A model generated the notes under the pieces. It ran no database searches. It saw nothing but the letters and a program-made list of their open reading frames with translations, and had not been told where the DNA came from. Made by a program: the position numbers and the translations under genes. This document shows, piece by piece, positions 1 to 64,000 of a stretch of 64,000 bases of DNA; positions within the stretch are counted from its first letter, which is position 1, and every line of letters starts with the position of its first letter. Source of the DNA: Fimbriimonadaceae bacterium (GTDB taxonomy: Bacteria; Armatimonadota; Fimbriimonadia; Fimbriimonadales; Fimbriimonadaceae); contig CP075365.1 of assembly GCA_019454125.1 (NCBI GenBank), forward strand, positions 862,218 through 926,217, in the 5' to 3' direction.

Positions 1-234
1 CTGAACGTCATGGGGCTCAAAACCCCTGAAAGTGCGATCCTCAGCGCGGTGATCTTCAACGCGCTCGTCATCATCGCGCTCATTCCGCTGGCTCTCAAGG
101 GCATCCGTTATCGCCCTGTCGGGGCGGAGCAGGTGCTTCGCCAAAACTTGCTCATCTATGGGCTCGGCGGGCTGATCGTGCCGTTCGTGGGCATCAAGCT
201 CATCGACCTCATTCTTGGAACCTTTATGCGATGA
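1..234 (+). CDS. kdpB: Potassium-transporting ATPase subunit B, C-terminal fragment
   Basis: Only the last 77 residues are in the window; the frame is open from base 1. They match the C-terminal membrane end of KdpB, the P-type ATPase subunit that energises high-affinity K+ uptake in the KdpFABC complex: the family string [13 protein letters not shown] and the tail [17 protein letters not shown] are both visible. The stop TGA overlaps the kdpC start (ATGA). The catalytic P and N domains, and kdpA, lie outside the window. Confidence 0.93.
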
Positions 235-803
235 AATCCTTCCTTCACTCTCTTCGAATGCTGCTCTTCTTCACTGTCTTGTGCGGTGTGGCTTATCCGC
301 TGATCATCACGGGTGTTGCCCAACTCACCTTTCCGAAGCAAGCCAACGGCAGCTTGATCGTTGAAAATGGCAAGGTGCGCGGATCTTCTTTGATCGGCCA
401 GGCCTTCGACGCCCAAAAATATTTCTGGGGCCGCCCGTCCGCAACGTCACCGGCTTACAACGCCTCAGCTTCTTCAGGCTCGAACTTTGGTCCAACGAGC
501 CCAGCGCTCAAAGAGGCGATCGCATCGCGCATCAAGGCGCTTCGCAACGCCGATCCCAGCAATGACAAGCCCATTCCCACCGACCTGGTAACGACTTCGG
601 GAAGTGGGCTCGACCCTCACGTCTCCCCAGCCGCCGCCGAATTCCAGGTGCCTCGCGTCGCCCGCGCAAGGGGCCTCGCGGAGGATCGCGTACGACAGCT
701 TGTCCAGAATCACACACAAGGACCACGACTGGGGGTCCTTGGCGAACCGGTGGTCAACGTGCTCGAACTGAACCTCGCCCTGGACCGGGAGGCCGCTCGT
801 TGA
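231..803 (+). CDS. kdpC: Potassium-transporting ATPase subunit C
   Basis: KdpC is the single-pass subunit that stabilises the KdpFABC K+ pump. The 190-residue protein has the usual length, one N-terminal membrane helix (about residues 8-28) and the family signature [11 protein letters not shown] followed by ASSGSN, with the large domain outside the membrane. It starts with an ATGA overlap to kdpB, so the two are translationally coupled. Its TGA is in turn overlapped by the TTG start of the next gene. Identity is secure from sequence and context. Confidence 0.95.
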
Positions 804-1222
804 AGCCCGATGATCGGCTCCTCCGAGTCCCCGTCGTCGCCCTCGGCTTCCGACCGGGGCTGGAAATGGTCGAGACGTTTCAGACCGCCCTTGCCCTCGA
901 CCCCAAGGCCAAGTGTTGGGCCATCGTCTCGAACGGGGATGCGCAAGTCGTTCGCGATGCCTGGCAGGCAGACCCAGACTCCACTCTTGTCATCATCCGC
1001 GCGGAAAGGGACGCTGCGCTCGGGGTCGCCTGCGAGCTTTTGGAAACGCTGGCCCCCGGTCCGGCCGCGCTCCTCCTGGCCAACCTCCCGGCGCACCGCT
1101 CCCTTCTTCCCTCTAGGAAGTACGCGCCCGAGTCGATCCGCCGTCTCGAAGAGTCGCACCCCGACCTTCAGGTACACCTGCATTGCGCCGAATGGCTGAG
1201 AAGGCCCCCGCGCGTCCGATGA
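800..1222 (+). CDS. Unknown 140-residue protein inserted in the kdp operon
   Basis: The gene starts with TTG overlapping the kdpC stop (TTGA) and ends one base before the kdpD GTG, so it is part of the kdp transcript. No family was recognised. The protein is soluble (no signal peptide, no membrane helix) and looks alpha/beta, with strand-like stretches [21 protein letters not shown] and AALLLAN spaced as in a small Rossmann or receiver-like fold. No phosphoacceptor Asp triad or nucleotide-binding loop is obvious. Position between the pump and its sensor suggests a regulatory accessory role, which is inference only. Confidence 0.7.
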
Positions 1223-1223
1223 G

Positions 1224-3905
1224 GTGATTGTGTCCCAGCATGAGCGACCCGACCCAGAAGCCCTCCTGAAGCAGCTTCAGGTCGAGCGGGCCGAAGCGGG
1301 CGGAAAGGGGCGTCTCAAGGTCTACCTCGGCATGGCGGCGGGGGTCGGCAAGACGTATTCCATGCTCGCCGACGCCCAGGCGCTCAAGGCGCGTGGCGTT
1401 GACGTGGTGGTCGGCTACTTGGAGCCCCATGGCAGAAGGGAAACTGAAGACCTCGCCGAGGGGCTGGAGCGCCTCCCCTTGAGAGAGATTCCCCACAGTG
1501 GCGTCGTGCTGACCGAGTTCGACACCGATGCCGCCCTCCAACGCAAGCCCGAGTTGCTTCTGCTCGATGAGTTAGCCCACACCAACGCCCCTGGCTCGCG
1601 CCACGCCAAGCGCTGGCAGGACGCGGAGGAGTTGCTCCGCGCCGGAATCGACGTTTACGCGACCGTGAACGTGCAGCACCTGGAGAGCCTGAACGACGTT
1701 GTCGCCCAGATCACGGGCATTCGCGTCGCGGAGACCCTCCCCGACTCGATCATCGCCGATGCCGCCGAGGTCGAGTTGGTCGACCTCCCGCCTGAGGAAC
1801 TGATCCAGCGTATCCGCGAGGGCAAGGTCTATATCCCCGAGAAGATTGAACAAGCGCTCGGGGGGTTCTTCAAGAAGAAACACTTGACGGCTCTACGCGA
1901 GCTCGCCTTGCGCAAGACGGCCGAGAGTGTGGATCGCCAGGTGCAGGTGTTCCGCGAGATCGAGGGGGCCCGGGAGCCCTGGCATACGACCGAGCGCATT
2001 CTCGTCTGCGTCGCCCCCAACCGAATGGCCACGCGGGTCGTGCGAGCCGCGCGCCGCATGGCCGACGCGCTCCACGGTGAGGTGTTGGCCGTCACCGTCG
2101 AGAGCCCTCGCCAGGCAAAGCTCGGGGCGGAGGGCCGCCACCTCGCCTACGAGGGCCTGCGCCTGGCCGAGAACCTGGGGGCCCAAACCACCGTGCTCTC
2201 GGGCGACGACATTGTCAAGACGGTCATGGAGTTCGCGAGATCGAAGAACGTGACGACATTGATCGTTGGCAAGCCCGTGCGCCCGAAGTGGAAAGAGCTC
2301 TTGTTCGGGTCGTTCGTCGACTCCATGGTCCGTTCCAGCGGGGATATCGACGTACACGTTATCACGGGGCCAGAGGAGACGGGGACCAGGCTCGCCTTGA
2401 CTCCGGCGAAGCAGGCCACTGATTGGAGGGGATGGCTTTTTGCACTTGCCGCCACCGGCGCCACCACCGGCTTGAACGCCGTTCTCGACCCCTACTTGGG
2501 GGATGCAGGAAAGGTCTCGCTCTATCTACTCGGTGTGGCAATTGTGGCGAGCCGAAGCTCACAGTCCGCTTCCTTTCTTGCCTCGCTCTTGTCAGTCGCC
2601 TCGTTCAACTTCTTCTTCACGGAACCCCGCGCGACGTTCACCGTGAACGACCCGCAGTACTGGGTCGTGTTCCTCGTCATGCTCGTGGTGGGACTCATGA
2701 TCAGCGTTCTCACGAGCCGCCACAAGGAGCAGAGCCAAAGTGAATCGGAACGGGCGAAGCGGACCTCCGCGCTCTATGACTTGAGCCGCAAGCTTTCCAG
2801 CACGCGCAGCCGAAAGGAGCTGGGGGCGTTTGCGGCAGAGCAGATACGGAACGTGTTCGGCTGCGACGTCGCCGTGCTCGTCCGCTCCCGCAAGACCAGT
2901 GCCCTGTTCGCCGCACCGCCGTCTCGCACGGGTTTCGAAAGCCAGCCGAAAGAACAAGCCGTGGCCAAGTGGGTTGTGGACCACGGGAAGAGGGCCGGCA
3001 AGGGAACGGACACCCTCCCCGGTTCCGACGGCCTTTACTTGCCCTTAACCGGAGGACGGGGCCCCGTCGGCGTTCTCGGAGTTCGATGGGACGGGGGGCC
3101 GGAATGGGATATCGGACAGCTTCACCTGCTAGAGACTTTTGCCAACCAACTCGCCGTGGCGATCGAACGCACGAACCTTGCCAAAGACTCGCACGAGTCG
3201 GCTATCGAAGCGGAGAGCGAGCGGTTGCGCAGCACCCTCCTCAGCTCTGTCTCCCACGACTTCCGAACGCCGCTCGCGGTCATCTCCGGAGCCGCCGAAC
3301 AGCTCAGCGAGCGGCTCGAGCCGGGCCGAGACCATGAGCTCGCAGAATCGATCGCGGCGGAAGCATCGCGTTTGGAAAGGCAGGTGCGCAATCTCTTGGA
3401 CATGACTCGCGTTCGGGCGGGAGCTCTCAAGGTCACGAAGGAGTGGCAGTCCATCGAAGAGTTGGTCGGAGCGGCGCTATCCAGGACGGACTTGTTGCTG
3501 GCCGGGCACACGATCCATGTCGAGCTGCCGCCCGACCTCCCCCTCCTCGAACTCGACGGAGTCCTCGTCGAGCAGGTCTTCGTCAACCTTTTCGAAAACG
3601 CGGCGCGGCATACCCCGCCCGGCACGAACGTCTGGATCAAGGCGTGGGCAAGCAACGAGGCGATGCGTATCGAGGTCGCCAATGACGGCCCGTCGCTAGA
3701 GCCGGGCGAGCTGGCGACGATCTTTGAGAAGTTCAGCCAGGGCTCCCAGGCCCATGGAGGCTCGGGACTGGGGCTCGCGATCTGCCGGGCGATCGTAGAA
3801 GCGCACGGAGGCGAGATCACGGCCGTACCGGCACATCCCCAAGGAGTCCGCTTCATCGTCTCGCTGCCCGCTTCCCGAACCGCCCCGGAGGTTCCGATTG
3901 GTTGA
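1224..3905 (+). CDS. kdpD: Sensor histidine kinase KdpD
   Basis: KdpD senses low K+/turgor and phosphorylates KdpE. Domains in order: N-terminal KdpD ATP-binding domain with Walker A GMAAGVGKT at residues 36-44, a Usp-like domain (about 255-380, starting ERILVCVAPN), four close membrane helices (about 400-500), a GAF-like segment, HisKA with SSVSHDFRTPLAV (phospho-His about 678), and an HATPase domain with N box NLFENAARH and G box GGSGLGLAICRAIV. The 893-residue length is normal. The GTG start directly follows the previous ORF, and the 3' end overlaps kdpE by 8 bp. Confidence 0.95.
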   Translation: MIVSQHERPDPEALLKQLQVERAEAGGKGRLKVYLGMAAGVGKTYSMLADAQALKARGVDVVVGYLEPHGRRETEDLAEGLERLPLREIPHSGVVLTEFDTDAALQRKPELLLLDELAHTNAPGSRHAKRWQDAEELLRAGIDVYATVNVQHLESLNDVVAQITGIRVAETLPDSIIADAAEVELVDLPPEELIQRIREGKVYIPEKIEQALGGFFKKKHLTALRELALRKTAESVDRQVQVFREIEGAREPWHTTERILVCVAPNRMATRVVRAARRMADALHGEVLAVTVESPRQAKLGAEGRHLAYEGLRLAENLGAQTTVLSGDDIVKTVMEFARSKNVTTLIVGKPVRPKWKELLFGSFVDSMVRSSGDIDVHVITGPEETGTRLALTPAKQATDWRGWLFALAATGATTGLNAVLDPYLGDAGKVSLYLLGVAIVASRSSQSASFLASLLSVASFNFFFTEPRATFTVNDPQYWVVFLVMLVVGLMISVLTSRHKEQSQSESERAKRTSALYDLSRKLSSTRSRKELGAFAAEQIRNVFGCDVAVLVRSRKTSALFAAPPSRTGFESQPKEQAVAKWVVDHGKRAGKGTDTLPGSDGLYLPLTGGRGPVGVLGVRWDGGPEWDIGQLHLLETFANQLAVAIERTNLAKDSHESAIEAESERLRSTLLSSVSHDFRTPLAVISGAAEQLSERLEPGRDHELAESIAAEASRLERQVRNLLDMTRVRAGALKVTKEWQSIEELVGAALSRTDLLLAGHTIHVELPPDLPLLELDGVLVEQVFVNLFENAARHTPPGTNVWIKAWASNEAMRIEVANDGPSLEPGELATIFEKFSQGSQAHGGSGLGLAICRAIVEAHGGEITAVPAHPQGVRFIVSLPASRTAPEVPIG

Positions 3906-4596
3906 GCCGATCCGCATCGTCGTCATCGAGGACGAGCCCGCCATCACGAGGCTGATCCGCTCTGGCTACGGCAAGGGCGAGGTTGAAGTGCTGGATGCGG
4001 TCACGGGCGAAGATGGAATCCAACTCGTCGCCAAAACGAACCCAGCTGTTGTGCTACTCGACCTCGGTCTGCCCGACATCGATGGGCAAGAGGTCTGCAG
4101 ACGGCTGCGAGAGTGGACCCAGGTGCCAATCATCGTCCTGTCAGCTCGCGGACAAGAGAGCGACAAGGTTCGGGCGCTTGACAACGGCGCGGACGACTAC
4201 ATGACCAAGCCGTTTGGCTCGAACGAGCTTCAGGCCCGGATTCGGGCGGCATTGCGACACTCCTCGCGAGCACGCCAGGCAGATCCAGAGCCAGTTTTCG
4301 AATCCGGTCCGCTCCAAATCGACCTTCAGACGAGAATCGTCAGGCTGAACGGCCAAGAGATCCGTCTCACTCCGATTGAGTACAAGCTCCTGGCGACGCT
4401 CGTCCGCCATGCCGGAATGGTCTTGACCCACAAGCAGCTCCTTGAGGAGGTCTGGGGCCCGGCCTACGTCGACGAGCTCCACTACCTCCGCGTCTATATG
4501 GGCCAGCTCAGACATAAGCTTGAGTCAGATCCGGCACGACCAAAGCTGATCAGGACAGAGAGCGGGATTGGATATCGACTCTTGGTTGAGAGCTAA
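3898..4596 (+). CDS. kdpE: Response regulator KdpE
   Basis: This is an OmpR/PhoB-type transcription factor that activates the kdp operon when phosphorylated by KdpD. The receiver domain has the acidic pair D12/E13, phosphoacceptor D55 (VVLLDLGLPD) and the conserved Lys in MTKPFG. The C-terminal winged helix shows the family pattern LTPIEYKLLATLVRHAG. The TTG start at 3898 lies inside kdpD; an in-frame GTG follows at once (3901), so the exact start is uncertain by one residue. Confidence 0.94.
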   Translation: MVEPIRIVVIEDEPAITRLIRSGYGKGEVEVLDAVTGEDGIQLVAKTNPAVVLLDLGLPDIDGQEVCRRLREWTQVPIIVLSARGQESDKVRALDNGADDYMTKPFGSNELQARIRAALRHSSRARQADPEPVFESGPLQIDLQTRIVRLNGQEIRLTPIEYKLLATLVRHAGMVLTHKQLLEEVWGPAYVDELHYLRVYMGQLRHKLESDPARPKLIRTESGIGYRLLVES

Positions 4597-4610
4597 TTCT
4601 CAGGTTGAAG

Positions 4611-4627
4611 CGGCGATAGGCCGCTAG
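4611..4627 (+). terminator. Weak stem-loop after kdpE
   Basis: A short inverted repeat (AGCGGC / GCCGCT, 5-base loop) lies 14 bases after the kdpE stop. It has no T-run on the plus strand, so intrinsic termination is doubtful. Confidence 0.35.
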
Positions 4628-4631
4628 GACT

Positions 4632-4758
4632 CCTTAAGAACCAACAAACAAGAAGCGGCGAGTGAATTGAAGCCCTTCGCTCCCTTTCTTCCGCGCGTGG
4701 GCTGGCCGTTTGAAGCTCAATTCAGCCCGAGCAGTTTAGGAACCAATCTTAGGAACCA
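4632..4758. repeat. Short direct repeats TTAGGAACCA
   Basis: The gap between kdpE and tRNA-Val contains two perfect copies of TTAGGAACCA (4736-4745 and 4749-4758) and a near copy, TTAAGAACCA, near 4635. No ORF or clear promoter was seen here. The repeats may be chance or a minor regulatory site. Confidence 0.35.
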
Positions 4759-4785
4759 GCATTCGCACCTTCAGGTTCAAAAAGG

Positions 4786-4860
4786 TGGTGGGCGGTACAG
4801 GATTTGAACCTGTGACCCCTACAGTGTCATTGTAGTGCTCTACCACTGAGCTAACCGCCC
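4786..4860 (-). tRNA. tRNA-Val(GAC)
   Basis: A full cloverleaf reads on the minus strand: acceptor stem GGGCGGT/ACCGCCC, D arm GCTC/GAGC, anticodon stem CTACA/TGTAG with loop ATGACAC (anticodon GAC), T arm with TTCAAAT, discriminator A, and an encoded CCA at 4786-4788. Anticodon GAC reads GUC/GUU valine codons. A short T-run follows the 3' end on the minus strand. Confidence 0.95.
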
Positions 4861-4921
4861 GGTCGAACCCCGCCGGGCTGGCGGGGCGAACGGATAGTAT
4901 GGACCGCCCTGGGGTTGAGAA

Positions 4922-5227
4922 TCAAGCGGGGTCGGGCCCTGGGTCATCGGTCGGCTCGGATCCGGGATCCATTCTCGCCCCGTCGTCCTCGACCAGGTCG
5001 ACGATGACTTCTTCCGGTTCGGTCGGGGAGGCGGCTTCGGACTTAGGTGGGTCTGGGGCTTGACTAGGGCCCGCTTCTTCTGCCGCCTTAACCATCCAAT
5101 CGCCGATATCGCGGAGGCCTTTGCCGAAAACCTTGGCCAACGGACGGCAAGCGGCGACGGCAAGCGGCAGCGCGGCCGCGAAGAGGATGACGGTCAGCGG
5201 CGAGCCGGGAGAGCGTCGGTAGCCCAT
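4922..5227 (-). CDS. Small hypothetical membrane-anchored protein
   Basis: This 101-residue ORF lies 9 bases downstream of lspA on the same strand. It has a positively charged N-terminus and one hydrophobic segment (about residues 10-26, ending in AAC, possibly a lipobox-like cysteine). A short amphipathic middle is followed by a Pro/Glu/Asp-rich acidic tail. No family was recognised. Its position at the end of an ileS-lspA unit supports expression, but function is unknown and the acidic tail could be non-conserved. Confidence 0.55.
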   Translation of the reverse strand: MGYRRSPGSPLTVILFAAALPLAVAACRPLAKVFGKGLRDIGDWMVKAAEEAGPSQAPDPPKSEAASPTEPEEVIVDLVEDDGARMDPGSEPTDDPGPDPA

Positions 5228-5236
5228 GGCCGTTCC

Positions 5237-5749
5237 TTACGGCTGCGAGGCTTCGGCGGTTGCGCCCTCATCGGCGTGTTTCTTGGTCATCGTCTCGCGG
5301 ATTCCGCCCACCAGCAGAAGGGCGCCGGCCAGCGTGATGCACACATCGGCCACGTTGAAAACGGGGAAGTTGATGGCCCGGATCCAAAAGAGGTCGGTCA
5401 CTTTCCCCATAAAAATACGGTCAATGAGGTTGCCCACGGCCCCGCTCGCGAGGAGTGCCGCGGTGAGGTGGACGATCATCGGCTCCGTCGCATGGCGGAA
5501 ACTGTAGTAGGCCGCGGCGCCCGTGATGAGAAGCGCGATGGGGGCGAGGTAGATCCCCGCGCCTTGGAACAGGCCGAAGGCCACCCCCTCGTTGAAGACC
5601 AACTTGAGTTCAAAGACCCCGGGCCACAGGGCGAGGATGCTCGTCCCTTCGACCCAGTTCACCGATTCTCGGGCCCAAAACTTAACCATCTGGTCGATGA
5701 TGAGGAGAGCGATCGCCGACGTGAGGAAGACTAGGGGGCCCCGCTTCAT
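5237..5749 (-). CDS. lspA: Lipoprotein signal peptidase
   Basis: LspA cleaves the signal peptide from prolipoproteins in the inner membrane. The start MKRGPLVFL at 5749 overlaps the ileS stop (ATGA) and is preferred to the longer open frame. The 170-residue protein has four membrane helices and both catalytic Asp motifs: GNLIDR and FNVAD. The family signature N-x-G-V-A-F-G is present as NEGVAFG. The ileS-lspA order is common in bacteria. A hydrophilic Ala/Glu-rich tail follows the last helix. Confidence 0.94.
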
Positions 5750-8523
5750 AGACCGAGCACCTTGCGGTCCCTTGCGGTGAGGTTGATCGTTTCGCCGTCG
5801 AACACGACTTCCTCTACGTCCTGCCGCACGAGGCGGCTTCGGGCGCATTCGCGCCAGTCGGTGAGTTCGAATTGGGGAGCGTCGACGCCCGCCGAGAATC
5901 GGACGGCCGCGATCTTGAGGAAGATCGGTAGCAAGGGCGTGAGCGTCTCAAGATGCGCCGCGGCTTCGGCGCTCGGTTGGGGGAGCGTGGCGAGAACGGC
6001 CTTCGGATCCTTCACGCCTGTCTCTTTGCGCCAAGTCTCTAGCGAGGAGAGCACCTGGTTGCGATATTCTGCTAGGAACCAATCCACCGCTTGGTGGAAC
6101 GGGGCCGACGCCGCTTCCTGCAAGGAGGAGTCGTCGGCCTCGGTGAGGACGTCCATATGGACGGATTCCCTCCGGTCGAGCGCGGGGATCTTGGCGTAAA
6201 CCTCCTCCGCCGTGTGCGGGAGCACGGTGGAAACCAGCTTCACCAGACGGACGAGGACCGCCTGGCAGGCGGCTTGCGAACTGCGCCGAGATGGCCAGTC
6301 AGGCCCGTCGCAGTACATCCGGTCCTTGATCGCGTCCAAGTAGAAGGCGGAAAGTTCCGACGCGCAAAAGTCGTGCATCTCGCGCAATGCGTGGTGGAAC
6401 TCGAAACCACGGTACCGCGAATGGACTTTCTTCACCAAAAGGTCGGTCGCGGTGACGGCCCAACGGTCGAGGGGATCCGTCGGCTCCGCACCCCCCTCAT
6501 AGTCGTAGAGGTTCATGAGCAGGAACCGCATCGTGTTGCGGAACCGGCGGTAGGTCTCTCCCGCCACCTTCAGCAGGGCCTCGCTACAAGGGACGTCGTC
6601 GTGGTAGTTCACGCTTGCCGCCCAGGTGCGAAGAACGTCCGCGCCGAACCTCTCGCAAACGTCGACCGGGTCGATCGAATTGCCCAGGCGTTTGGACATC
6701 TTGACCCCCTTCTCGTCGGTCACGAAGCCGTGCGTGGCGCAGATCCGGTATGGGCTCTGCCCCTCGAGCGCGACGCCTAGGATCATGGAAACGTTGAACC
6801 AGCCGCGGTGCTGGTCCGAACCCTCGAAATAGATGTCGGCGGGCCAGGGCTGCCGCCATTCGGAATGGGTCTGGCTCTTAAGCACGGCCTGGCTCGTCGA
6901 GCCGCTGTCAAACCAGACGTCGAAGACGTCGGTCTCCTTGCGGAACTCCGTCTCGCCTGTCTCGGGATGCTGGTAGCCAGGGGGAAGGATCTCTTCTGGC
7001 GTGCGGACGTACCAAGCGTCGGACCCCTCGCGCTCCACTAATTCGGCGACCGCCTCGATGGCTTCGGGATCCAGGACGGGCTCGCCGGACGCCGCGCCAT
7101 AGAAGACGGGGATGCCGACCCCCCAGGGGCGCTGGCGGCTGACGCACCAATCCGGACGCCCCGCCATCATCGCGCGGAAGCGCGCGTGGCCTGACTGCGG
7201 GTGCCATTCCACCTTATGGTCGACTTCGTCGAGCATGCGTTGCCGCAAGTTCTCGTGGTCGATCGAGATGAACCATTGCTCAGTGGCGCGGAAAATCACC
7301 GGTTGGCCGTCGCGCTCCGCATGGGGATAAGAGTGGTGGTAGTCGGCCACTTTGAGCAACGCGCCGACTTCTTGCAGCCGCTCTACGACCACCGAGTCGG
7401 ACTTCTTGTAGAAGTTGCCGGCGAACTCGCCCGCCTCTTCCGTCAGGACGCCCTTCTCGTCCACCGGGCAAAGGATCGGCAGGCCGTATTTCACCCCGGT
7501 CTGGAAGTCCTCGCGGCCGTGGCCGGGAGCGGTGTGGACGATGCCGGTGCCGTCCTCGGTGGTCACGTAATCCGCAAGGACGGCGACCGAGTCGCGCCCA
7601 AAGACGGGGTGCCTGAAGAGGACGCCTTCGACCTCCTCGCCGAGGAAGGATTTAACCACATGGTGGCCCTCCCAGCCCAGTTCCTCGCTCAATTTGGGGA
7701 GCAGTTCCTTGAGGACGATGAAGTTGTCCTCCGCGACCTTCACGACGACGTACTCCAGCTTCGGGTGGAAAGCCAGCGCCAGGTTCGCGGGAATGGTCCA
7801 TGGCGTCGTCGTCCAGATTACGGCCGACACGTTCTCCAAGCCGGCGAAAAGGCTCCCTTCGTAGTCTTCGCGCAATGGAAACCGGACGTGGATGGATTTG
7901 CTCACCACGTTCTGGTAAACGATCTCCGTATCGGCGAGCGCCGTGCGCGAGGTGGGCGACCACATCACGGGCCGCAGCCCTCGGTAGACATACCCCTTCT
8001 CCACCATACGGCGGAAAACGCGGACGACCTCGGACTCAAAGCCATAGTCCATGGTCGTGTAGGGCGCCTCCCACTGGCCGAGGATGCCGAGGCGGCTGAA
8101 CTGCTGGGTCTGGACCGCGACATATTTGGCGGCGTGCTCCCGGCACGCGCGGCGAAGCTCGGCGAGGTCGGGGGTGAGCCCCTGTTCCGCGAGCTTCTTG
8201 GTCACGGCCTGCTCGATCGGAAGGCCGTGGTTGTCATAGCCAGGGACGTACGGGCACTGGAAGCCCATCATCGACCGCGATTTCACCACGAAGTCCTTCA
8301 GCAGCTTGTTGAGCGCGGTGCCAAGGTGGATCGGACTGTTCGTATAGGGCGGGCCGTCGTGCAGCACAAAGGTCGGCCTCCCCGCGCGCGCCTCCACGAC
8401 CCGGTGGTAAAGACCGATTTCCACCCACCGCGCCTGAATTTCCGGCTCGCGCGAGGGCAGGTCTGCACGCATCGGGATGCCAAAGTCGGGGTCAGGTAGG
8501 TTCAAGGTCGCCTTGAGGTCCAT
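5746..8523 (-). CDS. ileS: Isoleucyl-tRNA synthetase
   Basis: This class I enzyme charges tRNA-Ile. The 925-residue protein has the HDGPPY entry motif, the ATP-binding HIGH signature in the variant form HLGT (residues 66-69), an editing domain with [10 protein letters not shown], a zinc-free central region and the KMSKS loop as KMSKRLGNS (about residue 610). The C-terminus ends in [17 protein letters not shown] and lacks the Cys-x2-Cys zinc finger found at the end of many bacterial IleRS. A TAGAAT -10 box lies 12 bases before the ATG, predicting a very short leader. It is followed by lspA with a 4-bp overlap. Confidence 0.95.
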
Positions 8524-8607
8524 GGGGCGAAACCGATTCTACCGTCCGGCCTGCCTGAGGCCACCGATTTCACCGAGTCCGCCCGGGCGTCTAAAATAGA
8601 GGCCTTT

Positions 8608-9945
8608 ATGTACGCAATTGCGATTGGTGCGATGCTCTCCCTGAGCCAAGTGAGCCTTCCGCCGCTTGGCACGAACCTCGCGCCGATCGCCCAGGGCGCG
8701 ACCCAGACCGCCTTCACAGACTTCATGCACGCCGCGACCCCCTGGGCAAAGGAAGGGGACACTTGGACGGCGACCGTCTTCAGCAAGTCCGGCCACATCC
8801 CCCCCGGCGAGTACCGCGCCGATTGGGAAGGGCGGGGCAGGCTCGTGGGCGTCGATGGCGCGACTCTGGTGGAGTCTGGCGCGGGATCGGCCGTCCTCTC
8901 CCTGACGAAGACGGAAGGAAGCGTCACCCTGCGCGTGGAAGGGGGACAGCCCGACCGGTTCAAGCTCTTCGGGGCAGGGTTTGGGCCAGAGTACGGCCCG
9001 TTCCACCCCGTCTTTGCCCAGCGCATGAGCCTCTACCGCGGGCTGCGCTTTGCGGACTGGGTGGGCACGGCAGGCTCACAGGAGAAGTCTTGGAGCGACC
9101 GTACGCCGCCCGGTACGCCGACCTATTTTGGGGGCAAGGTGCCCTGGGAAGTGGCGATCGACCTCGCGTCTGCTAAGACCACCACGCTCTGGGTGACCCT
9201 GCCCGAGGGGGCGGACGAAAGCTATGTCACGGGCCTTGCCCACCTTGTGCGCGACCGGCTGAAGACCTACCTTCCGATCGTCGTCGAGTTGGGCGACGAG
9301 CTCTGGAGAGACAAGACGAGCGACCAGGCCATCGTAGCCGCGAAGCGCGCGGCCGAAGTCACCGCCCAGTTCGCCATCGAGACGGGCAGCCCAGAGCGGG
9401 TCGTCCGCGTCCTGAGCGTGCCTTTCGAGGATGAGGGCCTGGCGCGCGCGATGCTGGGGGCGGAAGGCGTGAAGGGCCGGTTCCAGGCGATGGCGACCGC
9501 CCCGTTTTTCGGCAGTTCGGTGAGCGACGCGGGCAACATCGGCCGGATCAAGGAGGACGAGTACGACGCGGTGATCGAGATTTTGAGCGAGGACGCCGAG
9601 AAGGTCGCCGCGCCCCGCCTCCACGTCTTCGGAGAGATCGCCAAGGAGAACGGGCTCAAGCTTCTCGCCTATTCAGGCGGGCTGCGCATGACCGCCCCGA
9701 AAGAGGCGCCGGAACTGCAAGGCTTCGTGACCCGCGCGGCCAGCGACACCCGGATCATGGAGGCGTACGACCTCTTCTTCAAGGCCTGGGCGCGGGCAGG
9801 GGGCGGGCTCTTCATGCACATGCGCGACACAGGGCCCCCGCGCGAGGACGGCGCTTACCCAGCGCTGGACTACCAAGCCCAGGACACGCTGGACGCGCCG
9901 CGCCACCAGGCCCTTGTGCGCTATGGCCTCTTCCCGGAGCGGTGA
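8608..9945 (+). CDS. Secreted protein, possible TIM-barrel glycoside hydrolase-like
   Basis: This 445-residue protein has a short hydrophobic N-terminus (weak signal peptide), a beta-rich N-terminal region (about 40-115), then a stretch with GLRFADWVGT and KSWSDRTPP. That stretch, together with VVELGDELWRD, VRVLSVPF and the later YDVFFKAW-like region, resembles uncharacterised cellulase-fold or cellulose-binding proteins. A catalytic Glu pair cannot be assigned with confidence. A TAAAAT box sits 10 bases before the ATG. The next gene (sigma factor) begins 21 bases after its stop. I am sure it is coding and unsure of the role. Confidence 0.7.
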   Translation: MYAIAIGAMLSLSQVSLPPLGTNLAPIAQGATQTAFTDFMHAATPWAKEGDTWTATVFSKSGHIPPGEYRADWEGRGRLVGVDGATLVESGAGSAVLSLTKTEGSVTLRVEGGQPDRFKLFGAGFGPEYGPFHPVFAQRMSLYRGLRFADWVGTAGSQEKSWSDRTPPGTPTYFGGKVPWEVAIDLASAKTTTLWVTLPEGADESYVTGLAHLVRDRLKTYLPIVVELGDELWRDKTSDQAIVAAKRAAEVTAQFAIETGSPERVVRVLSVPFEDEGLARAMLGAEGVKGRFQAMATAPFFGSSVSDAGNIGRIKEDEYDAVIEILSEDAEKVAAPRLHVFGEIAKENGLKLLAYSGGLRMTAPKEAPELQGFVTRAASDTRIMEAYDLFFKAWARAGGGLFMHMRDTGPPREDGAYPALDYQAQDTLDAPRHQALVRYGLFPER

Positions 9946-9952
9946 GCGCGGG

Positions 9953-9968
9953 CATACTCTTGCGGATG
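9953..9968 (+). promoter_or_regulatory. Leaderless -10 box of the ECF sigma gene
   Basis: CATACT at 9953-9958 is followed by 7 bases and the ATG at 9966, so transcription should begin at or next to the start codon. It decides the start in favour of 9966 over the GTG at 9942. No Shine-Dalgarno sequence is present. Confidence 0.6.
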
Positions 9969-10562
9969 GACGTCGCCATCGCCACCAAGCGGGACGAGTT
10001 CCAAGCCCTGCTTGAGCCCGTCGCGGCGGTGGCCTATAAGGTCGCCTATAATCTGACGAGGAACGAGGAGGACGCCATGGATCTGGTGCAGGACTCGACC
10101 GTCTCCGCCTTTCGGGCTTTTGACACCTTCCAGAAGGGCACGAACTTCCGGGCCTGGTTCCTGAAAATCCTGACCAACCGGTTCTTCAAGACCCGGTCGC
10201 GGGGGCGGGTGGAGACCACCCCGATCGATGAGGCGGAAGACGTCTACCTCTACAAGATGTCCCAGCAGCACGGCCTGCTCGGGAACGAGGACGACCCGGC
10301 CCGCCTTGTGCTGGATAGGATGGACGTTGAGGCAGTGGGCGAGGCGATGCAGCGTTTGCCCGTGGAGTTTCGGGCGGCGGCCACGCTGTACTTCCTCAAC
10401 GACTTCACCTATGAGCAAATCGCTGAGATGTTGGAGATCCCGGTGGGCACCGTGCGGTCGCGCCTGCACCGGGGCCGCAAGCTGATGCAGAAAGTTCTCT
10501 GGGACATCGCGCGGGAGCGCGGTATTGTGGACGGGGAAGCACCGGAGGCCACCCATGCCTGA
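9966..10562 (+). CDS. ECF-type RNA polymerase sigma factor
   Basis: The 198-residue sigma-70 family protein has region 2 (AYNLTRNEEDAMDLVQDSTV and FRAWFLKILTNRF) and region 4 with the helix-turn-helix FTYEQIAEMLEIPVGTVRSR followed by LHRGRKLM. Regions 1 and 3 are missing, as in ECF factors. The longer GTG frame (9942) is less likely because a -10 box sits inside it. Its stop overlaps the following zinc-binding anti-sigma gene, so the pair is a co-transcribed regulator and inhibitor. The regulon and stimulus are not visible from sequence. Confidence 0.93.
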   Translation: MDVAIATKRDEFQALLEPVAAVAYKVAYNLTRNEEDAMDLVQDSTVSAFRAFDTFQKGTNFRAWFLKILTNRFFKTRSRGRVETTPIDEAEDVYLYKMSQQHGLLGNEDDPARLVLDRMDVEAVGEAMQRLPVEFRAAATLYFLNDFTYEQIAEMLEIPVGTVRSRLHRGRKLMQKVLWDIARERGIVDGEAPEATHA

Positions 10563-10794
10563 GCCCATGGACTGCCGGGAGGCCTTCGAGAAGCTGCAGG
10601 ACTACATCGACCGCGAGCTTTGCGCCGAGGAGTACGAGGCCGTCCGCGCCCATCTGGAGCGGTGCCCGCCCTGCAAGGACGAGTTCGTCTTCGAGGGGTC
10701 GGTCCTTCGTTGTCTGAAGGAGAAGCTGGCCGAGATGCAGGTCCCGGAAGACCTGATGGCCCGGCTCTGCCAATGCCTTGAGAAAGAGGGCTAG
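10555..10794 (+). CDS. Zinc-binding anti-sigma factor (ZAS/RsrA-like)
   Basis: This 79-residue protein overlaps the end of the sigma gene by 8 bp. It has the zinc-binding anti-sigma motif HLERCPPC preceded by a conserved Cys (MDCREAFEKLQDYIDREL), which together provide the Cys and H-x3-C-x2-C ligands. Two further Cys near the C-terminus (LCQCL) could be redox-active. There is no membrane helix, so it is cytoplasmic like RsrA. By family it binds and inhibits the ECF sigma factor and may release it on oxidation; the second point is inference. Confidence 0.88.
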   Translation: MPEPMDCREAFEKLQDYIDRELCAEEYEAVRAHLERCPPCKDEFVFEGSVLRCLKEKLAEMQVPEDLMARLCQCLEKEG

Positions 10795-10798
10795 GCCC

Positions 10799-12907
10799 CT
10801 ACTTCCAAGGGATCTCCATCCGGTTCAAGAAGAACTCGACCATTCGCGCGTCGTTCACCCCGCTGTGGCCCGCGTCGACCCCGACGATCATATCGTAGGG
10901 CTTGCCCGCCCGGTTGAGCGCGTCCACGACCTGAAGGCTGTTGCCGGGCAGCACGTTATCGTCCGCGGTGCCAAAGTAGAACTGGATCCAGCCCTTCAGG
11001 TTCGCGACATACGTCATGGCGGAGCCCGCCTTGTACCCTTCCTCGTTGTCCGCGACCACGTTCATGTACCGCTCGGTATAGATGGAATCGTAGTGGCGCC
11101 AGTCGGTCACGCCGCTGGAGGCACTGGCCGCGCGGTATAGCTCGGGGTAGCGCAAGATGGATATCAGCGAGGAGTAACCCCCATAGGAGGTGCCGTAGAT
11201 GCCGATGCGGTCCGGGTCGATATAGCCAGCCTTCAAAAGGGCCCGCACTCCCGCCGCCATATCGTCGATATCGACGATGCCCAGCTTTCCATAGGTGGCG
11301 TCGCGGTGGGCCTTGCCCCGGCCCCCCGTCCCACGGTTCGTGAGGTCGGCGACGACGAACCCGTATCCAGCGAGGCGGTCCGGCCCGCCAAAAAACTCCG
11401 AGTGGTCGCCGCCGGCGGGGTCTAGCGGCCCGCCGTAGACCGAAATGAGGAGCGGGTACTTCCGCATCGGGTCGAAGTTGCGCGGCTTGCTGATCCGGGC
11501 GAACAGCGGGGTCTTGCCGTCCGCGGCCAGGTACTCGAAGCGCTGGGCGGGCGTCATGCCGGCCGGTGCCGTCGGCATGAGGGGCTTGGTGATGTCCAAG
11601 AGCACCTTGCCGTCCAGCCCCACGACCCGAAGAGCGGGCGGCGCGTCGATCGATTCATACCGGTCGAGGAACGCGGTCCCGTCCGGGGAGACGTCCACCG
11701 AGTGCGAGCGGCTCGGCTCGGTCAACCGGCGATTGTTCTTGCCGTCCAGGCCCACCACCCAAAGCTGCCGTAGGTATGGGTTGCCCTGGCTCCCCGCCAT
11801 ATAGAAGAGCCGGCCGGCGTCCAGCTGCAGCCGCTCGATGCCGGTCACGTCGAACTTGTTGTCGGTCAGCTGCGTGGTCTTGCCGGTGGCCGTATCGAGC
11901 AGGAACTCGTTGATGTAACCGTTGCGGTCGCTGGCCCAGAGCACGGACTTCCCGAGGTCGGCGCGTTTCTCGATGTCGGGCTCCAGCGAGAGCCACCGTT
12001 TGCCCAGGTTGTTTGGCGTGTAGGTATCGGGGGAGGATTCGCGGACGACCACCCTCGAGCGGCCCGTGGCGGGGTCGGCGGCGCACCATTCCATCGTCTT
12101 TTGGCGACGGTCGGTGCGGCGGAAGTAGACCTCGCGCGAGTCCGGCGAGAACTCGATGTCATAGACCAAGTGCCCGACGGCATCGTCGAAGGGGCCTGGT
12201 CGGGCCTCGATAAGGCGGGACTCGCCCGTGGCGACCTCGACGACGAAAACATCGGCCTGAGGATTAGGGTCGCCGGTCTTGGGATAGGCCTGTGCGCCAA
12301 AGGTGGCCCGGTAGCTCCGCTGACCGCGGACCACCATGTTCATCGGCACTTTGCGTTCGTCCATGCGGTAGTACCAAGCCCAGCGGCCATCGCTGGAAAC
12401 CCCGCAAGCCTCGCTTTGGTACAGTTCTTCGCCGTAGACCCAGGTGCCGGCCGCATACTTCAGCCCGTTGCCGCCGTCTGTCGTCAACTGGAGAGGGAGC
12501 TGGCCTTCACGGTCGAGCCAGGCGTTGTCGTCCTTGTTGTAGATCCGCACCTTGCCATCGGGACTGAAGGCTTCGCCGAACTGGGCGGCGCGCCCGGGAG
12601 AACGGCGTCTCGCGTTGCGGTTCTGTCGCCCGCCCCCTTTGATCTCGGACTCGGGCCGCTCTTTCTGCCGCGCTGAGTTGCCGGTCTTCGCGTCGAAGAC
12701 CGCCCACTCCTCGCCGTCCTGGTAGGCGAGTTTCGCCGGGCCGATCCATTGCGCGATAGGGAGCTGGGTGCGGAAGGCGGCGGCGTCCCGGCTGAACTGT
12801 TGCGCCTGGCGCTGGATCTCCGACCCTTCCAGGGTCCTCTGGGCGAAGCACGTGGTTGCCAGGGCCGTGGCGAGCAGGGGTGCCCACAGCGGGCGGTAGA
12901 TCTTCAT
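10799..12907 (-). CDS. S9 family serine peptidase (DPP IV/prolyl oligopeptidase type), exported
   Basis: The 702-residue protein begins with a signal peptide (KIYRPLWAPLLATALATTCFA). Residues about 60-440 form a beta-propeller with DPP IV N-terminal repeats (FSPDSREVYFRR, VDVSPDGTAFLDR). The C-terminal alpha/beta hydrolase carries the nucleophile elbow GTSYGGYSS, an Asp in GTADDNVLP and a His in DAGHSG. It probably trims proline-containing peptides outside the cytoplasm. Its ATG overlaps the stop of the upstream DUF554 gene (ATGA), so the two are in one transcript. Confidence 0.92.
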   Translation of the reverse strand: MKIYRPLWAPLLATALATTCFAQRTLEGSEIQRQAQQFSRDAAAFRTQLPIAQWIGPAKLAYQDGEEWAVFDAKTGNSARQKERPESEIKGGGRQNRNARRRSPGRAAQFGEAFSPDGKVRIYNKDDNAWLDREGQLPLQLTTDGGNGLKYAAGTWVYGEELYQSEACGVSSDGRWAWYYRMDERKVPMNMVVRGQRSYRATFGAQAYPKTGDPNPQADVFVVEVATGESRLIEARPGPFDDAVGHLVYDIEFSPDSREVYFRRTDRRQKTMEWCAADPATGRSRVVVRESSPDTYTPNNLGKRWLSLEPDIEKRADLGKSVLWASDRNGYINEFLLDTATGKTTQLTDNKFDVTGIERLQLDAGRLFYMAGSQGNPYLRQLWVVGLDGKNNRRLTEPSRSHSVDVSPDGTAFLDRYESIDAPPALRVVGLDGKVLLDITKPLMPTAPAGMTPAQRFEYLAADGKTPLFARISKPRNFDPMRKYPLLISVYGGPLDPAGGDHSEFFGGPDRLAGYGFVVADLTNRGTGGRGKAHRDATYGKLGIVDIDDMAAGVRALLKAGYIDPDRIGIYGTSYGGYSSLISILRYPELYRAASASSGVTDWRHYDSIYTERYMNVVADNEEGYKAGSAMTYVANLKGWIQFYFGTADDNVLPGNSLQVVDALNRAGKPYDMIVGVDAGHSGVNDARMVEFFLNRMEIPWK

Positions 12908-13671
12908 GGTTCTGGATTAGGGACGTGTAAGTCGGGCTTGGGGACACGCTTTGCGGCAAACCAGGCCGCGAGCGGCGCTAAGACTAAGGCGGGCAAGTAA
13001 ACCTCTTTTGGAAGGCTGCGTACGGGCTCGACGCCGAGCAGGCTCAAGCCGATGGCGAGGGTGACCGCCCCTCCGGCCGCCGTGCCCTCGTCCATGACCG
13101 CTTTGTTCGCGGCGATGGGGGCGAGCGGGCGGGCCCCCAATGTCAAGCCGCCCTGCACCAAGAGCACCACGGCGGCCGAGGCGAGCACTCCCGCACCGAA
13201 GGCCGGGCTCACGGCGGCCAGAAAGAGCGAGGCGATGAAATCGAGCAGCGACTTCAGGCGCAAGAGCTCACTGTCGCCCTCCAGGCCGTCCTGCACGCAA
13301 CCGATGAGCGTCATCGGCCCGACGCAGAAGAGCACTGAGGCGGTCACAAGCCCGTCGTTGAACGCACGGTCGCTGCCGCCGGTAAGCGCCCGGGCCCTGT
13401 CGGCGACCGTGGCCAGGCCGACGTCGATCCCCATCAGCTTGCCGATCACGCCTCCGAGCGCCACCGCCCCCGCTACGATAAGGACGTTGTTCGTCGCGAG
13501 GAACATTTTGATCCCGATCCCGACGACGACGAGCCCAATCCCGGCCAGCGCGACGGTTTGGATCTCGGCCGGGAGCCACGATCCCAAAGCCAGGCCAAGG
13601 GTCGAGCCAGCCAGGACAGTGCCCGTATTCAGCAACGTCCCGCCGTAAGGAATGCCGCGCTGTCGATCCAA
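12904..13671 (-). CDS. DUF554 family membrane protein
   Basis: The 255-residue protein has seven or so hydrophobic helices and the DUF554 N-terminal pattern GTLLNTGTVLAGSTLGLALG. Further family features are GGVIGKLMGI, FCVGPMTLIGCVQDGLEGD and a helix-rich C-terminus. Family members (YqgA-like) are integral membrane proteins of unknown function. The TTG start lies 7 bases after a CATAGT box on the minus strand, which fits the leaderless pattern of this window. Confidence 0.88.
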   Translation of the reverse strand: MDRQRGIPYGGTLLNTGTVLAGSTLGLALGSWLPAEIQTVALAGIGLVVVGIGIKMFLATNNVLIVAGAVALGGVIGKLMGIDVGLATVADRARALTGGSDRAFNDGLVTASVLFCVGPMTLIGCVQDGLEGDSELLRLKSLLDFIASLFLAAVSPAFGAGVLASAAVVLLVQGGLTLGARPLAPIAANKAVMDEGTAAGGAVTLAIGLSLLGVEPVRSLPKEVYLPALVLAPLAAWFAAKRVPKPDLHVPNPEP

Positions 13672-13684
13672 CTCCGCGACTATG
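13669..13684 (-). promoter_or_regulatory. Leaderless -10 box of the DUF554 gene
   Basis: On the minus strand CATAGT (13679-13684) is followed by 7 bases and the TTG start (13669-13671). It supports a TTG start that would otherwise look doubtful. Confidence 0.5.
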
Positions 13685-13701
13685 CCCGAAAACGTCCGGG
13701 C

Positions 13702-15228
13702 TTAGTAAAGGCGGCGCAGCCTTTCATAGAACTCTGCCGGGGCAATTTGGAGGTCGCGCGCGACCCAAACCGGCGACTCGTCCTGTTCCGGCATGGCCCA
13801 GGGCGCCTCGACCCGGCCGGCCAGGCGGCTCTGCCGGAAGAGCCCGAGCCATTGCGCACTGGACTCGTTGACGAGAATCGCGACCGACCCGTCCCAATCC
13901 GGCTTCGGCCACAGGGAATAGGCGTTGTGCCCGCAGACGACGGGGGGCAGCCGGTAGTGCCGGGCGAGGTGCTCGAGGGCCGCGGCCTCGCCGTAGTTCC
14001 AGGTGACCACGACGGCTTTGCCACGGTCTGCTTCCGGGAGCGAATCGAAGACGCGCTGCACCTCGGCTGCAAGCTCCTCCCATCCGAACTCGTCCGCATA
14101 GCCTTGGATCGCCGCCTTTGGCGTCTTCTCCTCGTTCGGCGGCTTGATGGGGGACGCACGGACAACCTTGTCGAGCGTATCGACAGGAAGCAGGGGCAGG
14201 GCGAGCGGCACCGTCGAGAGCCCCAGGGCGGTGACTGGGGCAAGCGCCCATGCCGGCCGCCACTTGCGGCTTTCGAACAACCGCTGGGTCGCGAGGGCGG
14301 CGAGCGGGATGAGGAACGGATACGCGGGGGCCAGGTAGTTCACGCGGCTGCGTCCGTTCAAGAGCAGCACGGTCATCACGGTCAAGAACACCCATGCCAT
14401 GACGCGCCCAGGCTCGCCAAGGCGGCCCCGCAGGCCCCAGGCCAACCCCAGGACGAGGAACGGGACGGCGCCCAAGTTCATCACGACGGCCTGCTGTCCC
14501 AAGAACGTCCAGGGGGGGATCGGTGCGAGCTTCAGGTCTTGCGCGTTCCGCGCGAACTGCACCGTCACCCAGCTGTGCTGTGCCTGCCACAAGACGTGGG
14601 GCAGGGCGATGAGGAGGGCCAGACCGGCCGCCAGATAAGGGTGCGGCGTCCCGAGGACACGCCGGTCGCGGCTCGTGAGCAACCCCACGAGGAGCCCCGC
14701 GCCCATCCAAAGGATGCTGTACTTATTGAGGAACCCGAGCCCGACCAGGACGCCCAACCCAACCCAGGTCGCAGGCTTTGCTTGGGCCAGCCCACCCGCC
14801 ACGAGATACGCCACCCCCGCCCAGATGAGGATCTCGAAGGCGTTCATCGTGTAAAGGTGGAAGACCACCAAGTACATGCCTGCCACGCTCGGGATGAGTC
14901 CCGCGAGCCAGAGCCCCCAGTCGCTCGCCCCCAGGCGGCGTGCAGTTGCCACGACCAGCGCCACCGTCCCCGCCCCCGCCAGTGCGACGGCCATCCGCAT
15001 CACGCCGAGCGACTCGCCGAACACGAGGGAGAGCGCCTTCAAGAGGAACACGGACAAAGGCGGATGGTCCACGTAGCCCCAATCGATCCTTTGGGCGCAG
15101 GCAAGATAGTAGAACTCGTCGCGGAACGTGCCATAGCGGGTGAGGCACAGCGCGTGGGCGAAGACCACGAGGAGAGGCAAGACGATGCCGGGCGAGTTCC
15201 ACCGCGCGCTGGGCACTTCCCGGGCCAT
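13702..15228 (-). CDS. GT39/GT83-type membrane glycosyltransferase (ArnT/PMT-like)
   Basis: This polytopic 508-residue protein has the hallmark N-terminal loop of lipid-phosphate-sugar-dependent glycosyltransferases: an Asp-Glu in YGTFRDEFYYL followed by WGYVDHPPL. About ten membrane helices follow and a soluble C-terminal domain of about 150 residues ends the protein. By family it transfers a sugar from a polyprenyl-phosphate donor to protein or lipid on the outer face of the membrane; the acceptor is unknown. The start MAREVPS at 15228 is chosen because a TATCTT box lies 9 bases upstream and the longer frame looks non-coding. Confidence 0.85.
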   Translation of the reverse strand: MAREVPSARWNSPGIVLPLLVVFAHALCLTRYGTFRDEFYYLACAQRIDWGYVDHPPLSVFLLKALSLVFGESLGVMRMAVALAGAGTVALVVATARRLGASDWGLWLAGLIPSVAGMYLVVFHLYTMNAFEILIWAGVAYLVAGGLAQAKPATWVGLGVLVGLGFLNKYSILWMGAGLLVGLLTSRDRRVLGTPHPYLAAGLALLIALPHVLWQAQHSWVTVQFARNAQDLKLAPIPPWTFLGQQAVVMNLGAVPFLVLGLAWGLRGRLGEPGRVMAWVFLTVMTVLLLNGRSRVNYLAPAYPFLIPLAALATQRLFESRKWRPAWALAPVTALGLSTVPLALPLLPVDTLDKVVRASPIKPPNEEKTPKAAIQGYADEFGWEELAAEVQRVFDSLPEADRGKAVVVTWNYGEAAALEHLARHYRLPPVVCGHNAYSLWPKPDWDGSVAILVNESSAQWLGLFRQSRLAGRVEAPWAMPEQDESPVWVARDLQIAPAEFYERLRRLY

Positions 15229-15396
15229 GCCGGGGTCAAGATACCGCCTGGCCCGGGATGGCGCAAGGCTCGTCTCGGGCGAGGGACCCCGGCGGGGCCG
15301 CAAGGCCCCATTTTCCGACCTTCTACAGCCCTTTGCAACGAACCGGCACGTCCTGCGAAGAGTATTCTAGAAAGTTGGGGACGGTTGGAAACGCCC

Positions 15397-15409
15397 CTGA
15401 CGTCGTCAG
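15397..15409. promoter_or_regulatory. Palindrome just upstream of the 15414 gene
   Basis: CTGACGTCGTCAG is a perfect 6+1+6 palindrome four bases before the start codon at 15414. Its position is suitable for an operator, but no regulator can be named. Confidence 0.3.
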
Positions 15410-15413
15410 AATT

Positions 15414-16130
15414 ATGCCGAGCAAGAAGCGGTCGCCCAAAGAGGTCTTCGGCTACCTTCGTGAGCTCATCAACCCCGCCTACCATTGGCACAAGCTGATG
15501 GACGACTTTCGGGCGAGCCGGCACGCCCTGGAGAACCGAGACCTAGAGTCCATCCGCCACGACGTGATCTCCCTTGCGAAAGCGATCCGGGGCCGTTTGT
15601 TCGCGGTCTATTTCATGGTCGGCCCGTTCGGATCCCTCGGCTTCTTCTCCGGGATCGCCTTCCAATATCTCACGCCGAACGACCTTTGGCAAAAAGGTGT
15701 CCTCACGATGCTGGTCACGATCATCGGGGGCAACATCGGCAGCATTATCGGCTATCAGGCCATCTGGTTCAGCGCCCACCGGAGCCTCTATCGCGACGAG
15801 GACGGGAACCTGCTCGCCCAGCTCAACAACATGTGGCACGACGTGGTGCCGATGCAACTGCAGGGGATCAAGCTTTGGGTCATGGCGAACGCCTTTATGA
15901 TCCCGGCGTTGGGGCTCTTCATCTCCTTGCTGGAATGGGCGTTTCCCGCGTTCGTCCATGCGGTGCCGTTGGCCGTGGTCGTGCCCGTTCTGGAAGTCTT
16001 CTTCGTCCACACCACGCTCGTGCGGCTCATGGGCGATCTCTTCGTCCACGAATCGCAACGCATCGCGGAGAGGCACTACCGCCCTTTAGCTGAGCCCGCC
16101 GTGCTCGAGCGCGTGGCGCTCGGCTCCTAA
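15414..16130 (+). CDS. Hypothetical multi-pass membrane protein
   Basis: The 238-residue protein begins MPSKKRSPKEVFGYL with a basic cytoplasmic N-terminus of about 55 residues. Two hydrophobic hairpins follow: helices at about 58-80 and 88-110, then at about 150-172 and 180-202, and a polar C-terminus. The helices carry small-residue repeats (GGNIGSIIG). No family was recognised. The ATG at 15414 is preferred over the longer upstream frame, which overlaps the divergent glycosyltransferase promoter. The 3' end overlaps the end of convergent mntR by 4 bp. Confidence 0.7.
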   Translation: MPSKKRSPKEVFGYLRELINPAYHWHKLMDDFRASRHALENRDLESIRHDVISLAKAIRGRLFAVYFMVGPFGSLGFFSGIAFQYLTPNDLWQKGVLTMLVTIIGGNIGSIIGYQAIWFSAHRSLYRDEDGNLLAQLNNMWHDVVPMQLQGIKLWVMANAFMIPALGLFISLLEWAFPAFVHAVPLAVVVPVLEVFFVHTTLVRLMGDLFVHESQRIAERHYRPLAEPAVLERVALGS

Positions 16131-16549
16131 GAGGCGGTCGGCTTCTCCCCAAAGCGGGACATAAGAAGGAGCGTTTTTTCGCTCACGTGGTGCTCGATTC
16201 CTTCCGCTTCGAGCTCGGCGGACTCGGCGTCCAGGCCGAGGACGAGGAGGAACCGCACGACGATGCGGTGGCGCTCGCGGCACTCGCGGGCAAGGTTGAG
16301 ACCCGCGGAGGTGAGCCGGACGGGTCGATAGGGCACGAGTTCCACCAAACCTTCTCGTTCCAGCTTCCTGAGGGCCTTGGCCACGGTCGGGTGCGCCACG
16401 CCCAGCTTCGCCGCGATCTCCGTCACCCGTGCCTCGCCCGTATCCTCGATCAGGTCCAAGACGACTTCCACATAGTCCTCGGCCAGCTCAGCCCGATGGG
16501 CCTCCCGGGTCCTTTCGAACCGGTCGGCGGTCGATTTTGAGCCCGTCAC
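16127..16549 (-). CDS. mntR: Manganese-dependent DtxR/MntR-family repressor
   Basis: The 140-residue protein has an N-terminal winged helix (VTEIAAKLGVAHPTVAKALRKL) and the metal-binding dimerisation domain, without the SH3-like C-terminal domain of DtxR. Candidate metal ligands match MntR: Glu residues in LAEDYVE, the His in RERHRIVVRFL, and the E-x2-E-H set in EAEGIEHH. It is divergent from an Nramp Mn2+ transporter. The shared intergenic region has three palindromes, one of which overlaps its own -10 box, so autoregulation is likely. The start is GTG, 7 bases after TACACT. Confidence 0.92.
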   Translation of the reverse strand: MTGSKSTADRFERTREAHRAELAEDYVEVVLDLIEDTGEARVTEIAAKLGVAHPTVAKALRKLEREGLVELVPYRPVRLTSAGLNLARECRERHRIVVRFLLVLGLDAESAELEAEGIEHHVSEKTLLLMSRFGEKPTAS

Positions 16550-16562
16550 GACTAAAAGTGTA
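16547..16562 (-). promoter_or_regulatory. Leaderless -10 box of mntR
   Basis: On the minus strand TACACT (16557-16562) lies 7 bases before the GTG start. The box shares bases with the degenerate MntR operator at 16560-16573. Confidence 0.6.
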
Positions 16563-16573
16563 GCACAGGCTTG
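16560..16573. promoter_or_regulatory. Candidate MntR operator 3 (degenerate)
   Basis: GTAGCACAGGCTTG is an imperfect version of GTAGCC-N2-GGCTAC, 24 bp from operator 1. It overlaps the mntR -10 box. Confidence 0.55.
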
Positions 16574-16600
16574 ATTTAGAATCGTAGCCCCGGCTACACT
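16571..16600 (+). promoter_or_regulatory. Candidate mntH promoter
   Basis: TTGATT (16571-16576) and TACACT (16595-16600) are separated by 18 bp, giving a leader of about 28 bases. The -10 box contains the right half-site of operator 1. A second possible -10, TACATC at 16620-16625, overlaps operator 2. Confidence 0.5.
16584..16597. promoter_or_regulatory. Candidate MntR operator 1
   Basis: GTAGCCCCGGCTAC has perfect half-sites GTAGCC/GGCTAC with a 2-bp centre. The right half runs into the TACACT -10 box of mntH. It lies between divergent mntR and mntH. Confidence 0.75.
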
Positions 16601-16608
16601 CTCCGTCC

Positions 16609-16622
16609 GTAGCCCAGGCTAC
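16609..16622. promoter_or_regulatory. Candidate MntR operator 2
   Basis: GTAGCCCAGGCTAC repeats operator 1 after 25 bp with the same half-sites and a different centre (CA). It ends 12 bases before the mntH ATG. Confidence 0.75.
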
Positions 16623-16634
16623 ATCTCAGGGCCT

Positions 16635-18092
16635 ATGGCATTGGAAGCAGGGAGTCAGCCAGGGGGGGGGCCGCCGGACACCGGTTTCCGCTCCCTACCG
16701 GAGGTCAACTCGTCGGTCGCGGTCGACCGCACGAAGCCGACCTGGCGGCGCTGGCTCGGCTTTGCGGGGCCAGGCTTTTTGGTCAGCGTCGGCTATATGG
16801 ACCCCGGCAACTGGGGCACGGACCTCGCCGGCGGCTCGAAGTTCGGCTATGCGCTGCTTTGGGTGATTTTTATCTCCAACCTTATGGCGCAATTCCTCCA
16901 GGTGTTGTGCGCCAAGCTGGGTTTGGTAACCGGCAAGGATTTGGCGATGGCCTGCCGGGACTACTACAAAAGGCCTGCGGCGATCGCCATGTGGATCCTT
17001 TGCGAAATTGCGATCATCGCGTGCGACCTGGCCGAAGTCGTGGGGTCCGCGGTCGCGCTCTATCTTTTGTTCGGCATCCGGTTGGAAGCCGGCGTTATCC
17101 TCACGGGCCTAGACGTCCTGATCCTGCTGTCGTTCATGAAGTTTGGTTTCCGCAAGATTGAGGCGATTATCTTTACCCTGGTGCTCACAATCTTCGGTTG
17201 CTTTGCCTATGAGATCTTCTTGGCAAAACCAGACTGGAGCCTCGTTGCGCGGGGTACGTTTGTGCCCACTCTTCCGAATACGGAGGCGTTGCTGATCTCT
17301 GTCGGCATTCTCGGGGCCACGGTCATGCCTCATAACCTTTATCTCCACTCCAGCATCGTGCAGACTCGGAAGATAGAGCAAGGCAACGGGGGTCTCGAAG
17401 AGGCGATAAAGTTCAATAAGATCGACACCGTGCTCGCCCTCAGCCTCGCGTTCTTTGTGAACGCCGCGATCCTCATTCTTGCCGCGGCACTGTTCCATAA
17501 CGCCGGTATCGTGGTGGAAGAGTTAGAGCAGGGTCACGTGCTTTTGAATACGGTTCTTGGTGCAGGTTCTGCGACTGCCTTTGCAATCGCCTTATTGGCC
17601 TCTGGCCAATCATCCACGATTACCGGCACCCTTGCAGGACAGATCGTCATGGAAGGCTTTATGCGATGGAGGATCGCACCATGGATCCGTCGCTTGGTCA
17701 CGCGAAGCTTAGCGATTATCCCGGCCGTCATCCTGATCCAGATCAGTGGCGGAAAGGAGACCGTTAACTTACTCGTGCTTTCACAAGTCGTCCTTTCTAT
17801 GCAACTGCCGTTCGCCATCTTTCCGCTCGTTAGCGTCACGAGCGACAAGACTAAGATGGGGCGTTTTGCGAATAAGCCATTGGTGAAGTGGCTCGGCTAT
17901 ACGATGGGCTTCCTGATCTCCGCCCTTAACGTGTACTTGCTCTACGACGTCTACACGACCTTCCAAAGGGAGCACCAGGTGCCCTGGCTGCCGGCGCTGG
18001 TCGTCGGCTTGATCCTTGCCGCCATCGGCTTCGCCGCCTATGTCCACTTTATCTATAAGGACCGGCCAAAGGCCGACGGGGCTGCGGCCTAG
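16635..18092 (+). CDS. mntH: Nramp-family Mn2+ transporter
   Basis: MntH is a proton-coupled divalent metal importer. The 485-residue protein has 11 or so membrane helices, the TM1 metal-binding motif DPGNWGTD and the TM6 motif MPHNLYLHS. Both are diagnostic of Nramp. A hydrophilic N-terminus of about 35 residues precedes TM1. It is divergent from mntR and preceded by its operators, so repression by Mn-loaded MntR is the natural reading. Its stop overlaps the end of convergent dadA by 4 bp. Confidence 0.95.
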   Translation: MALEAGSQPGGGPPDTGFRSLPEVNSSVAVDRTKPTWRRWLGFAGPGFLVSVGYMDPGNWGTDLAGGSKFGYALLWVIFISNLMAQFLQVLCAKLGLVTGKDLAMACRDYYKRPAAIAMWILCEIAIIACDLAEVVGSAVALYLLFGIRLEAGVILTGLDVLILLSFMKFGFRKIEAIIFTLVLTIFGCFAYEIFLAKPDWSLVARGTFVPTLPNTEALLISVGILGATVMPHNLYLHSSIVQTRKIEQGNGGLEEAIKFNKIDTVLALSLAFFVNAAILILAAALFHNAGIVVEELEQGHVLLNTVLGAGSATAFAIALLASGQSSTITGTLAGQIVMEGFMRWRIAPWIRRLVTRSLAIIPAVILIQISGGKETVNLLVLSQVVLSMQLPFAIFPLVSVTSDKTKMGRFANKPLVKWLGYTMGFLISALNVYLLYDVYTTFQREHQVPWLPALVVGLILAAIGFAAYVHFIYKDRPKADGAAA

Positions 18093-19282
18093 CCGAAGCG
18101 TACGGGACTAAGCGGGCCGGTCTCCAAGTCGGTCGGCCGCCCGTCCGCCATCTGCGCGATCAAACGACCGGTCAGGGGTGCGAGCGAAACCCCGAGGGTT
18201 CCGTGCCCGGTCGCGACGAGGTAGCGCGTGCCCGGGATCTGGCCGATATAGGGCAGGCCGTCAGGGCTGCAAGGCCTCAAGCCGCTCCAGGTGCACGAGA
18301 GCGGCGGCCGGACCGATGCCGCGTAGAAGCGGGGCAGGGCGCGATGCAGTCCCTCGACCCGTCGCGCATCCACCGATAAATCGGTGCCGACCAATTCGAG
18401 CGTGCCCGCGATCCGAACCCTGTCGGCCATCGGCGTCACCGCGACCCGATCCTCCAGCAGCAGGCTCGGTATCCGGGTCTGGAGCTCCCCTCGCGCCAGT
18501 TCGAAGCTGTACCCCTTGCCGCCCTGCAGCGGCATGCGGATCCCCAATCCCTTCGCCAGCTGCTCGGTCCATGCCCCGGCCGCAAGCACGACGACGTCCC
18601 CCTGGACTTCCGCAACCTCGCCCACCTGTTCCGCCACGAACTCGACCCCAGTCTCGGCGAGGTGGGCTCGCAGCCCGTCCGTAAGCAGGGGCGGGTCGAT
18701 CTGGGCGTCGCCGGGATAAAAGACGCCACCGACCGCCTTGTGGCCCGCAAAAGGTTCGAGCGCGGTGAGTCCGCGATGGGCGAGGATCTCGGCTTCGATG
18801 CCGAGTTCCCGCGCATGCATGGCCGCTTCGGCTTCTTCCTCGAGCCCGTCTTCCGTCCGGCACAGCATGAGCAGGCCGCGCTCATGGAAGCCGAAGGGGA
18901 AGGGAAGCGATTCAGCGGCCTCGCTCCAGAGCCTGCGGCCCCTGGCGCCGAGCTGCATGAGCAACGGTGCGGCGGTCTTCACATGCTCTTGCGTGCAATG
19001 GGCCAGGAAGAGGCGCGCCCAGCGCCAAAGGTCGATGTCGGGTCGGGCTTTGAGGCGAAAGGGGCTGTGGGGATCCAGCAGCCAGGTGAAGACTTGGTCC
19101 AAAACGCCCGGCGCCGCCAGTGGGACGATGTGGCTCGGGACCAGCATGCCCGCATTGCCCCTGGAGCAAAGGGGGGCGGCGGCACCAGCGTCGTAAAGGG
19201 ACACCTGCCAGCCGGCCCTTGTCAGCTCGTGTGCGCTGAAGAGGCCGACGATTCCGGCGCCGATGACGGCGGCTCTTGCCAC
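18089..19282 (-). CDS. dadA: D-amino-acid dehydrogenase (DadA-like FAD oxidoreductase)
   Basis: The 397-residue flavoprotein of the DAO family begins with the FAD-binding GAGIVGLFSAHELTRAG and has the second signature CSRGNAGMLVPSHIVPLAAPG typical of DadA. The C-terminal part has LSCTWSGLRPCSPDGLPYIG and the FAD-contacting GHGTLGVSLAPLTG. It oxidises D-amino acids to oxo-acids, passing electrons to the respiratory chain in DadA. Substrate preference is not readable. The GTG start lies 6 bases after a TAGATT box. No racemase gene is adjacent. Confidence 0.87.
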   Translation of the reverse strand: MARAAVIGAGIVGLFSAHELTRAGWQVSLYDAGAAAPLCSRGNAGMLVPSHIVPLAAPGVLDQVFTWLLDPHSPFRLKARPDIDLWRWARLFLAHCTQEHVKTAAPLLMQLGARGRRLWSEAAESLPFPFGFHERGLLMLCRTEDGLEEEAEAAMHARELGIEAEILAHRGLTALEPFAGHKAVGGVFYPGDAQIDPPLLTDGLRAHLAETGVEFVAEQVGEVAEVQGDVVVLAAGAWTEQLAKGLGIRMPLQGGKGYSFELARGELQTRIPSLLLEDRVAVTPMADRVRIAGTLELVGTDLSVDARRVEGLHRALPRFYAASVRPPLSCTWSGLRPCSPDGLPYIGQIPGTRYLVATGHGTLGVSLAPLTGRLIAQMADGRPTDLETGPLSPVRFG

Positions 19283-19294
19283 GGGGACAATCTA
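19280..19294 (-). promoter_or_regulatory. Leaderless -10 box of dadA
   Basis: On the minus strand TAGATT (19289-19294) is followed by 6 bases and the GTG start. Confidence 0.55.
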
Positions 19295-19311
19295 CCGCGA
19301 GGAAGCACAAG

Positions 19312-19343
19312 GCCGCCCCGCCGATTTTTCTCGACGGGGCGGC
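19312..19343 (-). terminator. Strong GC hairpin after the first PEP-CTERM gene
   Basis: GCCGCCCCG pairs with CGGGGCGGC around a 14-base loop, between the PEP-CTERM stop and the dadA promoter. There is no clear T-run after it on the minus strand, so it may be a transcript-end stabiliser. Confidence 0.5.
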
Positions 19344-19375
19344 AGTCCGGGCCTTCGCTTCAAGCGACGGCGGGA

Positions 19376-20101
19376 TTAGGCCTTGCGGCGGCGAGCGACG
19401 AGAGCGGCGAGGCCCGTGCCGAGAGCGAGCATCGTGGCGGGCTCCGGAACGACGTTGACCGCGTAGCTGTAGTTGTTGGCGAGCGGGGTGACGGCGCCAG
19501 AGCCGAAGCCGTCGCCCGGGTTGATGCCCCAGCCGTTGTTGCCGCCCGGGTTGCCGCCCGAGTGGCCGAGCACGAAGGCCTGGCCGCCGGCGCCGAAGTC
19601 GCGCTTAATGGCCATGCCGATGAAGGCGCGGGACCCGCTGACGGCGAGGTTGAGTCCAGTGAACTCCTGGACGTAGGTCGGGTTGGTGGTGCCACCGACG
19701 CCGGTGATGCGGGTCGTGGTGCCCTGGGCAGCGTTGAGGTCGACCCAGCTCAGGACGCCGGGGCCGCCGTTGAGGCCGTTGCCGGAGTTGCCCGCGCTCT
19801 GCGGATCCGTGTAAATGGCGATGCGCCAGTCGAAGCTGTTGACGGGCATGGACGGGTCGGTGATCTCGAAGGCGATCGCGACCTTGTCGACTCGGTTCCC
19901 ACCATTGGTGTTAAAGTCGTCGATCGAAGTGCCGCTGAAGTCGCCGAAGTCGCCAAAGATCTGGACGACGCCGAAGTCAGTGATGGTGCTGAGCGAAGAA
20001 CCGCCAGGAGTGATCTGGTTCATCGCGTTATAGGTGTTGAGAAGCTGAGCGTTGGCAGCGACGGTGGCCGCAGCAAGAGCGAGAAGCAGCGTTTTCTTCA
20101 T
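19376..20101 (-). CDS. PEP-CTERM sorting-domain secreted protein A
   Basis: This 241-residue protein has a signal peptide (KKTLLLALAAATVAANA) and a beta-rich secreted domain with FSGTSIDDFNTNGGNRVDKV. A PEP-CTERM tail closes it: VVPEPATMLALGTG, then a hydrophobic stretch and the basic end RRRKA. PEP-CTERM proteins are recognised by exosortase and usually exported to the cell surface or matrix. No exosortase is in the window. It is a tandem paralogue of the gene at 20289-21017; most of the length is nearly identical, with differences mainly at the N-terminus and before the tail. Confidence 0.9.
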   Translation of the reverse strand: MKKTLLLALAAATVAANAQLLNTYNAMNQITPGGSSLSTITDFGVVQIFGDFGDFSGTSIDDFNTNGGNRVDKVAIAFEITDPSMPVNSFDWRIAIYTDPQSAGNSGNGLNGGPGVLSWVDLNAAQGTTTRITGVGGTTNPTYVQEFTGLNLAVSGSRAFIGMAIKRDFGAGGQAFVLGHSGGNPGGNNGWGINPGDGFGSGAVTPLANNYSYAVNVVPEPATMLALGTGLAALVARRRKA

Positions 20102-20185
20102 GTGTGTGTCCTCAGGTCAAAGAAGCAATCTCGTGAGAATGCCTCCACGTTCAGATTGTCCGTGTCGCCATTTTCTGTGACAGCG

Positions 20186-20212
20186 TTTTTTCCCGTGAGG
20201 TCACGAACGGGA
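20186..20212 (-). terminator. Second hairpin downstream of PEP-CTERM gene B
   Basis: CCCGT/ACGGG flanks a short loop and is bordered on both sides by A/T runs, directly after the main terminator. It may act as a back-up terminator. Confidence 0.4.
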
Positions 20213-20244
20213 AAAAAAGAAACCCCAGTCATTGACTGGGGTCC
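20213..20244 (-). terminator. Intrinsic terminator of PEP-CTERM gene B
   Basis: On the minus strand the stem ACCCCAGT/ACTGGGGT with a 5-base loop is followed by a T-rich run (TTTCTTTTTTT), about 45 bases after the stop of the gene at 20289. This is the clearest intrinsic terminator in the window. Confidence 0.85.
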
Positions 20245-20288
20245 TTCCTTTCTGAGCCTAGGACGCTTGCGCGTCCGTCAACCAGAAA

Positions 20289-21017
20289 TTAGTTGCTGCG
20301 GCGTCGGCGAGCGATCGCAGCGAGGCCAGCGCCGAGCGCGAGCATCGTGGCCGGCTCCGGCACGACGTTGACCGCGTAGGCGTAGTTGTTGGCCGTCTGA
20401 AGGACGGCGCCGGACCCGAAGCCGTTGCCCGGGTTGATGCCGTAGCCGTTGAAGCCGCCGGGAGTGCCACCCACATTGCTGAGGATGAACGCCTGGCCGC
20501 CGAGACCGAAGTCGCGTCGGACAGCCATGCCGATGTAGGCAGTGGAGCCGCTAACAGCGAGGTTCAGACCGGAGAACTCCTGGATGTAGGTCGGGTTGGT
20601 GGTGCCACCAACACCGGTGATGCGGGTCGTGGTGCCCTGGGCAGCGTTGAGGTCGACCCAGCTGAGGACGCCGCCGCCGCTGTTGAGGCCGTTGCCCGAG
20701 TTACCAGCGCCGTTCGGGCTGCTGTAGATGGCGATGCGCCAATCGAAGCTGTTGATCGGCATGGACGGGTCGGTGATCTCGAAAGCGATGGCGACCTTGT
20801 CGACTCGGTTCCCACCACCGGTGTTGAAGTCGTCGATCGAGGTGCCGCTGAACTCGGGGAAGTCACCGAAGATCTGAACGACGCCGAAGTCCGGGGTCGA
20901 AACGAGGCTAGCACCGCCAGGGGTGATCTGGTCCATGCTGTTGTAAGGGCCATTAACGAGCTGGGCGTTAGCGGCAACCGCGATGGCCACGAGCGACAGA
21001 GAAAGCAGGGTTCGCAT
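20289..21017 (-). CDS. PEP-CTERM sorting-domain secreted protein B
   Basis: The protein is 243 residues from the ATG at 21017, which has AAGGAA six bases upstream; an ATG two codons earlier (21023) is also possible. It has a signal peptide (RTLLSLSLVAIAVAANA), the same secreted beta domain as its neighbour (FSGTSIDDFNTGGGNRVDKV) and the tail VVPEPATMLALGAG plus RRRRSN. The gene is followed by a strong intrinsic terminator, then by its paralogue, so the two have separate transcripts. Function is unknown; a surface or matrix structural role is the usual guess. Confidence 0.9.
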   Translation of the reverse strand: MRTLLSLSLVAIAVAANAQLVNGPYNSMDQITPGGASLVSTPDFGVVQIFGDFPEFSGTSIDDFNTGGGNRVDKVAIAFEITDPSMPINSFDWRIAIYSSPNGAGNSGNGLNSGGGVLSWVDLNAAQGTTTRITGVGGTTNPTYIQEFSGLNLAVSGSTAYIGMAVRRDFGLGGQAFILSNVGGTPGGFNGYGINPGNGFGSGAVLQTANNYAYAVNVVPEPATMLALGAGLAAIARRRRSN

Positions 21018-21204
21018 GTTCATTTCCTTTTTGTCCTCCGATTGGAAGAACCCGCCGACGCTAGTTCGGCAGTGCACGTTTACTGTGCGATTCGTATGGT
21101 ACATCTAGATCGCGGCCAATGTCCATCATCTAGAGACAAACAGGCAGAATTGCCTGTCACTTTGTCTGGCCAGGCACTAGACCCTGTCTATTTCCCCGGG
21201 GAGG

Positions 21205-21975
21205 TCAGCGGTCCTCTGGCCCTTCTTCCGAGACACTGGATTCCAGGAGTCGTCGCAGACGCTCCCGTTCGTCCCTTTCCCGCTCGCGATCCTTGACCTT
21301 ATTTATATAGGCGTCGAACTCCTTAGGCGATTGGGCCGGGCCCCGGCCCGTGCTTACCATTCGGTCTCGGGCTGGCAAGCGCAGGTTGCCCCGGCCATAG
21401 AACCAGCCCACCACGCACGGCAGCACGGCAAGGACTCCGATCAAGGGCGCCCCCGCGCCGTATCCAAAGAAGATCAGGACGGCCGCGACCAGCGCCACCC
21501 ACTTGGCCGCCAGTTGCAGCACGAACATGAAGCGGATCGGCTGGTCGGGCTCGCGGGCGGCCCAGATGCAAGTCAGGCCGGCGATGGGAATCCAAGGGTC
21601 GCCCAAGAGGGCGGGTCGGATACCGGAGAGCGCCGCGAGCGCGATCCCGAGGGAGGCGACCAGGGCGAGCCCAAAGAAGAAGAAGAGCAGGCGCCCGCTC
21701 CCTTCTCGTTCCTCGATGTACCGGCCCACGCCGTGCAGCCACAATCCGGCGAAGATGTACGACAAGGCTCCGCCCAAGCCGCCGAACGGATAGGTGAGAA
21801 GGGTCCAGGGTCGCGAGAGCGAGCCGTCGAAGATGACGGCGGAGCCCCACTGCTGGCCGACCGAGGGGATCCACCCGAGCACGAACCCGACCGCCAGCGA
21901 GATGATCAGACCCCAGGTGGCAGGGGAACGCCGCAGGTCGAAAGAAGCAGGGTTCGAGGGAGTCATATCGCTCAA
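21205..21975 (-). CDS. Rhomboid-fold (Der1-like) membrane protein without catalytic residues
   Basis: The 256-residue protein has six hydrophobic segments. The first loop SRPWTLLTYPFGGLG closely follows the rhomboid/Der1 L1 motif (RPWTLLTYPF). The rhomboid serine motif GxSG and the TM6 His are not seen, so it should be an inactive rhomboid-like protein rather than a protease. The C-terminal 60 residues are soluble and highly charged (VKDRERERDERERLRRL), probably helical. The start is TTG at 21975 or ATG at 21966. Confidence 0.7.
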   Translation of the reverse strand: MSDMTPSNPASFDLRRSPATWGLIISLAVGFVLGWIPSVGQQWGSAVIFDGSLSRPWTLLTYPFGGLGGALSYIFAGLWLHGVGRYIEEREGSGRLLFFFFGLALVASLGIALAALSGIRPALLGDPWIPIAGLTCIWAAREPDQPIRFMFVLQLAAKWVALVAAVLIFFGYGAGAPLIGVLAVLPCVVGWFYGRGNLRLPARDRMVSTGRGPAQSPKEFDAYINKVKDRERERDERERLRRLLESSVSEEGPEDR

Positions 21976-22045
21976 GCCGCTCGTCGCTAGAGACGGACGC
22001 GTCCTGTCAAAGGTACGATCACGCCCTCTGGAGAGTCTCGCCCCA

Positions 22046-22612
22046 ATGAAGTACTACGTCATTTGGCCCGATGGCCAGAAGTTTGGGCCCGCCGACGTCG
22101 ACACGTTGACCCAGTGGGCCGCCGAGGGGCGCATCACGCCCTCCACTGAACTCGAATCGGTCGATACGGGCGCGCGGGCACCCGCCAGTTCGGTGCCCGG
22201 CATCATCTTCTCTGGCCCTGCCGCGGCGGCCCCCAGCGACCCCGGGCCAAGCTATCCCGGCCTCACTTCCGAGCCGAGCGCCCCCGGCCCTTCTGCGCCG
22301 TACGCGGCGCCAGACCCCTACCAATACCCCCCCAGTTCCTCTGGCGCTTACGCGCCGATGAACGTCGGCGACGACGGCGGTGGGGACGTCACGAAGTCCT
22401 TCATCCTTTCCGCAGTCGGGCTCTTCTGCTGCTGTTTCGCCTCGCCCGCTGCGGTCTACTTCGCGAACGAGGCCAAGAAGAAGGGCAATCCCAACGCGCA
22501 GGCCGCCTTCATCGTCTCGCTCATCGTTCTGGGCCTGGTGGTCATTGGCTCCATCTTTTATGCGATCGCCTTCGCCACCGGTGTCATCGGGGGCATCGGA
22601 GGGTTGGGCTAG
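22046..22612 (+). CDS. GYF_2/DUF4339-DUF4190-like membrane protein
   Basis: The 188-residue protein starts with a GYF_2-like domain (YYVIWPDGQKFGPADVDTLT, then QWAAEGRITPSTEL), known to bind proline-rich peptides. A Pro/Ser/Ala-rich linker of about 70 residues follows, then two hydrophobic helices (LSAVGLFCCCFASPAAVYFA and FIVSLIVLGLVVIGSIFYAI). This GYF-linker-two-helix layout is common in bacterial proteins of unknown function. The ATG at 22046 is chosen because the domain begins there. Confidence 0.8.
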   Translation: MKYYVIWPDGQKFGPADVDTLTQWAAEGRITPSTELESVDTGARAPASSVPGIIFSGPAAAAPSDPGPSYPGLTSEPSAPGPSAPYAAPDPYQYPPSSSGAYAPMNVGDDGGGDVTKSFILSAVGLFCCCFASPAAVYFANEAKKKGNPNAQAAFIVSLIVLGLVVIGSIFYAIAFATGVIGGIGGLG

Positions 22613-22697
22613 ACCTCGGCCCGCCGTGGCCCTCAGCCCGGAGCTTCCGCCGCCCGAAGCGGATCGGGCTGGCATCCGGCTGGACGATAAAAGCAGG

Positions 22698-22773
22698 TGG
22701 CGCCCTCGGAGGGAATCGAACCCCCGACGCCCTCCTTAGGACGGAGGCGCTCTATCCACTGAGCTACGAGGGC
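22698..22773 (-). tRNA. tRNA-Arg(CCT)
   Basis: Minus-strand cloverleaf: acceptor GCCCTCG/CGAGGGC, D arm GCTC/GAGC, anticodon stem CCTCC/GGAGG with loop GTCCTAA (anticodon CCT), T arm GGGGG/CCCTC with TTCGATT, discriminator G, and CCA encoded at 22698-22700. It reads AGG arginine codons. Confidence 0.95.
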
Positions 22774-22801
22774 GCGCCGCCCTATGAGCGTACCGCAGGG
22801 C

Positions 22802-24886
22802 TCAGGGCTTGATGCGACGGCCCTGGTCCTGTTGCGGCGTCATTCTCATGGTTCCACGTTGCTTTCGGTACTCGGCGACCTTCTCCTCCACGGCCCTGCG
22901 GGTCTCGGCGTCAAGGCCGTCCAGGCCGGTCGGCGTAGATTCCGGCATTGGAGGTTTCAATTCGAACACCGCACTGGATCCCAGTTTCTCAGGAGTGCTT
23001 AGAAGGACGGTGAGTAAAGTCTGTTCTCCTCTGAAAAACCGGAGGGTTCGAATGTACTCGTTCCCCTCGCTGCTCCATAAGTAGCTGGCGATCGTTTCCT
23101 TGTCAGCCGCCATGGTCTGTCGATAACCGCCCTCATACTCCAACTCCATGTACTGCTTGTCGCCGAGCTTTAACGAGACGGTGATTTCGGAATTGCTCGG
23201 AATGCCGTATGGGAACAAGGACGTCGGCTCACCCCCCGTGCGCTGGACCGCTTGCTGGAACTTGAAATCAACCTCCGAGTGGTCACCTGAAACTGGATTG
23301 ACCGTGGAGTCTTGGATCCACTCGTCGACACGCTTGGTCAGAGCGTTCTTGACCGTACCGTACTTGAAACGGAACTCGCCCCTTTTGGCTGCTGCTCGTG
23401 AGTTAGCATCAAGTGCTCCGTAGATCGAGAGAGCATCGTAGCCGCTCCAATCAAAGCCTGACAGCCCGGGCAGGGCCAGTCCGAGGACTTGGCAACCAAA
23501 ATTGAACGCTTCTTTGGACCCAGATGCCTGGGCAAAGTCAGCAAGAGTGTCGACGTTAGCCCCTTCCTTCTCGTACTTTCGAGCAAACTTGGCCACCGCG
23601 ACTCGCGGTACGACGAAGAAGTTGTAAGGGTTTGCCTTGGGTGGGGAAATGACCCACCAATCGTCCGACTGCTCGAAACTGGGTTTGGAGAAGCTTAGGA
23701 GCGCCCTTGTTCCCGCGATGGCGTCTTTCTGGTCCGCAAGCATGTAGTTCGACATCAAGATCATGGCGTCGTCAAGACGCGCCACCAGGTTTACGTCGAC
23801 GGCCTCGGCCGCAGCAAGAAGAGTTTCAGACGGGATCCAAGCGAACGGGTCGTCCTTATCCATCTCCTTGAAATATCCTAACAGAGCTTTTTGGTAATCC
23901 GTCGGCTCCTCCGGCTTTGAAGAACGCCCTCGTTGCGACATCGCTTGCTTCATTGCGGTAACAATGTTCTGCGCGCGCTCGGACAATTGAAGTTCCGCTT
24001 TAACGTCCGGAAGCTTTATGGTCGTGGCTTGATCGGATCCGGGCGCCTCAATTCCGAACATTTCGTTGCTTTGGGTCGACCAATCGTCGGAGCTAAGGGT
24101 GTATTTCAAGTCCAAGAAACCGCCCATCGCGTTCCTACTGAACTTGAACAAAAAGTAGGTCGGTGTCACCCCGGCATCGTCTTCCTGCAAAATCTCCGAG
24201 TAATAACCGCCGACCGCGTTGGAGAACGTGCTTTGGCCCAAAGCATCGCGGAGCATCGCCCTTTCATTCAGATAACTCTGGACCGCGGCCTGGAAATCCT
24301 TGGGCAAAGCTTCCTGGCGGGGGGTCGGATGGGAACTGAGAACGAGTTGCTCCCCAGAGCGAAGCTTGGCGAGGCGCTCCACCCCGACGCTCTTGACGAT
24401 GCGCATGATGAGCCGCTTCCTTGCCGACCGTGCGTCAGCGGCCATGACGGCCGACCACCGCGTCTCTTCTGGCAGTTCTTGCGCTGCGATGGCGGCCTTG
24501 ACGGCCTTTTCGGCCCCCTCGCGCGTGAGCTCCTGGGCAATGTCCGATTCCGTGATCTTCTTGCGGATCTGCGCCGCGATCGCCTCTATCCGCACATTTT
24601 CCTGTTCCGCTTCGTAACCAGGCCTCCGGGCAAGAATCTTCTTGCCGCCCTCCGTGCGCCAGACACCGTCAAGAACTTTCGCGACCCTTTCGAGGGCCTC
24701 GTCCTTCGGCACATCCTTCAGTCGGACCAGGAGCGGTTCGAAGGCGATCGGTCCCTCGGTGAGCAACGTTTCGCCGGTGTTCTCGGCCAGCGCCTTTACG
24801 ACCTCGCCGGCTGCAGCGATCCCTTTAGTCAGGGTGACGGTGTCTTTCTGTTGACAAAGGGCGACGAGTAAAGCGAGCGACGTCAT
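22802..24886 (-). CDS. Large secreted protein of unknown function, STN-like N-terminus
   Basis: The 694-residue protein has a short hydrophobic N-terminus (TSLALLVALC, possibly a minimal signal or lipoprotein Cys). The segment VVKALAENTGETLLTEGPI with VRLKDVPKDEALERVAKVLD resembles the STN/secretin short N-terminal domain. The rest, including a QRGRSSKPEEPTDYQ linker and YMELEYEGGYRQTM, matches no family I know. The C-terminus is Arg/Gln-rich. Base composition looks lower in GC than the flanking genes. It lies downstream of selD on the same strand. Confidence 0.7.
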   Translation of the reverse strand: MTSLALLVALCQQKDTVTLTKGIAAAGEVVKALAENTGETLLTEGPIAFEPLLVRLKDVPKDEALERVAKVLDGVWRTEGGKKILARRPGYEAEQENVRIEAIAAQIRKKITESDIAQELTREGAEKAVKAAIAAQELPEETRWSAVMAADARSARKRLIMRIVKSVGVERLAKLRSGEQLVLSSHPTPRQEALPKDFQAAVQSYLNERAMLRDALGQSTFSNAVGGYYSEILQEDDAGVTPTYFLFKFSRNAMGGFLDLKYTLSSDDWSTQSNEMFGIEAPGSDQATTIKLPDVKAELQLSERAQNIVTAMKQAMSQRGRSSKPEEPTDYQKALLGYFKEMDKDDPFAWIPSETLLAAAEAVDVNLVARLDDAMILMSNYMLADQKDAIAGTRALLSFSKPSFEQSDDWWVISPPKANPYNFFVVPRVAVAKFARKYEKEGANVDTLADFAQASGSKEAFNFGCQVLGLALPGLSGFDWSGYDALSIYGALDANSRAAAKRGEFRFKYGTVKNALTKRVDEWIQDSTVNPVSGDHSEVDFKFQQAVQRTGGEPTSLFPYGIPSNSEITVSLKLGDKQYMELEYEGGYRQTMAADKETIASYLWSSEGNEYIRTLRFFRGEQTLLTVLLSTPEKLGSSAVFELKPPMPESTPTGLDGLDAETRRAVEEKVAEYRKQRGTMRMTPQQDQGRRIKP

Positions 24887-24942
24887 GAGGGCACCGGGCC
24901 AATATTATTGACGCGTACGGCCGCCAAAACAATCGCGTTACG

Positions 24943-25992
24943 TTAAATCAACGCGATTTCCGGTCCGCCCGGCAAAACTCGGCCGATGAGGACGCTCCCT
25001 TCCACCGGCCGGGCGCTTGCGACCGCCAGCCCGCCACTGGTCTGGGGGTCCAGGGCAAGCTGCACCAGCCACGAAGGCACCCCATCGCTGATTCTTAACC
25101 GGTCTGCAAGGAACTCTCGCGTGCGCGTCGCGCCACCCGTCACGCATCCTTCCGCGACCATGCGCTCGATTCCGGGGAGGACGGGGAGCTTGGCGCACTC
25201 AATCTCGATCGCGACCCCGCTTGAACGCGCAATGTTGAAGAGGTGGCCGGCAAGGCCGAACCCGGTGACGTCCGTCGCGCAGCGCGCGCCCGCGGCCAGC
25301 GCCGCTTCCGCGGCGGCTGCATTGAGGGTGGACATGGATTCGATCGCCGCCGCAAGCTCGTCAGGTCGGCAGCGGTCGTTCTTCGCGGCAGTGGTGGCGA
25401 TGCCCGTGCCGAGGGGCTTGCTCAGCCAAATCCCGTCGCCAGGCTCGGCCAGGTCGTTGCGCAAGATTTTGTCCGGATCGACCAAGCCGGTGACGCTCAT
25501 GCCGAACTTCGGCATCGGGTCGTCGATGGTGTGCCCGCCCACGACGACGGCGCCCGCTTCCACCGTCTTGTCGTGCATCCCCAGCAGCACTTGCGCCCAG
25601 ACCTCGGGCGGCGCGGCGGTCGGATCGAAGCAGGCGATGTTCATCACCGTGATCGGGCGGCCCCCCATGGCGTAAACGTCGCTCAGGGCGTTCGCGGCCG
25701 CGATCTGGCCGTAGGAGTAGGGATCGTCGACGATCGGTGTGAAGAAGTCCATCGTCTGCACCAGGGCCGTACGGCGGTGCCCCTCCTTCTCCCCGGGGTG
25801 TGAACCAGCTCCCCCAAACAAAGGGGAGGCTCCGGAAGGCACCAGAAAGACGCCCGCGTCGTCGGACGTTTCAAAGCCGACGAGCAGGTCGGGGTTCGCA
25901 GACCGCGGCAAACGGCCGAGGACCTCGGCCAACTGGGCTGGGCCCAGCTTGCTCGCTCAACCCGCGCAGGCGACCAGGTGCGTCAAACGCAT
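24943..25992 (-). CDS. selD: Selenide, water dikinase, selenocysteine-containing (in-frame UGA)
   Basis: SelD makes selenophosphate from selenide and ATP, the Se donor for Sec-tRNA and selenouridine. The usual ORF begins only at 25932, after the catalytic loop. Reading upstream in the same frame gives the ATG at 25992 and MRLTHLVACAG-U-ASKLGP, with UGA (25957-25959) at the catalytic Cys/Sec position of the family and the conserved Lys following. Later motifs are QTMDFFTPIVDDPYSYGQIA and ALSDVYAMGGRP. A hairpin with a GGUC apical loop lies downstream of the UGA. A Pro/Gly-rich insertion follows DDAGVFLV. Length is 349 residues counting Sec. Confidence 0.92.
25776..25843. repeat. Palindromic element inside selD coding sequence
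   Basis: A 68-bp segment bounded by GGTGCC/GGCACC inverted ends contains a further CTCCCC/GGGGAG-type hairpin. It encodes the extra residues after DDAGVFLV that other SelD proteins lack as far as I recall. Confidence 0.45.
25910..25956 (-). promoter_or_regulatory. Candidate bacterial SECIS element in selD
   Basis: Downstream of the UGA on the minus strand, GGCCGAG pairs with CTCGGCC around a GTC loop, starting about 27 bases after the UGA with the apical loop at about 34-36. The GGUC at the tip resembles the SelB-binding loop of E. coli fdhF. Confidence 0.6.
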
Positions 25993-26005
25993 GCGGGCTA
26001 GGTTA
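25990..26005 (-). promoter_or_regulatory. Leaderless -10 box of selD
   Basis: On the minus strand TAACCT (26000-26005) is followed by 7 bases and the ATG at 25992. This supports the upstream start that places UGA in frame. Confidence 0.5.
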
Positions 26006-26031
26006 GCAGGTCTGGGCGGCCGGCCTTTGCC

Positions 26032-27033
26032 TTATGGTTCGGTCGTCAACTCCCGGCTTTCCACTTCCGTGCCCGCGACACCGACCATGTGCGTCCCATT
26101 GCGGTCGAGCCACTCGAGGAGTTGCCCGATGCTGCCCCGCGCCAGGCCGATGCACGTGTCCGCCGCGCCATAGTAGAGGTTCACGGTGTCGCCGTCGTCG
26201 CCCACCGTGTAGCCACACGGGAACACCACGTAGGGCACGTCGCCTTCGATCTCATAGCGCTCGACCGGCGCCATCATCCAGGTTTCGCCGCGCAAGAGGC
26301 ACACCTCCGGCCGCTCCAGATCGAAGAGGGCCAGCCCGAGACGATAGATCGCCCCGGACGCGTGGCGTCGCACGCCGTGGTACATCACGATCCAGCCGCG
26401 CGGGGTCTCGATCGGCGGCGGCGATAGCCCGATCTTGTTCGCGTCCCACCAGGCGCCAAGGCGGGCGGGAAGCATCTGGCGGTGGCCGCCCCAGTTCCGC
26501 AGGTCGGGCGACTGCGAGATCCACATGTGCGAGCCCTGCTCGGTGGTCGGCCGGTGGATCAGGACGAACTGGTCGTCGAACAGGCGCGGCAGGAGGGCCG
26601 CGTCCTTGTCGTCCGGCTGCATCACGAGGCCCAGCCGCTCAAACGTCTTGAAGTCTTCGGTCGTGGCCAGCGCGACCCCCGGGCCTGTCTTGCTGTACGC
26701 GGTGTAGGCGATGACATACTTTCCGAGGTCGGGGACGAACGTGATGCGCGGGTCCTCGATCCCCCAAAGCTCTTCGGCATGGTTGGCCGGGTCTGGGGCG
26801 AAGGTCGGGGAAGGGTCGATCTGCCAGTCCGTCACCCCATCGGCCGACCGGGCGGCGGTCAGGTGCGAGATCCCTCGCCGGTCCTCGCATCGGCACAGGA
26901 GCAGGGTCGTTCCGTCCTGGAGCCGCGTGGCCCCCGGGTTGAAGACCGAATGAATGGGGTAAGGCCAATCGGAGGCCTTAAGAATCGGGTTCTGCGGTTC
27001 ACGGACGAACAGCTGTTCATACCCATCGTGCAT
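26032..27033 (-). CDS. GH130-family glycosidase/phosphorylase
   Basis: This five-bladed beta-propeller protein of the GH130 family contains beta-1,4-mannosyl-oligosaccharide phosphorylase-type motifs: NPILKASDWPYPIHSVFNPG, LLLCRCEDRRGISHLTAARS and WGIEDPRITFV with the catalytic Asp. GH130 enzymes phosphorolyse or hydrolyse beta-mannosides. The frame is open to a start at 27129, but the family homology begins near MHDGYEQLF (27033), which gives a normal 333 residues. It is divergent from a glycosyltransferase fusion gene, so the two may act on the same glycan. Confidence 0.85.
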   Translation of the reverse strand: MHDGYEQLFVREPQNPILKASDWPYPIHSVFNPGATRLQDGTTLLLCRCEDRRGISHLTAARSADGVTDWQIDPSPTFAPDPANHAEELWGIEDPRITFVPDLGKYVIAYTAYSKTGPGVALATTEDFKTFERLGLVMQPDDKDAALLPRLFDDQFVLIHRPTTEQGSHMWISQSPDLRNWGGHRQMLPARLGAWWDANKIGLSPPPIETPRGWIVMYHGVRRHASGAIYRLGLALFDLERPEVCLLRGETWMMAPVERYEIEGDVPYVVFPCGYTVGDDGDTVNLYYGAADTCIGLARGSIGQLLEWLDRNGTHMVGVAGTEVESRELTTEP

Positions 27034-27293
27034 AGCGTAATGTTCGAGCTGGCTGGAGACAGGCACGGGCACACTGGTTGGAAACGTATTCCTGTGGACC
27101 CCGGCTGACCTTTTGCTCAGGCCGAACATACCTGCCGGTTTTTCGGCTTTGCCCGAGGGGGCCCCTAAATTCCCGGCAGACTCTTACAGAAACTTTATGG
27201 GCCCTGCCTGACCTCTTTGCCAGGTTCTCACACAAGCGGGCGTAGAGCTAGGTATGCGGGGAGATCGGTTGTGAAATACCCCCGGGATGACTC
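27034..27293. other. Divergent intergenic region between GH130 and glycosyltransferase genes
   Basis: This 260-bp gap holds a spaced inverted repeat (CTGCCGG near 27132 and CCGGCAG near 27173) and a GGCAG/CTGCC-rich stretch, but no ORF and no convincing -35/-10 pair. It presumably carries both promoters. The first 96 bp could code if the GH130 start is 27129. Confidence 0.4.
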
Positions 27294-29516
27294 ATGACTG
27301 TCACTTTACTTGGTAACCATCCGCCTCGGCGCTGCGGAATTGCCACATTTACAGCAGACCTCGCTGATGCTTTGGAAGGAAAAGGGTGCGACGTTGCGGT
27401 AATCGCAATGGACGATGGCAAAGAAAACCCGACCTATCCGTCGCGGGTCGGATTGACCATTGATAAGTGCGATCCCTATTCGCACGTCATGGCCGCAGAC
27501 TTTATCAATCAGCGTGGGGGCACGCTTTGCGTGCAACACGAGCACGGGATCTTTGGCGGGCCCGACGGTAGTGATCTCCTCCACCTTCTCCGCGGTGTCC
27601 AAGTTCCGGTCGTGACGACCCTTCACACGATCCTTTCTAGTCCCACCCAAGGGCAAAGGGACACAGTGCGGGCCATCGCCGACCTTTCGAGCCGCTTAGT
27701 CGTCATGAATCCGATAGCGGTTAAACTCTTACAGCGGGCTTATGGCATTGACTCTAGCAAAGTGTGCGTGATCGAGCACGGCGTGCACGAACCGCTTTCT
27801 CTCACCCGCGAGGAGGCCAAAGACCAGTTGGGTTGGATCGGGCGAAACATCCTCACATTTGGGCTGCTATCTCCGGGAAAGGGCATCGAGGCCATGGTCC
27901 GCGCGATGCCGGAGGTGTTAAAGTTTGCTCCAGAAGCCCGGTACGTGGTCGTCGGGCAGACACACCCCCACGTTAAGCGACAAAGTGGCGAGGCTTATCG
28001 AGCAAGCCTTGAGTCCCTCATCGAAGAATTAGGGATTTGCGGGAGCGTGGAGTTCGTCGACCGGTTCGTCGATCTCGAAGAGCTTTTGGTCATGCTTCAT
28101 GCCTGCGAGGTGTACGTGACTCCTTATCTGAACAGGGAGCAGATTACTTCGGGGACCTTGGCTTATGCGGTAGGTTCCGGCCGCGCCGTCGTCTCCACTG
28201 AGTACTGGCACGCGCAAGAGTTGCTCGGCGACGGCACCGGCCTTCTTGTGCCGCCGTCGGATCCCGCTGCGCTCGGCGAGGCGGTCGGCCGTTTGCTCGC
28301 CGACGAAGGGTTTAGAAAGGGAGTAGAGGCCCGCGCGACGCAAAAGGCGCAGACCATGACTTGGAAACAAGTCGGCGCGGAGTACACGCGCACTTTCGGA
28401 CAGTGTCTCCGCGAATACGTGCCTTCTCGAGAGGCGACCCTTGCCCGCTCCTTCGACGGGGAAGTTCCTAACCTTTTCCATTTGCAGGCGCTGACCGACG
28501 ACACCGGAATCCTGCAACATGCGAACTACGACATTCCGAACCGTCGTGAGGGGTATTGCACAGACGACAACGCCCGCGCCCTCTCCCTGGTCTTAGAACT
28601 CGGTAACGTCTATGGGTGGGATCCTAACCTGGTTCGATTAGAGGCCGTCTACGCCAGCTTTCTTGAATACGCCTATAACGAGAAATGCGGAAAGTTCCGA
28701 AATTTCATGGATTTCCGACGCCATTGGCTGGAGGATGAGGGGAGCGAAGAAAGCCAGGGCAGGGCCTTCGCAGCCCTCGGGCGGTTAGCCCGCTACGGTT
28801 CAAATATCGGCCGCAAGACCCTCGGCGAGAGCCTGTTCCGTCAAGCGCTGCCGAGCATCAAGGAGATGCGTTACGTCCGCTCCCGGGCGAACGCGCTCAT
28901 AGGTCTCGTAGACCTTACGACGGAAGTTTGGCGCGAAGAGTACGCGCACCTTGCGGGCCAACTGGCGCAGGAGATTCTCGCGCAGTGTCGCGATGAAGAA
29001 GGATGGAAGTGGCCTGAAGAGTCTATGACTTATGACAACGGCCGGTTTGCCGAAGCGCTTATCGCATATGGCTACGAGTTCCAAAACGTTAAAAGTCTGA
29101 GCCAAGGCCTAGAGATCCTAGAGCATGTCACGGCTGTGCACACGGGCCCCGGCGGAGTCTTCCTTCCGATCGGGTGCCACGGGTTTCATCCGGGCGGGGG
29201 CCCCCGCGCGGTCTTCGACCAACAGCCGATCGAGGCGATGTCCATCGTACTGGCTTGTGCCCGTGCATTCGAAGCGACCGGGCGGCGCAAATGGATCCGC
29301 GAGGCGGAGCGCGCCTACCGATGGTTCGAGGGCGAAAACGCCGTCGGCGTCCCGGTCATCCCACCGGACGGGACCGGCGCTTACGATGGTCTCGCCCCCG
29401 ATGGGCCCAGCTTGAACCGGGGCGCGGAATCGACGATCGCTTACTTGACGTCGCGCGTTGTCTACGAGGGCCTCATCCAGCGGGTCGCGCCTTGGGAAGC
29501 CGTGACCGTCTGTTAG
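27294..29516 (+). CDS. GT4 glycosyltransferase fused to an alpha/alpha-toroid glycosidase-like domain
   Basis: The N-terminal part (about 1-385) is a GT-B glycosyltransferase: HPPRRCGIATFTADLADAL at the start, acceptor region, then FGLLSPGKGIEAMVRAMPEV and the donor-site pattern TSGTLAYAVGSGRAVVST. The C-terminal part (about 390-740) is an all-helical region with NRREGYCTDDNARALSL, MTYDNGRFAEALIAYG and SLNRGAESTIAYL, like six-hairpin glycosidases. It is divergent from GH130. Together they suggest synthesis and remodelling of a mannoside; the substrate is inference. The final Ser-Leu-Asn-Arg-Gly-Ala-Glu block is strongly conserved in such fusions. Confidence 0.85.
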   Translation: MTVTLLGNHPPRRCGIATFTADLADALEGKGCDVAVIAMDDGKENPTYPSRVGLTIDKCDPYSHVMAADFINQRGGTLCVQHEHGIFGGPDGSDLLHLLRGVQVPVVTTLHTILSSPTQGQRDTVRAIADLSSRLVVMNPIAVKLLQRAYGIDSSKVCVIEHGVHEPLSLTREEAKDQLGWIGRNILTFGLLSPGKGIEAMVRAMPEVLKFAPEARYVVVGQTHPHVKRQSGEAYRASLESLIEELGICGSVEFVDRFVDLEELLVMLHACEVYVTPYLNREQITSGTLAYAVGSGRAVVSTEYWHAQELLGDGTGLLVPPSDPAALGEAVGRLLADEGFRKGVEARATQKAQTMTWKQVGAEYTRTFGQCLREYVPSREATLARSFDGEVPNLFHLQALTDDTGILQHANYDIPNRREGYCTDDNARALSLVLELGNVYGWDPNLVRLEAVYASFLEYAYNEKCGKFRNFMDFRRHWLEDEGSEESQGRAFAALGRLARYGSNIGRKTLGESLFRQALPSIKEMRYVRSRANALIGLVDLTTEVWREEYAHLAGQLAQEILAQCRDEEGWKWPEESMTYDNGRFAEALIAYGYEFQNVKSLSQGLEILEHVTAVHTGPGGVFLPIGCHGFHPGGGPRAVFDQQPIEAMSIVLACARAFEATGRRKWIREAERAYRWFEGENAVGVPVIPPDGTGAYDGLAPDGPSLNRGAESTIAYLTSRVVYEGLIQRVAPWEAVTVC

Positions 29517-29560
29517 TCCTGCCGAACCATAGCCGCGACAAACGGCTTTATGGATAAGAA

Positions 29561-30502
29561 ATGGCAGTGCACGGCATCCACCACGTTACGGCGATGTGCG
29601 GCGATTCCCAGCGGAACGTCGACTTCTACGCGGGCGTCCTGGGCCTCAGGATGGTCAAGGTGACGGTCAACTTCGACGACCCAGGAACGTACCACCTCTA
29701 CTATGGGGACGCGACCGGGTCGCCGGGCAGCGCGATGACCTTCTTCCCCTGGCCCGACGCCTATCGCGGCCGGCACGGCACGGGGCAAGTCGGCCGCACA
29801 GCGTTCTCGGTGCCGGTCGGGGCTCTCGCCTATTGGCGTGGACGCCTCGCTGAGAACGGCGTTGAGTTCACTGAGGCGACCCGTTTCGGAGAGGCGCGAC
29901 TCAACTTCGTCGACCCAGACGGCTTGAACCTGGCCCTGGTCGAGGCGGTAGACGATCGCAATGCGTGGGACCAATCGGACGTGCCACTTGAAGCGGCGAT
30001 TCGCGGGTTCCACTCGACAGAGCTCTGGCTGGAAGCTTGCGAGCAGACCGAGAGGCTGATGGACGAGCAGCTGGGCTTCCGGTTCCTTGCGGAAGAGGGA
30101 AACGTCCGACGGCTGGCGAGCGCGGACGGGCCGGGCGGCTTTATCGAACTCGTCTGCCTGCCGAACCAAGGGCGGGGGCGCGACGGGGTCGGCACGGTGC
30201 ACCATATCGCCTATCGCGTGCCAGACGACGCGGCGCAAGTCGAACTGCTTGGCTCCTTGCGGTCGAGCGGACAGAACGTGACCCCGGTCCAGGAGAGAAA
30301 GTACTTCCGCAGCATCTATTTCCGGGAGCCGGGCGGCGTGCTCTTCGAGGTTGCTACGGACACCCCTGGGTTCGCGGTGGACGAGCCGGTCGAGCACCTC
30401 GGCGAGACGTTGGTCCTGCCGGAATGGCTCGAAGAGTATCGGCCGCAAATCGTCCGAAGGTTGCCGAAGATCACGACGCCCGCCGGCGTCACCGTGCCCT
30501 AG
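29561..30502 (+). CDS. VOC-family ring-cleaving dioxygenase, MhqO-like
   Basis: The 313-residue protein has two vicinal-oxygen-chelate repeats. The first starts HGIHHVTAMCGDSQRNVDFY and the second has the metal-ligand stretch VHHIAYRVPDD and, near the end, REPGGVLFEVATDTPGFAVDE. This is the layout of the MhqO/YkcA ring-cleaving dioxygenases acting on hydroquinones. The predicted ligands are His of HHV, His of VHHI and Glu of FEVA. It is followed by a DUF1003-tail gene and an MhqD-like esterase on the same strand, so the set resembles an mhqO-mhqD quinone-detoxification operon. Confidence 0.87.
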   Translation: MAVHGIHHVTAMCGDSQRNVDFYAGVLGLRMVKVTVNFDDPGTYHLYYGDATGSPGSAMTFFPWPDAYRGRHGTGQVGRTAFSVPVGALAYWRGRLAENGVEFTEATRFGEARLNFVDPDGLNLALVEAVDDRNAWDQSDVPLEAAIRGFHSTELWLEACEQTERLMDEQLGFRFLAEEGNVRRLASADGPGGFIELVCLPNQGRGRDGVGTVHHIAYRVPDDAAQVELLGSLRSSGQNVTPVQERKYFRSIYFREPGGVLFEVATDTPGFAVDEPVEHLGETLVLPEWLEEYRPQIVRRLPKITTPAGVTVP

Positions 30503-30510
30503 ACGCAGAA

Positions 30511-30723
30511 ATGGTGGCCGAAAGCAAGAACCGGCAGGAGGAGAAAGCCCGGGCGCGCGCCGTCCACGATTTCAAGGTAAACCTTAAGGCGGAGTTGGAG
30601 GTCCGCCTCTTGCACGACAAACTCGATTATCTTGTCGTCTCTCAAATGAAGCGGCTGTTAGAATTCCAGCAAATCGAAATCGACATGCTAAGAGACCTCA
30701 TGAACAAGGCGTCCAAGCCTTGA
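30511..30723 (+). CDS. Isolated DUF1003 C-terminal tail, no membrane part
   Basis: This 70-residue ORF reads KNRQEEKARARAVHDFKVNL then KAELEVRLLHDKLDYLVVSQ, very like the cytoplasmic tail that follows the two membrane helices of DUF1003 proteins (pattern NRQxxxxRxRAxxDYxVNLKAELEIxxLHEKLD). The membrane part is absent and no in-frame continuation upstream encodes it. It is either a stand-alone coiled-coil domain or the remnant of a larger gene. The stop overlaps the TTG start of the next gene, which argues that it is translated. Confidence 0.7.
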   Translation: MVAESKNRQEEKARARAVHDFKVNLKAELEVRLLHDKLDYLVVSQMKRLLEFQQIEIDMLRDLMNKASKP

Positions 30724-31316
30724 GCGCCTTCGAGCACTTTTCCCGGCCCTCGGAGAACGGGTGGACCGTTCTGTCCTTGCACGGGACGGGCGGCGACGAA
30801 CGCCAGATGCTGCCGATCGTGGAGCGGGTCGCGCCGAAATGGGGCGTGCTGAGCCCGCGCGGCAAGTCCACCGACGAGCCTGGCTTGCGTTGGTTCCGGC
30901 GCTTCGCCGAAGGGAAATTCGACCTCCCGGACCTGAAGGAGAAAGTCGGCGAGCTTGCCGATTGGGTCGAGTCGCTCGAGATTCCGAATCTTGTGGCGGT
31001 GGGGTACTCAAACGGCGCGAGTGTCGCGGCCGCCCTCATGTTCCTGCGTCCGCGGTTGCTCAGGGGCGCGGCGATGCTTCGGCCGAGCGTCCCCTTCATC
31101 CCCGAAGAGCGCCTGTGCCTGGGCGAGGCCCACGCCTGGCTCGGGGGCGGACGGTTCGACGACATCGTCGACCCGCACCAAACCGAGCAGCTCGGCTCGA
31201 TGCTGCTCGAGTACGGCGCCTCCGTCGAGGTCGCTTGGGCGGAAACCGGCCATGGGCTGGACGAGTCCGACATGACGAGCCTATCTGCCTGGATGGCCCG
31301 GCTCTCGGCTGGTTAG
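30720..31316 (+). CDS. Phospholipase/carboxylesterase, MhqD-like
   Basis: This 198-residue alpha/beta hydrolase of the YpfH/MhqD group begins with LSLHGTGGDERQMLP. It has the nucleophile elbow VAVGYSNGASVA (Ser in GYSNGA), a C-terminal catalytic Asp region in DDIVDPHQTEQ and the His in ETGHGLDESD. In MhqO/MhqD pairs this esterase acts with the dioxygenase in electrophilic quinone tolerance. Its TTG start overlaps the preceding stop (TTGA). Confidence 0.87.
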   Translation: MSAFEHFSRPSENGWTVLSLHGTGGDERQMLPIVERVAPKWGVLSPRGKSTDEPGLRWFRRFAEGKFDLPDLKEKVGELADWVESLEIPNLVAVGYSNGASVAAALMFLRPRLLRGAAMLRPSVPFIPEERLCLGEAHAWLGGGRFDDIVDPHQTEQLGSMLLEYGASVEVAWAETGHGLDESDMTSLSAWMARLSAG

Positions 31317-31363
31317 GCTTCTTCCGTTTCTGGCCGCACGACGTTCTTTTGTAGTAACGGACT

Positions 31364-31837
31364 GTGCGGTGGATCACGACAATCAGCGTGCCTTGGTGGG
31401 AGCACGTCCTGCACGGGACGGTCATTTACCTTGGGCTCTTGATCGTTTTCCGGTTCATCTCCAAGCGGGAATCGGGCAGTGTGGGGCGTTCCGACATTCT
31501 GCTCATGGTGCTCGTGGCGGAGAGCGTCAGCGACCCGCTGCAAGGCGAGTCGAAGACGGCGGCGGACGGCTTGATCCTGGCGTCGACTATCGTCGGCTGG
31601 GCCACCTTGCTCGACTACCTTTCGTACCGTTTCAAATTCGTGCGGCGGCTCGTCCAGTCTCCGCCCACGTTGCTCGTGCAGGATGGCAAGCCCTTGGGAC
31701 GGAACTTACGAAGGGAGTTCATCTCGCCGGAGGAACTGGAGAGCCAGTTGCGCCTGCAAGGCATCGATGACATCGCGAAGGTCAAGCGCGCTTACATGGA
31801 GTCGAACGGGGAAGTGAGCGTGGTCCCCGTGCGGTGA
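31364..31837 (+). CDS. DUF421 (YetF/YcaP-like) membrane protein
   Basis: This 157-residue protein has three membrane helices followed by a cytosolic DUF421 domain. Features include FISKRESGSVGRSDILLMVLV (near the GxRxxxQMxxFDFVxxxxxG pattern of the family), PPTLLVQDGKPLGRNLRREF and a short helix-rich domain ending IAKVKRAYMESNGEVSVVPV. YetF-type proteins are implicated in cell-envelope stress in Bacillus spores, but the function here is unknown. The start is GTG. Confidence 0.87.
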   Translation: MRWITTISVPWWEHVLHGTVIYLGLLIVFRFISKRESGSVGRSDILLMVLVAESVSDPLQGESKTAADGLILASTIVGWATLLDYLSYRFKFVRRLVQSPPTLLVQDGKPLGRNLRREFISPEELESQLRLQGIDDIAKVKRAYMESNGEVSVVPVR

Positions 31838-31867
31838 CCAACCGTGGTGGCTCGCCTTGGCAGGGGA

Positions 31868-31885
31868 ACCCGCCCTCTTGCGGGT
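31868..31885. terminator. Convergent stem-loop between DUF421 gene and mutS
   Basis: ACCCGC/GCGGGT with a 6-base loop lies in the 70-bp gap between two converging genes. It has no T-run, so its efficiency is unclear. Confidence 0.45.
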
Positions 31886-31908
31886 CTAACACGCGTCCGG
31901 CAGACAGC

Positions 31909-34482
31909 TCACGCCTTCCCGAAGCGCCGCTTCCACTCGTCAAGCTTCAACAAGGCCTCGACGGGAGTCAGCTTCGTCACGTCGAGCTCGACTAGCGCTT
32001 TGACGATCTCCGGCTGTCCGGCTTCGAAGAGGGTGAGTTGTACGGACTTGGTCGAGGCGCGCATCGCTTCCACCGGCCGTTCGCTTTCGTCCAGTTGGTC
32101 CAAGACTTCGCGCGCCCGCGAGAGGACGGAGGGCGGCACACCCGCCATGCGCGCGACCTGGATGCCGTACGACTTGTCCGCCCCGCCGGGCACCACCTTG
32201 TGCGTCCAGACCACCCGGTCTCCGATCTCTTCCACGTCGACCCGGCAATTGAAGACCCCTTCGATCTGGTCGGCGAGCGCGTTCAGCTGGTGGTAGTGGG
32301 TGGCGAAGAGGGTCTTGGCGCCGATGCCGGCCAGGTGCTCAACCATGGCCCAGGCGATCGCGAGGCCGTCGAAGGTGGCGGTGCCGCGGCCCACCTCGTC
32401 CAGAACGACGAGCGACCGCTCGGTCGCGTTATTGAGGATGTTCGCGCTTTCGACCATCTCGACCATAAAGGTCGATTGGCCGAGGGCAAGCTCGTCCTTC
32501 GCCCCGACGCGCGTAAAGATGCGGTCGCAGAGCCCCATGCGGCACGAGCGGGCCGGCACGAACGAGCCCATCTGGGCCATCAGCACGGTGAGCGCGGTCT
32601 GCCGCAGGTAGGTGCTCTTGCCGCTCATGTTCGGCCCGGTGAGCACCATCGCGCGGCGAGATGCCCCCACGACAAGGTCGTTCGGCACGAAAAGGCCGTT
32701 CGTCTCGACGACGGGGTGCCGCGCCCCTTCGACCTCCAGCACGTCTTCGTCGACGATCTCGGGCCGGACGTAGGCGCGGACTACGGCCGCCTCCGCCAAG
32801 GACGCGAGGGCGTCGAGCTCGGCGATCGCCCGGGCGGTTCCCAAGAGGGCGGCGGCGTGGTTCGCCACGGTCTGGCGCAACCGGTGGAAGAGGTCGGCCT
32901 CCAGGGCGAGCGCCTTTTCCTCCGCGCCCAGCACCGCGCTCTCGTGGTCCTTCAGCTCGGCCGTGATGTAGCGCTCTGCGTTCGCCGTCGTCTGCTTGCG
33001 GATGTAGTTCTCCGGGACGCGGTCGGCATGGGCTTTCGGCACTTCGAGGTAGTAGCCGAAGACCGAGTTGTAACCGACCTTCAGCTTCTCGATGCCGGTG
33101 GCGGCGCGCTCGGTGGCTTCGAGCGAGGCGATGTAGCCCTTGCCGTCCCGGCTCAGCTCCCGCAGCTTGTCAAGTTCCAGGTCGCAGCCCGGCCTCAGGA
33201 TGCCGCCGTCGCGCACGGTGGGCGGAGGATCCTCCACCAGCGCGAGGCGGAGTTGGTGGGCGAGGTCGCGGTGGTCGCCCACCCGCTCGCGGATGCTGTA
33301 AAGCCCGGCCAGCGCGACTTTGCGCAGGGCCTCGTCGAGTTCAGGCAGGGCGAGCAGCGAGTTTCGGAGGGCGCCGAGGTCGCGGGGACTGGCGACCCCG
33401 GTGGCCGCGCGCGCGACCAGCCGCTCGATATCCGACACCTTCTTCATGGCGTCGCGCAGGTCGCCCCTGGTCAGGGAGTGGTCGGCCAGCCGCCCCACCG
33501 ACTCGTGCCGTTCGCGGATCGCTTCGGGATCCAGCAAAGGCTGCTCCACCCAGCGTCGCAAGAGGCGCGAGCCCATCCCCGTGACGGTGTGGTCCAGCAC
33601 GGACAAGAGCGTATGGCGGCGGGAACCGTCGCTGAGGTTCTGCGAGAGCTCGAGCGACCGACGCGTCGTCGGGTCGAGCTGCATAAAGCCGTCGACCGAG
33701 TAGGTCGAGAGGGTCTCCACGTGGCCGAGGGAAAGGCCGCTCGCCCGGGCGTAGTCCAGCACCATCGAAGCGGCGACGACCGCGCTCGGCTTGCCCTCGA
33801 TCCCGAACCCGGCCAGGTTGCCGACGTCGAAGTGCTTTAGAAGGGTGCGTTCGGCGCGGTTCCCGTCCGGCTTCTCGCCGGGCGTGACGGTGAGGCCGAG
33901 CCCGGCGCTCGCCAGCTCGCCGATCCGCTCTTCTTCCTCGGCCCCAGCGGGGGCGAGGAGTTCGGCTGGTCGCAAGCGGGCAAGCTCCTGAAGGAGCCGC
34001 TCGCCCAACCGGTCGCCCTCCACTTCGGTCACGAGGAACTCGCCCGTGCTGGGATCGAGCGTGGCCAGCCCCGCCCGCCCGTCAACCACGCAGACCGCGG
34101 CGAGGAAGTTGTTCGCCCGGTCTGGAAGCATCGATTCTTCCAGCACCGTGCCCGCGCTGAGCACGCGCGTCACGCCCCGGCGCACCAGCCCCTTCGCCTT
34201 CCTCGGGTCTTCGAGCTGGTCGCAGAGGGCCACCTTGTGCCCCGCGCCGACCAGGCGGGCGAGGTATTTCTCGACGCTGTGGTAGGGGACGCCGGCCATG
34301 GCGATCCGGTTCCCCGGCCCGTCCTCGCGCCCGGTGAGGGTGATCTGAAGGCAGGAGGCGGCGACTTCGGCGTCGTCGCCGTAAAACTCGTAGAAGTCGC
34401 CCACGCGCATGGCGACCAAGGCCCCCGGATGGGCCGCCTTGGCCTCGCAATACTGCCGCATCATCGGCGTGCGGGGCTGCAT
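31909..34482 (-). CDS. mutS: DNA mismatch repair protein MutS
   Basis: MutS binds mismatches and starts repair. The 857-residue protein begins MQPRTPMMRQYCEAKAAHPG and carries the mismatch-wedge Phe-x-Glu in MRVGDFYEFYGDDA. Domain V has Walker A TGPNMSGKSTYLRQT and Walker B VVLDEVGRGTATFDG, then HYHQLNAL. The ATG at 34482 is chosen because a CATACT box sits 7 bases upstream; a GTG at 34521 is also in frame. Length is close to the MutS1 norm. No mutL is in the window. Confidence 0.95.
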   Translation of the reverse strand: MQPRTPMMRQYCEAKAAHPGALVAMRVGDFYEFYGDDAEVAASCLQITLTGREDGPGNRIAMAGVPYHSVEKYLARLVGAGHKVALCDQLEDPRKAKGLVRRGVTRVLSAGTVLEESMLPDRANNFLAAVCVVDGRAGLATLDPSTGEFLVTEVEGDRLGERLLQELARLRPAELLAPAGAEEEERIGELASAGLGLTVTPGEKPDGNRAERTLLKHFDVGNLAGFGIEGKPSAVVAASMVLDYARASGLSLGHVETLSTYSVDGFMQLDPTTRRSLELSQNLSDGSRRHTLLSVLDHTVTGMGSRLLRRWVEQPLLDPEAIRERHESVGRLADHSLTRGDLRDAMKKVSDIERLVARAATGVASPRDLGALRNSLLALPELDEALRKVALAGLYSIRERVGDHRDLAHQLRLALVEDPPPTVRDGGILRPGCDLELDKLRELSRDGKGYIASLEATERAATGIEKLKVGYNSVFGYYLEVPKAHADRVPENYIRKQTTANAERYITAELKDHESAVLGAEEKALALEADLFHRLRQTVANHAAALLGTARAIAELDALASLAEAAVVRAYVRPEIVDEDVLEVEGARHPVVETNGLFVPNDLVVGASRRAMVLTGPNMSGKSTYLRQTALTVLMAQMGSFVPARSCRMGLCDRIFTRVGAKDELALGQSTFMVEMVESANILNNATERSLVVLDEVGRGTATFDGLAIAWAMVEHLAGIGAKTLFATHYHQLNALADQIEGVFNCRVDVEEIGDRVVWTHKVVPGGADKSYGIQVARMAGVPPSVLSRAREVLDQLDESERPVEAMRASTKSVQLTLFEAGQPEIVKALVELDVTKLTPVEALLKLDEWKRRFGKA

Positions 34483-34495
34483 CGCCTCAAGTATG
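34480..34495 (-). promoter_or_regulatory. Leaderless -10 box of mutS
   Basis: On the minus strand CATACT (34490-34495) is followed by 7 bases and the ATG. It matches the sigma-factor gene arrangement base for base in spacing. Confidence 0.6.
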
Positions 34496-34597
34496 GCTCC
34501 CAGCTTCGGTTCCCGTACCACCAGCTTCAGGGGAGGTCGTCCCGAGGGAGCGACAATCCGGTGGCTTCGTCATTGCCTTCGAGTTGAACTAAGGAGA

Positions 34598-34613
34598 TAC
34601 AATCGTGGCGATG
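34598..34613 (+). promoter_or_regulatory. Leaderless -10 box of the hydrolase gene
   Basis: TACAAT (34598-34603) is followed by 7 bases and the ATG at 34611. A Shine-Dalgarno-like AAGGAG at 34591-34596 could serve the GTG at 34605 instead, so both start modes overlap here. Confidence 0.55.
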
Positions 34614-35829
34614 AAGTTCGTTCGTGGGTGTGGGTTGGTTGGCTTGGCCATGGCTGCGGTTGCCATGCCGGTCGTCGAGGACCTCTCGTTGCCTGGCCCG
34701 TACCAACCGGGGTTCCGCCAAGTCACGGTGCGGCGACCGAACAACTCGACCTTCACGGCCTTCGTCTACTACCCGGCGACAGCGAACGGGACCAACGCGC
34801 CGCTAGACCGTAGCGCGGCGCCCTATCCGGCGGTCACGTTCGGACACGGATTCCTGCAGACCTTGGATCGCTACCGCAGCACGCTTGACCACCTGGCCAC
34901 GCGCGGTTACATTGTCATCGCCACGACGACCGAAGGCGGGCTCTTCCCGAACCATGCCAACTTCGCCGCCGACATGCGCCACTGCCTCACCCACCTTGAG
35001 ACCGAGAACGGCCAGGCGGGCGCCTTCTTCGAGGACGCGGTGGCGACCGACCGGTTCGGCGCGAGCGGCCACTCGATGGGTGGCGGCGCGAGCATCCTCG
35101 CCGCCTCGGCCGACCCTCGCATCAAGGCGCTCGCCAACCTGGCGGCCGCCGAGACGAACCCCAGCGCGATCGCGGCCATGGCAAGCGTCACCGCCCCGGC
35201 CTCGCTCATCGCGGGGAGCGAAGACGGGATCGTCCCGCCGAGCACGAACGGCCAGCGAATGTACGAGAACGGAGGCCCGCCGCGCCAACTGCCCGTGGTC
35301 ACGGGCGGCTGGCACTGCGGCTTCCAAGACGTGAGCAGCTTCGGCTGCGACACCGGCTCCCTCACCCGGCCGCTCCAACTGGCCGAGACCCGCCGCTTAC
35401 TCACCGCCTTCTTCGACCTCAACCTGAAGCGCGACCAGACGCGGTGGAGGCTGGTCTGGGGGCCGGAGATGGTCGGCAACCCTCAGACGACGACGACCTT
35501 CGACCCGGGAGCCCGGGCGACACCCCCCGAGCTGACGCGCGAGGTGCCGCGCAACCAACGGGCGACCTTTGACGTCACGGTCCACGAATACGGGCCGGGC
35601 CCCGCAAAGCTTTGCGCTCGCCGTCGAGGGCAACCGCTGGCCGACCTTCTTGACGACGCCGAACACCCGGGTTCTCGACGTCGGAGAGAGCCAGGTCGTC
35701 CGTGCGGTCGTCGTGGCCCTCTCGCCCAACCCGAACCTGACGACGGACACGGCCGTCTTCAGTGCCCGCTCGAACGTCGACGGCGTGACGCGGACCTACT
35801 CGACCCTGACGACGCGCATCCTGCCCTAG
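34611..35829 (+). CDS. Secreted PETase/dienelactone-type alpha/beta hydrolase, frameshifted near the C-terminus
   Basis: The protein has a signal peptide (LVGLAMAAVAMPVVE), then an alpha/beta hydrolase with VTFGHGFLQTLDRYRSTL and the nucleophile elbow FGASGHSMGGGAS. A Cys-containing loop with a His (GGWHCGFQDVSSFGCDTGSL) follows. The family includes bacterial cutinase/PETase-like lipases. The coding signal changes from one frame to the next (+1) within the GC run GGGCCGGGCCCC (35592-35603). The downstream frame (…QSFALAVEGNRWPTF…) completes a secreted beta-sandwich domain and stops at 35829. Without correction the ORF runs on to 35957 as nonsense. The catalytic domain is intact. Confidence 0.75.
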
Positions 35830-35894
35830 TCAGCGACGCTCGGCGGCGCCTAGCGGAAATGCGGGGTTTTTTGGCGCGCCATAGCCGCGCCCTA

Positions 35895-35906
35895 ACACCC
35901 GGGTGT
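35895..35906. promoter_or_regulatory. ACACCCGGGTGT palindrome
   Basis: A perfect 12-bp palindrome lies in the 124-bp gap before the gene at 35954, 48 bases upstream of the start codon. It is a possible operator or terminator stem. A TTTTTT run lies a little upstream (near 35869). Confidence 0.35.
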
Positions 35907-35953
35907 CACACTCTGGGCAAGTCCGCCGAAACCTTTCGACGGAGGATCCCTTT

Positions 35954-37081
35954 ATGAGACGAACTCTTTCGCTTGTGCTTCTGGCCCTCGTGGCCGGTAC
36001 GGCGCTCGCCGGGCAGCCGCTGGAGCGGTTCCGCGGTGCGACGCGCCTCACCTTCAGCTTCGGGGACAACACGCCCCGCTATGGCAATACCGACGCGAAC
36101 GTCCGCATCGAGGTCAACGCGTTCCTGCTTGGGAACCAGGTCATCGAGGAAACGGGCGGCGCCGACGAGTTTGAGGCGACCAAGACCGGCGGCTCGCTCA
36201 ACATGGTCCTCGACCTCTCTAAGATCAATCCGCTCTTTCCGCCCGAGCTGGTGACGCTGACGGGGTCCGATCTAGGAAGCGAACGGGTCCGCCACACCTT
36301 GGACACCGTCCTCCCAGGCCCTTACCACATCGAAGGCACCTTTGGGGGCATCGAGGTGAACATGGACCTCTTCGACGTCCGAGTGACAGTGGGGATGAAC
36401 TCCCAGCTCAGCAACAGCGTGACGCCACCGATCCTGAACCCGGTGCTGAACGCCGAGTGCGACGTGCAGTTCGACGACTATAACGGCGGGGCCGGCAACG
36501 TGATCTCGGCCGTTCCGGGCCGCGTCCGCGGCTGGATCGTCGCGCCGATCTTCACGGTGAACTCGGTCCGCGTCGACGTGACGAACATCCAGCAGGCGGG
36601 CCAGGTGCCAGCCAACATCGTCGCCCCGACCTCCTTCGTCACACGGCTTGGACGGGTCGACGCGGGCAACGCGGCGAGCCTTTCCGCCGTCGACGGCAAC
36701 GTGCTCCGAGTCTGCAAGTTCATCGTGCCGAACCAGATCGTCCCGCCTGTGAACGTCGAGGTCTCCGGCAACAATGCGAACTCGACTGCCGCGTTCCTGA
36801 AGCTGGTCGCGACGGACCGCATGGCCACCACCGGCGCCTTCCGCCGCAAACTCGAGCTGTTCAACTTCCAGACGAGTACCTGGGACGTGACCGACTTCCG
36901 AGAGGACGTCGTGAACACGACCTTCGCCAGCCGGGAACTGCCGGCAAGCGGCGTCCTGTCGCGCTACTTGGGAGCGGGGAACGAGATGCGGGCGCGCTAC
37001 ACCGTGCGCCAGACGGGGCCGGCCGGCTCCAGCCAGTGGTGCCACGAGATGGACGAGCTGCGCTGGGTCGCCACGCCCTGA
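35954..37081 (+). CDS. Secreted protein of unknown function
   Basis: This 375-residue protein has a clear signal peptide (RRTLSLVLLALVAGTALA) and a soluble beta-rich body without recognisable motifs. The start at 35954 has a good Shine-Dalgarno (GGAGG, 8 bases upstream), unlike most genes here. It contains GSDLGSERVRHTLDTVLPGP and FRREDVV-type stretches but no catalytic signature. It is convergent with the photolyase-like gene with only 3 bases between. Confidence 0.7.
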   Translation: MRRTLSLVLLALVAGTALAGQPLERFRGATRLTFSFGDNTPRYGNTDANVRIEVNAFLLGNQVIEETGGADEFEATKTGGSLNMVLDLSKINPLFPPELVTLTGSDLGSERVRHTLDTVLPGPYHIEGTFGGIEVNMDLFDVRVTVGMNSQLSNSVTPPILNPVLNAECDVQFDDYNGGAGNVISAVPGRVRGWIVAPIFTVNSVRVDVTNIQQAGQVPANIVAPTSFVTRLGRVDAGNAASLSAVDGNVLRVCKFIVPNQIVPPVNVEVSGNNANSTAAFLKLVATDRMATTGAFRRKLELFNFQTSTWDVTDFREDVVNTTFASRELPASGVLSRYLGAGNEMRARYTVRQTGPAGSSQWCHEMDELRWVATP

Positions 37082-37084
37082 CCG

Positions 37085-38617
37085 CTAGTCCCCGGTAAGA
37101 GTGACGCGGCCGATGAACTCTTCGGCCGCGTCCAAGATCCTCGCCTTCCGCGGCTCTTTCAAGCGGTCGAAGGCGCTCACGGCCTGGGCCGTCCGCGGGT
37201 TCCGTGCCATCCACTGACGGTTCCGGCCGACGAACCGCCAGTAGAGCCCGTCCCAGACGTCGCACCAGTCGCCCCTAGGATAGTCGCTCATTTTGAGGAT
37301 GTAGGCCGACCCGCTGAAGTACGGCTTGGTCGCGAAGTAGCCGCCGTCCGCGAACTGCCCCATGCCCAGCACGTTCGGCCGCATCACCCAATCCGCCGAG
37401 TCGACGAACATCTCCATGAACCAGCGGTAAGCGTCCCCGGGGGCGACCTCGCACATCATCATCACCGCCCCCGTCACCATCAGCCGCTCAATGTGGTGGC
37501 ACCAAGCGGTCTCCTTAAGGTTGTGGATCGTCGTGTCAATCGGGGGTAAGCCGGTCGTCCCTTTCCACCACGCGGGGCCGAGACGACGATAATGCCCGAG
37601 GGCGTTGAAGCCTGCCGCGCCGGGCAGGGTACGGCTATCGGCGAGGAACTCGCGCCACGGCCCGTGGGGTTGGTCGTACTCCCGGTCCACCTGCCAAACG
37701 AACTCGCGCCAGCCGATGATCTGTCGGACGAACCCCTCGACCGAGTTCAATGGGGCAAAGCCGTCTTGATAGGCGCCGACCGCCGCTTCGACGCACTCCA
37801 TCGGCCGGATCAACCCCAGGTTGATCGAAGAAGAGAGCCGGCTGTGCCAAAGCGCGGCCTGGCGGGAAGAGACGACGTCCTCGTACGGGCCGAAATCGGC
37901 AAGGCGCGTCGCCACGAAGTCGGCCAGCGCCTGGCGCGCCTGCTCGTGCGTGACGGGCCACTGGAAGGGCAGGGCCCGGCCGGGGTGGTCAGGAAACACC
38001 GCCTCGACCAGGGCGGCTACCTCACGGACCTCCAGGCCAGGCTCGAACAAGGTCGTTTGAGGCGACACAAGGTTCTTCGGCAAGGGCTTTCGGTTCTCGG
38101 TGTCCAGGCTCCACCGCCCGCCTTCGGGCCGCCCGTCCCCATCCACCAGCACGCCCAGGTCCCGCCGCTGCCGGATGTAGAAGTCCCCCATCTTGCCGGC
38201 CCTGGTCTCCTCGCGGAACGCGCGCCATGTCTCCGGCCGAGTCACAAAGGCCGGGTTCGCGACCAGTTCGACGGGAGGCAGGTCGGCCCTAGCGAGGGCC
38301 TCGTTGAAGAACGGGTCGGCCGGCTCGTAGGCGAAGATGCGTCCGATGCGCTGCTCCCGGCAGTAAACCGCGAGTCCCTCTAGGAACGCTTGGTCCGAGC
38401 TGGGATCAAGCTTTTCGTAGTGGCACGCCACGCCAGATTGGGCGAGGCGTCGGCGGAAGGCTCGCATCGCGGAGAGGAAGAGCACGAGCTTCTGCTTGTG
38501 GTGCCGCACCCGGCGGCACAGGCCGATGTCCTCGCGCATGAAGACCGGCACGCCGGACGGCATGCCTGGCAGTCCGTCGAAGAGCTGGTCGCCCAGGACG
38601 AGGGAAAGTGTCTCCAC
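37085..38617 (-). CDS. Prokaryotic photolyase/cryptochrome-like protein (FeS-BCP/PhrB clade)
   Basis: The 510-residue protein starts with the family phrase METLSLVLGDQLFDGLPG and has CHHIERLMVTGAVMMM, GFVRQIIGWREFVWQ and VLGMGQFADGGYFATKP, which mark the bacterial cryptochrome/6-4 photolyase clade with FAD. PhrB-type members bind a 4Fe-4S cluster through four Cys, three of them in a C-terminal C-x2-C...C loop. Here that loop is shortened to GDWCDVWDGLYW with a single Cys, so the cluster is doubtful. The GTG start lies 7 bases after TAACTC. Confidence 0.87.
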   Translation of the reverse strand: METLSLVLGDQLFDGLPGMPSGVPVFMREDIGLCRRVRHHKQKLVLFLSAMRAFRRRLAQSGVACHYEKLDPSSDQAFLEGLAVYCREQRIGRIFAYEPADPFFNEALARADLPPVELVANPAFVTRPETWRAFREETRAGKMGDFYIRQRRDLGVLVDGDGRPEGGRWSLDTENRKPLPKNLVSPQTTLFEPGLEVREVAALVEAVFPDHPGRALPFQWPVTHEQARQALADFVATRLADFGPYEDVVSSRQAALWHSRLSSSINLGLIRPMECVEAAVGAYQDGFAPLNSVEGFVRQIIGWREFVWQVDREYDQPHGPWREFLADSRTLPGAAGFNALGHYRRLGPAWWKGTTGLPPIDTTIHNLKETAWCHHIERLMVTGAVMMMCEVAPGDAYRWFMEMFVDSADWVMRPNVLGMGQFADGGYFATKPYFSGSAYILKMSDYPRGDWCDVWDGLYWRFVGRNRQWMARNPRTAQAVSAFDRLKEPRKARILDAAEEFIGRVTLTGD

Positions 38618-38627
38618 GCCCTCTGAG

Positions 38628-39866
38628 TTACGAACTTTCTTTCAGGGCCTCCCAGAGGTTGACAAGGGCGGCCTGGACGGCCCGCTCGCGGACCACGGCC
38701 CGCCCGCCCCGGAAGAGGTTCCGGGCCGATCGGGCTCCGCCCGGCCCCGCGAGACCGGTGTAGACCAATCCGACCGGCTTTTCCTCGCTACCTCCGCCGG
38801 GTCCGGCGATGCCGGTGACGCTCAGGGCGTAGTCCGCGTCCAGCCGCTCGCGGCAGCCTTCGGCCATAGCCTCTGCACACTCGGGGGAAACCGCGCCGTG
38901 CGCCTCGATGAGATCCTTCGGCACTCCGAGTAGGCGGGTCTTGGCCTCATTGGAATAGGTGAGGAACCCGCCGAGGAAGACGTCGGACAATCCCGCGATC
39001 GAGGTGAGGCGGTAGCCCAGCCCGCCGCCCGTGCAGCTCTCGGCCACGGCGAGGGTCTGCCCGCGCTGCCGCAGCTCCTGCAAAAGGACGGCCTCGAGTG
39101 GAGAGTCGCCCTCGCCATAAACGTTGTGCCCCAGGCGCGACTGAATCTCCTCGCGGACGGGTGCGATGCGTGCGAAGGCTTCGGCCTCTGTCGCGGCTTG
39201 GGCGCTCACGCGGATGTGGACCTCGCCGGTCTTAGCGTAAGGGGCGACGGTGGGATCGGTGCCGTGCATGAGATCGCGCAGGCGGTCTTCCACCACCGAC
39301 TCGCCGATGCCGACCAGCCGCAGGACCACCGAGCGGATGGTCTGGCCCGGGTTCGCCGTGAGAAGCCACTCACGGACCGGGCCGGTGACCATCGGTCGGA
39401 ACTCGCCACGCGGGCCGGGCAGGGCGAGCACCGTCTTATCGCCCTTCGGGCAGATGAGCCCGGGTGCGGTCCCGTTCGGGTTTGGCACGACGGTCGATCC
39501 GGCGGGGCGGCGCGCCTGCTGAAGCTGGGAATCGACCCAGGGAAGCCCCCGGCCCTCGAAGAAGGCGCGGAGACTGCGCGCGACCTCCGGGTCCTCGACC
39601 AGTTCCAACCCGAGGGCATCGGCGATCCCGGTCCGGGTGATGTCGTCCTCGGTGGGGCCGAGCCCCCCGATCGTCAGCACGATGTCCGACCGTGAAAGGG
39701 CCAGGCGCAAGGCTTCGACCAAGCGGGGCAGGTTGTCGCCCACGGTCTGGCGATTGGTATGGACGACGCCGCACTCGGCGAAGACCTCGCCCGCAAGCGC
39801 AGCGTTCGAGTCCACGATCTGCCCTAAGAGCAGCTCGGTGCCGACGCTGACGATCTCCGCGCGCAT
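38628..39866 (-). CDS. cinA: CinA family nicotinamide-nucleotide amidohydrolase
   Basis: This 412-residue two-domain protein has an N-terminal MoCF/COG1058 domain (VGTELLLGQIVDSNAA, TIGGLGPTEDDITR) and a C-terminal CinA deamidase domain (VAESCTGGGLGYRLTSIAG, SVTGIAGPGGGSEEKPVG). By family it deamidates NMN and hydrolyses ADP-ribose and may be linked to competence and DNA damage. The ATG lies 6 bases after TAGAGT. It starts 10 bases from the end of the photolyase start codon region and is probably separately transcribed. Confidence 0.95.
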   Translation of the reverse strand: MRAEIVSVGTELLLGQIVDSNAALAGEVFAECGVVHTNRQTVGDNLPRLVEALRLALSRSDIVLTIGGLGPTEDDITRTGIADALGLELVEDPEVARSLRAFFEGRGLPWVDSQLQQARRPAGSTVVPNPNGTAPGLICPKGDKTVLALPGPRGEFRPMVTGPVREWLLTANPGQTIRSVVLRLVGIGESVVEDRLRDLMHGTDPTVAPYAKTGEVHIRVSAQAATEAEAFARIAPVREEIQSRLGHNVYGEGDSPLEAVLLQELRQRGQTLAVAESCTGGGLGYRLTSIAGLSDVFLGGFLTYSNEAKTRLLGVPKDLIEAHGAVSPECAEAMAEGCRERLDADYALSVTGIAGPGGGSEEKPVGLVYTGLAGPGGARSARNLFRGGRAVVRERAVQAALVNLWEALKESS

Positions 39867-39878
39867 CGCCTTACTCTA
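39864..39878 (-). promoter_or_regulatory. Leaderless -10 box of cinA
   Basis: On the minus strand TAGAGT (39873-39878) is followed by 6 bases and the ATG. Confidence 0.5.
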
Positions 39879-39889
39879 CGACGCCGCCG

Positions 39890-40363
39890 TCACTCTTCGT
39901 GGACGACGATCTGCGGGTCGCCCCCGGCGCCCATCGGCTGGACGCGGACGACGGCGAAAGGTCGCGTGAGGGCCTGGGTCACGAGGTCGTCGGGGCCCGG
40001 CTTCTTCAGCTTGAACTCCACCGTCCAAGATTTCGCATTCCAACTCACCTTGTAGAACTCGAGCTTGAACCCGCCGCTCGGCCGCTCCTTCTTGTCGCGC
40101 GCGAAGACGATGGCCTCCTTGTTCCAGTTGAGGCCGTGGAGCGGCCCATCTTCGCCGGCAAGGTTTGAGAGCTGTTCTTCGCCGAGTCCAAGGTCGTCGG
40201 ACAGCTTCTGCCACTCCTTCTCGTTCCGCGCGACCACGACGTCCTTTTTCACGCCTGGCGCGCGGTCACCGGTCACGACTTCCACGAGTTTTGAAGATCC
40301 ATGGTGGCTATGGCCCTGCTGCTGCGGCGTGAGGGCGAGGGCGAAAGCGAGGCTCAGAACCAT
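39890..40363 (-). CDS. Secreted PrcB-like protein A
   Basis: The protein is 157 residues from the ATG at 40363; a TTG at 40375 is also possible. A short signal peptide (VLSLAFALALTPQQQ) is followed by a His-rich HSHHGSS stretch. The C-terminal domain EAIVFARDKKERPSGGFKLE then FYKVSWNAKSWTVEF matches the PrcB C-terminal family (protease-complex subunit of Treponema and others), a small beta domain seen in many secreted proteins. It is adjacent to a second member of the same type. Confidence 0.72.
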   Translation of the reverse strand: MVLSLAFALALTPQQQGHSHHGSSKLVEVVTGDRAPGVKKDVVVARNEKEWQKLSDDLGLGEEQLSNLAGEDGPLHGLNWNKEAIVFARDKKERPSGGFKLEFYKVSWNAKSWTVEFKLKKPGPDDLVTQALTRPFAVVRVQPMGAGGDPQIVVHEE

Positions 40364-40383
40364 GAGTGGACTCAATTATGGCC

Positions 40384-40947
40384 TTAGCGGCCCCTCGAAC
40401 CGGGTTTGCTGGGCGGCGGCGTCTTCCACCAACCCTCCGGGATCGCGTAGAACTTCGGCGCCGAGCGGACCTCCAAGATCTCTTGGCCCTCGGGAGTGTC
40501 GAAGACGAAGTCGTAATTGTTCGGGCCATAGGGCGTGACGATCACGGTGTACGGGCTAAAGATGGAATCGGAACTGGCCGTTCCCATGAAGGAGCCGACC
40601 TTCACGCGCACCTCCCAGATATCAGGCCCGATGCTCTTGATGCTGCGGACTTCCACCGTCCGGTTGAAGGTGTTCACCCGGCCGAGGTTGATCGCGATCA
40701 GCTGTTGCCGGCAGAAGTCCGGCGTGAAGATGGTGCCGGTCACGCGGTCGCCAAACCCCAGTTGCCAGTTCGAATAAAGCTCCCAGTCGTACTGGCTGCG
40801 GATGATGTCGACCCGGGCGTCGGCGAGCTTCCCCGCGAAGTTTCCGTTGACGAAAGCCCACGGGATCTGGTTCCCGCCGAAGACGGTCATGCTCTGCGCG
40901 GAGGCGAAGCACGACGCGAGGGCAACGGCAAAAAGGAATGGCTTCAT
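40384..40947 (-). CDS. Secreted PrcB-like protein B
   Basis: This 187-residue protein has a signal peptide (KPFLFAVALASCFASAQS). The body LIAINLGRVNTFNRTVEVRS then IKSIGPDIWEVRVKV and SPYTVIVTP follows the spacing of the PrcB_C fold (VIVxxLGxRxTGGYSVEIxSV...SPYxVVxxP), though weakly. It lies just upstream of the other PrcB-like gene on the same strand with a 20-bp gap, probably as one unit. The C-terminus is Pro/Arg-rich. Confidence 0.65.
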   Translation of the reverse strand: MKPFLFAVALASCFASAQSMTVFGGNQIPWAFVNGNFAGKLADARVDIIRSQYDWELYSNWQLGFGDRVTGTIFTPDFCRQQLIAINLGRVNTFNRTVEVRSIKSIGPDIWEVRVKVGSFMGTASSDSIFSPYTVIVTPYGPNNYDFVFDTPEGQEILEVRSAPKFYAIPEGWWKTPPPSKPGSRGR

Positions 40948-40985
40948 ACCAACAGACAGACGCTTCCACGAGGAAGCGGTGTCGC

Positions 40986-41071
40986 TGGTGCCGGGAGCGG
41001 GACTCGAACCCGCACGACCTTGCGGCCAGCGGTTTTTGAGACCGCCGCGTCTACCATTCCGCCATCCCGGC
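40986..41071 (-). tRNA. tRNA-Leu(CAA)
   Basis: This is a class II tRNA on the minus strand: acceptor GCCGGGA/TCCCGGC, anticodon stem GCGGT/ACCGC with loop CTCAAAA (anticodon CAA), a long variable arm (GGCCGCAAGGTC region), T arm GCGGG/CCCGC, discriminator A and encoded CCA at 40986-40988. It reads UUG leucine codons. Confidence 0.95.
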
Positions 41072-41140
41072 CAGGAAACGGATCATATCAAGTTAACCCG
41101 TTCGCGAACTCGCCGGGCCTAGAGCGCGTTCTCCCCAATA

Positions 41141-41614
41141 ATGAAGAAAGGTTTGCTAGGACTTGTGGCCTTGGTCTTGGTAGGTCTCATCGCCCAGGCT
41201 TACCTCACCGCGCCGAACGACGAGGCGCTGGTGCGCGAGACCCTGCGGGACATGGTCGCGGCGAGCCGCGAGGGCCGGTCGAACCCCGTGCTCGACGGGC
41301 TGGCCCGCTCGTTCACGCTGAACGGTTCGCCGATTGAGGACAAGCGCGAGGTCGCACGGTTCATCCGGGCTAGCAGGCCTCAGATCGAGTTCGAAAGCGT
41401 CAATCCGCAGGTGGCGGGGGACCGCGCCATGGTGGTCTCGGCCGTCTCGGTCCGCGCCGATACGGGGCCGTTCCCGATCCAGCAACGATTTCCCCAGGTG
41501 ACCGTCTCCTTCGAAAAAACCACGGGCACCAGATATTTTGTGTTGCCCTTCGCAAAATGGCGGGTGACGGACGTCTCAATAGACGGGTTGGACTACTCCC
41601 AACTCCAGGAATGA
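41141..41614 (+). CDS. Membrane-anchored NTF2/SnoaL-like hypothetical protein
   Basis: This 157-residue protein has an N-terminal membrane anchor (KKGLLGLVALVLVGLIAQAY). It is followed by a helix-plus-sheet domain: ALVRETLRDMVAASREGRSN then PVLDGLARSF, EVARFIRASRP, and curved-sheet strands AMVVSAVSVRAD and TVSFEKT. The order of helices and strands resembles the NTF2-like fold, which is inference. No catalytic residues are identified. Confidence 0.65.
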   Translation: MKKGLLGLVALVLVGLIAQAYLTAPNDEALVRETLRDMVAASREGRSNPVLDGLARSFTLNGSPIEDKREVARFIRASRPQIEFESVNPQVAGDRAMVVSAVSVRADTGPFPIQQRFPQVTVSFEKTTGTRYFVLPFAKWRVTDVSIDGLDYSQLQE

Positions 41615-41647
41615 GGCTGGCCGTCAAAAATACGGTAGGACTCAGAC

Positions 41648-41675
41648 TTGGCGGAGTTCTGACGGACTGCATAAT
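41648..41675 (+). promoter_or_regulatory. Candidate promoter of the 41731 lipoprotein gene
   Basis: TTGGCG (41648-41653) and CATAAT (41670-41675) are spaced by 16 bp, giving a leader of about 49 bases before the ATG at 41731. Confidence 0.45.
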
Positions 41676-41730
41676 TTGCCCCCGTCAGGCCAAGTTCGGC
41701 CCGGCAAAACAAGTGGTGGTACACAAGAAC

Positions 41731-42084
41731 ATGAAAAAACTGATCAGCATTCTCATGCTGGGCTCCCTCTTCGGCCTGTTGGCCGTTGGTTGCACCCCGA
41801 CCGAGGGCGAGGGCACGACCGGCGAGAAGGTCGAGAACGCGATGGACAAGGCCGGTGACAAGGTCAACGAAGGAATGGACAAGGCTGGCGATGCCGCCGG
41901 CAACGCGGCCGAGAAGATGAAGGAAGGCGCCGCGAATGCGGGCGAGGCGGTGAAAGAAGGCGCCGAGAACATGAAGGAAGGGGCCGAGAAGGTCGGTGAC
42001 GCTGCCAAGGCCGGCGTCGACGCGGCCAAGGAAAAGATGAAGGAGGACGACGGCCACGGTCACAAAGAGGGCGAGAGCCACTAA
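41731..42084 (+). CDS. LEA/apolipoprotein-like repeat lipoprotein
   Basis: This 117-residue protein begins with a lipoprotein signal peptide ending at a lipobox-like GLLAVGC (Cys21 as +1). The rest is one long run of amphipathic helix with 11-residue periodicity: AMDKAGDKVNEGMDKAG, EKMKEGAANAGEAVKEG, DAAKAGVDAAKEKMKE. Such Ala/Lys/Glu/Gly 11-mers are typical of LEA group 3/CsbD-like stress proteins. The end is His/Glu-rich (GHGHKEGESH), a possible metal-binding tail. It would sit on the membrane as an unfolded or helical sheath. Confidence 0.8.
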   Translation: MKKLISILMLGSLFGLLAVGCTPTEGEGTTGEKVENAMDKAGDKVNEGMDKAGDAAGNAAEKMKEGAANAGEAVKEGAENMKEGAEKVGDAAKAGVDAAKEKMKEDDGHGHKEGESH

Positions 42085-42094
42085 GTGACGGACT

Positions 42095-42118
42095 CGCGGG
42101 GCCGAGTCCGGCCCCGCG
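42095..42118. terminator. Strong hairpin after the LEA-like gene
   Basis: CGCGGGGCCG and CGGCCCCGCG form a 10-bp stem with loop AGTC between the convergent LEA-like and SRPBCC genes. It is very stable and may serve both directions, though without T-runs. Confidence 0.65.
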
Positions 42119-42568
42119 TCATCCCTGCTCGGCCCGGCCCTTGATCGCCTTGAGCGTGTCGTCCATATTCTTGACGACCAGGCCGTGCAAGACCTTCTTC
42201 ACCAAGGCTCCGATACCTGGCACGGAATACTCGTAGTCGAGCACGCTCTCGAACCTCGTGCCGCCGGCCTCTTCCCGGAACGTCCACTCTCCGGACATTG
42301 AGTCGTAATCCCCTGAAACCTGGCGGAACCGGCACACCTTGGCTGAGTCGTCCCAAAGGTCTTCCTGCCGCCACCGGACCTTCACGTTGAAGGCGGAGAC
42401 GACCCCCACCCAGTCGCTCACGATGCGACCTCCGTCGCGCTCCACGATCGTCAACGATTGGACGTCCTTCATATATTCGGGAAAGGCCTCGTTGTCCTTG
42501 GCGATCTCGTAGACCCGCTCGATCGGCGCTTCGATGAGGACGGTGGTTTCCACCCTTGGCATTCCCAC
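42119..42568 (-). CDS. SRPBCC (COQ10/aromatase-type START-like) protein
   Basis: This 149-residue protein starts PRVETTVLIEAPIERVYEIAK and has DNEAFPEYMKDVQSL and the later YDSMSGEWTFREEAGGTRF with a C-terminal helix LVKKVLHGLVVKNMDDTLKA. This is the SRPBCC ligand-binding fold of the polyketide cyclase/COQ10-like group. It probably binds a hydrophobic ligand. The start is GTG at 42568 or ATG at 42562. Confidence 0.85.
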   Translation of the reverse strand: MGMPRVETTVLIEAPIERVYEIAKDNEAFPEYMKDVQSLTIVERDGGRIVSDWVGVVSAFNVKVRWRQEDLWDDSAKVCRFRQVSGDYDSMSGEWTFREEAGGTRFESVLDYEYSVPGIGALVKKVLHGLVVKNMDDTLKAIKGRAEQG

Positions 42569-42693
42569 GAGTTTGATCGATACGGCCCTCGGGCCCGGGA
42601 ATGAGAACGACGCGGGGTGGCAAGCGTCCTAGTAGGAAAGCCTCTCGGGCATACTCGCGCCCGTCGACGCGTTTTCTTAGAGAGACAGACCTG

Positions 42694-43896
42694 ATGAGAC
42701 TTCGGATCCTCCTCGCCCTTGTGCTCGCGCCCCTCCTGGCACTGGCGACCGGTCACGAGCACGCCAGGTACGGCGCCTTGCCGCCGGCCGTGGCCGCGAT
42801 CCTCGCACGGGTCGACGAGAGGCACGAGAAGGACTTGGCGGCCGACATCGCCCTGGGCAAAGAGGCGGCCAAGGAGGTCGCGAAAGAGACCAAGCTGAGC
42901 GAGGACGCCGAGGAGACGGCGCGGGTCCAGAGGATCGGAGACGAACTCGCCAAGATCGCGAACCAGACCATGGTGAAGGTCACCTGGGGCGACTCCCGCC
43001 TCAACGCGTTCCACTACGAGTTTCACCTCCTCAAGGGCGACGAGGTCAACGCGTTCTCCCTTCCCGGCGGGTTCATCTACGTCTACGAAGGGCTGGTCAG
43101 TTTCGCCGAGACGGACGACGAACTGGCGGGCGTCCTCGCCCACGAGATCGCCCACGCCTCGTTTCGACATGTGGCGACGCTTCGGCGCGAGCAGAGCAAG
43201 TTCGACGTGATCAACATCCCCTTGATCGTCGCCGCGATCCTTTCCCGGAGCTCAGAGGCCATGCAGATCACGCAAGGCGTCGGCCTCCTCAACCAAGCGG
43301 TCTATAGCGGCTGGAGCCTGAAAGCGGAGGCCTCGGCCGACTACGGCGGCCTCCAATACATGCTGGCCAGCCAGTACGAACCGATGGGGATCCTCACCTT
43401 CATGGAGCGTCTTGCGTTCCGCGACCGCTCCAAGCCACAGATCGACTGGGGCATCTATCAGACCCACCCGCCCTCGGCGGACCGTGCCCGCGCCCTCATC
43501 CAGCACTTTAAGGAAGCGGGGGTCGAGATTCGGCGCAGTAAGTCCTCTACGTCGCTTCGGGCGACGGTCGCCCCGGGCGAGGACAACCAAGTCGACGTCT
43601 TCTTTGGGAAGGCGCTGGTCTATAGCTTCATGGGAGAAGACGCCCTCACCCGTGCGGACCAGTCGGCGGAGGCGCTGAACGCGTTCTTCGATTCGGTGCC
43701 CGCCATGTACGAGGTGGAACTGGTCGGCGGCACGCGGGTCATGGGCCGCTACGTCGAGTTGTTGGAAGCGACCCCGGACGACGGCGACGGCTACAGGGAA
43801 AAAGCCGACGCCGCGTTCAAGGCCATCAAAAAGCTGGTCTTCGACCTCAACTACCGCCTCTGGCCCAACCACGACCGGGCGACGGCCGACCGCTGA
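42694..43896 (+). CDS. M48-family metalloprotease, exported
   Basis: This 400-residue protein has a signal peptide (RLRILLALVLAPLLALATG) and a peptidase M48 domain. The zinc motif HEIAHASFRH (HExxH) is preceded by FSLPGGFIYVYEGLVSFA, and the third ligand Glu is in LKAEASADYGGLQYM. It resembles BepA/LoiP-like periplasmic proteases that act on envelope proteins. A long helix-rich region precedes the catalytic domain. Its 3' end overlaps the end of the convergent ceramidase-like gene by 50 bp. Confidence 0.9.
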   Translation: MRLRILLALVLAPLLALATGHEHARYGALPPAVAAILARVDERHEKDLAADIALGKEAAKEVAKETKLSEDAEETARVQRIGDELAKIANQTMVKVTWGDSRLNAFHYEFHLLKGDEVNAFSLPGGFIYVYEGLVSFAETDDELAGVLAHEIAHASFRHVATLRREQSKFDVINIPLIVAAILSRSSEAMQITQGVGLLNQAVYSGWSLKAEASADYGGLQYMLASQYEPMGILTFMERLAFRDRSKPQIDWGIYQTHPPSADRARALIQHFKEAGVEIRRSKSSTSLRATVAPGEDNQVDVFFGKALVYSFMGEDALTRADQSAEALNAFFDSVPAMYEVELVGGTRVMGRYVELLEATPDDGDGYREKADAAFKAIKKLVFDLNYRLWPNHDRATADR

Positions 43897-45064
43897 GGCG
43901 CGAAGCCGCGCTCCGGACGGCGACGACGACCCGCTCGGACGTCTCCCTGCCATTGAAAGAGAGGTGCGCCTCGTAGCCGCCCCGGTCATAGTCGCTCGGT
44001 TCCAGGACGTAACCGATCCAGCCGTTGGCGTGAGAAACGACCAAGGTGCGGGCAAAGCCCCGAGACTTCCCGACCGATTCCAGCCGCCGCCCGAGGGCCG
44101 AGCTTGGCTCTCCCGGCACGCCGATCAGGAGAGTGTCCCCGACTGCCACAAGCGATACGGAAGCTGCGGGCGGGGCAAAACGCTGGACGAGAAGCTCGGC
44201 CATGGCGTCCGGGATCCCGTACTCCTTTGCGAACTCGGGGTGCGGTTTGGGCGGGTCCAACTTGATCGGAGCTGCGCTCCAGCCGAGGCCCATCTTGGAT
44301 TTGACGGGGGTCGCGGCGAGCACGGCCTCCTCGAAGACTCGGGCGAACGTGCGCGGACGGTCCTCACCCTCGACCTTTGGCGAGACGTCCCCGATCGCGC
44401 CGACGAGGACCAAGCCGGCGGAGCGGTCTGCCAAGGCGCCCGGCCAGTCGCCCGAAAGACGGAGCTGCTCGGGGCCCAAGAGCGTCGCGTGGGCGGCATA
44501 GTGCGAAATGCGCGCGCCCATGAGGGTCAACTGGGTCGCGAGCGGACTGGGCCTCGCATGGTCGCGCCGAGGCCGGTTGAGGGCCACCCGGGCGGAGCGG
44601 ACCTCGGCCGTGTCCACTGCGCGAGGCTGGGCGCATTCCGCTTCGCGGATGCATTGCGCGACACGGTCGGCGTACCACTCGAGCCAGCGCTCGCGGTAGG
44701 TCGCGATGCCGGGGACGGCCATCGTCATGCGGGGGTTCAGCATCTGGCTGTCCGGGGCGCAGTGGGTATGGGTCGCAGTCAAGAAGAGCCTCACGTCCGG
44801 GACCTGCCGGCTCACCGCGTCTCGCAGCCCCTCGGGAATCGTTAGAGTTTCCAGTGACACGATTGCGACGCGTAAAGAGCCTTGCTCCAGCAGGACGCAG
44901 CGGGCGGACAGCCGTTCCGGCCCCGGCTGGAACAACGCCCCTTTTCGTTCGGTGTAGCCGCCGAGGGGCAGTGGTTCGGGCGGCACGACGTCGAGCCTTG
45001 CCGTCGAAACCCAGACTTGGGGCGACCCGAGCGCAAGGGCCAAGGCGAGACTGGCAAAGGGCAC
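43847..45064 (-). CDS. Neutral/alkaline ceramidase-like hydrolase, exported
   Basis: This 405-residue protein starts at GTG 45064 with a signal peptide (PFASLALALALGSPQVW). Features of the neutral/alkaline non-lysosomal ceramidase family are PLGGYTERKGA, LFLTATHTHCAPDSQ (with the Zn-type His cluster) and later WIGYVLEPSDYDRGGYEAHL. It probably removes acyl chains from lipids or acts as a related amidase; the true substrate is unknown. The divergent Ig-like gene starts 55 bp away. A CATCAT box lies 6 bases before the GTG. Confidence 0.82.
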   Translation of the reverse strand: MPFASLALALALGSPQVWVSTARLDVVPPEPLPLGGYTERKGALFQPGPERLSARCVLLEQGSLRVAIVSLETLTIPEGLRDAVSRQVPDVRLFLTATHTHCAPDSQMLNPRMTMAVPGIATYRERWLEWYADRVAQCIREAECAQPRAVDTAEVRSARVALNRPRRDHARPSPLATQLTLMGARISHYAAHATLLGPEQLRLSGDWPGALADRSAGLVLVGAIGDVSPKVEGEDRPRTFARVFEEAVLAATPVKSKMGLGWSAAPIKLDPPKPHPEFAKEYGIPDAMAELLVQRFAPPAASVSLVAVGDTLLIGVPGEPSSALGRRLESVGKSRGFARTLVVSHANGWIGYVLEPSDYDRGGYEAHLSFNGRETSERVVVAVRSAASRLSGRPSPGRGWARGGS

Positions 45065-45076
45065 GGGCGCATGATG
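45062..45076 (-). promoter_or_regulatory. Leaderless -10 box of the ceramidase-like gene
   Basis: On the minus strand CATCAT (45071-45076) is followed by 6 bases and the GTG start. Confidence 0.45.
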
Positions 45077-45106
45077 GCACGCCCCGCAGGGCTGCCAGGG
45101 CTCTGC

Positions 45107-45122
45107 TACACTACGCCCGATG
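45107..45122 (+). promoter_or_regulatory. Leaderless -10 box of the Ig-like membrane protein gene
   Basis: TACACT (45107-45112) is followed by 7 bases and the ATG at 45120. It is divergent from the ceramidase-like promoter, 30 bp away. Confidence 0.6.
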
Positions 45123-46703
45123 AGCTTCGCCGCGCAGTTGGCGAACGACTTGGTCCAGGTCGATCCCGGTGCGACAGCGACCCTTGCGGTCGAGGTGGCG
45201 AACCGAAGCGACCAGCCGACGGCCTTTGACGTAACGGTGGAAGGCCTGGATCCGTCGTGGGTCGCCGTGCCCGTCGCGCACTTCACGCTGGACCCGCGCG
45301 AGGTGCGGTCTGAGCGCATCTTCATCAAACCCCCACGCGAGACCGAGAGCGTGGCGGGCACCTACCCGTTCGTCCTGAACGTGCGGACTTTGGAGACGGG
45401 CGAGACGAAGAGCATGCCTTGCGTTCTCGAGGTGAAGTCGTTTCACAACTTTAGCGTGGACGTCCAGCCTCGTCGCGCCTCCGTCTCCCCCTTTGCCCGC
45501 GACACTCAGTTCGAGGTCACCGTGATGAACCTCGGTAACAGCGAGCAGACCATGCAGATGTTCGCGACGGACCCGGAAGGGCTGTTCGCGTTCGAGTTCG
45601 ACGCGGACCAGGTGCTGCTCGGTCCCGGCCAGCAACGCTCGTTGAGCCTCTCCGCTTCGGCGACGCGCAGCGCGCTGCTCGCCAATTCTCGCCTGGCCAA
45701 TTTTTCCGTGAGCGCCCGGAGCACGGCAAACCCCGCCGTCGCCGCCGCTTCGACCGCCCAGATCGAGCAAAAGGCGCTCGCCACGCCGGGCGCGTTTCTT
45801 CTCTTCTTGCTCGTCCTGGGCCTGGCCGCCGCCTGGCTCGCGCTTTGGCCGAAGGCCCCCACGATCGAGAGCCTGACCGTGACGCCGAACACGGTGCAAG
45901 TCGGGCACGAGGTCAAGATCGAGTGGAGGACGGCGAACGCCCGCCAGGTCAAGGTGAGGATCGGCAGCGAGTTCCAAGACCGTCTCCCTCCCGTGGGCTC
46001 GACCACGTTTACCCCTCAGCAGGCGGGCGACTACGTCGTCGAGGTCTTGGCGACGAACGGCCAGAACACGACCCGCGACGACACGGAGAGGATCAAGGTC
46101 ACAGAGGCGCCCGTGATCCCCGAGCCGCGCATCCTGGAACTTTCCACCGAGAAGAAGGAACTTGCGCTTGGCGAGAAGTTCACCCTTCGGTACAAGTTCG
46201 CGGAAGGAGTCACCCGGGCCACGCTCATGCCCATGCAGCGCGAGCTGGACGTCAAGGAGGATGGCATCCTGCTTGGCGCCGACGAGGTCGGAAAGATCGA
46301 CCTGACGGTCAAGGCCTATAACGAGGCGGGCGCCATGGTCGAGCGAACCGTCTCCGTCAGCGTCGTCAAGAAGAGCGCGGCCCGAATCGTCAAGTTCACG
46401 GCCGGCCCGAAAGAGCTCACCGGCCCGGGAGACGTCACTGTCGACTGGACCGTCGTCGACGCCGCCCGGATCGAGTTGGAGGTCGGCGAGCAACGCACGT
46501 TGCTGACGGAGCCGACCGGCACCCGCCTCATTTCGGTGACGGCGGACACGAAGATCCGGATCGTCGCCCTCGACCGAGATGGACTCGCGGTGAACTCGGA
46601 CGTGGTGACGATCAAGGTGAAGCAGCTTCCTCCTCCGCCGGAGACCACGGGCGGGACGGCAGGAGAGGCGGGCGAGAACATCGGAGGAGGCACGACCGGA
46701 TGA
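45120..46703 (+). CDS. Multi-domain Ig-like membrane protein
   Basis: The 527-residue protein has several beta-sandwich repeats: about 1-105 (TATLAVEVANRSDQPTAFDV) and 110-220 (FEVTVMNLGNSEQTMQMFA). One membrane helix follows (about 223-243, FLLFLLVLGLAAAWLALWP), then three more Ig-like repeats (about 247-335, 338-415 and 418-505) with EVKIEWRTANARQVKV and EKFTLRYKFAEGVTRATL. The tail is Pro/Gly/Thr-rich. There is no signal peptide, so topology is uncertain. Its TGA overlaps the purH ATG. Function is unknown. Confidence 0.75.
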   Translation: MSFAAQLANDLVQVDPGATATLAVEVANRSDQPTAFDVTVEGLDPSWVAVPVAHFTLDPREVRSERIFIKPPRETESVAGTYPFVLNVRTLETGETKSMPCVLEVKSFHNFSVDVQPRRASVSPFARDTQFEVTVMNLGNSEQTMQMFATDPEGLFAFEFDADQVLLGPGQQRSLSLSASATRSALLANSRLANFSVSARSTANPAVAAASTAQIEQKALATPGAFLLFLLVLGLAAAWLALWPKAPTIESLTVTPNTVQVGHEVKIEWRTANARQVKVRIGSEFQDRLPPVGSTTFTPQQAGDYVVEVLATNGQNTTRDDTERIKVTEAPVIPEPRILELSTEKKELALGEKFTLRYKFAEGVTRATLMPMQRELDVKEDGILLGADEVGKIDLTVKAYNEAGAMVERTVSVSVVKKSAARIVKFTAGPKELTGPGDVTVDWTVVDAARIELEVGEQRTLLTEPTGTRLISVTADTKIRIVALDRDGLAVNSDVVTIKVKQLPPPPETTGGTAGEAGENIGGGTTG

Positions 46704-48232
46704 GGCGCGCGCTCGTCTCCGTGACGGACAAGACCGGGATGGTGGAGTTCGCCCGCCTCTTGTCCGCCGCCGGATTCGAGCTCGTGAGCACGGGAGGAAC
46801 CGCCGGGACCCTGCGCGAGGCAGGGCTCGCGGTGACGGAGGTCGCCGACATCACCGGCTTCCCGGAGATTTTGGGCGGGCGGGTGAAGACCCTCCACCCC
46901 GCGGTCCATGGGGGGCTGCTCGCCGACTTGCGCCGTGACGAGCACCGAGCCCAGCTGGCGGAGCACGGGCTTGCGCCCTTCGAGGTCGTCGCCGTCAACC
47001 TCTACGCCTTTGAGAAGACCGTGCTGGGGGAGCCGACCCTCGACCAAGCCGTCGAATCCATCGACATCGGTGGCCCGGCCATGGTCCGCGCCTCGGCGAA
47101 GAACTTTGCGAACGTCACCGTCGTCGTGGACCCGTCCGACTATGCGCGCGTTGGGGAAGCCCTTACGAAAGGCCCGACGGACCTGGCCCTCCGTCAAGAG
47201 CTCGCGGCAAAGGCGTTTCGTCACACCGCCTTCTACGACTCGCTCGTTTCGCGGTACTTGACCGGGCTCGAGGACGAGCCGTTCCCGACCGAATTGACGA
47301 TCGGGCTTCGACGCGTCCAGACCCTGCGCTACGGCGAGAACCCGCACCAGAGGGCCGCCGCCTATCTCGACCCCCTGGCCGCTTCCGGCATCGCCCGGGC
47401 CAAGAGCCTTTGGGGCAAGGAACTGAGCTACAACAACCTGCTTGACGCCGACGCGGCCTGGGAACTGGTCTCGGACCTGCCGGCGGGGTCTTGCGCGATC
47501 ATCAAGCACGGCAACCCGTGCGGGGCGGCCTGCGCCAAATCGTTGGGCGAGGCCTACTGCCTGGCGCGCCAGGCTGACCCGGTCAGCGCTTTCGGCGGCA
47601 TCGCCGCCTTCCACGGGGAAGTCGACCGGGAAACGGCTGAGGCGTTCGTCGAGAAAGGGAACTTCCTGGAGATCGTCCTCGCCACGGGATTCACGCCAGA
47701 AGCGCTGGACCTTGTCAAGGGGAGGTCTGGCTGGGGCCAAGACGTGCGGTTGCTCGAAGTCCCCGTTTCGCCAGCCCAGTCAGGGACGACGCTCCGCTCG
47801 ATCCGCGGCGGCTACTTGGTTCAAGAAGGGGACGAAGAGCCGCTCTCCGAGTGGCGGGTCGCCACGTCGCTGGCTCCCACGGAGATGCAGTGGGCGGCCC
47901 TCCGCTTCGCCTGGAAAGTGGTCCAGCACGTGAAGTCGAACGCCATCGTCATCGCCCTGCCGGACCGTCTCTTGGGGGTCGGTGCGGGCCAGATGAACCG
48001 GGTCCAGTCCGTCCGGCTTGCCTTGGCCCAAGCAGGCGAGGAGGCAAGGGGAGCGGCCCTGGCCAGCGACGCCTTCTTCCCCTTCTCCGACAGCGTCGAG
48101 ACGGCGGCCGAGGCCGGCATCGGTTGCATCGTGCAACCTGGGGGCAGCAAGCGCGACGCCGAAGTCGCCGCCAAGGCGGAGGAACTGGGAGTCCCGCTCG
48201 TCTTCACCGGAGTCCGCCATTTCCGGCACTAA
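46700..48232 (+). CDS. purH: Bifunctional AICAR formyltransferase/IMP cyclohydrolase
   Basis: This enzyme performs the last two steps of IMP synthesis. The 510-residue protein has the N-terminal MGS-like IMP cyclohydrolase domain (ALVSVTDKTGMVEFARLL, GGRVKTLHPAVHGGLL) and the formyltransferase domain with YGENPHQRAA, IIKHGNPCGAA (catalytic Lys-His) and the C-terminal SDAFFPFSDSVETAAEAG. Length and motifs are normal. It overlaps the preceding Ig-like gene by 4 bp, so the two are co-expressed. Confidence 0.96.
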   Translation: MRRALVSVTDKTGMVEFARLLSAAGFELVSTGGTAGTLREAGLAVTEVADITGFPEILGGRVKTLHPAVHGGLLADLRRDEHRAQLAEHGLAPFEVVAVNLYAFEKTVLGEPTLDQAVESIDIGGPAMVRASAKNFANVTVVVDPSDYARVGEALTKGPTDLALRQELAAKAFRHTAFYDSLVSRYLTGLEDEPFPTELTIGLRRVQTLRYGENPHQRAAAYLDPLAASGIARAKSLWGKELSYNNLLDADAAWELVSDLPAGSCAIIKHGNPCGAACAKSLGEAYCLARQADPVSAFGGIAAFHGEVDRETAEAFVEKGNFLEIVLATGFTPEALDLVKGRSGWGQDVRLLEVPVSPAQSGTTLRSIRGGYLVQEGDEEPLSEWRVATSLAPTEMQWAALRFAWKVVQHVKSNAIVIALPDRLLGVGAGQMNRVQSVRLALAQAGEEARGAALASDAFFPFSDSVETAAEAGIGCIVQPGGSKRDAEVAAKAEELGVPLVFTGVRHFRH

Positions 48233-48293
48233 CAGCCGACAATTTGTAACAACGGTGGGCTAGAATACGTCCTAACGTCTGGAGCACAGAGTC

Positions 48294-48584
48294 ATGAAGA
48301 GTCAAAACGACCTCATTGTTTCGATCGTGGCGGGGGTTGTCGCCATCGGAGTTTTCTGCGGTTTCTTTTTCACCAAGCGCCAGCCGATCAAGCCGGCTGA
48401 CCCGACCCCGGTCCCGCTTCAAGACGCCAAGATCGCAGAAGGGAACGTCACTTTTGCGAACAACCTTCCGGGCGGCGGCCAAGGCGCCCCTGGCGGAGCT
48501 GCGATCGGTGGCGCAGCACCCGGCGCGGTCGGCGCCGGTGGCTTCCGCCGAAAGCAGGGCGGCGCCGCGGGCGTCGGTAAGTAG
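48294..48584 (+). CDS. Small single-pass membrane protein with Gly/Ala-rich tail
   Basis: This 96-residue protein has an N-terminal membrane helix (DLIVSIVAGVVAIGVFCGFFF), then a Pro-rich stretch and a Gly/Ala/Gln low-complexity tail ending GFRRKQGGAAGVGK. A TAGAAT box (48261-48266) and GGAG (9 bases before ATG) indicate its own promoter with a short leader. No family was recognised. It lies between purH and mreB. Confidence 0.65.
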   Translation: MKSQNDLIVSIVAGVVAIGVFCGFFFTKRQPIKPADPTPVPLQDAKIAEGNVTFANNLPGGGQGAPGGAAIGGAAPGAVGAGGFRRKQGGAAGVGK

Positions 48585-48711
48585 TCGCAGGACCAGACCC
48601 GCCAGTTCCGCAAGTCGGCCCAGTCGCGGGCCGGCCGGTGTGTCATTGTTCGGTCTTAGCTTGGCAGGTGACCCGTATTCCTGACGGCCTTGCTCCAGGC
48701 GCAGAGAGGGA

Positions 48712-49779
48712 ATGGGTAGCAACGGGCATGGCGGTGGCTTCTGGAGGACGTTCCAGAAGAGGTTCACGAGCGAGATCGGCATCGATCTCGGGACCGCGAA
48801 CACACTCGTCCACGTCGCCGGCCGCGGCATCCTGATCCGCGAGCCCTCGGTGGTCGCCCGCAACAAGGACACGGGCGAGATCCTGCAGGTGGGTGAAGAA
48901 GCGCGCCGCATGCTCGGCCGCACGCCTGCAAACATCGTCGCCACCCGGCCCCTCCGCGATGGTGTCATCGCCGACTACGACATGACCCGCGCGATGATCG
49001 CGAAGTTCATCAAGATGACGCGCACGGGCGTCACACTCTTCCAGACCGTCGTCGTGGGCATCCCGAGCGGCGTCACCGAGGTCGAGCGGGACGCGGTCCT
49101 CGAGGCGGCCAAGAGCGCCGGCGCCCAGAGGGCTTACGTCATCGAAGAGCCCATGGCGGCCGCGATCGGCGCGGGCATGCCGATCGTCGAGCCGATCGGC
49201 TCCATGATCGTCGACATCGGCGGCGGCACGACCGAGGTCGCCGTGATCTCGCTCGCGGGCATCGTCCACTCGCGCTCGATCCGCGTCGCGGGGGACGAGA
49301 TCGACGAAGCGATCTCCGCCTATGTCCGGCGTGCCTATAACCTCTTCATCGGCGACCGCACCGCCGAACAAGCAAAGATCGAGATCGGCTGCGCCTATCC
49401 CATGGAGGAGGACTTGGAGATGACGGTGAAAGGGCGCGACCTCGTCACGGGCCTGCCCCGCAGCGCCGTGATCCGCAGCGACGAAGTGCGCGTCGCGATC
49501 CAAGAGCCTCTTACCGCGATCGTCGAAGCGGTGAAGCTCACGCTCGAGGCCACGCCGCCGGAGCTCGCGGCCGACTGCATGAACCAGGGGATCGTGCTCG
49601 CAGGGGGAGGGGCGCTCCTGCGGGGGATGGACCGGCTTATCCAGCGCGAGACGGGCATCCCCGTCCACATCGCCGCCGACCCCCTCAGCTGCGTGGCGAT
49701 CGGAACGGGCCATATGCTGGAGGTCCTCCACGAAGAACCGGCGATCCGCCGGATGTTGGAGAAGGCGTCGCGAAGTTAG
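48712..49779 (+). CDS. mreB: Rod-shape actin homologue MreB
   Basis: The 355-residue cytoskeletal ATPase has IGIDLGTANTLVHVAGRGIL, phosphate-2 and adenosine-binding motifs VDIGGGTTEVAVISL and GIVLAGGGALLRGMDRL, and the MreB phrases ADYDMTRAMIAKFIKMT and GVTEVERDAVLEAAKSAGAQ. It polymerises under the membrane and directs cell-wall synthesis. It begins the mreB-mreC-mreD cluster. A short N-terminal extension (GSNGHGGGFWRTFQKRF, amphipathic) could contact the membrane. Confidence 0.96.
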   Translation: MGSNGHGGGFWRTFQKRFTSEIGIDLGTANTLVHVAGRGILIREPSVVARNKDTGEILQVGEEARRMLGRTPANIVATRPLRDGVIADYDMTRAMIAKFIKMTRTGVTLFQTVVVGIPSGVTEVERDAVLEAAKSAGAQRAYVIEEPMAAAIGAGMPIVEPIGSMIVDIGGGTTEVAVISLAGIVHSRSIRVAGDEIDEAISAYVRRAYNLFIGDRTAEQAKIEIGCAYPMEEDLEMTVKGRDLVTGLPRSAVIRSDEVRVAIQEPLTAIVEAVKLTLEATPPELAADCMNQGIVLAGGGALLRGMDRLIQRETGIPVHIAADPLSCVAIGTGHMLEVLHEEPAIRRMLEKASRS

Positions 49780-49829
49780 AGACCTCGACCCGCACCGATT
49801 GGGCCGCCCTATTCGCGTTCCTCGCCATA

Positions 49830-50576
49830 GTGGCGGCGCTCGGCGTTTACCAGAACCGAGAGCGCTCGCAGGGTGGGGCCGATCGGGTCTCCGCCACCGT
49901 CCGCGCCGGGCTCCTGCCCGCGGTGGTCGCAATCAATGGCCAGGTGCGGACGTGGACGGACTCGCTCAACGCGAGCCGCAAGGGCCCCGCGGACGAGGCT
50001 GAGCTAAGGCGGCTCCGCCAGCTCAAGATCGTCTGGGCGACCTACTCGGAACAGACCAGACGGCTTCAAGCGGACATCGCGCGGCTGCAGAAGCTGCTCG
50101 ACCAGCCCAACTACGGCCGGGAGCGGATCGCGGTCCGCATCGCTGCCTATTACCCGCTTGAGAACCGGTTCGAGCTGCTCGCTGGCGAGCGTCAGGGCCT
50201 TCGTCCGGGGCTTGCGGTCGTCGGCCCGCACGGTCTGCTGGGCGCGGTGCAGACCGTCGAGGCAGACCGGAGCCAGGTGCTCTTTGTGACCAGCCCGGCC
50301 CTCCAGATCGGCGCTTTGGTCGAGTCCACGCCGCGCGTTCCCGGGCTCATCCGGGGGCAAACGCCGCGCCGCCTGGTGATGGACGTCCTCGACCTCGGCG
50401 AGATCCAGCCGGGCTCGAAGGTGGTGACCTCTGGGCATGGAGGGACGATCCCGCGCGGGATCGAGATCGGCACCGTGAGCGAAGTCGTGCTGGACCCCAG
50501 CTATGGGACGCGTCGCGTCTATGTCGTCCCGTCGGCGGACATGGCGGAAGTCGTCGAGGTTTGGGTGCTGAAATGA
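49830..50576 (+). CDS. mreC: Rod-shape protein MreC (N-terminal boundary uncertain)
   Basis: MreC is a bitopic membrane protein that couples MreB to the wall-synthesis machinery. The body is clearly MreC: a coiled-coil stretch (LRRLRQLKIVWATYSEQTRR) then two beta domains with RQGLRPGLAVVGPHGLLGAV and VVTSGHGGTIPRGIEIGTV. The first ATG/GTG/TTG is the GTG at 49830, but this falls inside the expected membrane helix. In the same frame, bases about 49776-49829 encode the rest (DWAALFAFLAI). Translation therefore starts upstream at a non-standard codon or by coupling from mreB. Confidence 0.9.
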   Translation: MAALGVYQNRERSQGGADRVSATVRAGLLPAVVAINGQVRTWTDSLNASRKGPADEAELRRLRQLKIVWATYSEQTRRLQADIARLQKLLDQPNYGRERIAVRIAAYYPLENRFELLAGERQGLRPGLAVVGPHGLLGAVQTVEADRSQVLFVTSPALQIGALVESTPRVPGLIRGQTPRRLVMDVLDLGEIQPGSKVVTSGHGGTIPRGIEIGTVSEVVLDPSYGTRRVYVVPSADMAEVVEVWVLK

Positions 50577-51052
50577 GGGCCCTGGGCTATCTGGCGTGGC
50601 TCTTCGCCGCCGTCACCGCCGTCGTTTTGGCGCATTCCGCGCTCGCCCTTCCGCGGTTGGGCGGGGCTCGGGCGGACCTTCCCTTGGTCGTGGCGCTGCT
50701 CTCGTCCGCCTACCTCCGCCCGGCCGGATCGGCCTCGGTCGGGTTCCTCGTGGGGGTGTTGGAAGGCTGCCTCCGAGGGGCCGACCTCGTGGCCTACGGA
50801 GTCTCCCGCACGCTTGTCTCGTTCGCGGCTGCCTTCGTCGGGAGGACGGAGTTGAAGATGACCCCGTTTGTCGCTGGGCTGATCGTCTTGGTCGGCACGG
50901 TCCTGATCCGCCTTTTGCACCTCTTCCTGGCTCCGCCCTCGGACATGGGAGGGTTCCTTACGGATACAATCGGGACAGCGATTTACAACGGCGTGCTCGC
51001 TGCCTTGTTCGACCTTGTCGTCCGGCGTGTGGCGCGGCGTGAAGAAGGTTGA
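50573..51052 (+). CDS. mreD: Rod-shape protein MreD
   Basis: This 159-residue, five-helix membrane protein starts RALGYLAWLFAAVTAVVLAH and has ADLPLVVALLSSAYLRP and LVAYGVSRTLVSFAAAFVG, the usual MreD pattern. Its ATG overlaps the mreC stop (ATGA), so it is coupled. MreD works with MreC in rod-shape maintenance. The next gene (gdhA) begins 6 bases after its stop. Confidence 0.9.
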   Translation: MRALGYLAWLFAAVTAVVLAHSALALPRLGGARADLPLVVALLSSAYLRPAGSASVGFLVGVLEGCLRGADLVAYGVSRTLVSFAAAFVGRTELKMTPFVAGLIVLVGTVLIRLLHLFLAPPSDMGGFLTDTIGTAIYNGVLAALFDLVVRRVARREEG

Positions 51053-51058
51053 CAAGAC

Positions 51059-52309
51059 ATGAGCGAAGTAAACGTTCTCGAGATGGCTCGCCAGCAACTG
51101 GCGAACGCGGCACGCTACTTGGATCTGGACGAAGGCTTGCACGCGGTTCTCGCGACGCCGAAACGCCAGGTCATCGTCAATTTCCCCGTGGTCATGGACA
51201 GCGGCGAGGTCCGCTGCTTCGAGGGCTACCGAGTCCAACACAACGTGAGCCGGGGCCCCACCAAAGGCGGCATCCGCTACCATCCTGAGGTCGACCTCGA
51301 CGAGACCACCGCCCTATCCATGTGGATGACCTGGAAGTGCGCGGTCGTCAACATCCCCTATGGAGGCGCGAAGGGCGGCGTCAAGGTCAACACCAAGGAG
51401 CTTTCCAAGCGCGAGCTTGAGAAGCTGACCCGGCGCTTCATTACGGACATCAACATCATCGTCGGCGAGCGGAGCGACATCCCCGCGCCGGACATCGGCA
51501 CGAACGCCCAAGTCATGGCTTGGATCATGGACACCCTCTCCATGCAAGCTGGCTACACCGTCCCCGGCGTCGTCACCGGCAAGCCGATCGAACTGGGCGG
51601 CTCCGAAGGGCGCGTCGAGGCCACCGGCCGAGGCGTCGTGGTCTGCACCGAGGAAGCCTGCCGCGTGCTGGGCATGGAGCTTTCGGACTGCAAGGTCGTG
51701 GTGCAGGGCTTTGGCAACGTCGGTTCTGTCGCGGCCGAACTGGCCGAAGCGGCCGGTGCCAAGGTCATCGCCGTCAGCGACGCCACCTGCGCCATCTATA
51801 ACGAGAAAGGTCTGCCGATCAAGGAGCTCTACCAACGCTACAGCGGCGTTGAGGGCGGGATCCGAAACTACAAGGACTGCACCCAAATCTCGAACGCCGA
51901 GCTGCTGGAGCTGCCGTGCGACATCCTCATGCCGTGCGCGATCCAGGGCCAGATCACGGCAGAGAACGCAGGCAACGTCAAGGCCAAGATCGTGGCCGAG
52001 GGCGCGAACGGGCCGACCACGCCGGAGGCCGACCAGATCCTGAGCGACAAGGGCATCTTCGTCGTCCCGGACATCCTCGCCAACGCGGGCGGCGTCGTGA
52101 CCAGCTACTTCGAATGGGTGCAAGACCTGCAGAACTACTTCTGGGAGGAAGAGCAGGTGAACGACCGCCTGGCCCGCATCATGCGCAGCGCTTTCGCCGC
52201 CGTCTACCACACCCGGGAGAAGCACAAAGTGGACATGCGGACCGCGGCCATGATCATCGGCGTCGACCGCGTCGCCCACGCCACGACGATCCGCGGGATC
52301 TTTCCGTAG
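51059..52309 (+). CDS. gdhA: Glutamate dehydrogenase (Glu/Leu/Phe/Val type)
   Basis: This 416-residue enzyme interconverts glutamate and 2-oxoglutarate plus ammonia. The catalytic Lys is in NIPYGGAKGGVKV, the substrate Lys in SRGPTKGGIRYHP, and the Asp in IPAPDIGTNAQ. The Rossmann domain has VVVQGFGNVGSVAAELAEAAG. The length and the GERSDIPAPD context point to the NAD(P)-dependent hexameric 45-kDa class; cofactor choice is not certain. It directly follows mreD, probably as part of the same transcript. Confidence 0.95.
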   Translation: MSEVNVLEMARQQLANAARYLDLDEGLHAVLATPKRQVIVNFPVVMDSGEVRCFEGYRVQHNVSRGPTKGGIRYHPEVDLDETTALSMWMTWKCAVVNIPYGGAKGGVKVNTKELSKRELEKLTRRFITDINIIVGERSDIPAPDIGTNAQVMAWIMDTLSMQAGYTVPGVVTGKPIELGGSEGRVEATGRGVVVCTEEACRVLGMELSDCKVVVQGFGNVGSVAAELAEAAGAKVIAVSDATCAIYNEKGLPIKELYQRYSGVEGGIRNYKDCTQISNAELLELPCDILMPCAIQGQITAENAGNVKAKIVAEGANGPTTPEADQILSDKGIFVVPDILANAGGVVTSYFEWVQDLQNYFWEEEQVNDRLARIMRSAFAAVYHTREKHKVDMRTAAMIIGVDRVAHATTIRGIFP

Positions 52310-52401
52310 GTTCGGGTTGGTTCGGGTCTGTTCGGGGGTTTGACCTCAGACCCCTCCCGTCCCGAACCTCCGACTAACCCGAACCCCCGAACCAACCGCC
52401 C
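52309..52401. repeat. Large imperfect dyad between gdhA and tRNA-Leu
   Basis: This GC-skewed region of GGTTCGGG/CCCGAACC units holds a 12-bp inverted repeat GGTTGGTTCGGG (52315-52326) and CCCGAACCAACC (52386-52397) with nested inner pairs GTTCGGG/CCCGAAC and GGTCTG/CAGACC. It can fold into a long composite stem right after the gdhA stop. Confidence 0.75.
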
Positions 52402-52423
52402 CACCCCAACGCCCCGCCTGCGC

Positions 52424-52429
52424 TATAAT
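52424..52429 (+). promoter_or_regulatory. tRNA-Leu -10 box
   Basis: A perfect TATAAT lies 11 bases before the tRNA 5' end. No good -35 element is visible. It is the most consensus-like -10 in the window. Confidence 0.7.
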
Positions 52430-52440
52430 CGCATTCCGCC

Positions 52441-52526
52441 GCGCGGGTGGTGGAATTGGTAGACACGCTACCTTGAGGTGGTAGTGCCCACAAAGCGTAA
52501 GAGTTCGAGTCTCTTCCCGCGCACCA
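52441..52526 (+). tRNA. tRNA-Leu(GAG)
   Basis: This is a class II tRNA: acceptor GCGCGGG/CCCGCGC, anticodon stem CTACC/GGTAG with loop TTGAGGT (anticodon GAG), a long variable arm, T arm with TTCGAGT, discriminator A and encoded CCA (52524-52526). It reads CUC/CUU leucine codons. A TATAAT lies just upstream. The repeat island begins 40 bases after its 3' end. Confidence 0.95.
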
Positions 52527-52566
52527 TTTTAGGTTCAAACCGGCCCAGGGGGTGACACGTCCTCTT

Positions 52567-52595
52567 CATGCCTCGGCATGCCCCGTGCCGAGGCT
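52567..52595 (+). repeat. Palindromic repeat unit 1
   Basis: CATGCCTCGGCAT then GCCCC then GTGCCGAGGCT: near-perfect hairpin (GCCTCGGCAY/GTGCCGAGGC) with a 5-base centre. One mismatch to the consensus. Confidence 0.85.
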
Positions 52596-52666
52596 AAACT
52601 GGTCAATCGCGAGGCTTGCCCGGAGGGCAGCCAGCAGCCCGAACACTTACCAGGTTTACAGCATCT

Positions 52667-52695
52667 CATGCCTCGGCACGCCCCGTGCCGAGGCT
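52667..52695 (+). repeat. Palindromic repeat unit 2
   Basis: Consensus form with perfect stem GCCTCGGCAC/GTGCCGAGGC and centre GCCCC. It is followed by the shared CTTTCGATGGTGCC sequence. Confidence 0.85.
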
Positions 52696-52727
52696 CTTTC
52701 GATGGTGCCCGGGCGCGGATGGGTTCT

Positions 52728-52756
52728 CATGCCTCGGCACGCCTCGTGCCGAGGCT
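52728..52756 (+). repeat. Palindromic repeat unit 3
   Basis: Perfect stem with centre GCCTC. It is 61 bp from unit 2. Confidence 0.85.
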
Positions 52757-52835
52757 AGACTCCTGCCGTGCGTAATCGGCACTGGACGAACTGGGCGCAG
52801 GCCGCCGGTGGCGTTCGTGACCACGACCGCACTCT

Positions 52836-52864
52836 CATGCCTCGGCACGCCCCGTGCCGAGGCT
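52836..52864 (+). repeat. Palindromic repeat unit 4
   Basis: Same as unit 2, including the following CTTTCGATGGTGCC sequence; part of the longer direct repeat. Confidence 0.85.
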
Positions 52865-52954
52865 CTTTCGATGGTGCCGTGGCGCGGATGGGTGAGACTT
52901 GGTCATGGGGTCGGGAGTGCACGACGTACACGAATCGAAGGCGTTGTCTGGGAC

Positions 52955-52983
52955 AGCCTCGGCACGGGGTGTGCCGAGGCATG
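52955..52983 (-). repeat. Palindromic repeat unit 5 (inverted)
   Basis: The same repeat in the opposite orientation, ending in CATG on the minus strand; centre ACCCC when read on the minus strand. Confidence 0.85.
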
Positions 52984-53082
52984 AAGAAACCAACGAGAAG
53001 AGAGCGTTCACCAGGCAGAGTTACTAGGTTACCACTCTCCCGTAGCGCTCGCTAAGTGAAGAATACGTATTCATGGCGTATC

Positions 53083-55254
53083 ATGAGGCGAGAGGCAACG
53101 CCGCCCATGCTGAAGCCGCCTGCATTTCTGCTCATCCTCGCCGTCGTCGCCGGTTCTGGCGCCCAAGACCTGGTCGTCAACCCACCGGCGATCAACGTGC
53201 TCAAGGCGGGGCAGTGGCGGGTCACCCCGATCCAGCCGAAGGACTGGGAGGGCGAGCTGACCGCGACGGTCACCACGACCCAGGGCAACATCGACCTCTA
53301 CCTCCGCAAGGGCGCGGCCCCGACCTTGACCGACTTCGACGCGGCCTCCATAACCAACAACCGGACGGAGACCGTCAGGCTGACGAACACGAGCCAGCCA
53401 GCCCTGACCAGCGACACCTGGTACATCGGGCTCTACGCGAGGGGGACGAGCTTTTACACGGCTTCGAACAGGGTCGCCCAGGTGCCATCCAGCCGGCCGG
53501 GGAACGGGGCGGTGCCGTTCGCGGGAGGCACGACCTTCCGGCTCTGGGCGCCTTTCGCGACCCAGGCCAACGTCGCCGGGCCTTTCAACGGCTGGAACGA
53601 CTCGAACGCGAAGCTGGTGGCGGAAGGGGGCGGCTGGTGGTCGCTCGACTACCGTCGGACGGTGCCGGGCCAGCAGTACAAGTTCGTGCTGCGCAACGGA
53701 AGCCAAGTGCTCTGGAAGAAGGACCCCTGGGCCAAGGCGCTGGTCAGTTCCAACGGCAACGCGATCATCCACAACCCCAACGCCTACGCCTGGCAGACGA
53801 ACAACTTCGTCACGCCGGCCTGGAACGACCTCGTGGTCTATGAGACCCACATCGGCACGTTCAACGACACCCCGGGGGGCAAGCCAGGGACCTTTTCGAC
53901 CGCGGAGCAAAAACTGGACTATCTGCAGGGCCTCGGGGTGAACTGCATCGAACTGCTGCCGGTGCAGGAGTTTCCCGGCGATTACTCTTGGGGATACAAC
54001 CCCTCCGACCCGTTCTCGGTGGAATCGGCCTATGGCGGCCCGGACGCGCTGAAGTCGTTCGTCGACAAGGCGAACGCGCGCGGCATCGCGGTGCTGCTGG
54101 ACCTGGTCCACAACCACTACGGGCCGAACGACCTTGATCTGTGGCGGTTCGACGGCTGGTCGCAGGGGTCTTGGGGCGGGATCTTCTTCTACCAGGACGA
54201 TCGTGCGGTGACCCCTTGGGGCAACACCCGGCCGGACTTTGGCCGCCAAGAAGTGCGCGATTATATCCGCGATAACCAGCGCCAATGGTCGGAAGAGTTC
54301 CGTGTCTCCGGCTTCCGTTGGGACTCGGTGTTGAACATCCGGACGACGAACCGCGGCGACAACGCCGTCGGTTGGGAACTCCTGCAAACTTTGAACAACG
54401 ACTTGGACCAGCGCCAGCCCTGGAAGATCAACATTGCGGAGGATCTACAGAACAACAATTGGGTGACGCGCGAAACCGGCCAGGGTGGCGCGGGCTTCGA
54501 TTCCCAGTGGTCTAACTTTGTCCATACCGTGAGGGCCGCGCTCATTACGCCGGACGATAACTCTCGCGACATGAACGCGGTGGCCGGGGCCATAACGGAA
54601 CGCTTCAACGGCGACGCCTGGCGACGAGTCATCTATACGGAAAGCCACGACGAGAACGCGAACGGACGCCAGCGCGTCCCGAGCGAGATCGACGCCTCCA
54701 ACCCCGCCAGCTATTGGGCTCAAAAGCGCTCGACCCTCGGTGCCGCCTTGGTCTTCACCGCCCCTGGAATCCCGATGGTCTTCCAGGGCCAAGAGATCCT
54801 TGAAGACGGATGGTTTGCCGATAACGACCCGGTCGATTGGAACAAGCTAAACCTCTATCCAGGGATCAATCTTCTCTACCGGGACTTAATCCGTATGAGG
54901 CGGAACCTCGGCGGAACGACGGCAGGCTTAAAAGGGCAGGGCCTGAACCTTTATAAAACGGACAACGCGGCCAAGTTGATCGCCTTCCACCGTTATGACC
55001 AAGGCGGGGTCAACGACGATGTCGTCGTCTTATTGAACTTCAAGAACGCGACCGTCAACAACCTCCGACTGGGTTTTCCGAACGCAGGACGGTGGCGCGT
55101 GGTGTTCAACAGTGACGCCAGGGTCTATTCGCCTCTCTTCGGCGACCACTTCACTCCGGACGTCGACACCCAAACGGTGCCGTGGGACGGGCTGGGTTAC
55201 TCGGCGCTCGTGAGCGTCGCGCCCTATACCGCTGTGGTTTTCGCCCGGGGCTAG
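53083..55254 (+). CDS. Secreted GH13 enzyme, branching-enzyme/amylase-like
   Basis: The exported 723-residue protein has a signal peptide, an N-terminal PPC-like beta domain (about 30-125), an E-set/CBM48-like domain (TTFRLWAPFATQANVAGPFN), the GH13 barrel and a C-terminal beta domain. Conserved regions: DLVHNHYGPND (I), GFRWDSVLNI with the nucleophile Asp (II), NIAEDLQ with the acid Glu (III) and YTESHDEN with the third Asp (IV). It resembles GlgB-like enzymes more than classic amylases. Starts at GTG 53056, ATG 53083 or ATG 53107 are possible; 53107 gives the most compact signal peptide. Confidence 0.87.
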   Translation: MRREATPPMLKPPAFLLILAVVAGSGAQDLVVNPPAINVLKAGQWRVTPIQPKDWEGELTATVTTTQGNIDLYLRKGAAPTLTDFDAASITNNRTETVRLTNTSQPALTSDTWYIGLYARGTSFYTASNRVAQVPSSRPGNGAVPFAGGTTFRLWAPFATQANVAGPFNGWNDSNAKLVAEGGGWWSLDYRRTVPGQQYKFVLRNGSQVLWKKDPWAKALVSSNGNAIIHNPNAYAWQTNNFVTPAWNDLVVYETHIGTFNDTPGGKPGTFSTAEQKLDYLQGLGVNCIELLPVQEFPGDYSWGYNPSDPFSVESAYGGPDALKSFVDKANARGIAVLLDLVHNHYGPNDLDLWRFDGWSQGSWGGIFFYQDDRAVTPWGNTRPDFGRQEVRDYIRDNQRQWSEEFRVSGFRWDSVLNIRTTNRGDNAVGWELLQTLNNDLDQRQPWKINIAEDLQNNNWVTRETGQGGAGFDSQWSNFVHTVRAALITPDDNSRDMNAVAGAITERFNGDAWRRVIYTESHDENANGRQRVPSEIDASNPASYWAQKRSTLGAALVFTAPGIPMVFQGQEILEDGWFADNDPVDWNKLNLYPGINLLYRDLIRMRRNLGGTTAGLKGQGLNLYKTDNAAKLIAFHRYDQGGVNDDVVVLLNFKNATVNNLRLGFPNAGRWRVVFNSDARVYSPLFGDHFTPDVDTQTVPWDGLGYSALVSVAPYTAVVFARG

Positions 55255-55913
55255 TTGGGATGGATCCACTCGGCAAACTGGTCGGAGGTGACCCGGCGAG
55301 GGGCTTGGACCTGGTCGATGTGGCTCTCCAGCACGGGGATCATCTCGGCGAACCGTTCGAGGGTGTCGGTGGTCTCCAACAGCCTCTGTTTCTCGAGGTT
55401 CGCGACCTGCAGCAAGTTCGCCACCACGAACGAGAGGGTCGTCGGCTCTTGTGGGAGCTTGATCTTCGAGACCCGCACCTCGAACCTGGCGAAGTAGCTT
55501 TCGATATAGGTTTGCACCAGCTCCCGTGCCCGGCTCAGGACGGCCTCGGTGCGGGGGTCGTCCTCGAGTTCGAGCTCGATGACGGATTCGACCCAGCCCA
55601 CCGTATATGGGCGGTCGTAATCGAGCCGACGGACCCGGAATCTGCGTTCACCTTGAACACGGACGTCCATTTTGCCGTCTTCGTACGTGTGAACGCTCAT
55701 GATGCGGACGGCCGTCCCGACCATGTAGGGTTCCGCATCGCCGACTTCGCTCCCGCTCCTGATCAAGACGATGCCGAAGGGCCGGTCAAACTGAGTGCAA
55801 TGCCGAATCATCTCCCGATACCGATCCTCGAAGACGTGCAGTTGAAGCTGCGCGTACGGGAAAAGGACCGTATCCAGGAGAAAAAGGGGCATCTCCTCAA
55901 GGCGATCGCCCAT
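55251..55913 (-). CDS. LON N-terminal substrate-binding domain protein
   Basis: This 220-residue protein has only the Lon N-terminal (PUA-like) domain, without ATPase or protease. It starts MGDRLEEMPLFLLDTVLFPY and has HVFEDRYREMIRHC and GTAVRIMSVHTYEDGKMDVR, ending in a helical bundle region. It could bind substrates or regulate proteolysis. The start at 55913 is chosen because a TATACT box lies 8 bases upstream. It is divergent from a sensor kinase. Confidence 0.9.
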   Translation of the reverse strand: MGDRLEEMPLFLLDTVLFPYAQLQLHVFEDRYREMIRHCTQFDRPFGIVLIRSGSEVGDAEPYMVGTAVRIMSVHTYEDGKMDVRVQGERRFRVRRLDYDRPYTVGWVESVIELELEDDPRTEAVLSRARELVQTYIESYFARFEVRVSKIKLPQEPTTLSFVVANLLQVANLEKQRLLETTDTLERFAEMIPVLESHIDQVQAPRRVTSDQFAEWIHPN

Positions 55914-55927
55914 CGGCAGCAAGTATA
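55911..55927 (-). promoter_or_regulatory. Leaderless -10 box of the LON-domain gene
   Basis: On the minus strand TATACT (55922-55927) is followed by 8 bases and the ATG. Confidence 0.6.
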
Positions 55928-55980
55928 GCCGGGATGCGGAGGCGGCCCGCCCCAGACCGTTCGCCAAAGGTATCCTCCCC

Positions 55981-57735
55981 ATGCCCCACTTCGACGATCG
56001 AGAAGCCTTGACTATGACTCAGACAAACGGGACGCCCGAACCGGAAAACCTCTTAAAGAGGATCGCAGAACTCGAGGCAGAAAATCAAAGGCTGAAATCA
56101 AGTGAATCGGCCAAGGCGCAGGGCGAGACGTTGCCCCGGCCGACTCCGATGGAGTCAAGTGCGGACGTCGCCCCGATCCAAGAAGGGGACGTCACCCTCC
56201 GCCGCCTGGTCCAGCGGATCGCCATGATCCTGCAAGCCGAGAAGATCGTGATCATGTTCTATGACCGCGAGCTTGGCGAACTGATCGGCATCCCGCCCGC
56301 CTACGGCCTGGAAGACGGCAAGCTGGACCATTTCCGGGTCCGCGCGACCCAGGGCGTCAGCGGCGAAGTCTTCCGCTCGGGCGAGCCCCTCATCTTCCAC
56401 GACGCCCTGAGCGACGAGCGAACGAGGAAGGACATGGTCTCGCTGATGCACGTGGCCAACGGCATTACGGTCCCGCTCATCATCGAGAAGCGCGACGAGG
56501 AAAACCGCGTCATCGAGCGGACCACGATCGGCGTCCTCCACGCCTTCAACAAGCGGCACGGGGAAGATTTCAACGACGAGGACGTGCGGCTGCTGGAGCG
56601 CATGGCCCGCAACGTCAGCTCGATCATCGCGAACCTCCAGCTCTATAGAGAAGTCGTCGAGGAGAGGGAAGAGCTCCTTCAGACCTTCGAGTCCGTTACG
56701 GTCGGCTTGATCCTGGTCTCGCCCGAATCACGCGTGAGCCAGATGAACAGCTCGGCCCGATTCATCTTTGAGGTGGGCAGCGACTCGATCGGTAAACCCT
56801 TCGGCGAAGTGGTCAAGAACGACGCCGTCCAGGAAACGATCACTGCAGTCCTTCAAGGTGTAGAAGCGCATAAGAAGGACGTGATCATGGTCCGCCAGGG
56901 CAGAGAACGCTTCTTCGAACTGCAAGCCACGCTGGTGAAGAACGAAGAAGGCCGGAACCTGGGGGCGGTCGCGATTTTGAACGACGTGACCGAGCTGCGC
57001 AACATCGACAAGATGAAGTCAAGTTTCGTGGCCATGGCCTCCCACGAGCTGCGCACGCCCCTCACCGCGATCAAAGGCTTTAGCAGCACGCTCTTGGAAG
57101 GGCTTGACGACGAGATTTATGGCCGGGAAGAGCAACGCGAATTCCTTGGCATTGTCGTCCAAGAGTGCGACCGCCTCCGACGGCTGATCGACGACTTGCT
57201 GAACACGGCCCGGATCGAAGCCGGCGAAAGCTTGAAGCCGAACTACAACCGCTTCCAGATCGCGCCGCTGCTGGACAAGGTCGTGGTGGTTCAGAACCAA
57301 GCCTCGCACAAGCACAACGTCTATAAGATCCTGCATACCGACCTGCCGGAAACGATCGTGGGCGACGAGGATAAGCTCGACCAGATCCTAACGAACTTGC
57401 TTAACAACGCGATTAAGTACTCGCCCGATGGCGGCGACGTCATCGTCCACGCAACTTGGGACGGCGACGAGCTCGAGATGGCCGTGGAAGACCAAGGGAT
57501 CGGTATTCCGCAGGAACACTTGATGAGGGTTTTCGAGCGTTTCCACCGAGTGGACAACGAGGACAACCGCAAGATTTATGGCACCGGCCTTGGCCTCTTC
57601 CTCGTGAAGCACCTTGTCGAGGACGTCCACCTTGGCAAGATTTGGGCGGAGTCCGAAGTCGGCAAGGGTTCGACGTTCAAGTTCCGCATTCCGGTGGAAC
57701 TGGACATCGACGAGGCAAAAGCCCGAAACCATTAA
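55981..57735 (+). CDS. Cytosolic hybrid sensor histidine kinase (GAF-PAS-HisKA-HATPase)
   Basis: This 584-residue kinase has an N-terminal coiled coil (LLKRIAELEAENQRLKSSE), a GAF domain (about 60-215, LVQRIAMILQAEKIVIMFYD), a PAS domain (about 235-340, FESVTVGLILVSPESRVSQM), HisKA with SFVAMASHELRTPLTAIKGF (phospho-His) and HATPase_c with LLNNAIKYSPDGGD, VEDQGIGIPQEH and GTGLGLFLVKHLVED. There are no membrane helices. No response regulator is adjacent, so its partner is elsewhere. ATG 55981 (TATCCT four bases upstream) or ATG 56014 may be used. Confidence 0.92.
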   Translation: MPHFDDREALTMTQTNGTPEPENLLKRIAELEAENQRLKSSESAKAQGETLPRPTPMESSADVAPIQEGDVTLRRLVQRIAMILQAEKIVIMFYDRELGELIGIPPAYGLEDGKLDHFRVRATQGVSGEVFRSGEPLIFHDALSDERTRKDMVSLMHVANGITVPLIIEKRDEENRVIERTTIGVLHAFNKRHGEDFNDEDVRLLERMARNVSSIIANLQLYREVVEEREELLQTFESVTVGLILVSPESRVSQMNSSARFIFEVGSDSIGKPFGEVVKNDAVQETITAVLQGVEAHKKDVIMVRQGRERFFELQATLVKNEEGRNLGAVAILNDVTELRNIDKMKSSFVAMASHELRTPLTAIKGFSSTLLEGLDDEIYGREEQREFLGIVVQECDRLRRLIDDLLNTARIEAGESLKPNYNRFQIAPLLDKVVVVQNQASHKHNVYKILHTDLPETIVGDEDKLDQILTNLLNNAIKYSPDGGDVIVHATWDGDELEMAVEDQGIGIPQEHLMRVFERFHRVDNEDNRKIYGTGLGLFLVKHLVEDVHLGKIWAESEVGKGSTFKFRIPVELDIDEAKARNH

Positions 57736-57748
57736 GGACGCCGGCGGG

Positions 57749-58810
57749 CTAAGGGACTTTAGATAGCTCGGCCTTAAGCGTGTTGATCGAATCGATGTTT
57801 TCGGGGTCTACCCCGTTAAGCGCGGCTAGGTAAATCGAGACAAAGTCGCCGAAGAATGCGAGGGAAAGCATTTTTTGGAGGAGGTCGTTGCCCACAGCGG
57901 TCACCGTCTCGGTTTTTGTGACGTTTGCCGTGAGTCGCGCGACAACCTCTGCGCGCTTCTTCATCTTGGCGCTTTCCGAGCCGTCTTGTAGCACGATGGT
58001 CAGCCACTGCTTCACGCCCTGTTCATCGGCTTTGACCCAGCCCAAGATCTCGTTGTGGCACAACTCGGGGAAGGTGTTCGCGAACGTCATGCATTTCGCG
58101 TTCTCGTTAATCTGACTCTTCCAACGGCTCGCCACCAAACCTTGCCACGATCCAAGGCCGTAAAGGACCGACACAAGACCCTGCATCTTGGTGGCTAACA
58201 CCTTAGGAGGATTTTGCTCAAGCGGCACATCGACGCTCCAGAGTCTCGAGCACTTTCTGAGGCAATCTAGAAGCCCCGCATAATCTTGCGCGGGGATCAG
58301 CCCCATCTCCTCCGCGACCACGACCACAGGTAATGCGAGGTAGGCGAGCGCAGTCCGCGGAGGCCGCCCACCCGGCACGATGATCAGCGGATAGCCGTCA
58401 TCGCGCGCCATTTCGGCCAGTTGGCCGCCGCTCGTGATCGCAACGATCGAAGCGTTCTTCTTCTTCGCGTCATGATATGCCGCGAGGGTTTCTTCGGTGT
58501 TGCCGGAATAGCTGACCGCAAAGATCAACGTCTCCTCGTTGACGAAAGTCGGCAAGGAATAGTCCCTGTTAACGAAGAAGCCGCACGAGCCTTGTTCTTC
58601 AAAGAGAGCCCGGACGAAGTCGCCGCCCGCAGCCGATCCGCCCAAGCCGGTTAAAATCGCCAGGTTTGGGCGGCTCAAAGGCTTAACCATCTTAGCGGCC
58701 TTGCTAAGCGCTATGGCCTCGTCACACTGATCCGGAAAAGCGACCGTAAGGTCATACATTCCTTTCGGGTCTAATCGCTTTACAAAACTCGGATCATTGA
58801 GCTGTGACAT
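57749..58810 (-). CDS. Bifunctional phosphoglucose/phosphomannose isomerase
   Basis: This 353-residue SIS-domain enzyme of the PGI/PMI family starts SQLNDPSFVKRLDPKGMYDL. It has ILTGLGGSAAGGDFVRALF, a sugar-phosphate binding pattern FAVSYSGNTEETLAAYHDA and the C-terminal NEILGWVKADEQGVKQWLT. It interconverts glucose-6-P, fructose-6-P and mannose-6-P. It follows ssb after 2 bases and is in the rpsF-ssb operon. It supplies mannose-6-P for the GDP-mannose-type enzymes encoded a few kb away. Confidence 0.92.
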   Translation of the reverse strand: MSQLNDPSFVKRLDPKGMYDLTVAFPDQCDEAIALSKAAKMVKPLSRPNLAILTGLGGSAAGGDFVRALFEEQGSCGFFVNRDYSLPTFVNEETLIFAVSYSGNTEETLAAYHDAKKKNASIVAITSGGQLAEMARDDGYPLIIVPGGRPPRTALAYLALPVVVVAEEMGLIPAQDYAGLLDCLRKCSRLWSVDVPLEQNPPKVLATKMQGLVSVLYGLGSWQGLVASRWKSQINENAKCMTFANTFPELCHNEILGWVKADEQGVKQWLTIVLQDGSESAKMKKRAEVVARLTANVTKTETVTAVGNDLLQKMLSLAFFGDFVSIYLAALNGVDPENIDSINTLKAELSKVP

Positions 58811-58812
58811 GG

Positions 58813-59217
58813 TTAATCTTCTGCGAACGGGTCGAACTCGTCCTCGGCAGGCACAGGCTTTCCGCCAGCTTCGGCCCTAGGAGCTTCGCCGTCTTCTCGG
58901 GGTCGGTCAAGGCCCTGCACGTTATCGGCGATGATCTCTGTGACCTCACGGTTCACGCCTTCATTAGTCGTGTACTTTCGAGTCTGAAGCCGCCCGTCGA
59001 CCGCGACCAGCCGACCTTTGCCAAGGTAGTTCGCGCAAAACTCAGCGGTGCTACCCCATGCCGAAACGTTGAAGAAGTCGACGTCTACGCCGTCTTGCCC
59101 CTTAAACCTTCGGTCAACAGCGATGCCGAAGTTGGCGACGTTCTTGCCCGTTGTGGTCGAACGAAGTTCCGGGTCTCTTGTGAGACGACCGATTAGGATA
59201 ACGCGGTTAAGGCTCAT
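58813..59217 (-). CDS. ssb: Single-stranded DNA-binding protein
   Basis: This 134-residue protein begins MSLNRVILIGRLTRDPELRS, the SSB OB-fold start, and has VAVDGRLQTRKYTTNEG. The acidic C-terminal tip is EFDPFAED, a variant of the usual DDDIPF partner-binding tip. It overlaps rpsF by 4 bp (ATGA) and precedes the isomerase gene. Confidence 0.94.
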   Translation of the reverse strand: MSLNRVILIGRLTRDPELRSTTTGKNVANFGIAVDRRFKGQDGVDVDFFNVSAWGSTAEFCANYLGKGRLVAVDGRLQTRKYTTNEGVNREVTEIIADNVQGLDRPREDGEAPRAEAGGKPVPAEDEFDPFAED

Positions 59218-59513
59218 ACTTTCTCGTCGCGAAGGTAGATCCGATGACGAATGACGTTATCGCTAATCCGCATTAGGCGGGAGAGCTCGGCGGGAACGCT
59301 GGCAGGCGCCTCGAAGTGCATAAGGATATAGTTTCCTTCGCGGTGCCCCTCGATTTCGTAGGCAAGCTTCCGCTTGTCCCACTTTTCGGCGGACTCGACG
59401 GTCCCACCATTCTTTTCGACGATTCCTTTGAAATCGCCGGCGACCTTCGCCACTTCGTCGTCGGACATGTTCGGCGATACGATGTAGAACGCTTCGTATT
59501 TTCTTGAGTTCAT
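59214..59513 (-). CDS. rpsF: Ribosomal protein bS6
   Basis: This 99-residue small-subunit protein has NSRKYEAFYIVSPNMSDDEV, the central GTVESAEKWDKRKLAYEIEG and the C-terminal LSRLMRISDNVIRHRIYLRD. The ATG at 59513 has GGGAG five bases upstream and is preferred to the longer frame. The usual bacterial order rpsF-ssb-rpsR-rplI is altered: no rpsR or rplI follows here. Confidence 0.95.
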   Translation of the reverse strand: MNSRKYEAFYIVSPNMSDDEVAKVAGDFKGIVEKNGGTVESAEKWDKRKLAYEIEGHREGNYILMHFEAPASVPAELSRLMRISDNVIRHRIYLRDEKV

Positions 59514-59538
59514 GGGCTCCCTGTGGACGGCTTCTAAG

Positions 59539-59558
59539 GCGCGGGGAGGGCCCCACGC
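59539..59558 (-). promoter_or_regulatory. Leader hairpin of rpsF
   Basis: GCGTGGGG/CCCCGCGC forms an 8-bp stem with a 4-base loop 25 bases upstream of the rpsF ATG. It is downstream of a TATGAT -10-like box (59581-59586). A CCG-containing stretch follows it. It could be part of an S6-type autoregulatory leader; not confirmed. Confidence 0.35.
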
Positions 59559-59629
59559 AGAGAGCAATGCCGGGACGCGAATCATACCTTGCGGGCGCCC
59601 GCCAAGTGGGCCCCGGCCCCCACCCGACG

Positions 59630-60337
59630 CTATTCTAAGAGGGTTTCGTTAGCTGACAGCGTAAAGCGGTACCCGAAGATGGCAGCGGATTTCCGGCACA
59701 TAACCATTCGACTGAGGAAGATTTCAAAGAACTCCATCACGCTTGCAAACTGGGAATCGAGTTCGAGCACAAGCCCTATAACCTTTGTCTCCTGGTTCAT
59801 CTCCACCCGGCTTTTGGTTACCGCATAGTTAACACGGTCATGAATATCGAACGATTCCATAATCGGGTTCTGCACCCTAGACCGGTGGACGTCGCTCTTG
59901 TCCGCAATGATGAGTGCGGCTCCAATTGTGCTTGTGGGTGTGCCAAGAAGCTCCTCATGGTTGCCAATTGCACCAAGAATTGGGGCTATGTCTTCCGGAG
60001 GCATGCCCATGCCGTTCAAGATGTTATAAGCGATATTGGCGCCTGAGATCGGGTGGTCGTGCCTGTTGATCACGTTGCCGATGTCGTGTAGGTAACCGGC
60101 GATCATCCCCAGTTCCACCTCTCGGTCGGGGACTCCAATGTTTTCCAGGATATAACGGGTAATGCTCGAAACAATGCCCACATGCCTATGCCCATGCTCT
60201 GTATAACCCATGGACGAGAGCAATGCGTTGGCCCCGTCAATTAGGTGGCGGACTTGAGGATTTGCCTTGACCTCCTTGAGGGTCACAAGGCGTGGGCCGC
60301 GTGCTTCTCCTACGGATTGGGTATTAGGTGGATTCAT
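59630..60337 (-). CDS. HD-domain phosphohydrolase
   Basis: The 235-residue protein has the HD motif GYLHDIGNVINRHDHPISGA (His-Asp pair), a preceding His in EHGHRHVGIVSSITRY and a later HxE-type segment in IGNHEELLGTPTSTIGAAL with an Asp in IIADKSDVHRSR. HD-domain proteins hydrolyse nucleotides or second messengers; substrate is unknown. Its ATG overlaps the end of the deacetylase gene (ATGA), so it belongs to the polysaccharide operon. Confidence 0.86.
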   Translation of the reverse strand: MNPPNTQSVGEARGPRLVTLKEVKANPQVRHLIDGANALLSSMGYTEHGHRHVGIVSSITRYILENIGVPDREVELGMIAGYLHDIGNVINRHDHPISGANIAYNILNGMGMPPEDIAPILGAIGNHEELLGTPTSTIGAALIIADKSDVHRSRVQNPIMESFDIHDRVNYAVTKSRVEMNQETKVIGLVLELDSQFASVMEFFEIFLSRMVMCRKSAAIFGYRFTLSANETLLE

Positions 60338-61242
60338 TCGACGACGAGGGGCTTGTAGGCACCGGACCTCACCCGGTCGAGGTAGTAGGTTACGCCGAGT
60401 TCGCCCGGATAGGCGAGGATCCGTGGCAAGAGCTTCAGGTTCCGGTTCGGATTGTTCGGCGGGGGTGCCGCGCCGGATCCGGCGAGGACGACCGCATCAA
60501 ACCAATACTTATTATTGTCAAGAGTAAACCCGTGGAGAAGGGAGCGGTTCTTGGGAATATTGCCATAGGGCAGAGCCATAGTTCTCGGAGCTTTACCCGT
60601 CAAGCCCTTGATGTAGACGATAGACCGAGCCATTTCTTGCTTGACCTCATTATCGGTTAACCTGTCGAGCGGTCTATGGGTCATCGTGTGGGACGCAATT
60701 TCACTTCCCCAGGAGATAAGTTGTTCCACCTTCTTCTTGCCGGTCGACTTAGTCCCGAAGGGGCCATTCGGAAGGATGAACCACGTCCCCTTAACAGGGA
60801 AATCGGGGTATTGATCAGCAAAACTCTTCCAAATCCCCACGGCGCTGTTGGGAGAGATGGCCCCCGACTTTGTGTAAAAGAACTGCGATTCTGACGAATC
60901 GTCAAAGGTTATGACGACAGGAGAGGCGCCTGGGCCAATGCTGAAGGAGTTGTCGACATACTCCGCAAGGGTGATGGGACGAAACCCGAGATCGTAAAGG
61001 GTCTTGAGATCCTTTCGAAAATTGCTGTAGGAGCGAACCATGTATTGCTCGACCGGGCCCACCCGGTGATACATAAGAATGGGGACTTTCCCACTCGGAT
61101 TCGCTTTGCGATTCGTGACGCGCGGTGCAGAAACGGCAGGCGACGCGACTCCCGTTACCGGCACCATTGAGGGTCGCGACTCAGAATGGTTCGCCTGCAG
61201 GATGTTTAGAAAACTGGCGAGGGGAAGTGCGAGCCTTATCAT
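60334..61242 (-). CDS. Polysaccharide deacetylase (NodB/CE4)
   Basis: This 302-residue exported CE4 enzyme has a signal peptide ([20 protein letters not shown]). Its motifs are [16 protein letters not shown] (motif 0), [15 protein letters not shown] (Asp-Asp, motif 1), [13 protein letters not shown] (H-x3-H zinc motif 2) and [10 protein letters not shown] (motif 3, PYG). It deacetylates an amino-sugar polymer. The ATG at 61242 overlaps the preceding gene's stop (ATGA), so it starts there and not at the longer frame. Confidence 0.9.
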
Positions 61243-63755
61243 GATCCTGCTAAGCGCTCTATTTTCCCTGCGAACTCCGCAACCTTGCTGAGGCTTCCCG
61301 CATAGTCGGGGCTCTCCGCAAAGAGGTGAAAGACAGGCTCGAACGAATCGGGCCTGACCAGCACCCATGAGCTGTGGTCATAAATCTTTATGCCATCGAG
61401 AAGGTCGACCTCGCTCGAGCCGCTGACCTCTTGGGCGAGCACTCTCATCACCATGCCCTTCTTATCCCAATTGCAGGGCACCTGGCGGTACGCCAAGTGA
61501 AACTCGGGGAGAACATCCACGATATCGCTTAGTTTGACAGACAGTTCTTCGAGCATCCCGCGAAGGAGGCCGAGTGCGAAAATAGCATCGAAGCCAGGAT
61601 GCAGCTTAGGAAAGATGAACCCTCCCGTTTCGTCTCCGGCCAGGTCTGCATTCTCAACTGCGGCAGTGTTCATAAGATCGCGAACCGTGGATTTTGATCG
61701 TATGACAGTCGCCCCTTCTTTAACCAGGAGGCTCTCGAGCGCAATGGGCGATGTGACCGGCATCACCAACGTGGGTGCGGCATGGGTTCGGGCAATGAGA
61801 AGGCACAGTGCCGCAAAGAGTGTTGTGCCCGCGACGATTCGTCCGCGGTCATCGACAAGAAGGATCCTTTCACCTTCGTTGAAGGTGAGTGCGCCGAAAT
61901 CGTAACCGATAGACGGCACAATATCTTTCAGGTTGTCCAGGTGAGACTGGATCTGCTCCTGTGACCTCGGAGCAAGTCGGGCATCGTTGTACGCGTTAAG
62001 GCTCAAGCCTTGGACGTTCATATCGTGTAGAAAACCTGGAAAGATCGGACTGATGCTACTGTAACCGTAGTCCAGAACAAGCCGAAGCCGACGTTGCATG
62101 GGATGGGCAGAGAGCAACGCGAAGTAATCGTTCTTATAAGTTTGAACTGCTCCGGTAGCGACATCGATAAGTCCGAGTTCGTCACTATCGACCCGCTGGA
62201 ACTCTTCTCTATAGAATGCGGCTTCGATCTTACGTTCTAGGTTCTGCGGAATATAGCCCCCGGCGCCGTCGAACGCTTCCATAAGGGTCAACCTCGCGTT
62301 TCCAGGCAGTTTCCGAACATTGACCGCGGCGACAGCTTGGGCGGCCCGAATGTAGTGTCGCGCGATGGGCACGGGGGAACCGCGAAGGTCGATTACATTG
62401 CATCCCGTGCTCAATAAACTCGCAATGATTGAGCGCTTGATCATCCGCGAACTGCGAGAAGAGTCTCTGGTTGTGACGACGTTTCCGCGAGGGGGAAGAA
62501 CGGTTCCGAGGGCGAGACCGAAGCGTGTGGCGAACTCAGGTGTGATCTCGATGTTGCTGATCCCGGCTACGCCGAGATCGCGAAAGAGGGAGCCGCGCCA
62601 GCGATTCCCGTACACCAACGACATCGTGAGGGTCGAGCCCCGCTCGACGAGCTTGTCCGGCCAAACCTTTATGCGTGGCCTTATCGTACAGCCGACGTCA
62701 ATGAGACAGCGGTCGCCAATGACGGCTTCCTCTTGAATCTGCGACTCTCGTTTTATCGTGACACGTGAGCAGATGGTAGCGGACTTGACTTTAACGTCCA
62801 TCCCCAAGTAGGAAGAATCCCAGACGACGCTGCGTTCGACAACCGCACCTTCTTCGACCAAAGTATTGTCCCCCAAAACCGAGTAGGGACCGACTTGAGC
62901 ACGTCTCTTTATCCGCGAGTTTCTCCCGACACAGATCGGCGGGACAAGTTGGGTCTCGTCGTCGATGACCGTGCCCTCGCCTATCCAGACCCCTGGGTGG
63001 AGTTCCTCCCCAACCGGCTTGATCCCGATGCTGCCGCTCAAGACCTGTTGTTGGGCGTCCATGTACTGCGCAATAGTGCCGACATCGCACCAATAGTCGT
63101 CCATGATGTAACCATAGAGTGGCGCTCCCATTTCCAACAGGCGTGGGAATATGTCGCGGCTCCAGTCACAGTTGGTATCCGGAAGAAGATGCTGGAAGAT
63201 CTCTGGTTCCAGAATATAGATACCGGTGTTTACGGTGTCGCTAAAGACGTCCGACCACGCCGGTTTTTCCAGGAACCTCTTTATTCTTCCACCGGGTTCT
63301 GTTATAACGATGCCAAATTCTAGAGGGTTAGGGACATGGGTGAGGACGATAGTTGCGAGGGCCCCCGTTTGTTTATGGTGTAAAGCTGCCTTAGTCAGGT
63401 CGCAATCGGTTAATGCGTCTCCAGAAATGACGAAGAAAGAGCCATCTTCGAGTAGGGGTTGAGCCAGCTTTACGCTGCCGGCAGTCCCGAGAGGCATCTC
63501 CTCGGTGACATACGATAAGTTAAGGGCGTAGTCCGTGCCATCCCCAAACTCATTCTCGATCTCGTCGGCGAGATACCAAAGTGTCCCGACCACGTCTGAA
63601 ACCCCGTGAGTCTTGAGGAGCGAAAGGATATGGCCCATGATGGGGCGCCCCGCCACTGGAACCAAAGGTTTGGGACGGTTAGCGGTTAGTGGTCGCAATC
63701 GCGAGCCCTCACCGCCGGCCATAACCACAGCTTTCCTGACAGGGCTTTCCACCAC
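61239..63755 (-). CDS. GDP-mannose pyrophosphorylase-like/phosphomannomutase-like fusion protein
   Basis: This 838-residue protein has an N-terminal nucleotidyltransferase domain ([39 protein letters not shown]-like lead and [11 protein letters not shown]), a left-handed beta-helix stretch (about 260-370) and a C-terminal phosphohexomutase domain (about 375-838). The mutase active-site Ser loop (TASHNP) is not seen; the equivalent stretch is [17 protein letters not shown], so activity there is in doubt. The sugar nucleotide is probably GDP-mannose or GDP-glucose. The GTG start follows GATAAT by 6 bases. Confidence 0.88.
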
Positions 63756-63767
63756 GGATTGATTATC
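63753..63767 (-). promoter_or_regulatory. Leaderless -10 box of the sugar nucleotidyltransferase operon
   Basis: On the minus strand GATAAT (63762-63767) is followed by 6 bases and the GTG. It would drive the whole three-gene operon. Confidence 0.5.
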
Positions 63768-63799
63768 GCCGAGGGCGGGCCAGAGGTCCCACTGGAGGG

Positions 63800-64000
63800 C
63801 TAACGCCCACGGGGGTCTACCGGCACCCCATTGATGCGGACTTCGAAGTGCAGGTGGGGACCGGTTGAGAAGCCGGTGGAGCCGACGGCGGCGATGTGAT
63901 GCCCGGCGGAAACTTTCTGGCCCTCTTGCACAAAGAGCCTCGAGCAGTGGCCATAGAGGGTGGACCGGCCGCCACCGTGGTCGATCACGACCGCGTTGCC
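63800..64000 (-). CDS. M23 peptidase (LytM), C-terminal fragment
   Basis: The 66 visible residues open at the window edge and read [20 protein letters not shown], then [20 protein letters not shown] and a short end. The YGH and HLHFE motifs (zinc and catalytic His) identify the LytM/M23 metallopeptidase fold, which cleaves peptidoglycan cross-bridges or acts as a divisome activator. The upstream part lies outside the window. It is upstream of the polysaccharide operon on the same strand, 45 bp away. Confidence 0.88.

Follow-up and report, generated by a model that had tools for sequence, protein, structure and literature searches.

A selenophosphate synthetase of Fimbriimonadaceae (Armatimonadota) predicted to contain selenocysteine and to be decoded through a conserved hairpin region

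Results and discussion

Identification of the selD gene

The analysed stretch of 64,000 nucleotides (the window) belongs to a Fimbriimonadaceae genome of the phylum Armatimonadota, a single contig of 2.65 Mb (C1), and its reverse strand carries selD, which almost certainly encodes a functional selenophosphate synthetase (selenide water dikinase, SelD) that is itself a selenoprotein. The gene occupies positions 24943-25992 (-). It starts with an ATG at 25992-25990, ends with a TAA at 24943-24945 and has a TGA at codon 12 (25957-25959), after which the frame is open. Read with selenocysteine (Sec) at this codon, the frame gives a protein of 349 residues that begins MRLTHLVACAG-U-ASKLGPAQ, and translation confirms the start, the UGA position and the string VACAG-U-ASKLGP reported in the initial annotation of this DNA. 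The nearest named relatives are metagenome-assembled genomes (MAGs) labelled Fimbriimonadaceae, Armatimonadetes and Chthonomonas.

The assignment to the SelD family is clear. The full frame scores 339.4 bits against the TIGR00476 selD profile, above the curated cut-off of 125, and matches both Pfam AIRS domains, PF00586 and PF02769. E. coli SelD (3u0o) is matched by phmmer with an E-value of 1.7e-62; in this alignment U12 falls on Cys17 and Lys15, three residues past Sec12, on Lys20. We take Cys17 to be the catalytic Cys/Sec position and Lys20 to be the essential lysine, and on this basis the UGA lies where the initial annotation had placed it, in the catalytic loop.

SelD of this genome also contains an extra segment of about 20 residues, ASPLFGGAGSHPGEKEGHRR (25771-25830, -). 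At the same place, the other species of the genus has a segment of comparable length with another sequence, and among the relatives compared, other genera have none there. We considered an inserted repeat element as its origin and found no support for this, since its DNA occurs only once in the genome. The DNA of the segment has C-rich and G-rich stretches that are complementary to each other.

The neighbours of selD lie on opposite strands and comprise a GH130 mannoside-phosphorylase-like gene (window 26032-27129) and a glycosyltransferase gene with a long C-terminal part (27294-29516); a family search of both revealed no link to selenium. Elsewhere, the window contains five near-identical palindromic units of 30 bases, TCATGCCTCGGCACGCCCCGTGCCGAGGCT, at 52563-52987, one of them inverted relative to the other four. 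Two tandem genes for secreted proteins (19376-20101 and 20289-21104), 78% identical over a 300-base part of their DNA, encode C-terminal PEP-CTERM-like tails (VPEPATMLALG...RRR).

Conservation of the UGA codon

We compared 48 SelD genes with a readable N-terminus, from 47 genomes of the family and one named MAG, as the initial annotation had suggested. The peptide RLTxxVxCAGU(A/G)xKLG around the Sec site is conserved across these genes, and the same codon is TGA in 45; the other three have TGT, TGT and TGC, all coding for Cys. By this comparison, an identical in-frame TGA at codon 12 is far beyond chance expectation. Across Armatimonadota, SelD is found in 144 of 291 genomes, with an in-frame TGA in most of the SelD matches that cover the N-terminus. 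TGA is one base away from the Cys codons, so that a TGC or TGT misread in sequencing, or a pseudogene, could produce the same picture in one genome. The recurrence of the same TGA in 45 SelD genes from separate genomes and in the majority of those across the phylum, together with the intact remainder of the frame, already refutes this explanation at the level of sequence comparison, and we assign it a negligible probability.

The frame also contains a shorter, uninterrupted ORF of 329 residues with a TTG start at 25932. It is the form in which an ordinary ORF listing gives the gene, and it could be taken as the true product, a truncated SelD or SelD-like protein with the upstream frame untranslated. 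This start lies 3′ of both the Sec codon and Lys15, within the predicted SECIS region (see below), and the short product would have neither the Sec/Cys loop nor the lysine, in line with the loss of the catalytic loop noted earlier. The 48 genes show protein-level conservation of the peptide upstream of the TTG; they include the three Cys types, in which the frame is uninterrupted. Translation from the TTG alone is therefore very improbable, and the long frame with Sec at codon 12 remains our reading of the gene.

The three genomes with Cys-type SelD (G084, G054 and G036) all retain tRNA-Sec, which indicates that other selenoproteins matter too. The other members of the genus in which G084 nests have TGA, so the SelD of G084 most likely underwent a change from Sec to Cys. 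Among the 85 genomes of the family, SelD is present in 49 and tRNA-Sec in 48; 47 have both, 35 have neither, and only three are discordant (Fisher p ~3e-20). Two of the discordant genomes are drafts, 74-88% complete, and in the third (G018) SelD is distant, at 45% identity.

Sec-decoding machinery

A Sec-containing SelD had led the initial annotation to expect selA, selB and selC in the genome, and all three are found. The tRNA-Sec gene (C1:545999-546088; 78 bits) has a UCA anticodon, and selA (C1:2178945-2180252; 456 bits) and selB (C1:678228-680051; 360 bits) both have open frames. These genes and selD are scattered over the genome and do not form a cluster. No selenoproteins were recognised near selA, selB or selC when the ORFs of the three neighbourhoods were inspected by eye. 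A SelD search of the genome yields no second selD; the arrangement that would have spoken against the initial annotation, a Cys-type selD elsewhere and a degraded copy here, does not occur.

By itself, an in-frame UGA does not identify the residue that it encodes, and a changed code or near-cognate suppression could place another amino acid at codon 12. UGA is, however, the ordinary stop of 14 of the 36 genes in the window, which argues for Sec recoding and against a changed code. The presence of tRNA-Sec, selA, selB and a SECIS-type hairpin speaks against another amino acid, as does the fact that Cys is the only substitute at the SelD UGA site. Insertion of a residue other than Sec thus appears highly unlikely.

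Predicted SECIS region

Two abutting hairpins follow the UGA. Their structure was written down by inspection before RNAalifold was run on 34 distinct UGA-type sequences, which gave the same structure, at columns 11-29 and 30-46 with the U of the UGA as column 1. The second hairpin, H2 (25914-25930, -), has a six-pair stem and an apical loop GGUCC (25924-25920) 32 nt past the UGA; three of its pairs are changed on both sides within the alignment. The first, H1 (25931-25949, -; AAGCUGG...CCAGUU), lies directly 5′ of H2, with 94.5% of cells paired and one pair changed on both sides. Taken together, 95% of cells in H1 and H2 pair, and both-side changes occur in 26 cells; shuffles give 6.9 and slid registers 0-7.

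The pairing is visible in the protein. With the UGA as codon one, H2 pairs 31-45 and 33-43 join bases 1 and 3 of the eleventh codon (Ala/Ser/Thr) to bases 3 and 1 of the fifteenth (Arg/Gly), so that the choice of amino acid and of codon tracks the RNA pairing. Across the family, the apical loop of H2 is GGUNC or CGUGC and lies 32 nt after the UGA. Of 20 more distant SelD genes of Armatimonadota, most have H2 at an unchanged distance from the UGA, often with the sequence GCGCAGGUNCUGCGC; H1 is less regular in register than H2. In the three Cys-type genes, inspected by eye, H2 is not kept in register.

The published model of the bacterial SECIS describes a stem-loop 16-37 nt after the UGA with a G among the first two positions of the loop (PMC13188914). 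The distance of 32 nt from UGA to loop, the loop GGUCC and the covarying stem of H2 all agree with this model. The alignment thus provides strong evidence, in the form of compensatory changes, for H2 as the predicted SECIS; H1 is perhaps also part of the SECIS region. A single-sequence fold had pointed to H1 alone (AAGCUGGG...CCCAGUU) as the SECIS, and we rejected this candidate because the alignment favoured H2, the hairpin with the G-U loop. Single-sequence folds of the region are only moderately better than those of shuffles; depending on the stretch folded, z-scores range from -1.0 to -2.4. Codons 13-26 show less synonymous variation than other parts of selD (permutation p 0.0014), but values just as low occur in further windows of the gene, and this constraint adds little.

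Promoter box and start of the mRNA

The initial annotation had cited a TAACCT box 7 bases before the ATG in support of readthrough. Its position is correct (26005-26000, -), and we refine its meaning: the box resembles a -10 promoter element and is best read as that of a leaderless transcript. TANNNT is conserved in the relatives: 42 of the 48 SelD genes have it 12-16 nt 5′ of the start codon, against an expectation of ~0.9% per position. Visual inspection shows no clear Shine-Dalgarno-like sequence before the selD start codons. The conserved spacing between box and start suggests that the selD mRNA is probably leaderless, with transcription starting at or next to the ATG, and leaderless mRNAs may be in use in Fimbriimonadaceae. 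The box is positioned for the upstream ATG and not for the TTG at 25932, which is a further argument against the truncated product discussed above.

A second selenoprotein

The initial annotation also anticipated further selenoproteins. A PF00578 search of the genome gave one match with an internal TGA (C1:1297465-1297893), within a gene outside the window (C1:1297453-1297974; TGA at C1:1297570-1297572) whose product contains the motif FLRHFG-U-VFCR. Queried with Cys for U, this protein is a member of PF13911 (AhpC-TSA_2), and its UGA falls at a CxxC site, giving UxxC. Homologues in the family have Cys or TGA at this position; TGA is read in this genome (G000), G053, G069, G054 and G078, all of which have tRNA-Sec. 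In G054, the UGA in this gene explains the retention of tRNA-Sec alongside a Cys-type SelD. Downstream of the UGA lies a hairpin whose loop is AGUU or similar and whose folding energy is unremarkable. The AhpC/TSA_2 gene rules out a self-serving loop in which SelD would be the sole selenoprotein. The AhpD/CMD family, another Sec candidate, gave no match over cut-off.

Sec-type formate dehydrogenase (FdhA) is the usual keeper of the Sec trait, and selenouridine is the usual second use of SelD. We therefore considered formate dehydrogenase as the other selenoprotein and rejected it: FdhA is over cut-off in 17 of the 85 family genomes, none with an in-frame stop, and this genome is not among them. 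The selenouridine synthase (mnmH/ybbB) is also missing, with no match in this genome and none over cut-off in the 85 genomes of the family, so SelD together with thiol-redox selenoproteins is a likely reason why the Sec trait persists in the family. Since neither Sec-type FdhA nor selenouridine is found, the family offers a good natural case for what sustains a Sec system. Zhang et al. found no bacterial selenoproteome that lacked both FdhA and SelD, and they proposed that species with selenouridine may retain Sec decoding for the sake of SelD (PMC1794560). As a wider and tentative proposal, possible rather than probable, the Fimbriimonadaceae may maintain the trait with neither Sec-type FdhA nor selenouridine, through the need of SelD for its own Sec and through a small number of thiol-redox selenoproteins, among them the UxxC AhpC/TSA_2 protein, with selD decoded from a leaderless mRNA through a two-hairpin SECIS.

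Proposed mechanism

In the reading that we favour, transcription from the -10 box would begin at or beside the selD ATG, and the ribosome would reach the UGA at codon 12, where SelB, bound to the hairpin just downstream, would deliver the Sec-tRNA(Sec) that SelA has made. Together with Lys15, the Sec selenol of SelD would then catalyse the formation of selenophosphate from selenide and ATP, which SelA would use for more Sec-tRNA(Sec). As selenophosphate feeds the synthesis of Sec-tRNA(Sec), SelD would need its own output. It would also supply at least one other selenoprotein, the UxxC AhpC/TSA-like protein.

Comparison with known Sec-SelD systems

In the literature collection searched, no reports connect selenocysteine with Armatimonadota or selenoproteins with Fimbriimonas, and the phylum is unnamed in the selenium papers examined. 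The genome data indicate that selenocysteine is used in this widespread but little-studied phylum, where SelD is a conserved selenoprotein. Sec-containing SelD is exemplified by the enzyme of Haemophilus influenzae and by mammalian SEPHS2, and is already a known kind in bacteria (Mariotti et al.). New here are the lineage and the conservation throughout the phylum, together with a well-supported predicted SECIS that has a further hairpin beside it, a probable leaderless start, and the pairing of SelD with a UxxC AhpC/TSA_2 selenoprotein.

The SelD of this genome resembles known Sec-SelD in having Sec at the Cys17 equivalent with Lys three residues on (UxxK), an N-terminal selenium-binding loop, and AIRS and AIRS_C domains. 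It differs in its genus-specific 20-residue segment and the probable leaderless mRNA, and its loop reads CAGUASK, in contrast to GAGCGCK in E. coli SelD. As in bacterial Sec-SelD genes, the predicted SECIS directly follows the UGA. H2 is similar to the bacterial SECIS consensus (PMC13188914) in loop and spacing; in contrast to that consensus, the family has an extra conserved hairpin, H1, between the UGA and the SECIS hairpin. The second protein likewise resembles the predicted selenoprotein family pfam13911 (AhpC-TSA_2) in carrying Sec at the first Cys position of a redox motif, although that family is listed as UxxS (PMC9312934), whereas the motif found here is UxxC (FLRHFGUVFC).
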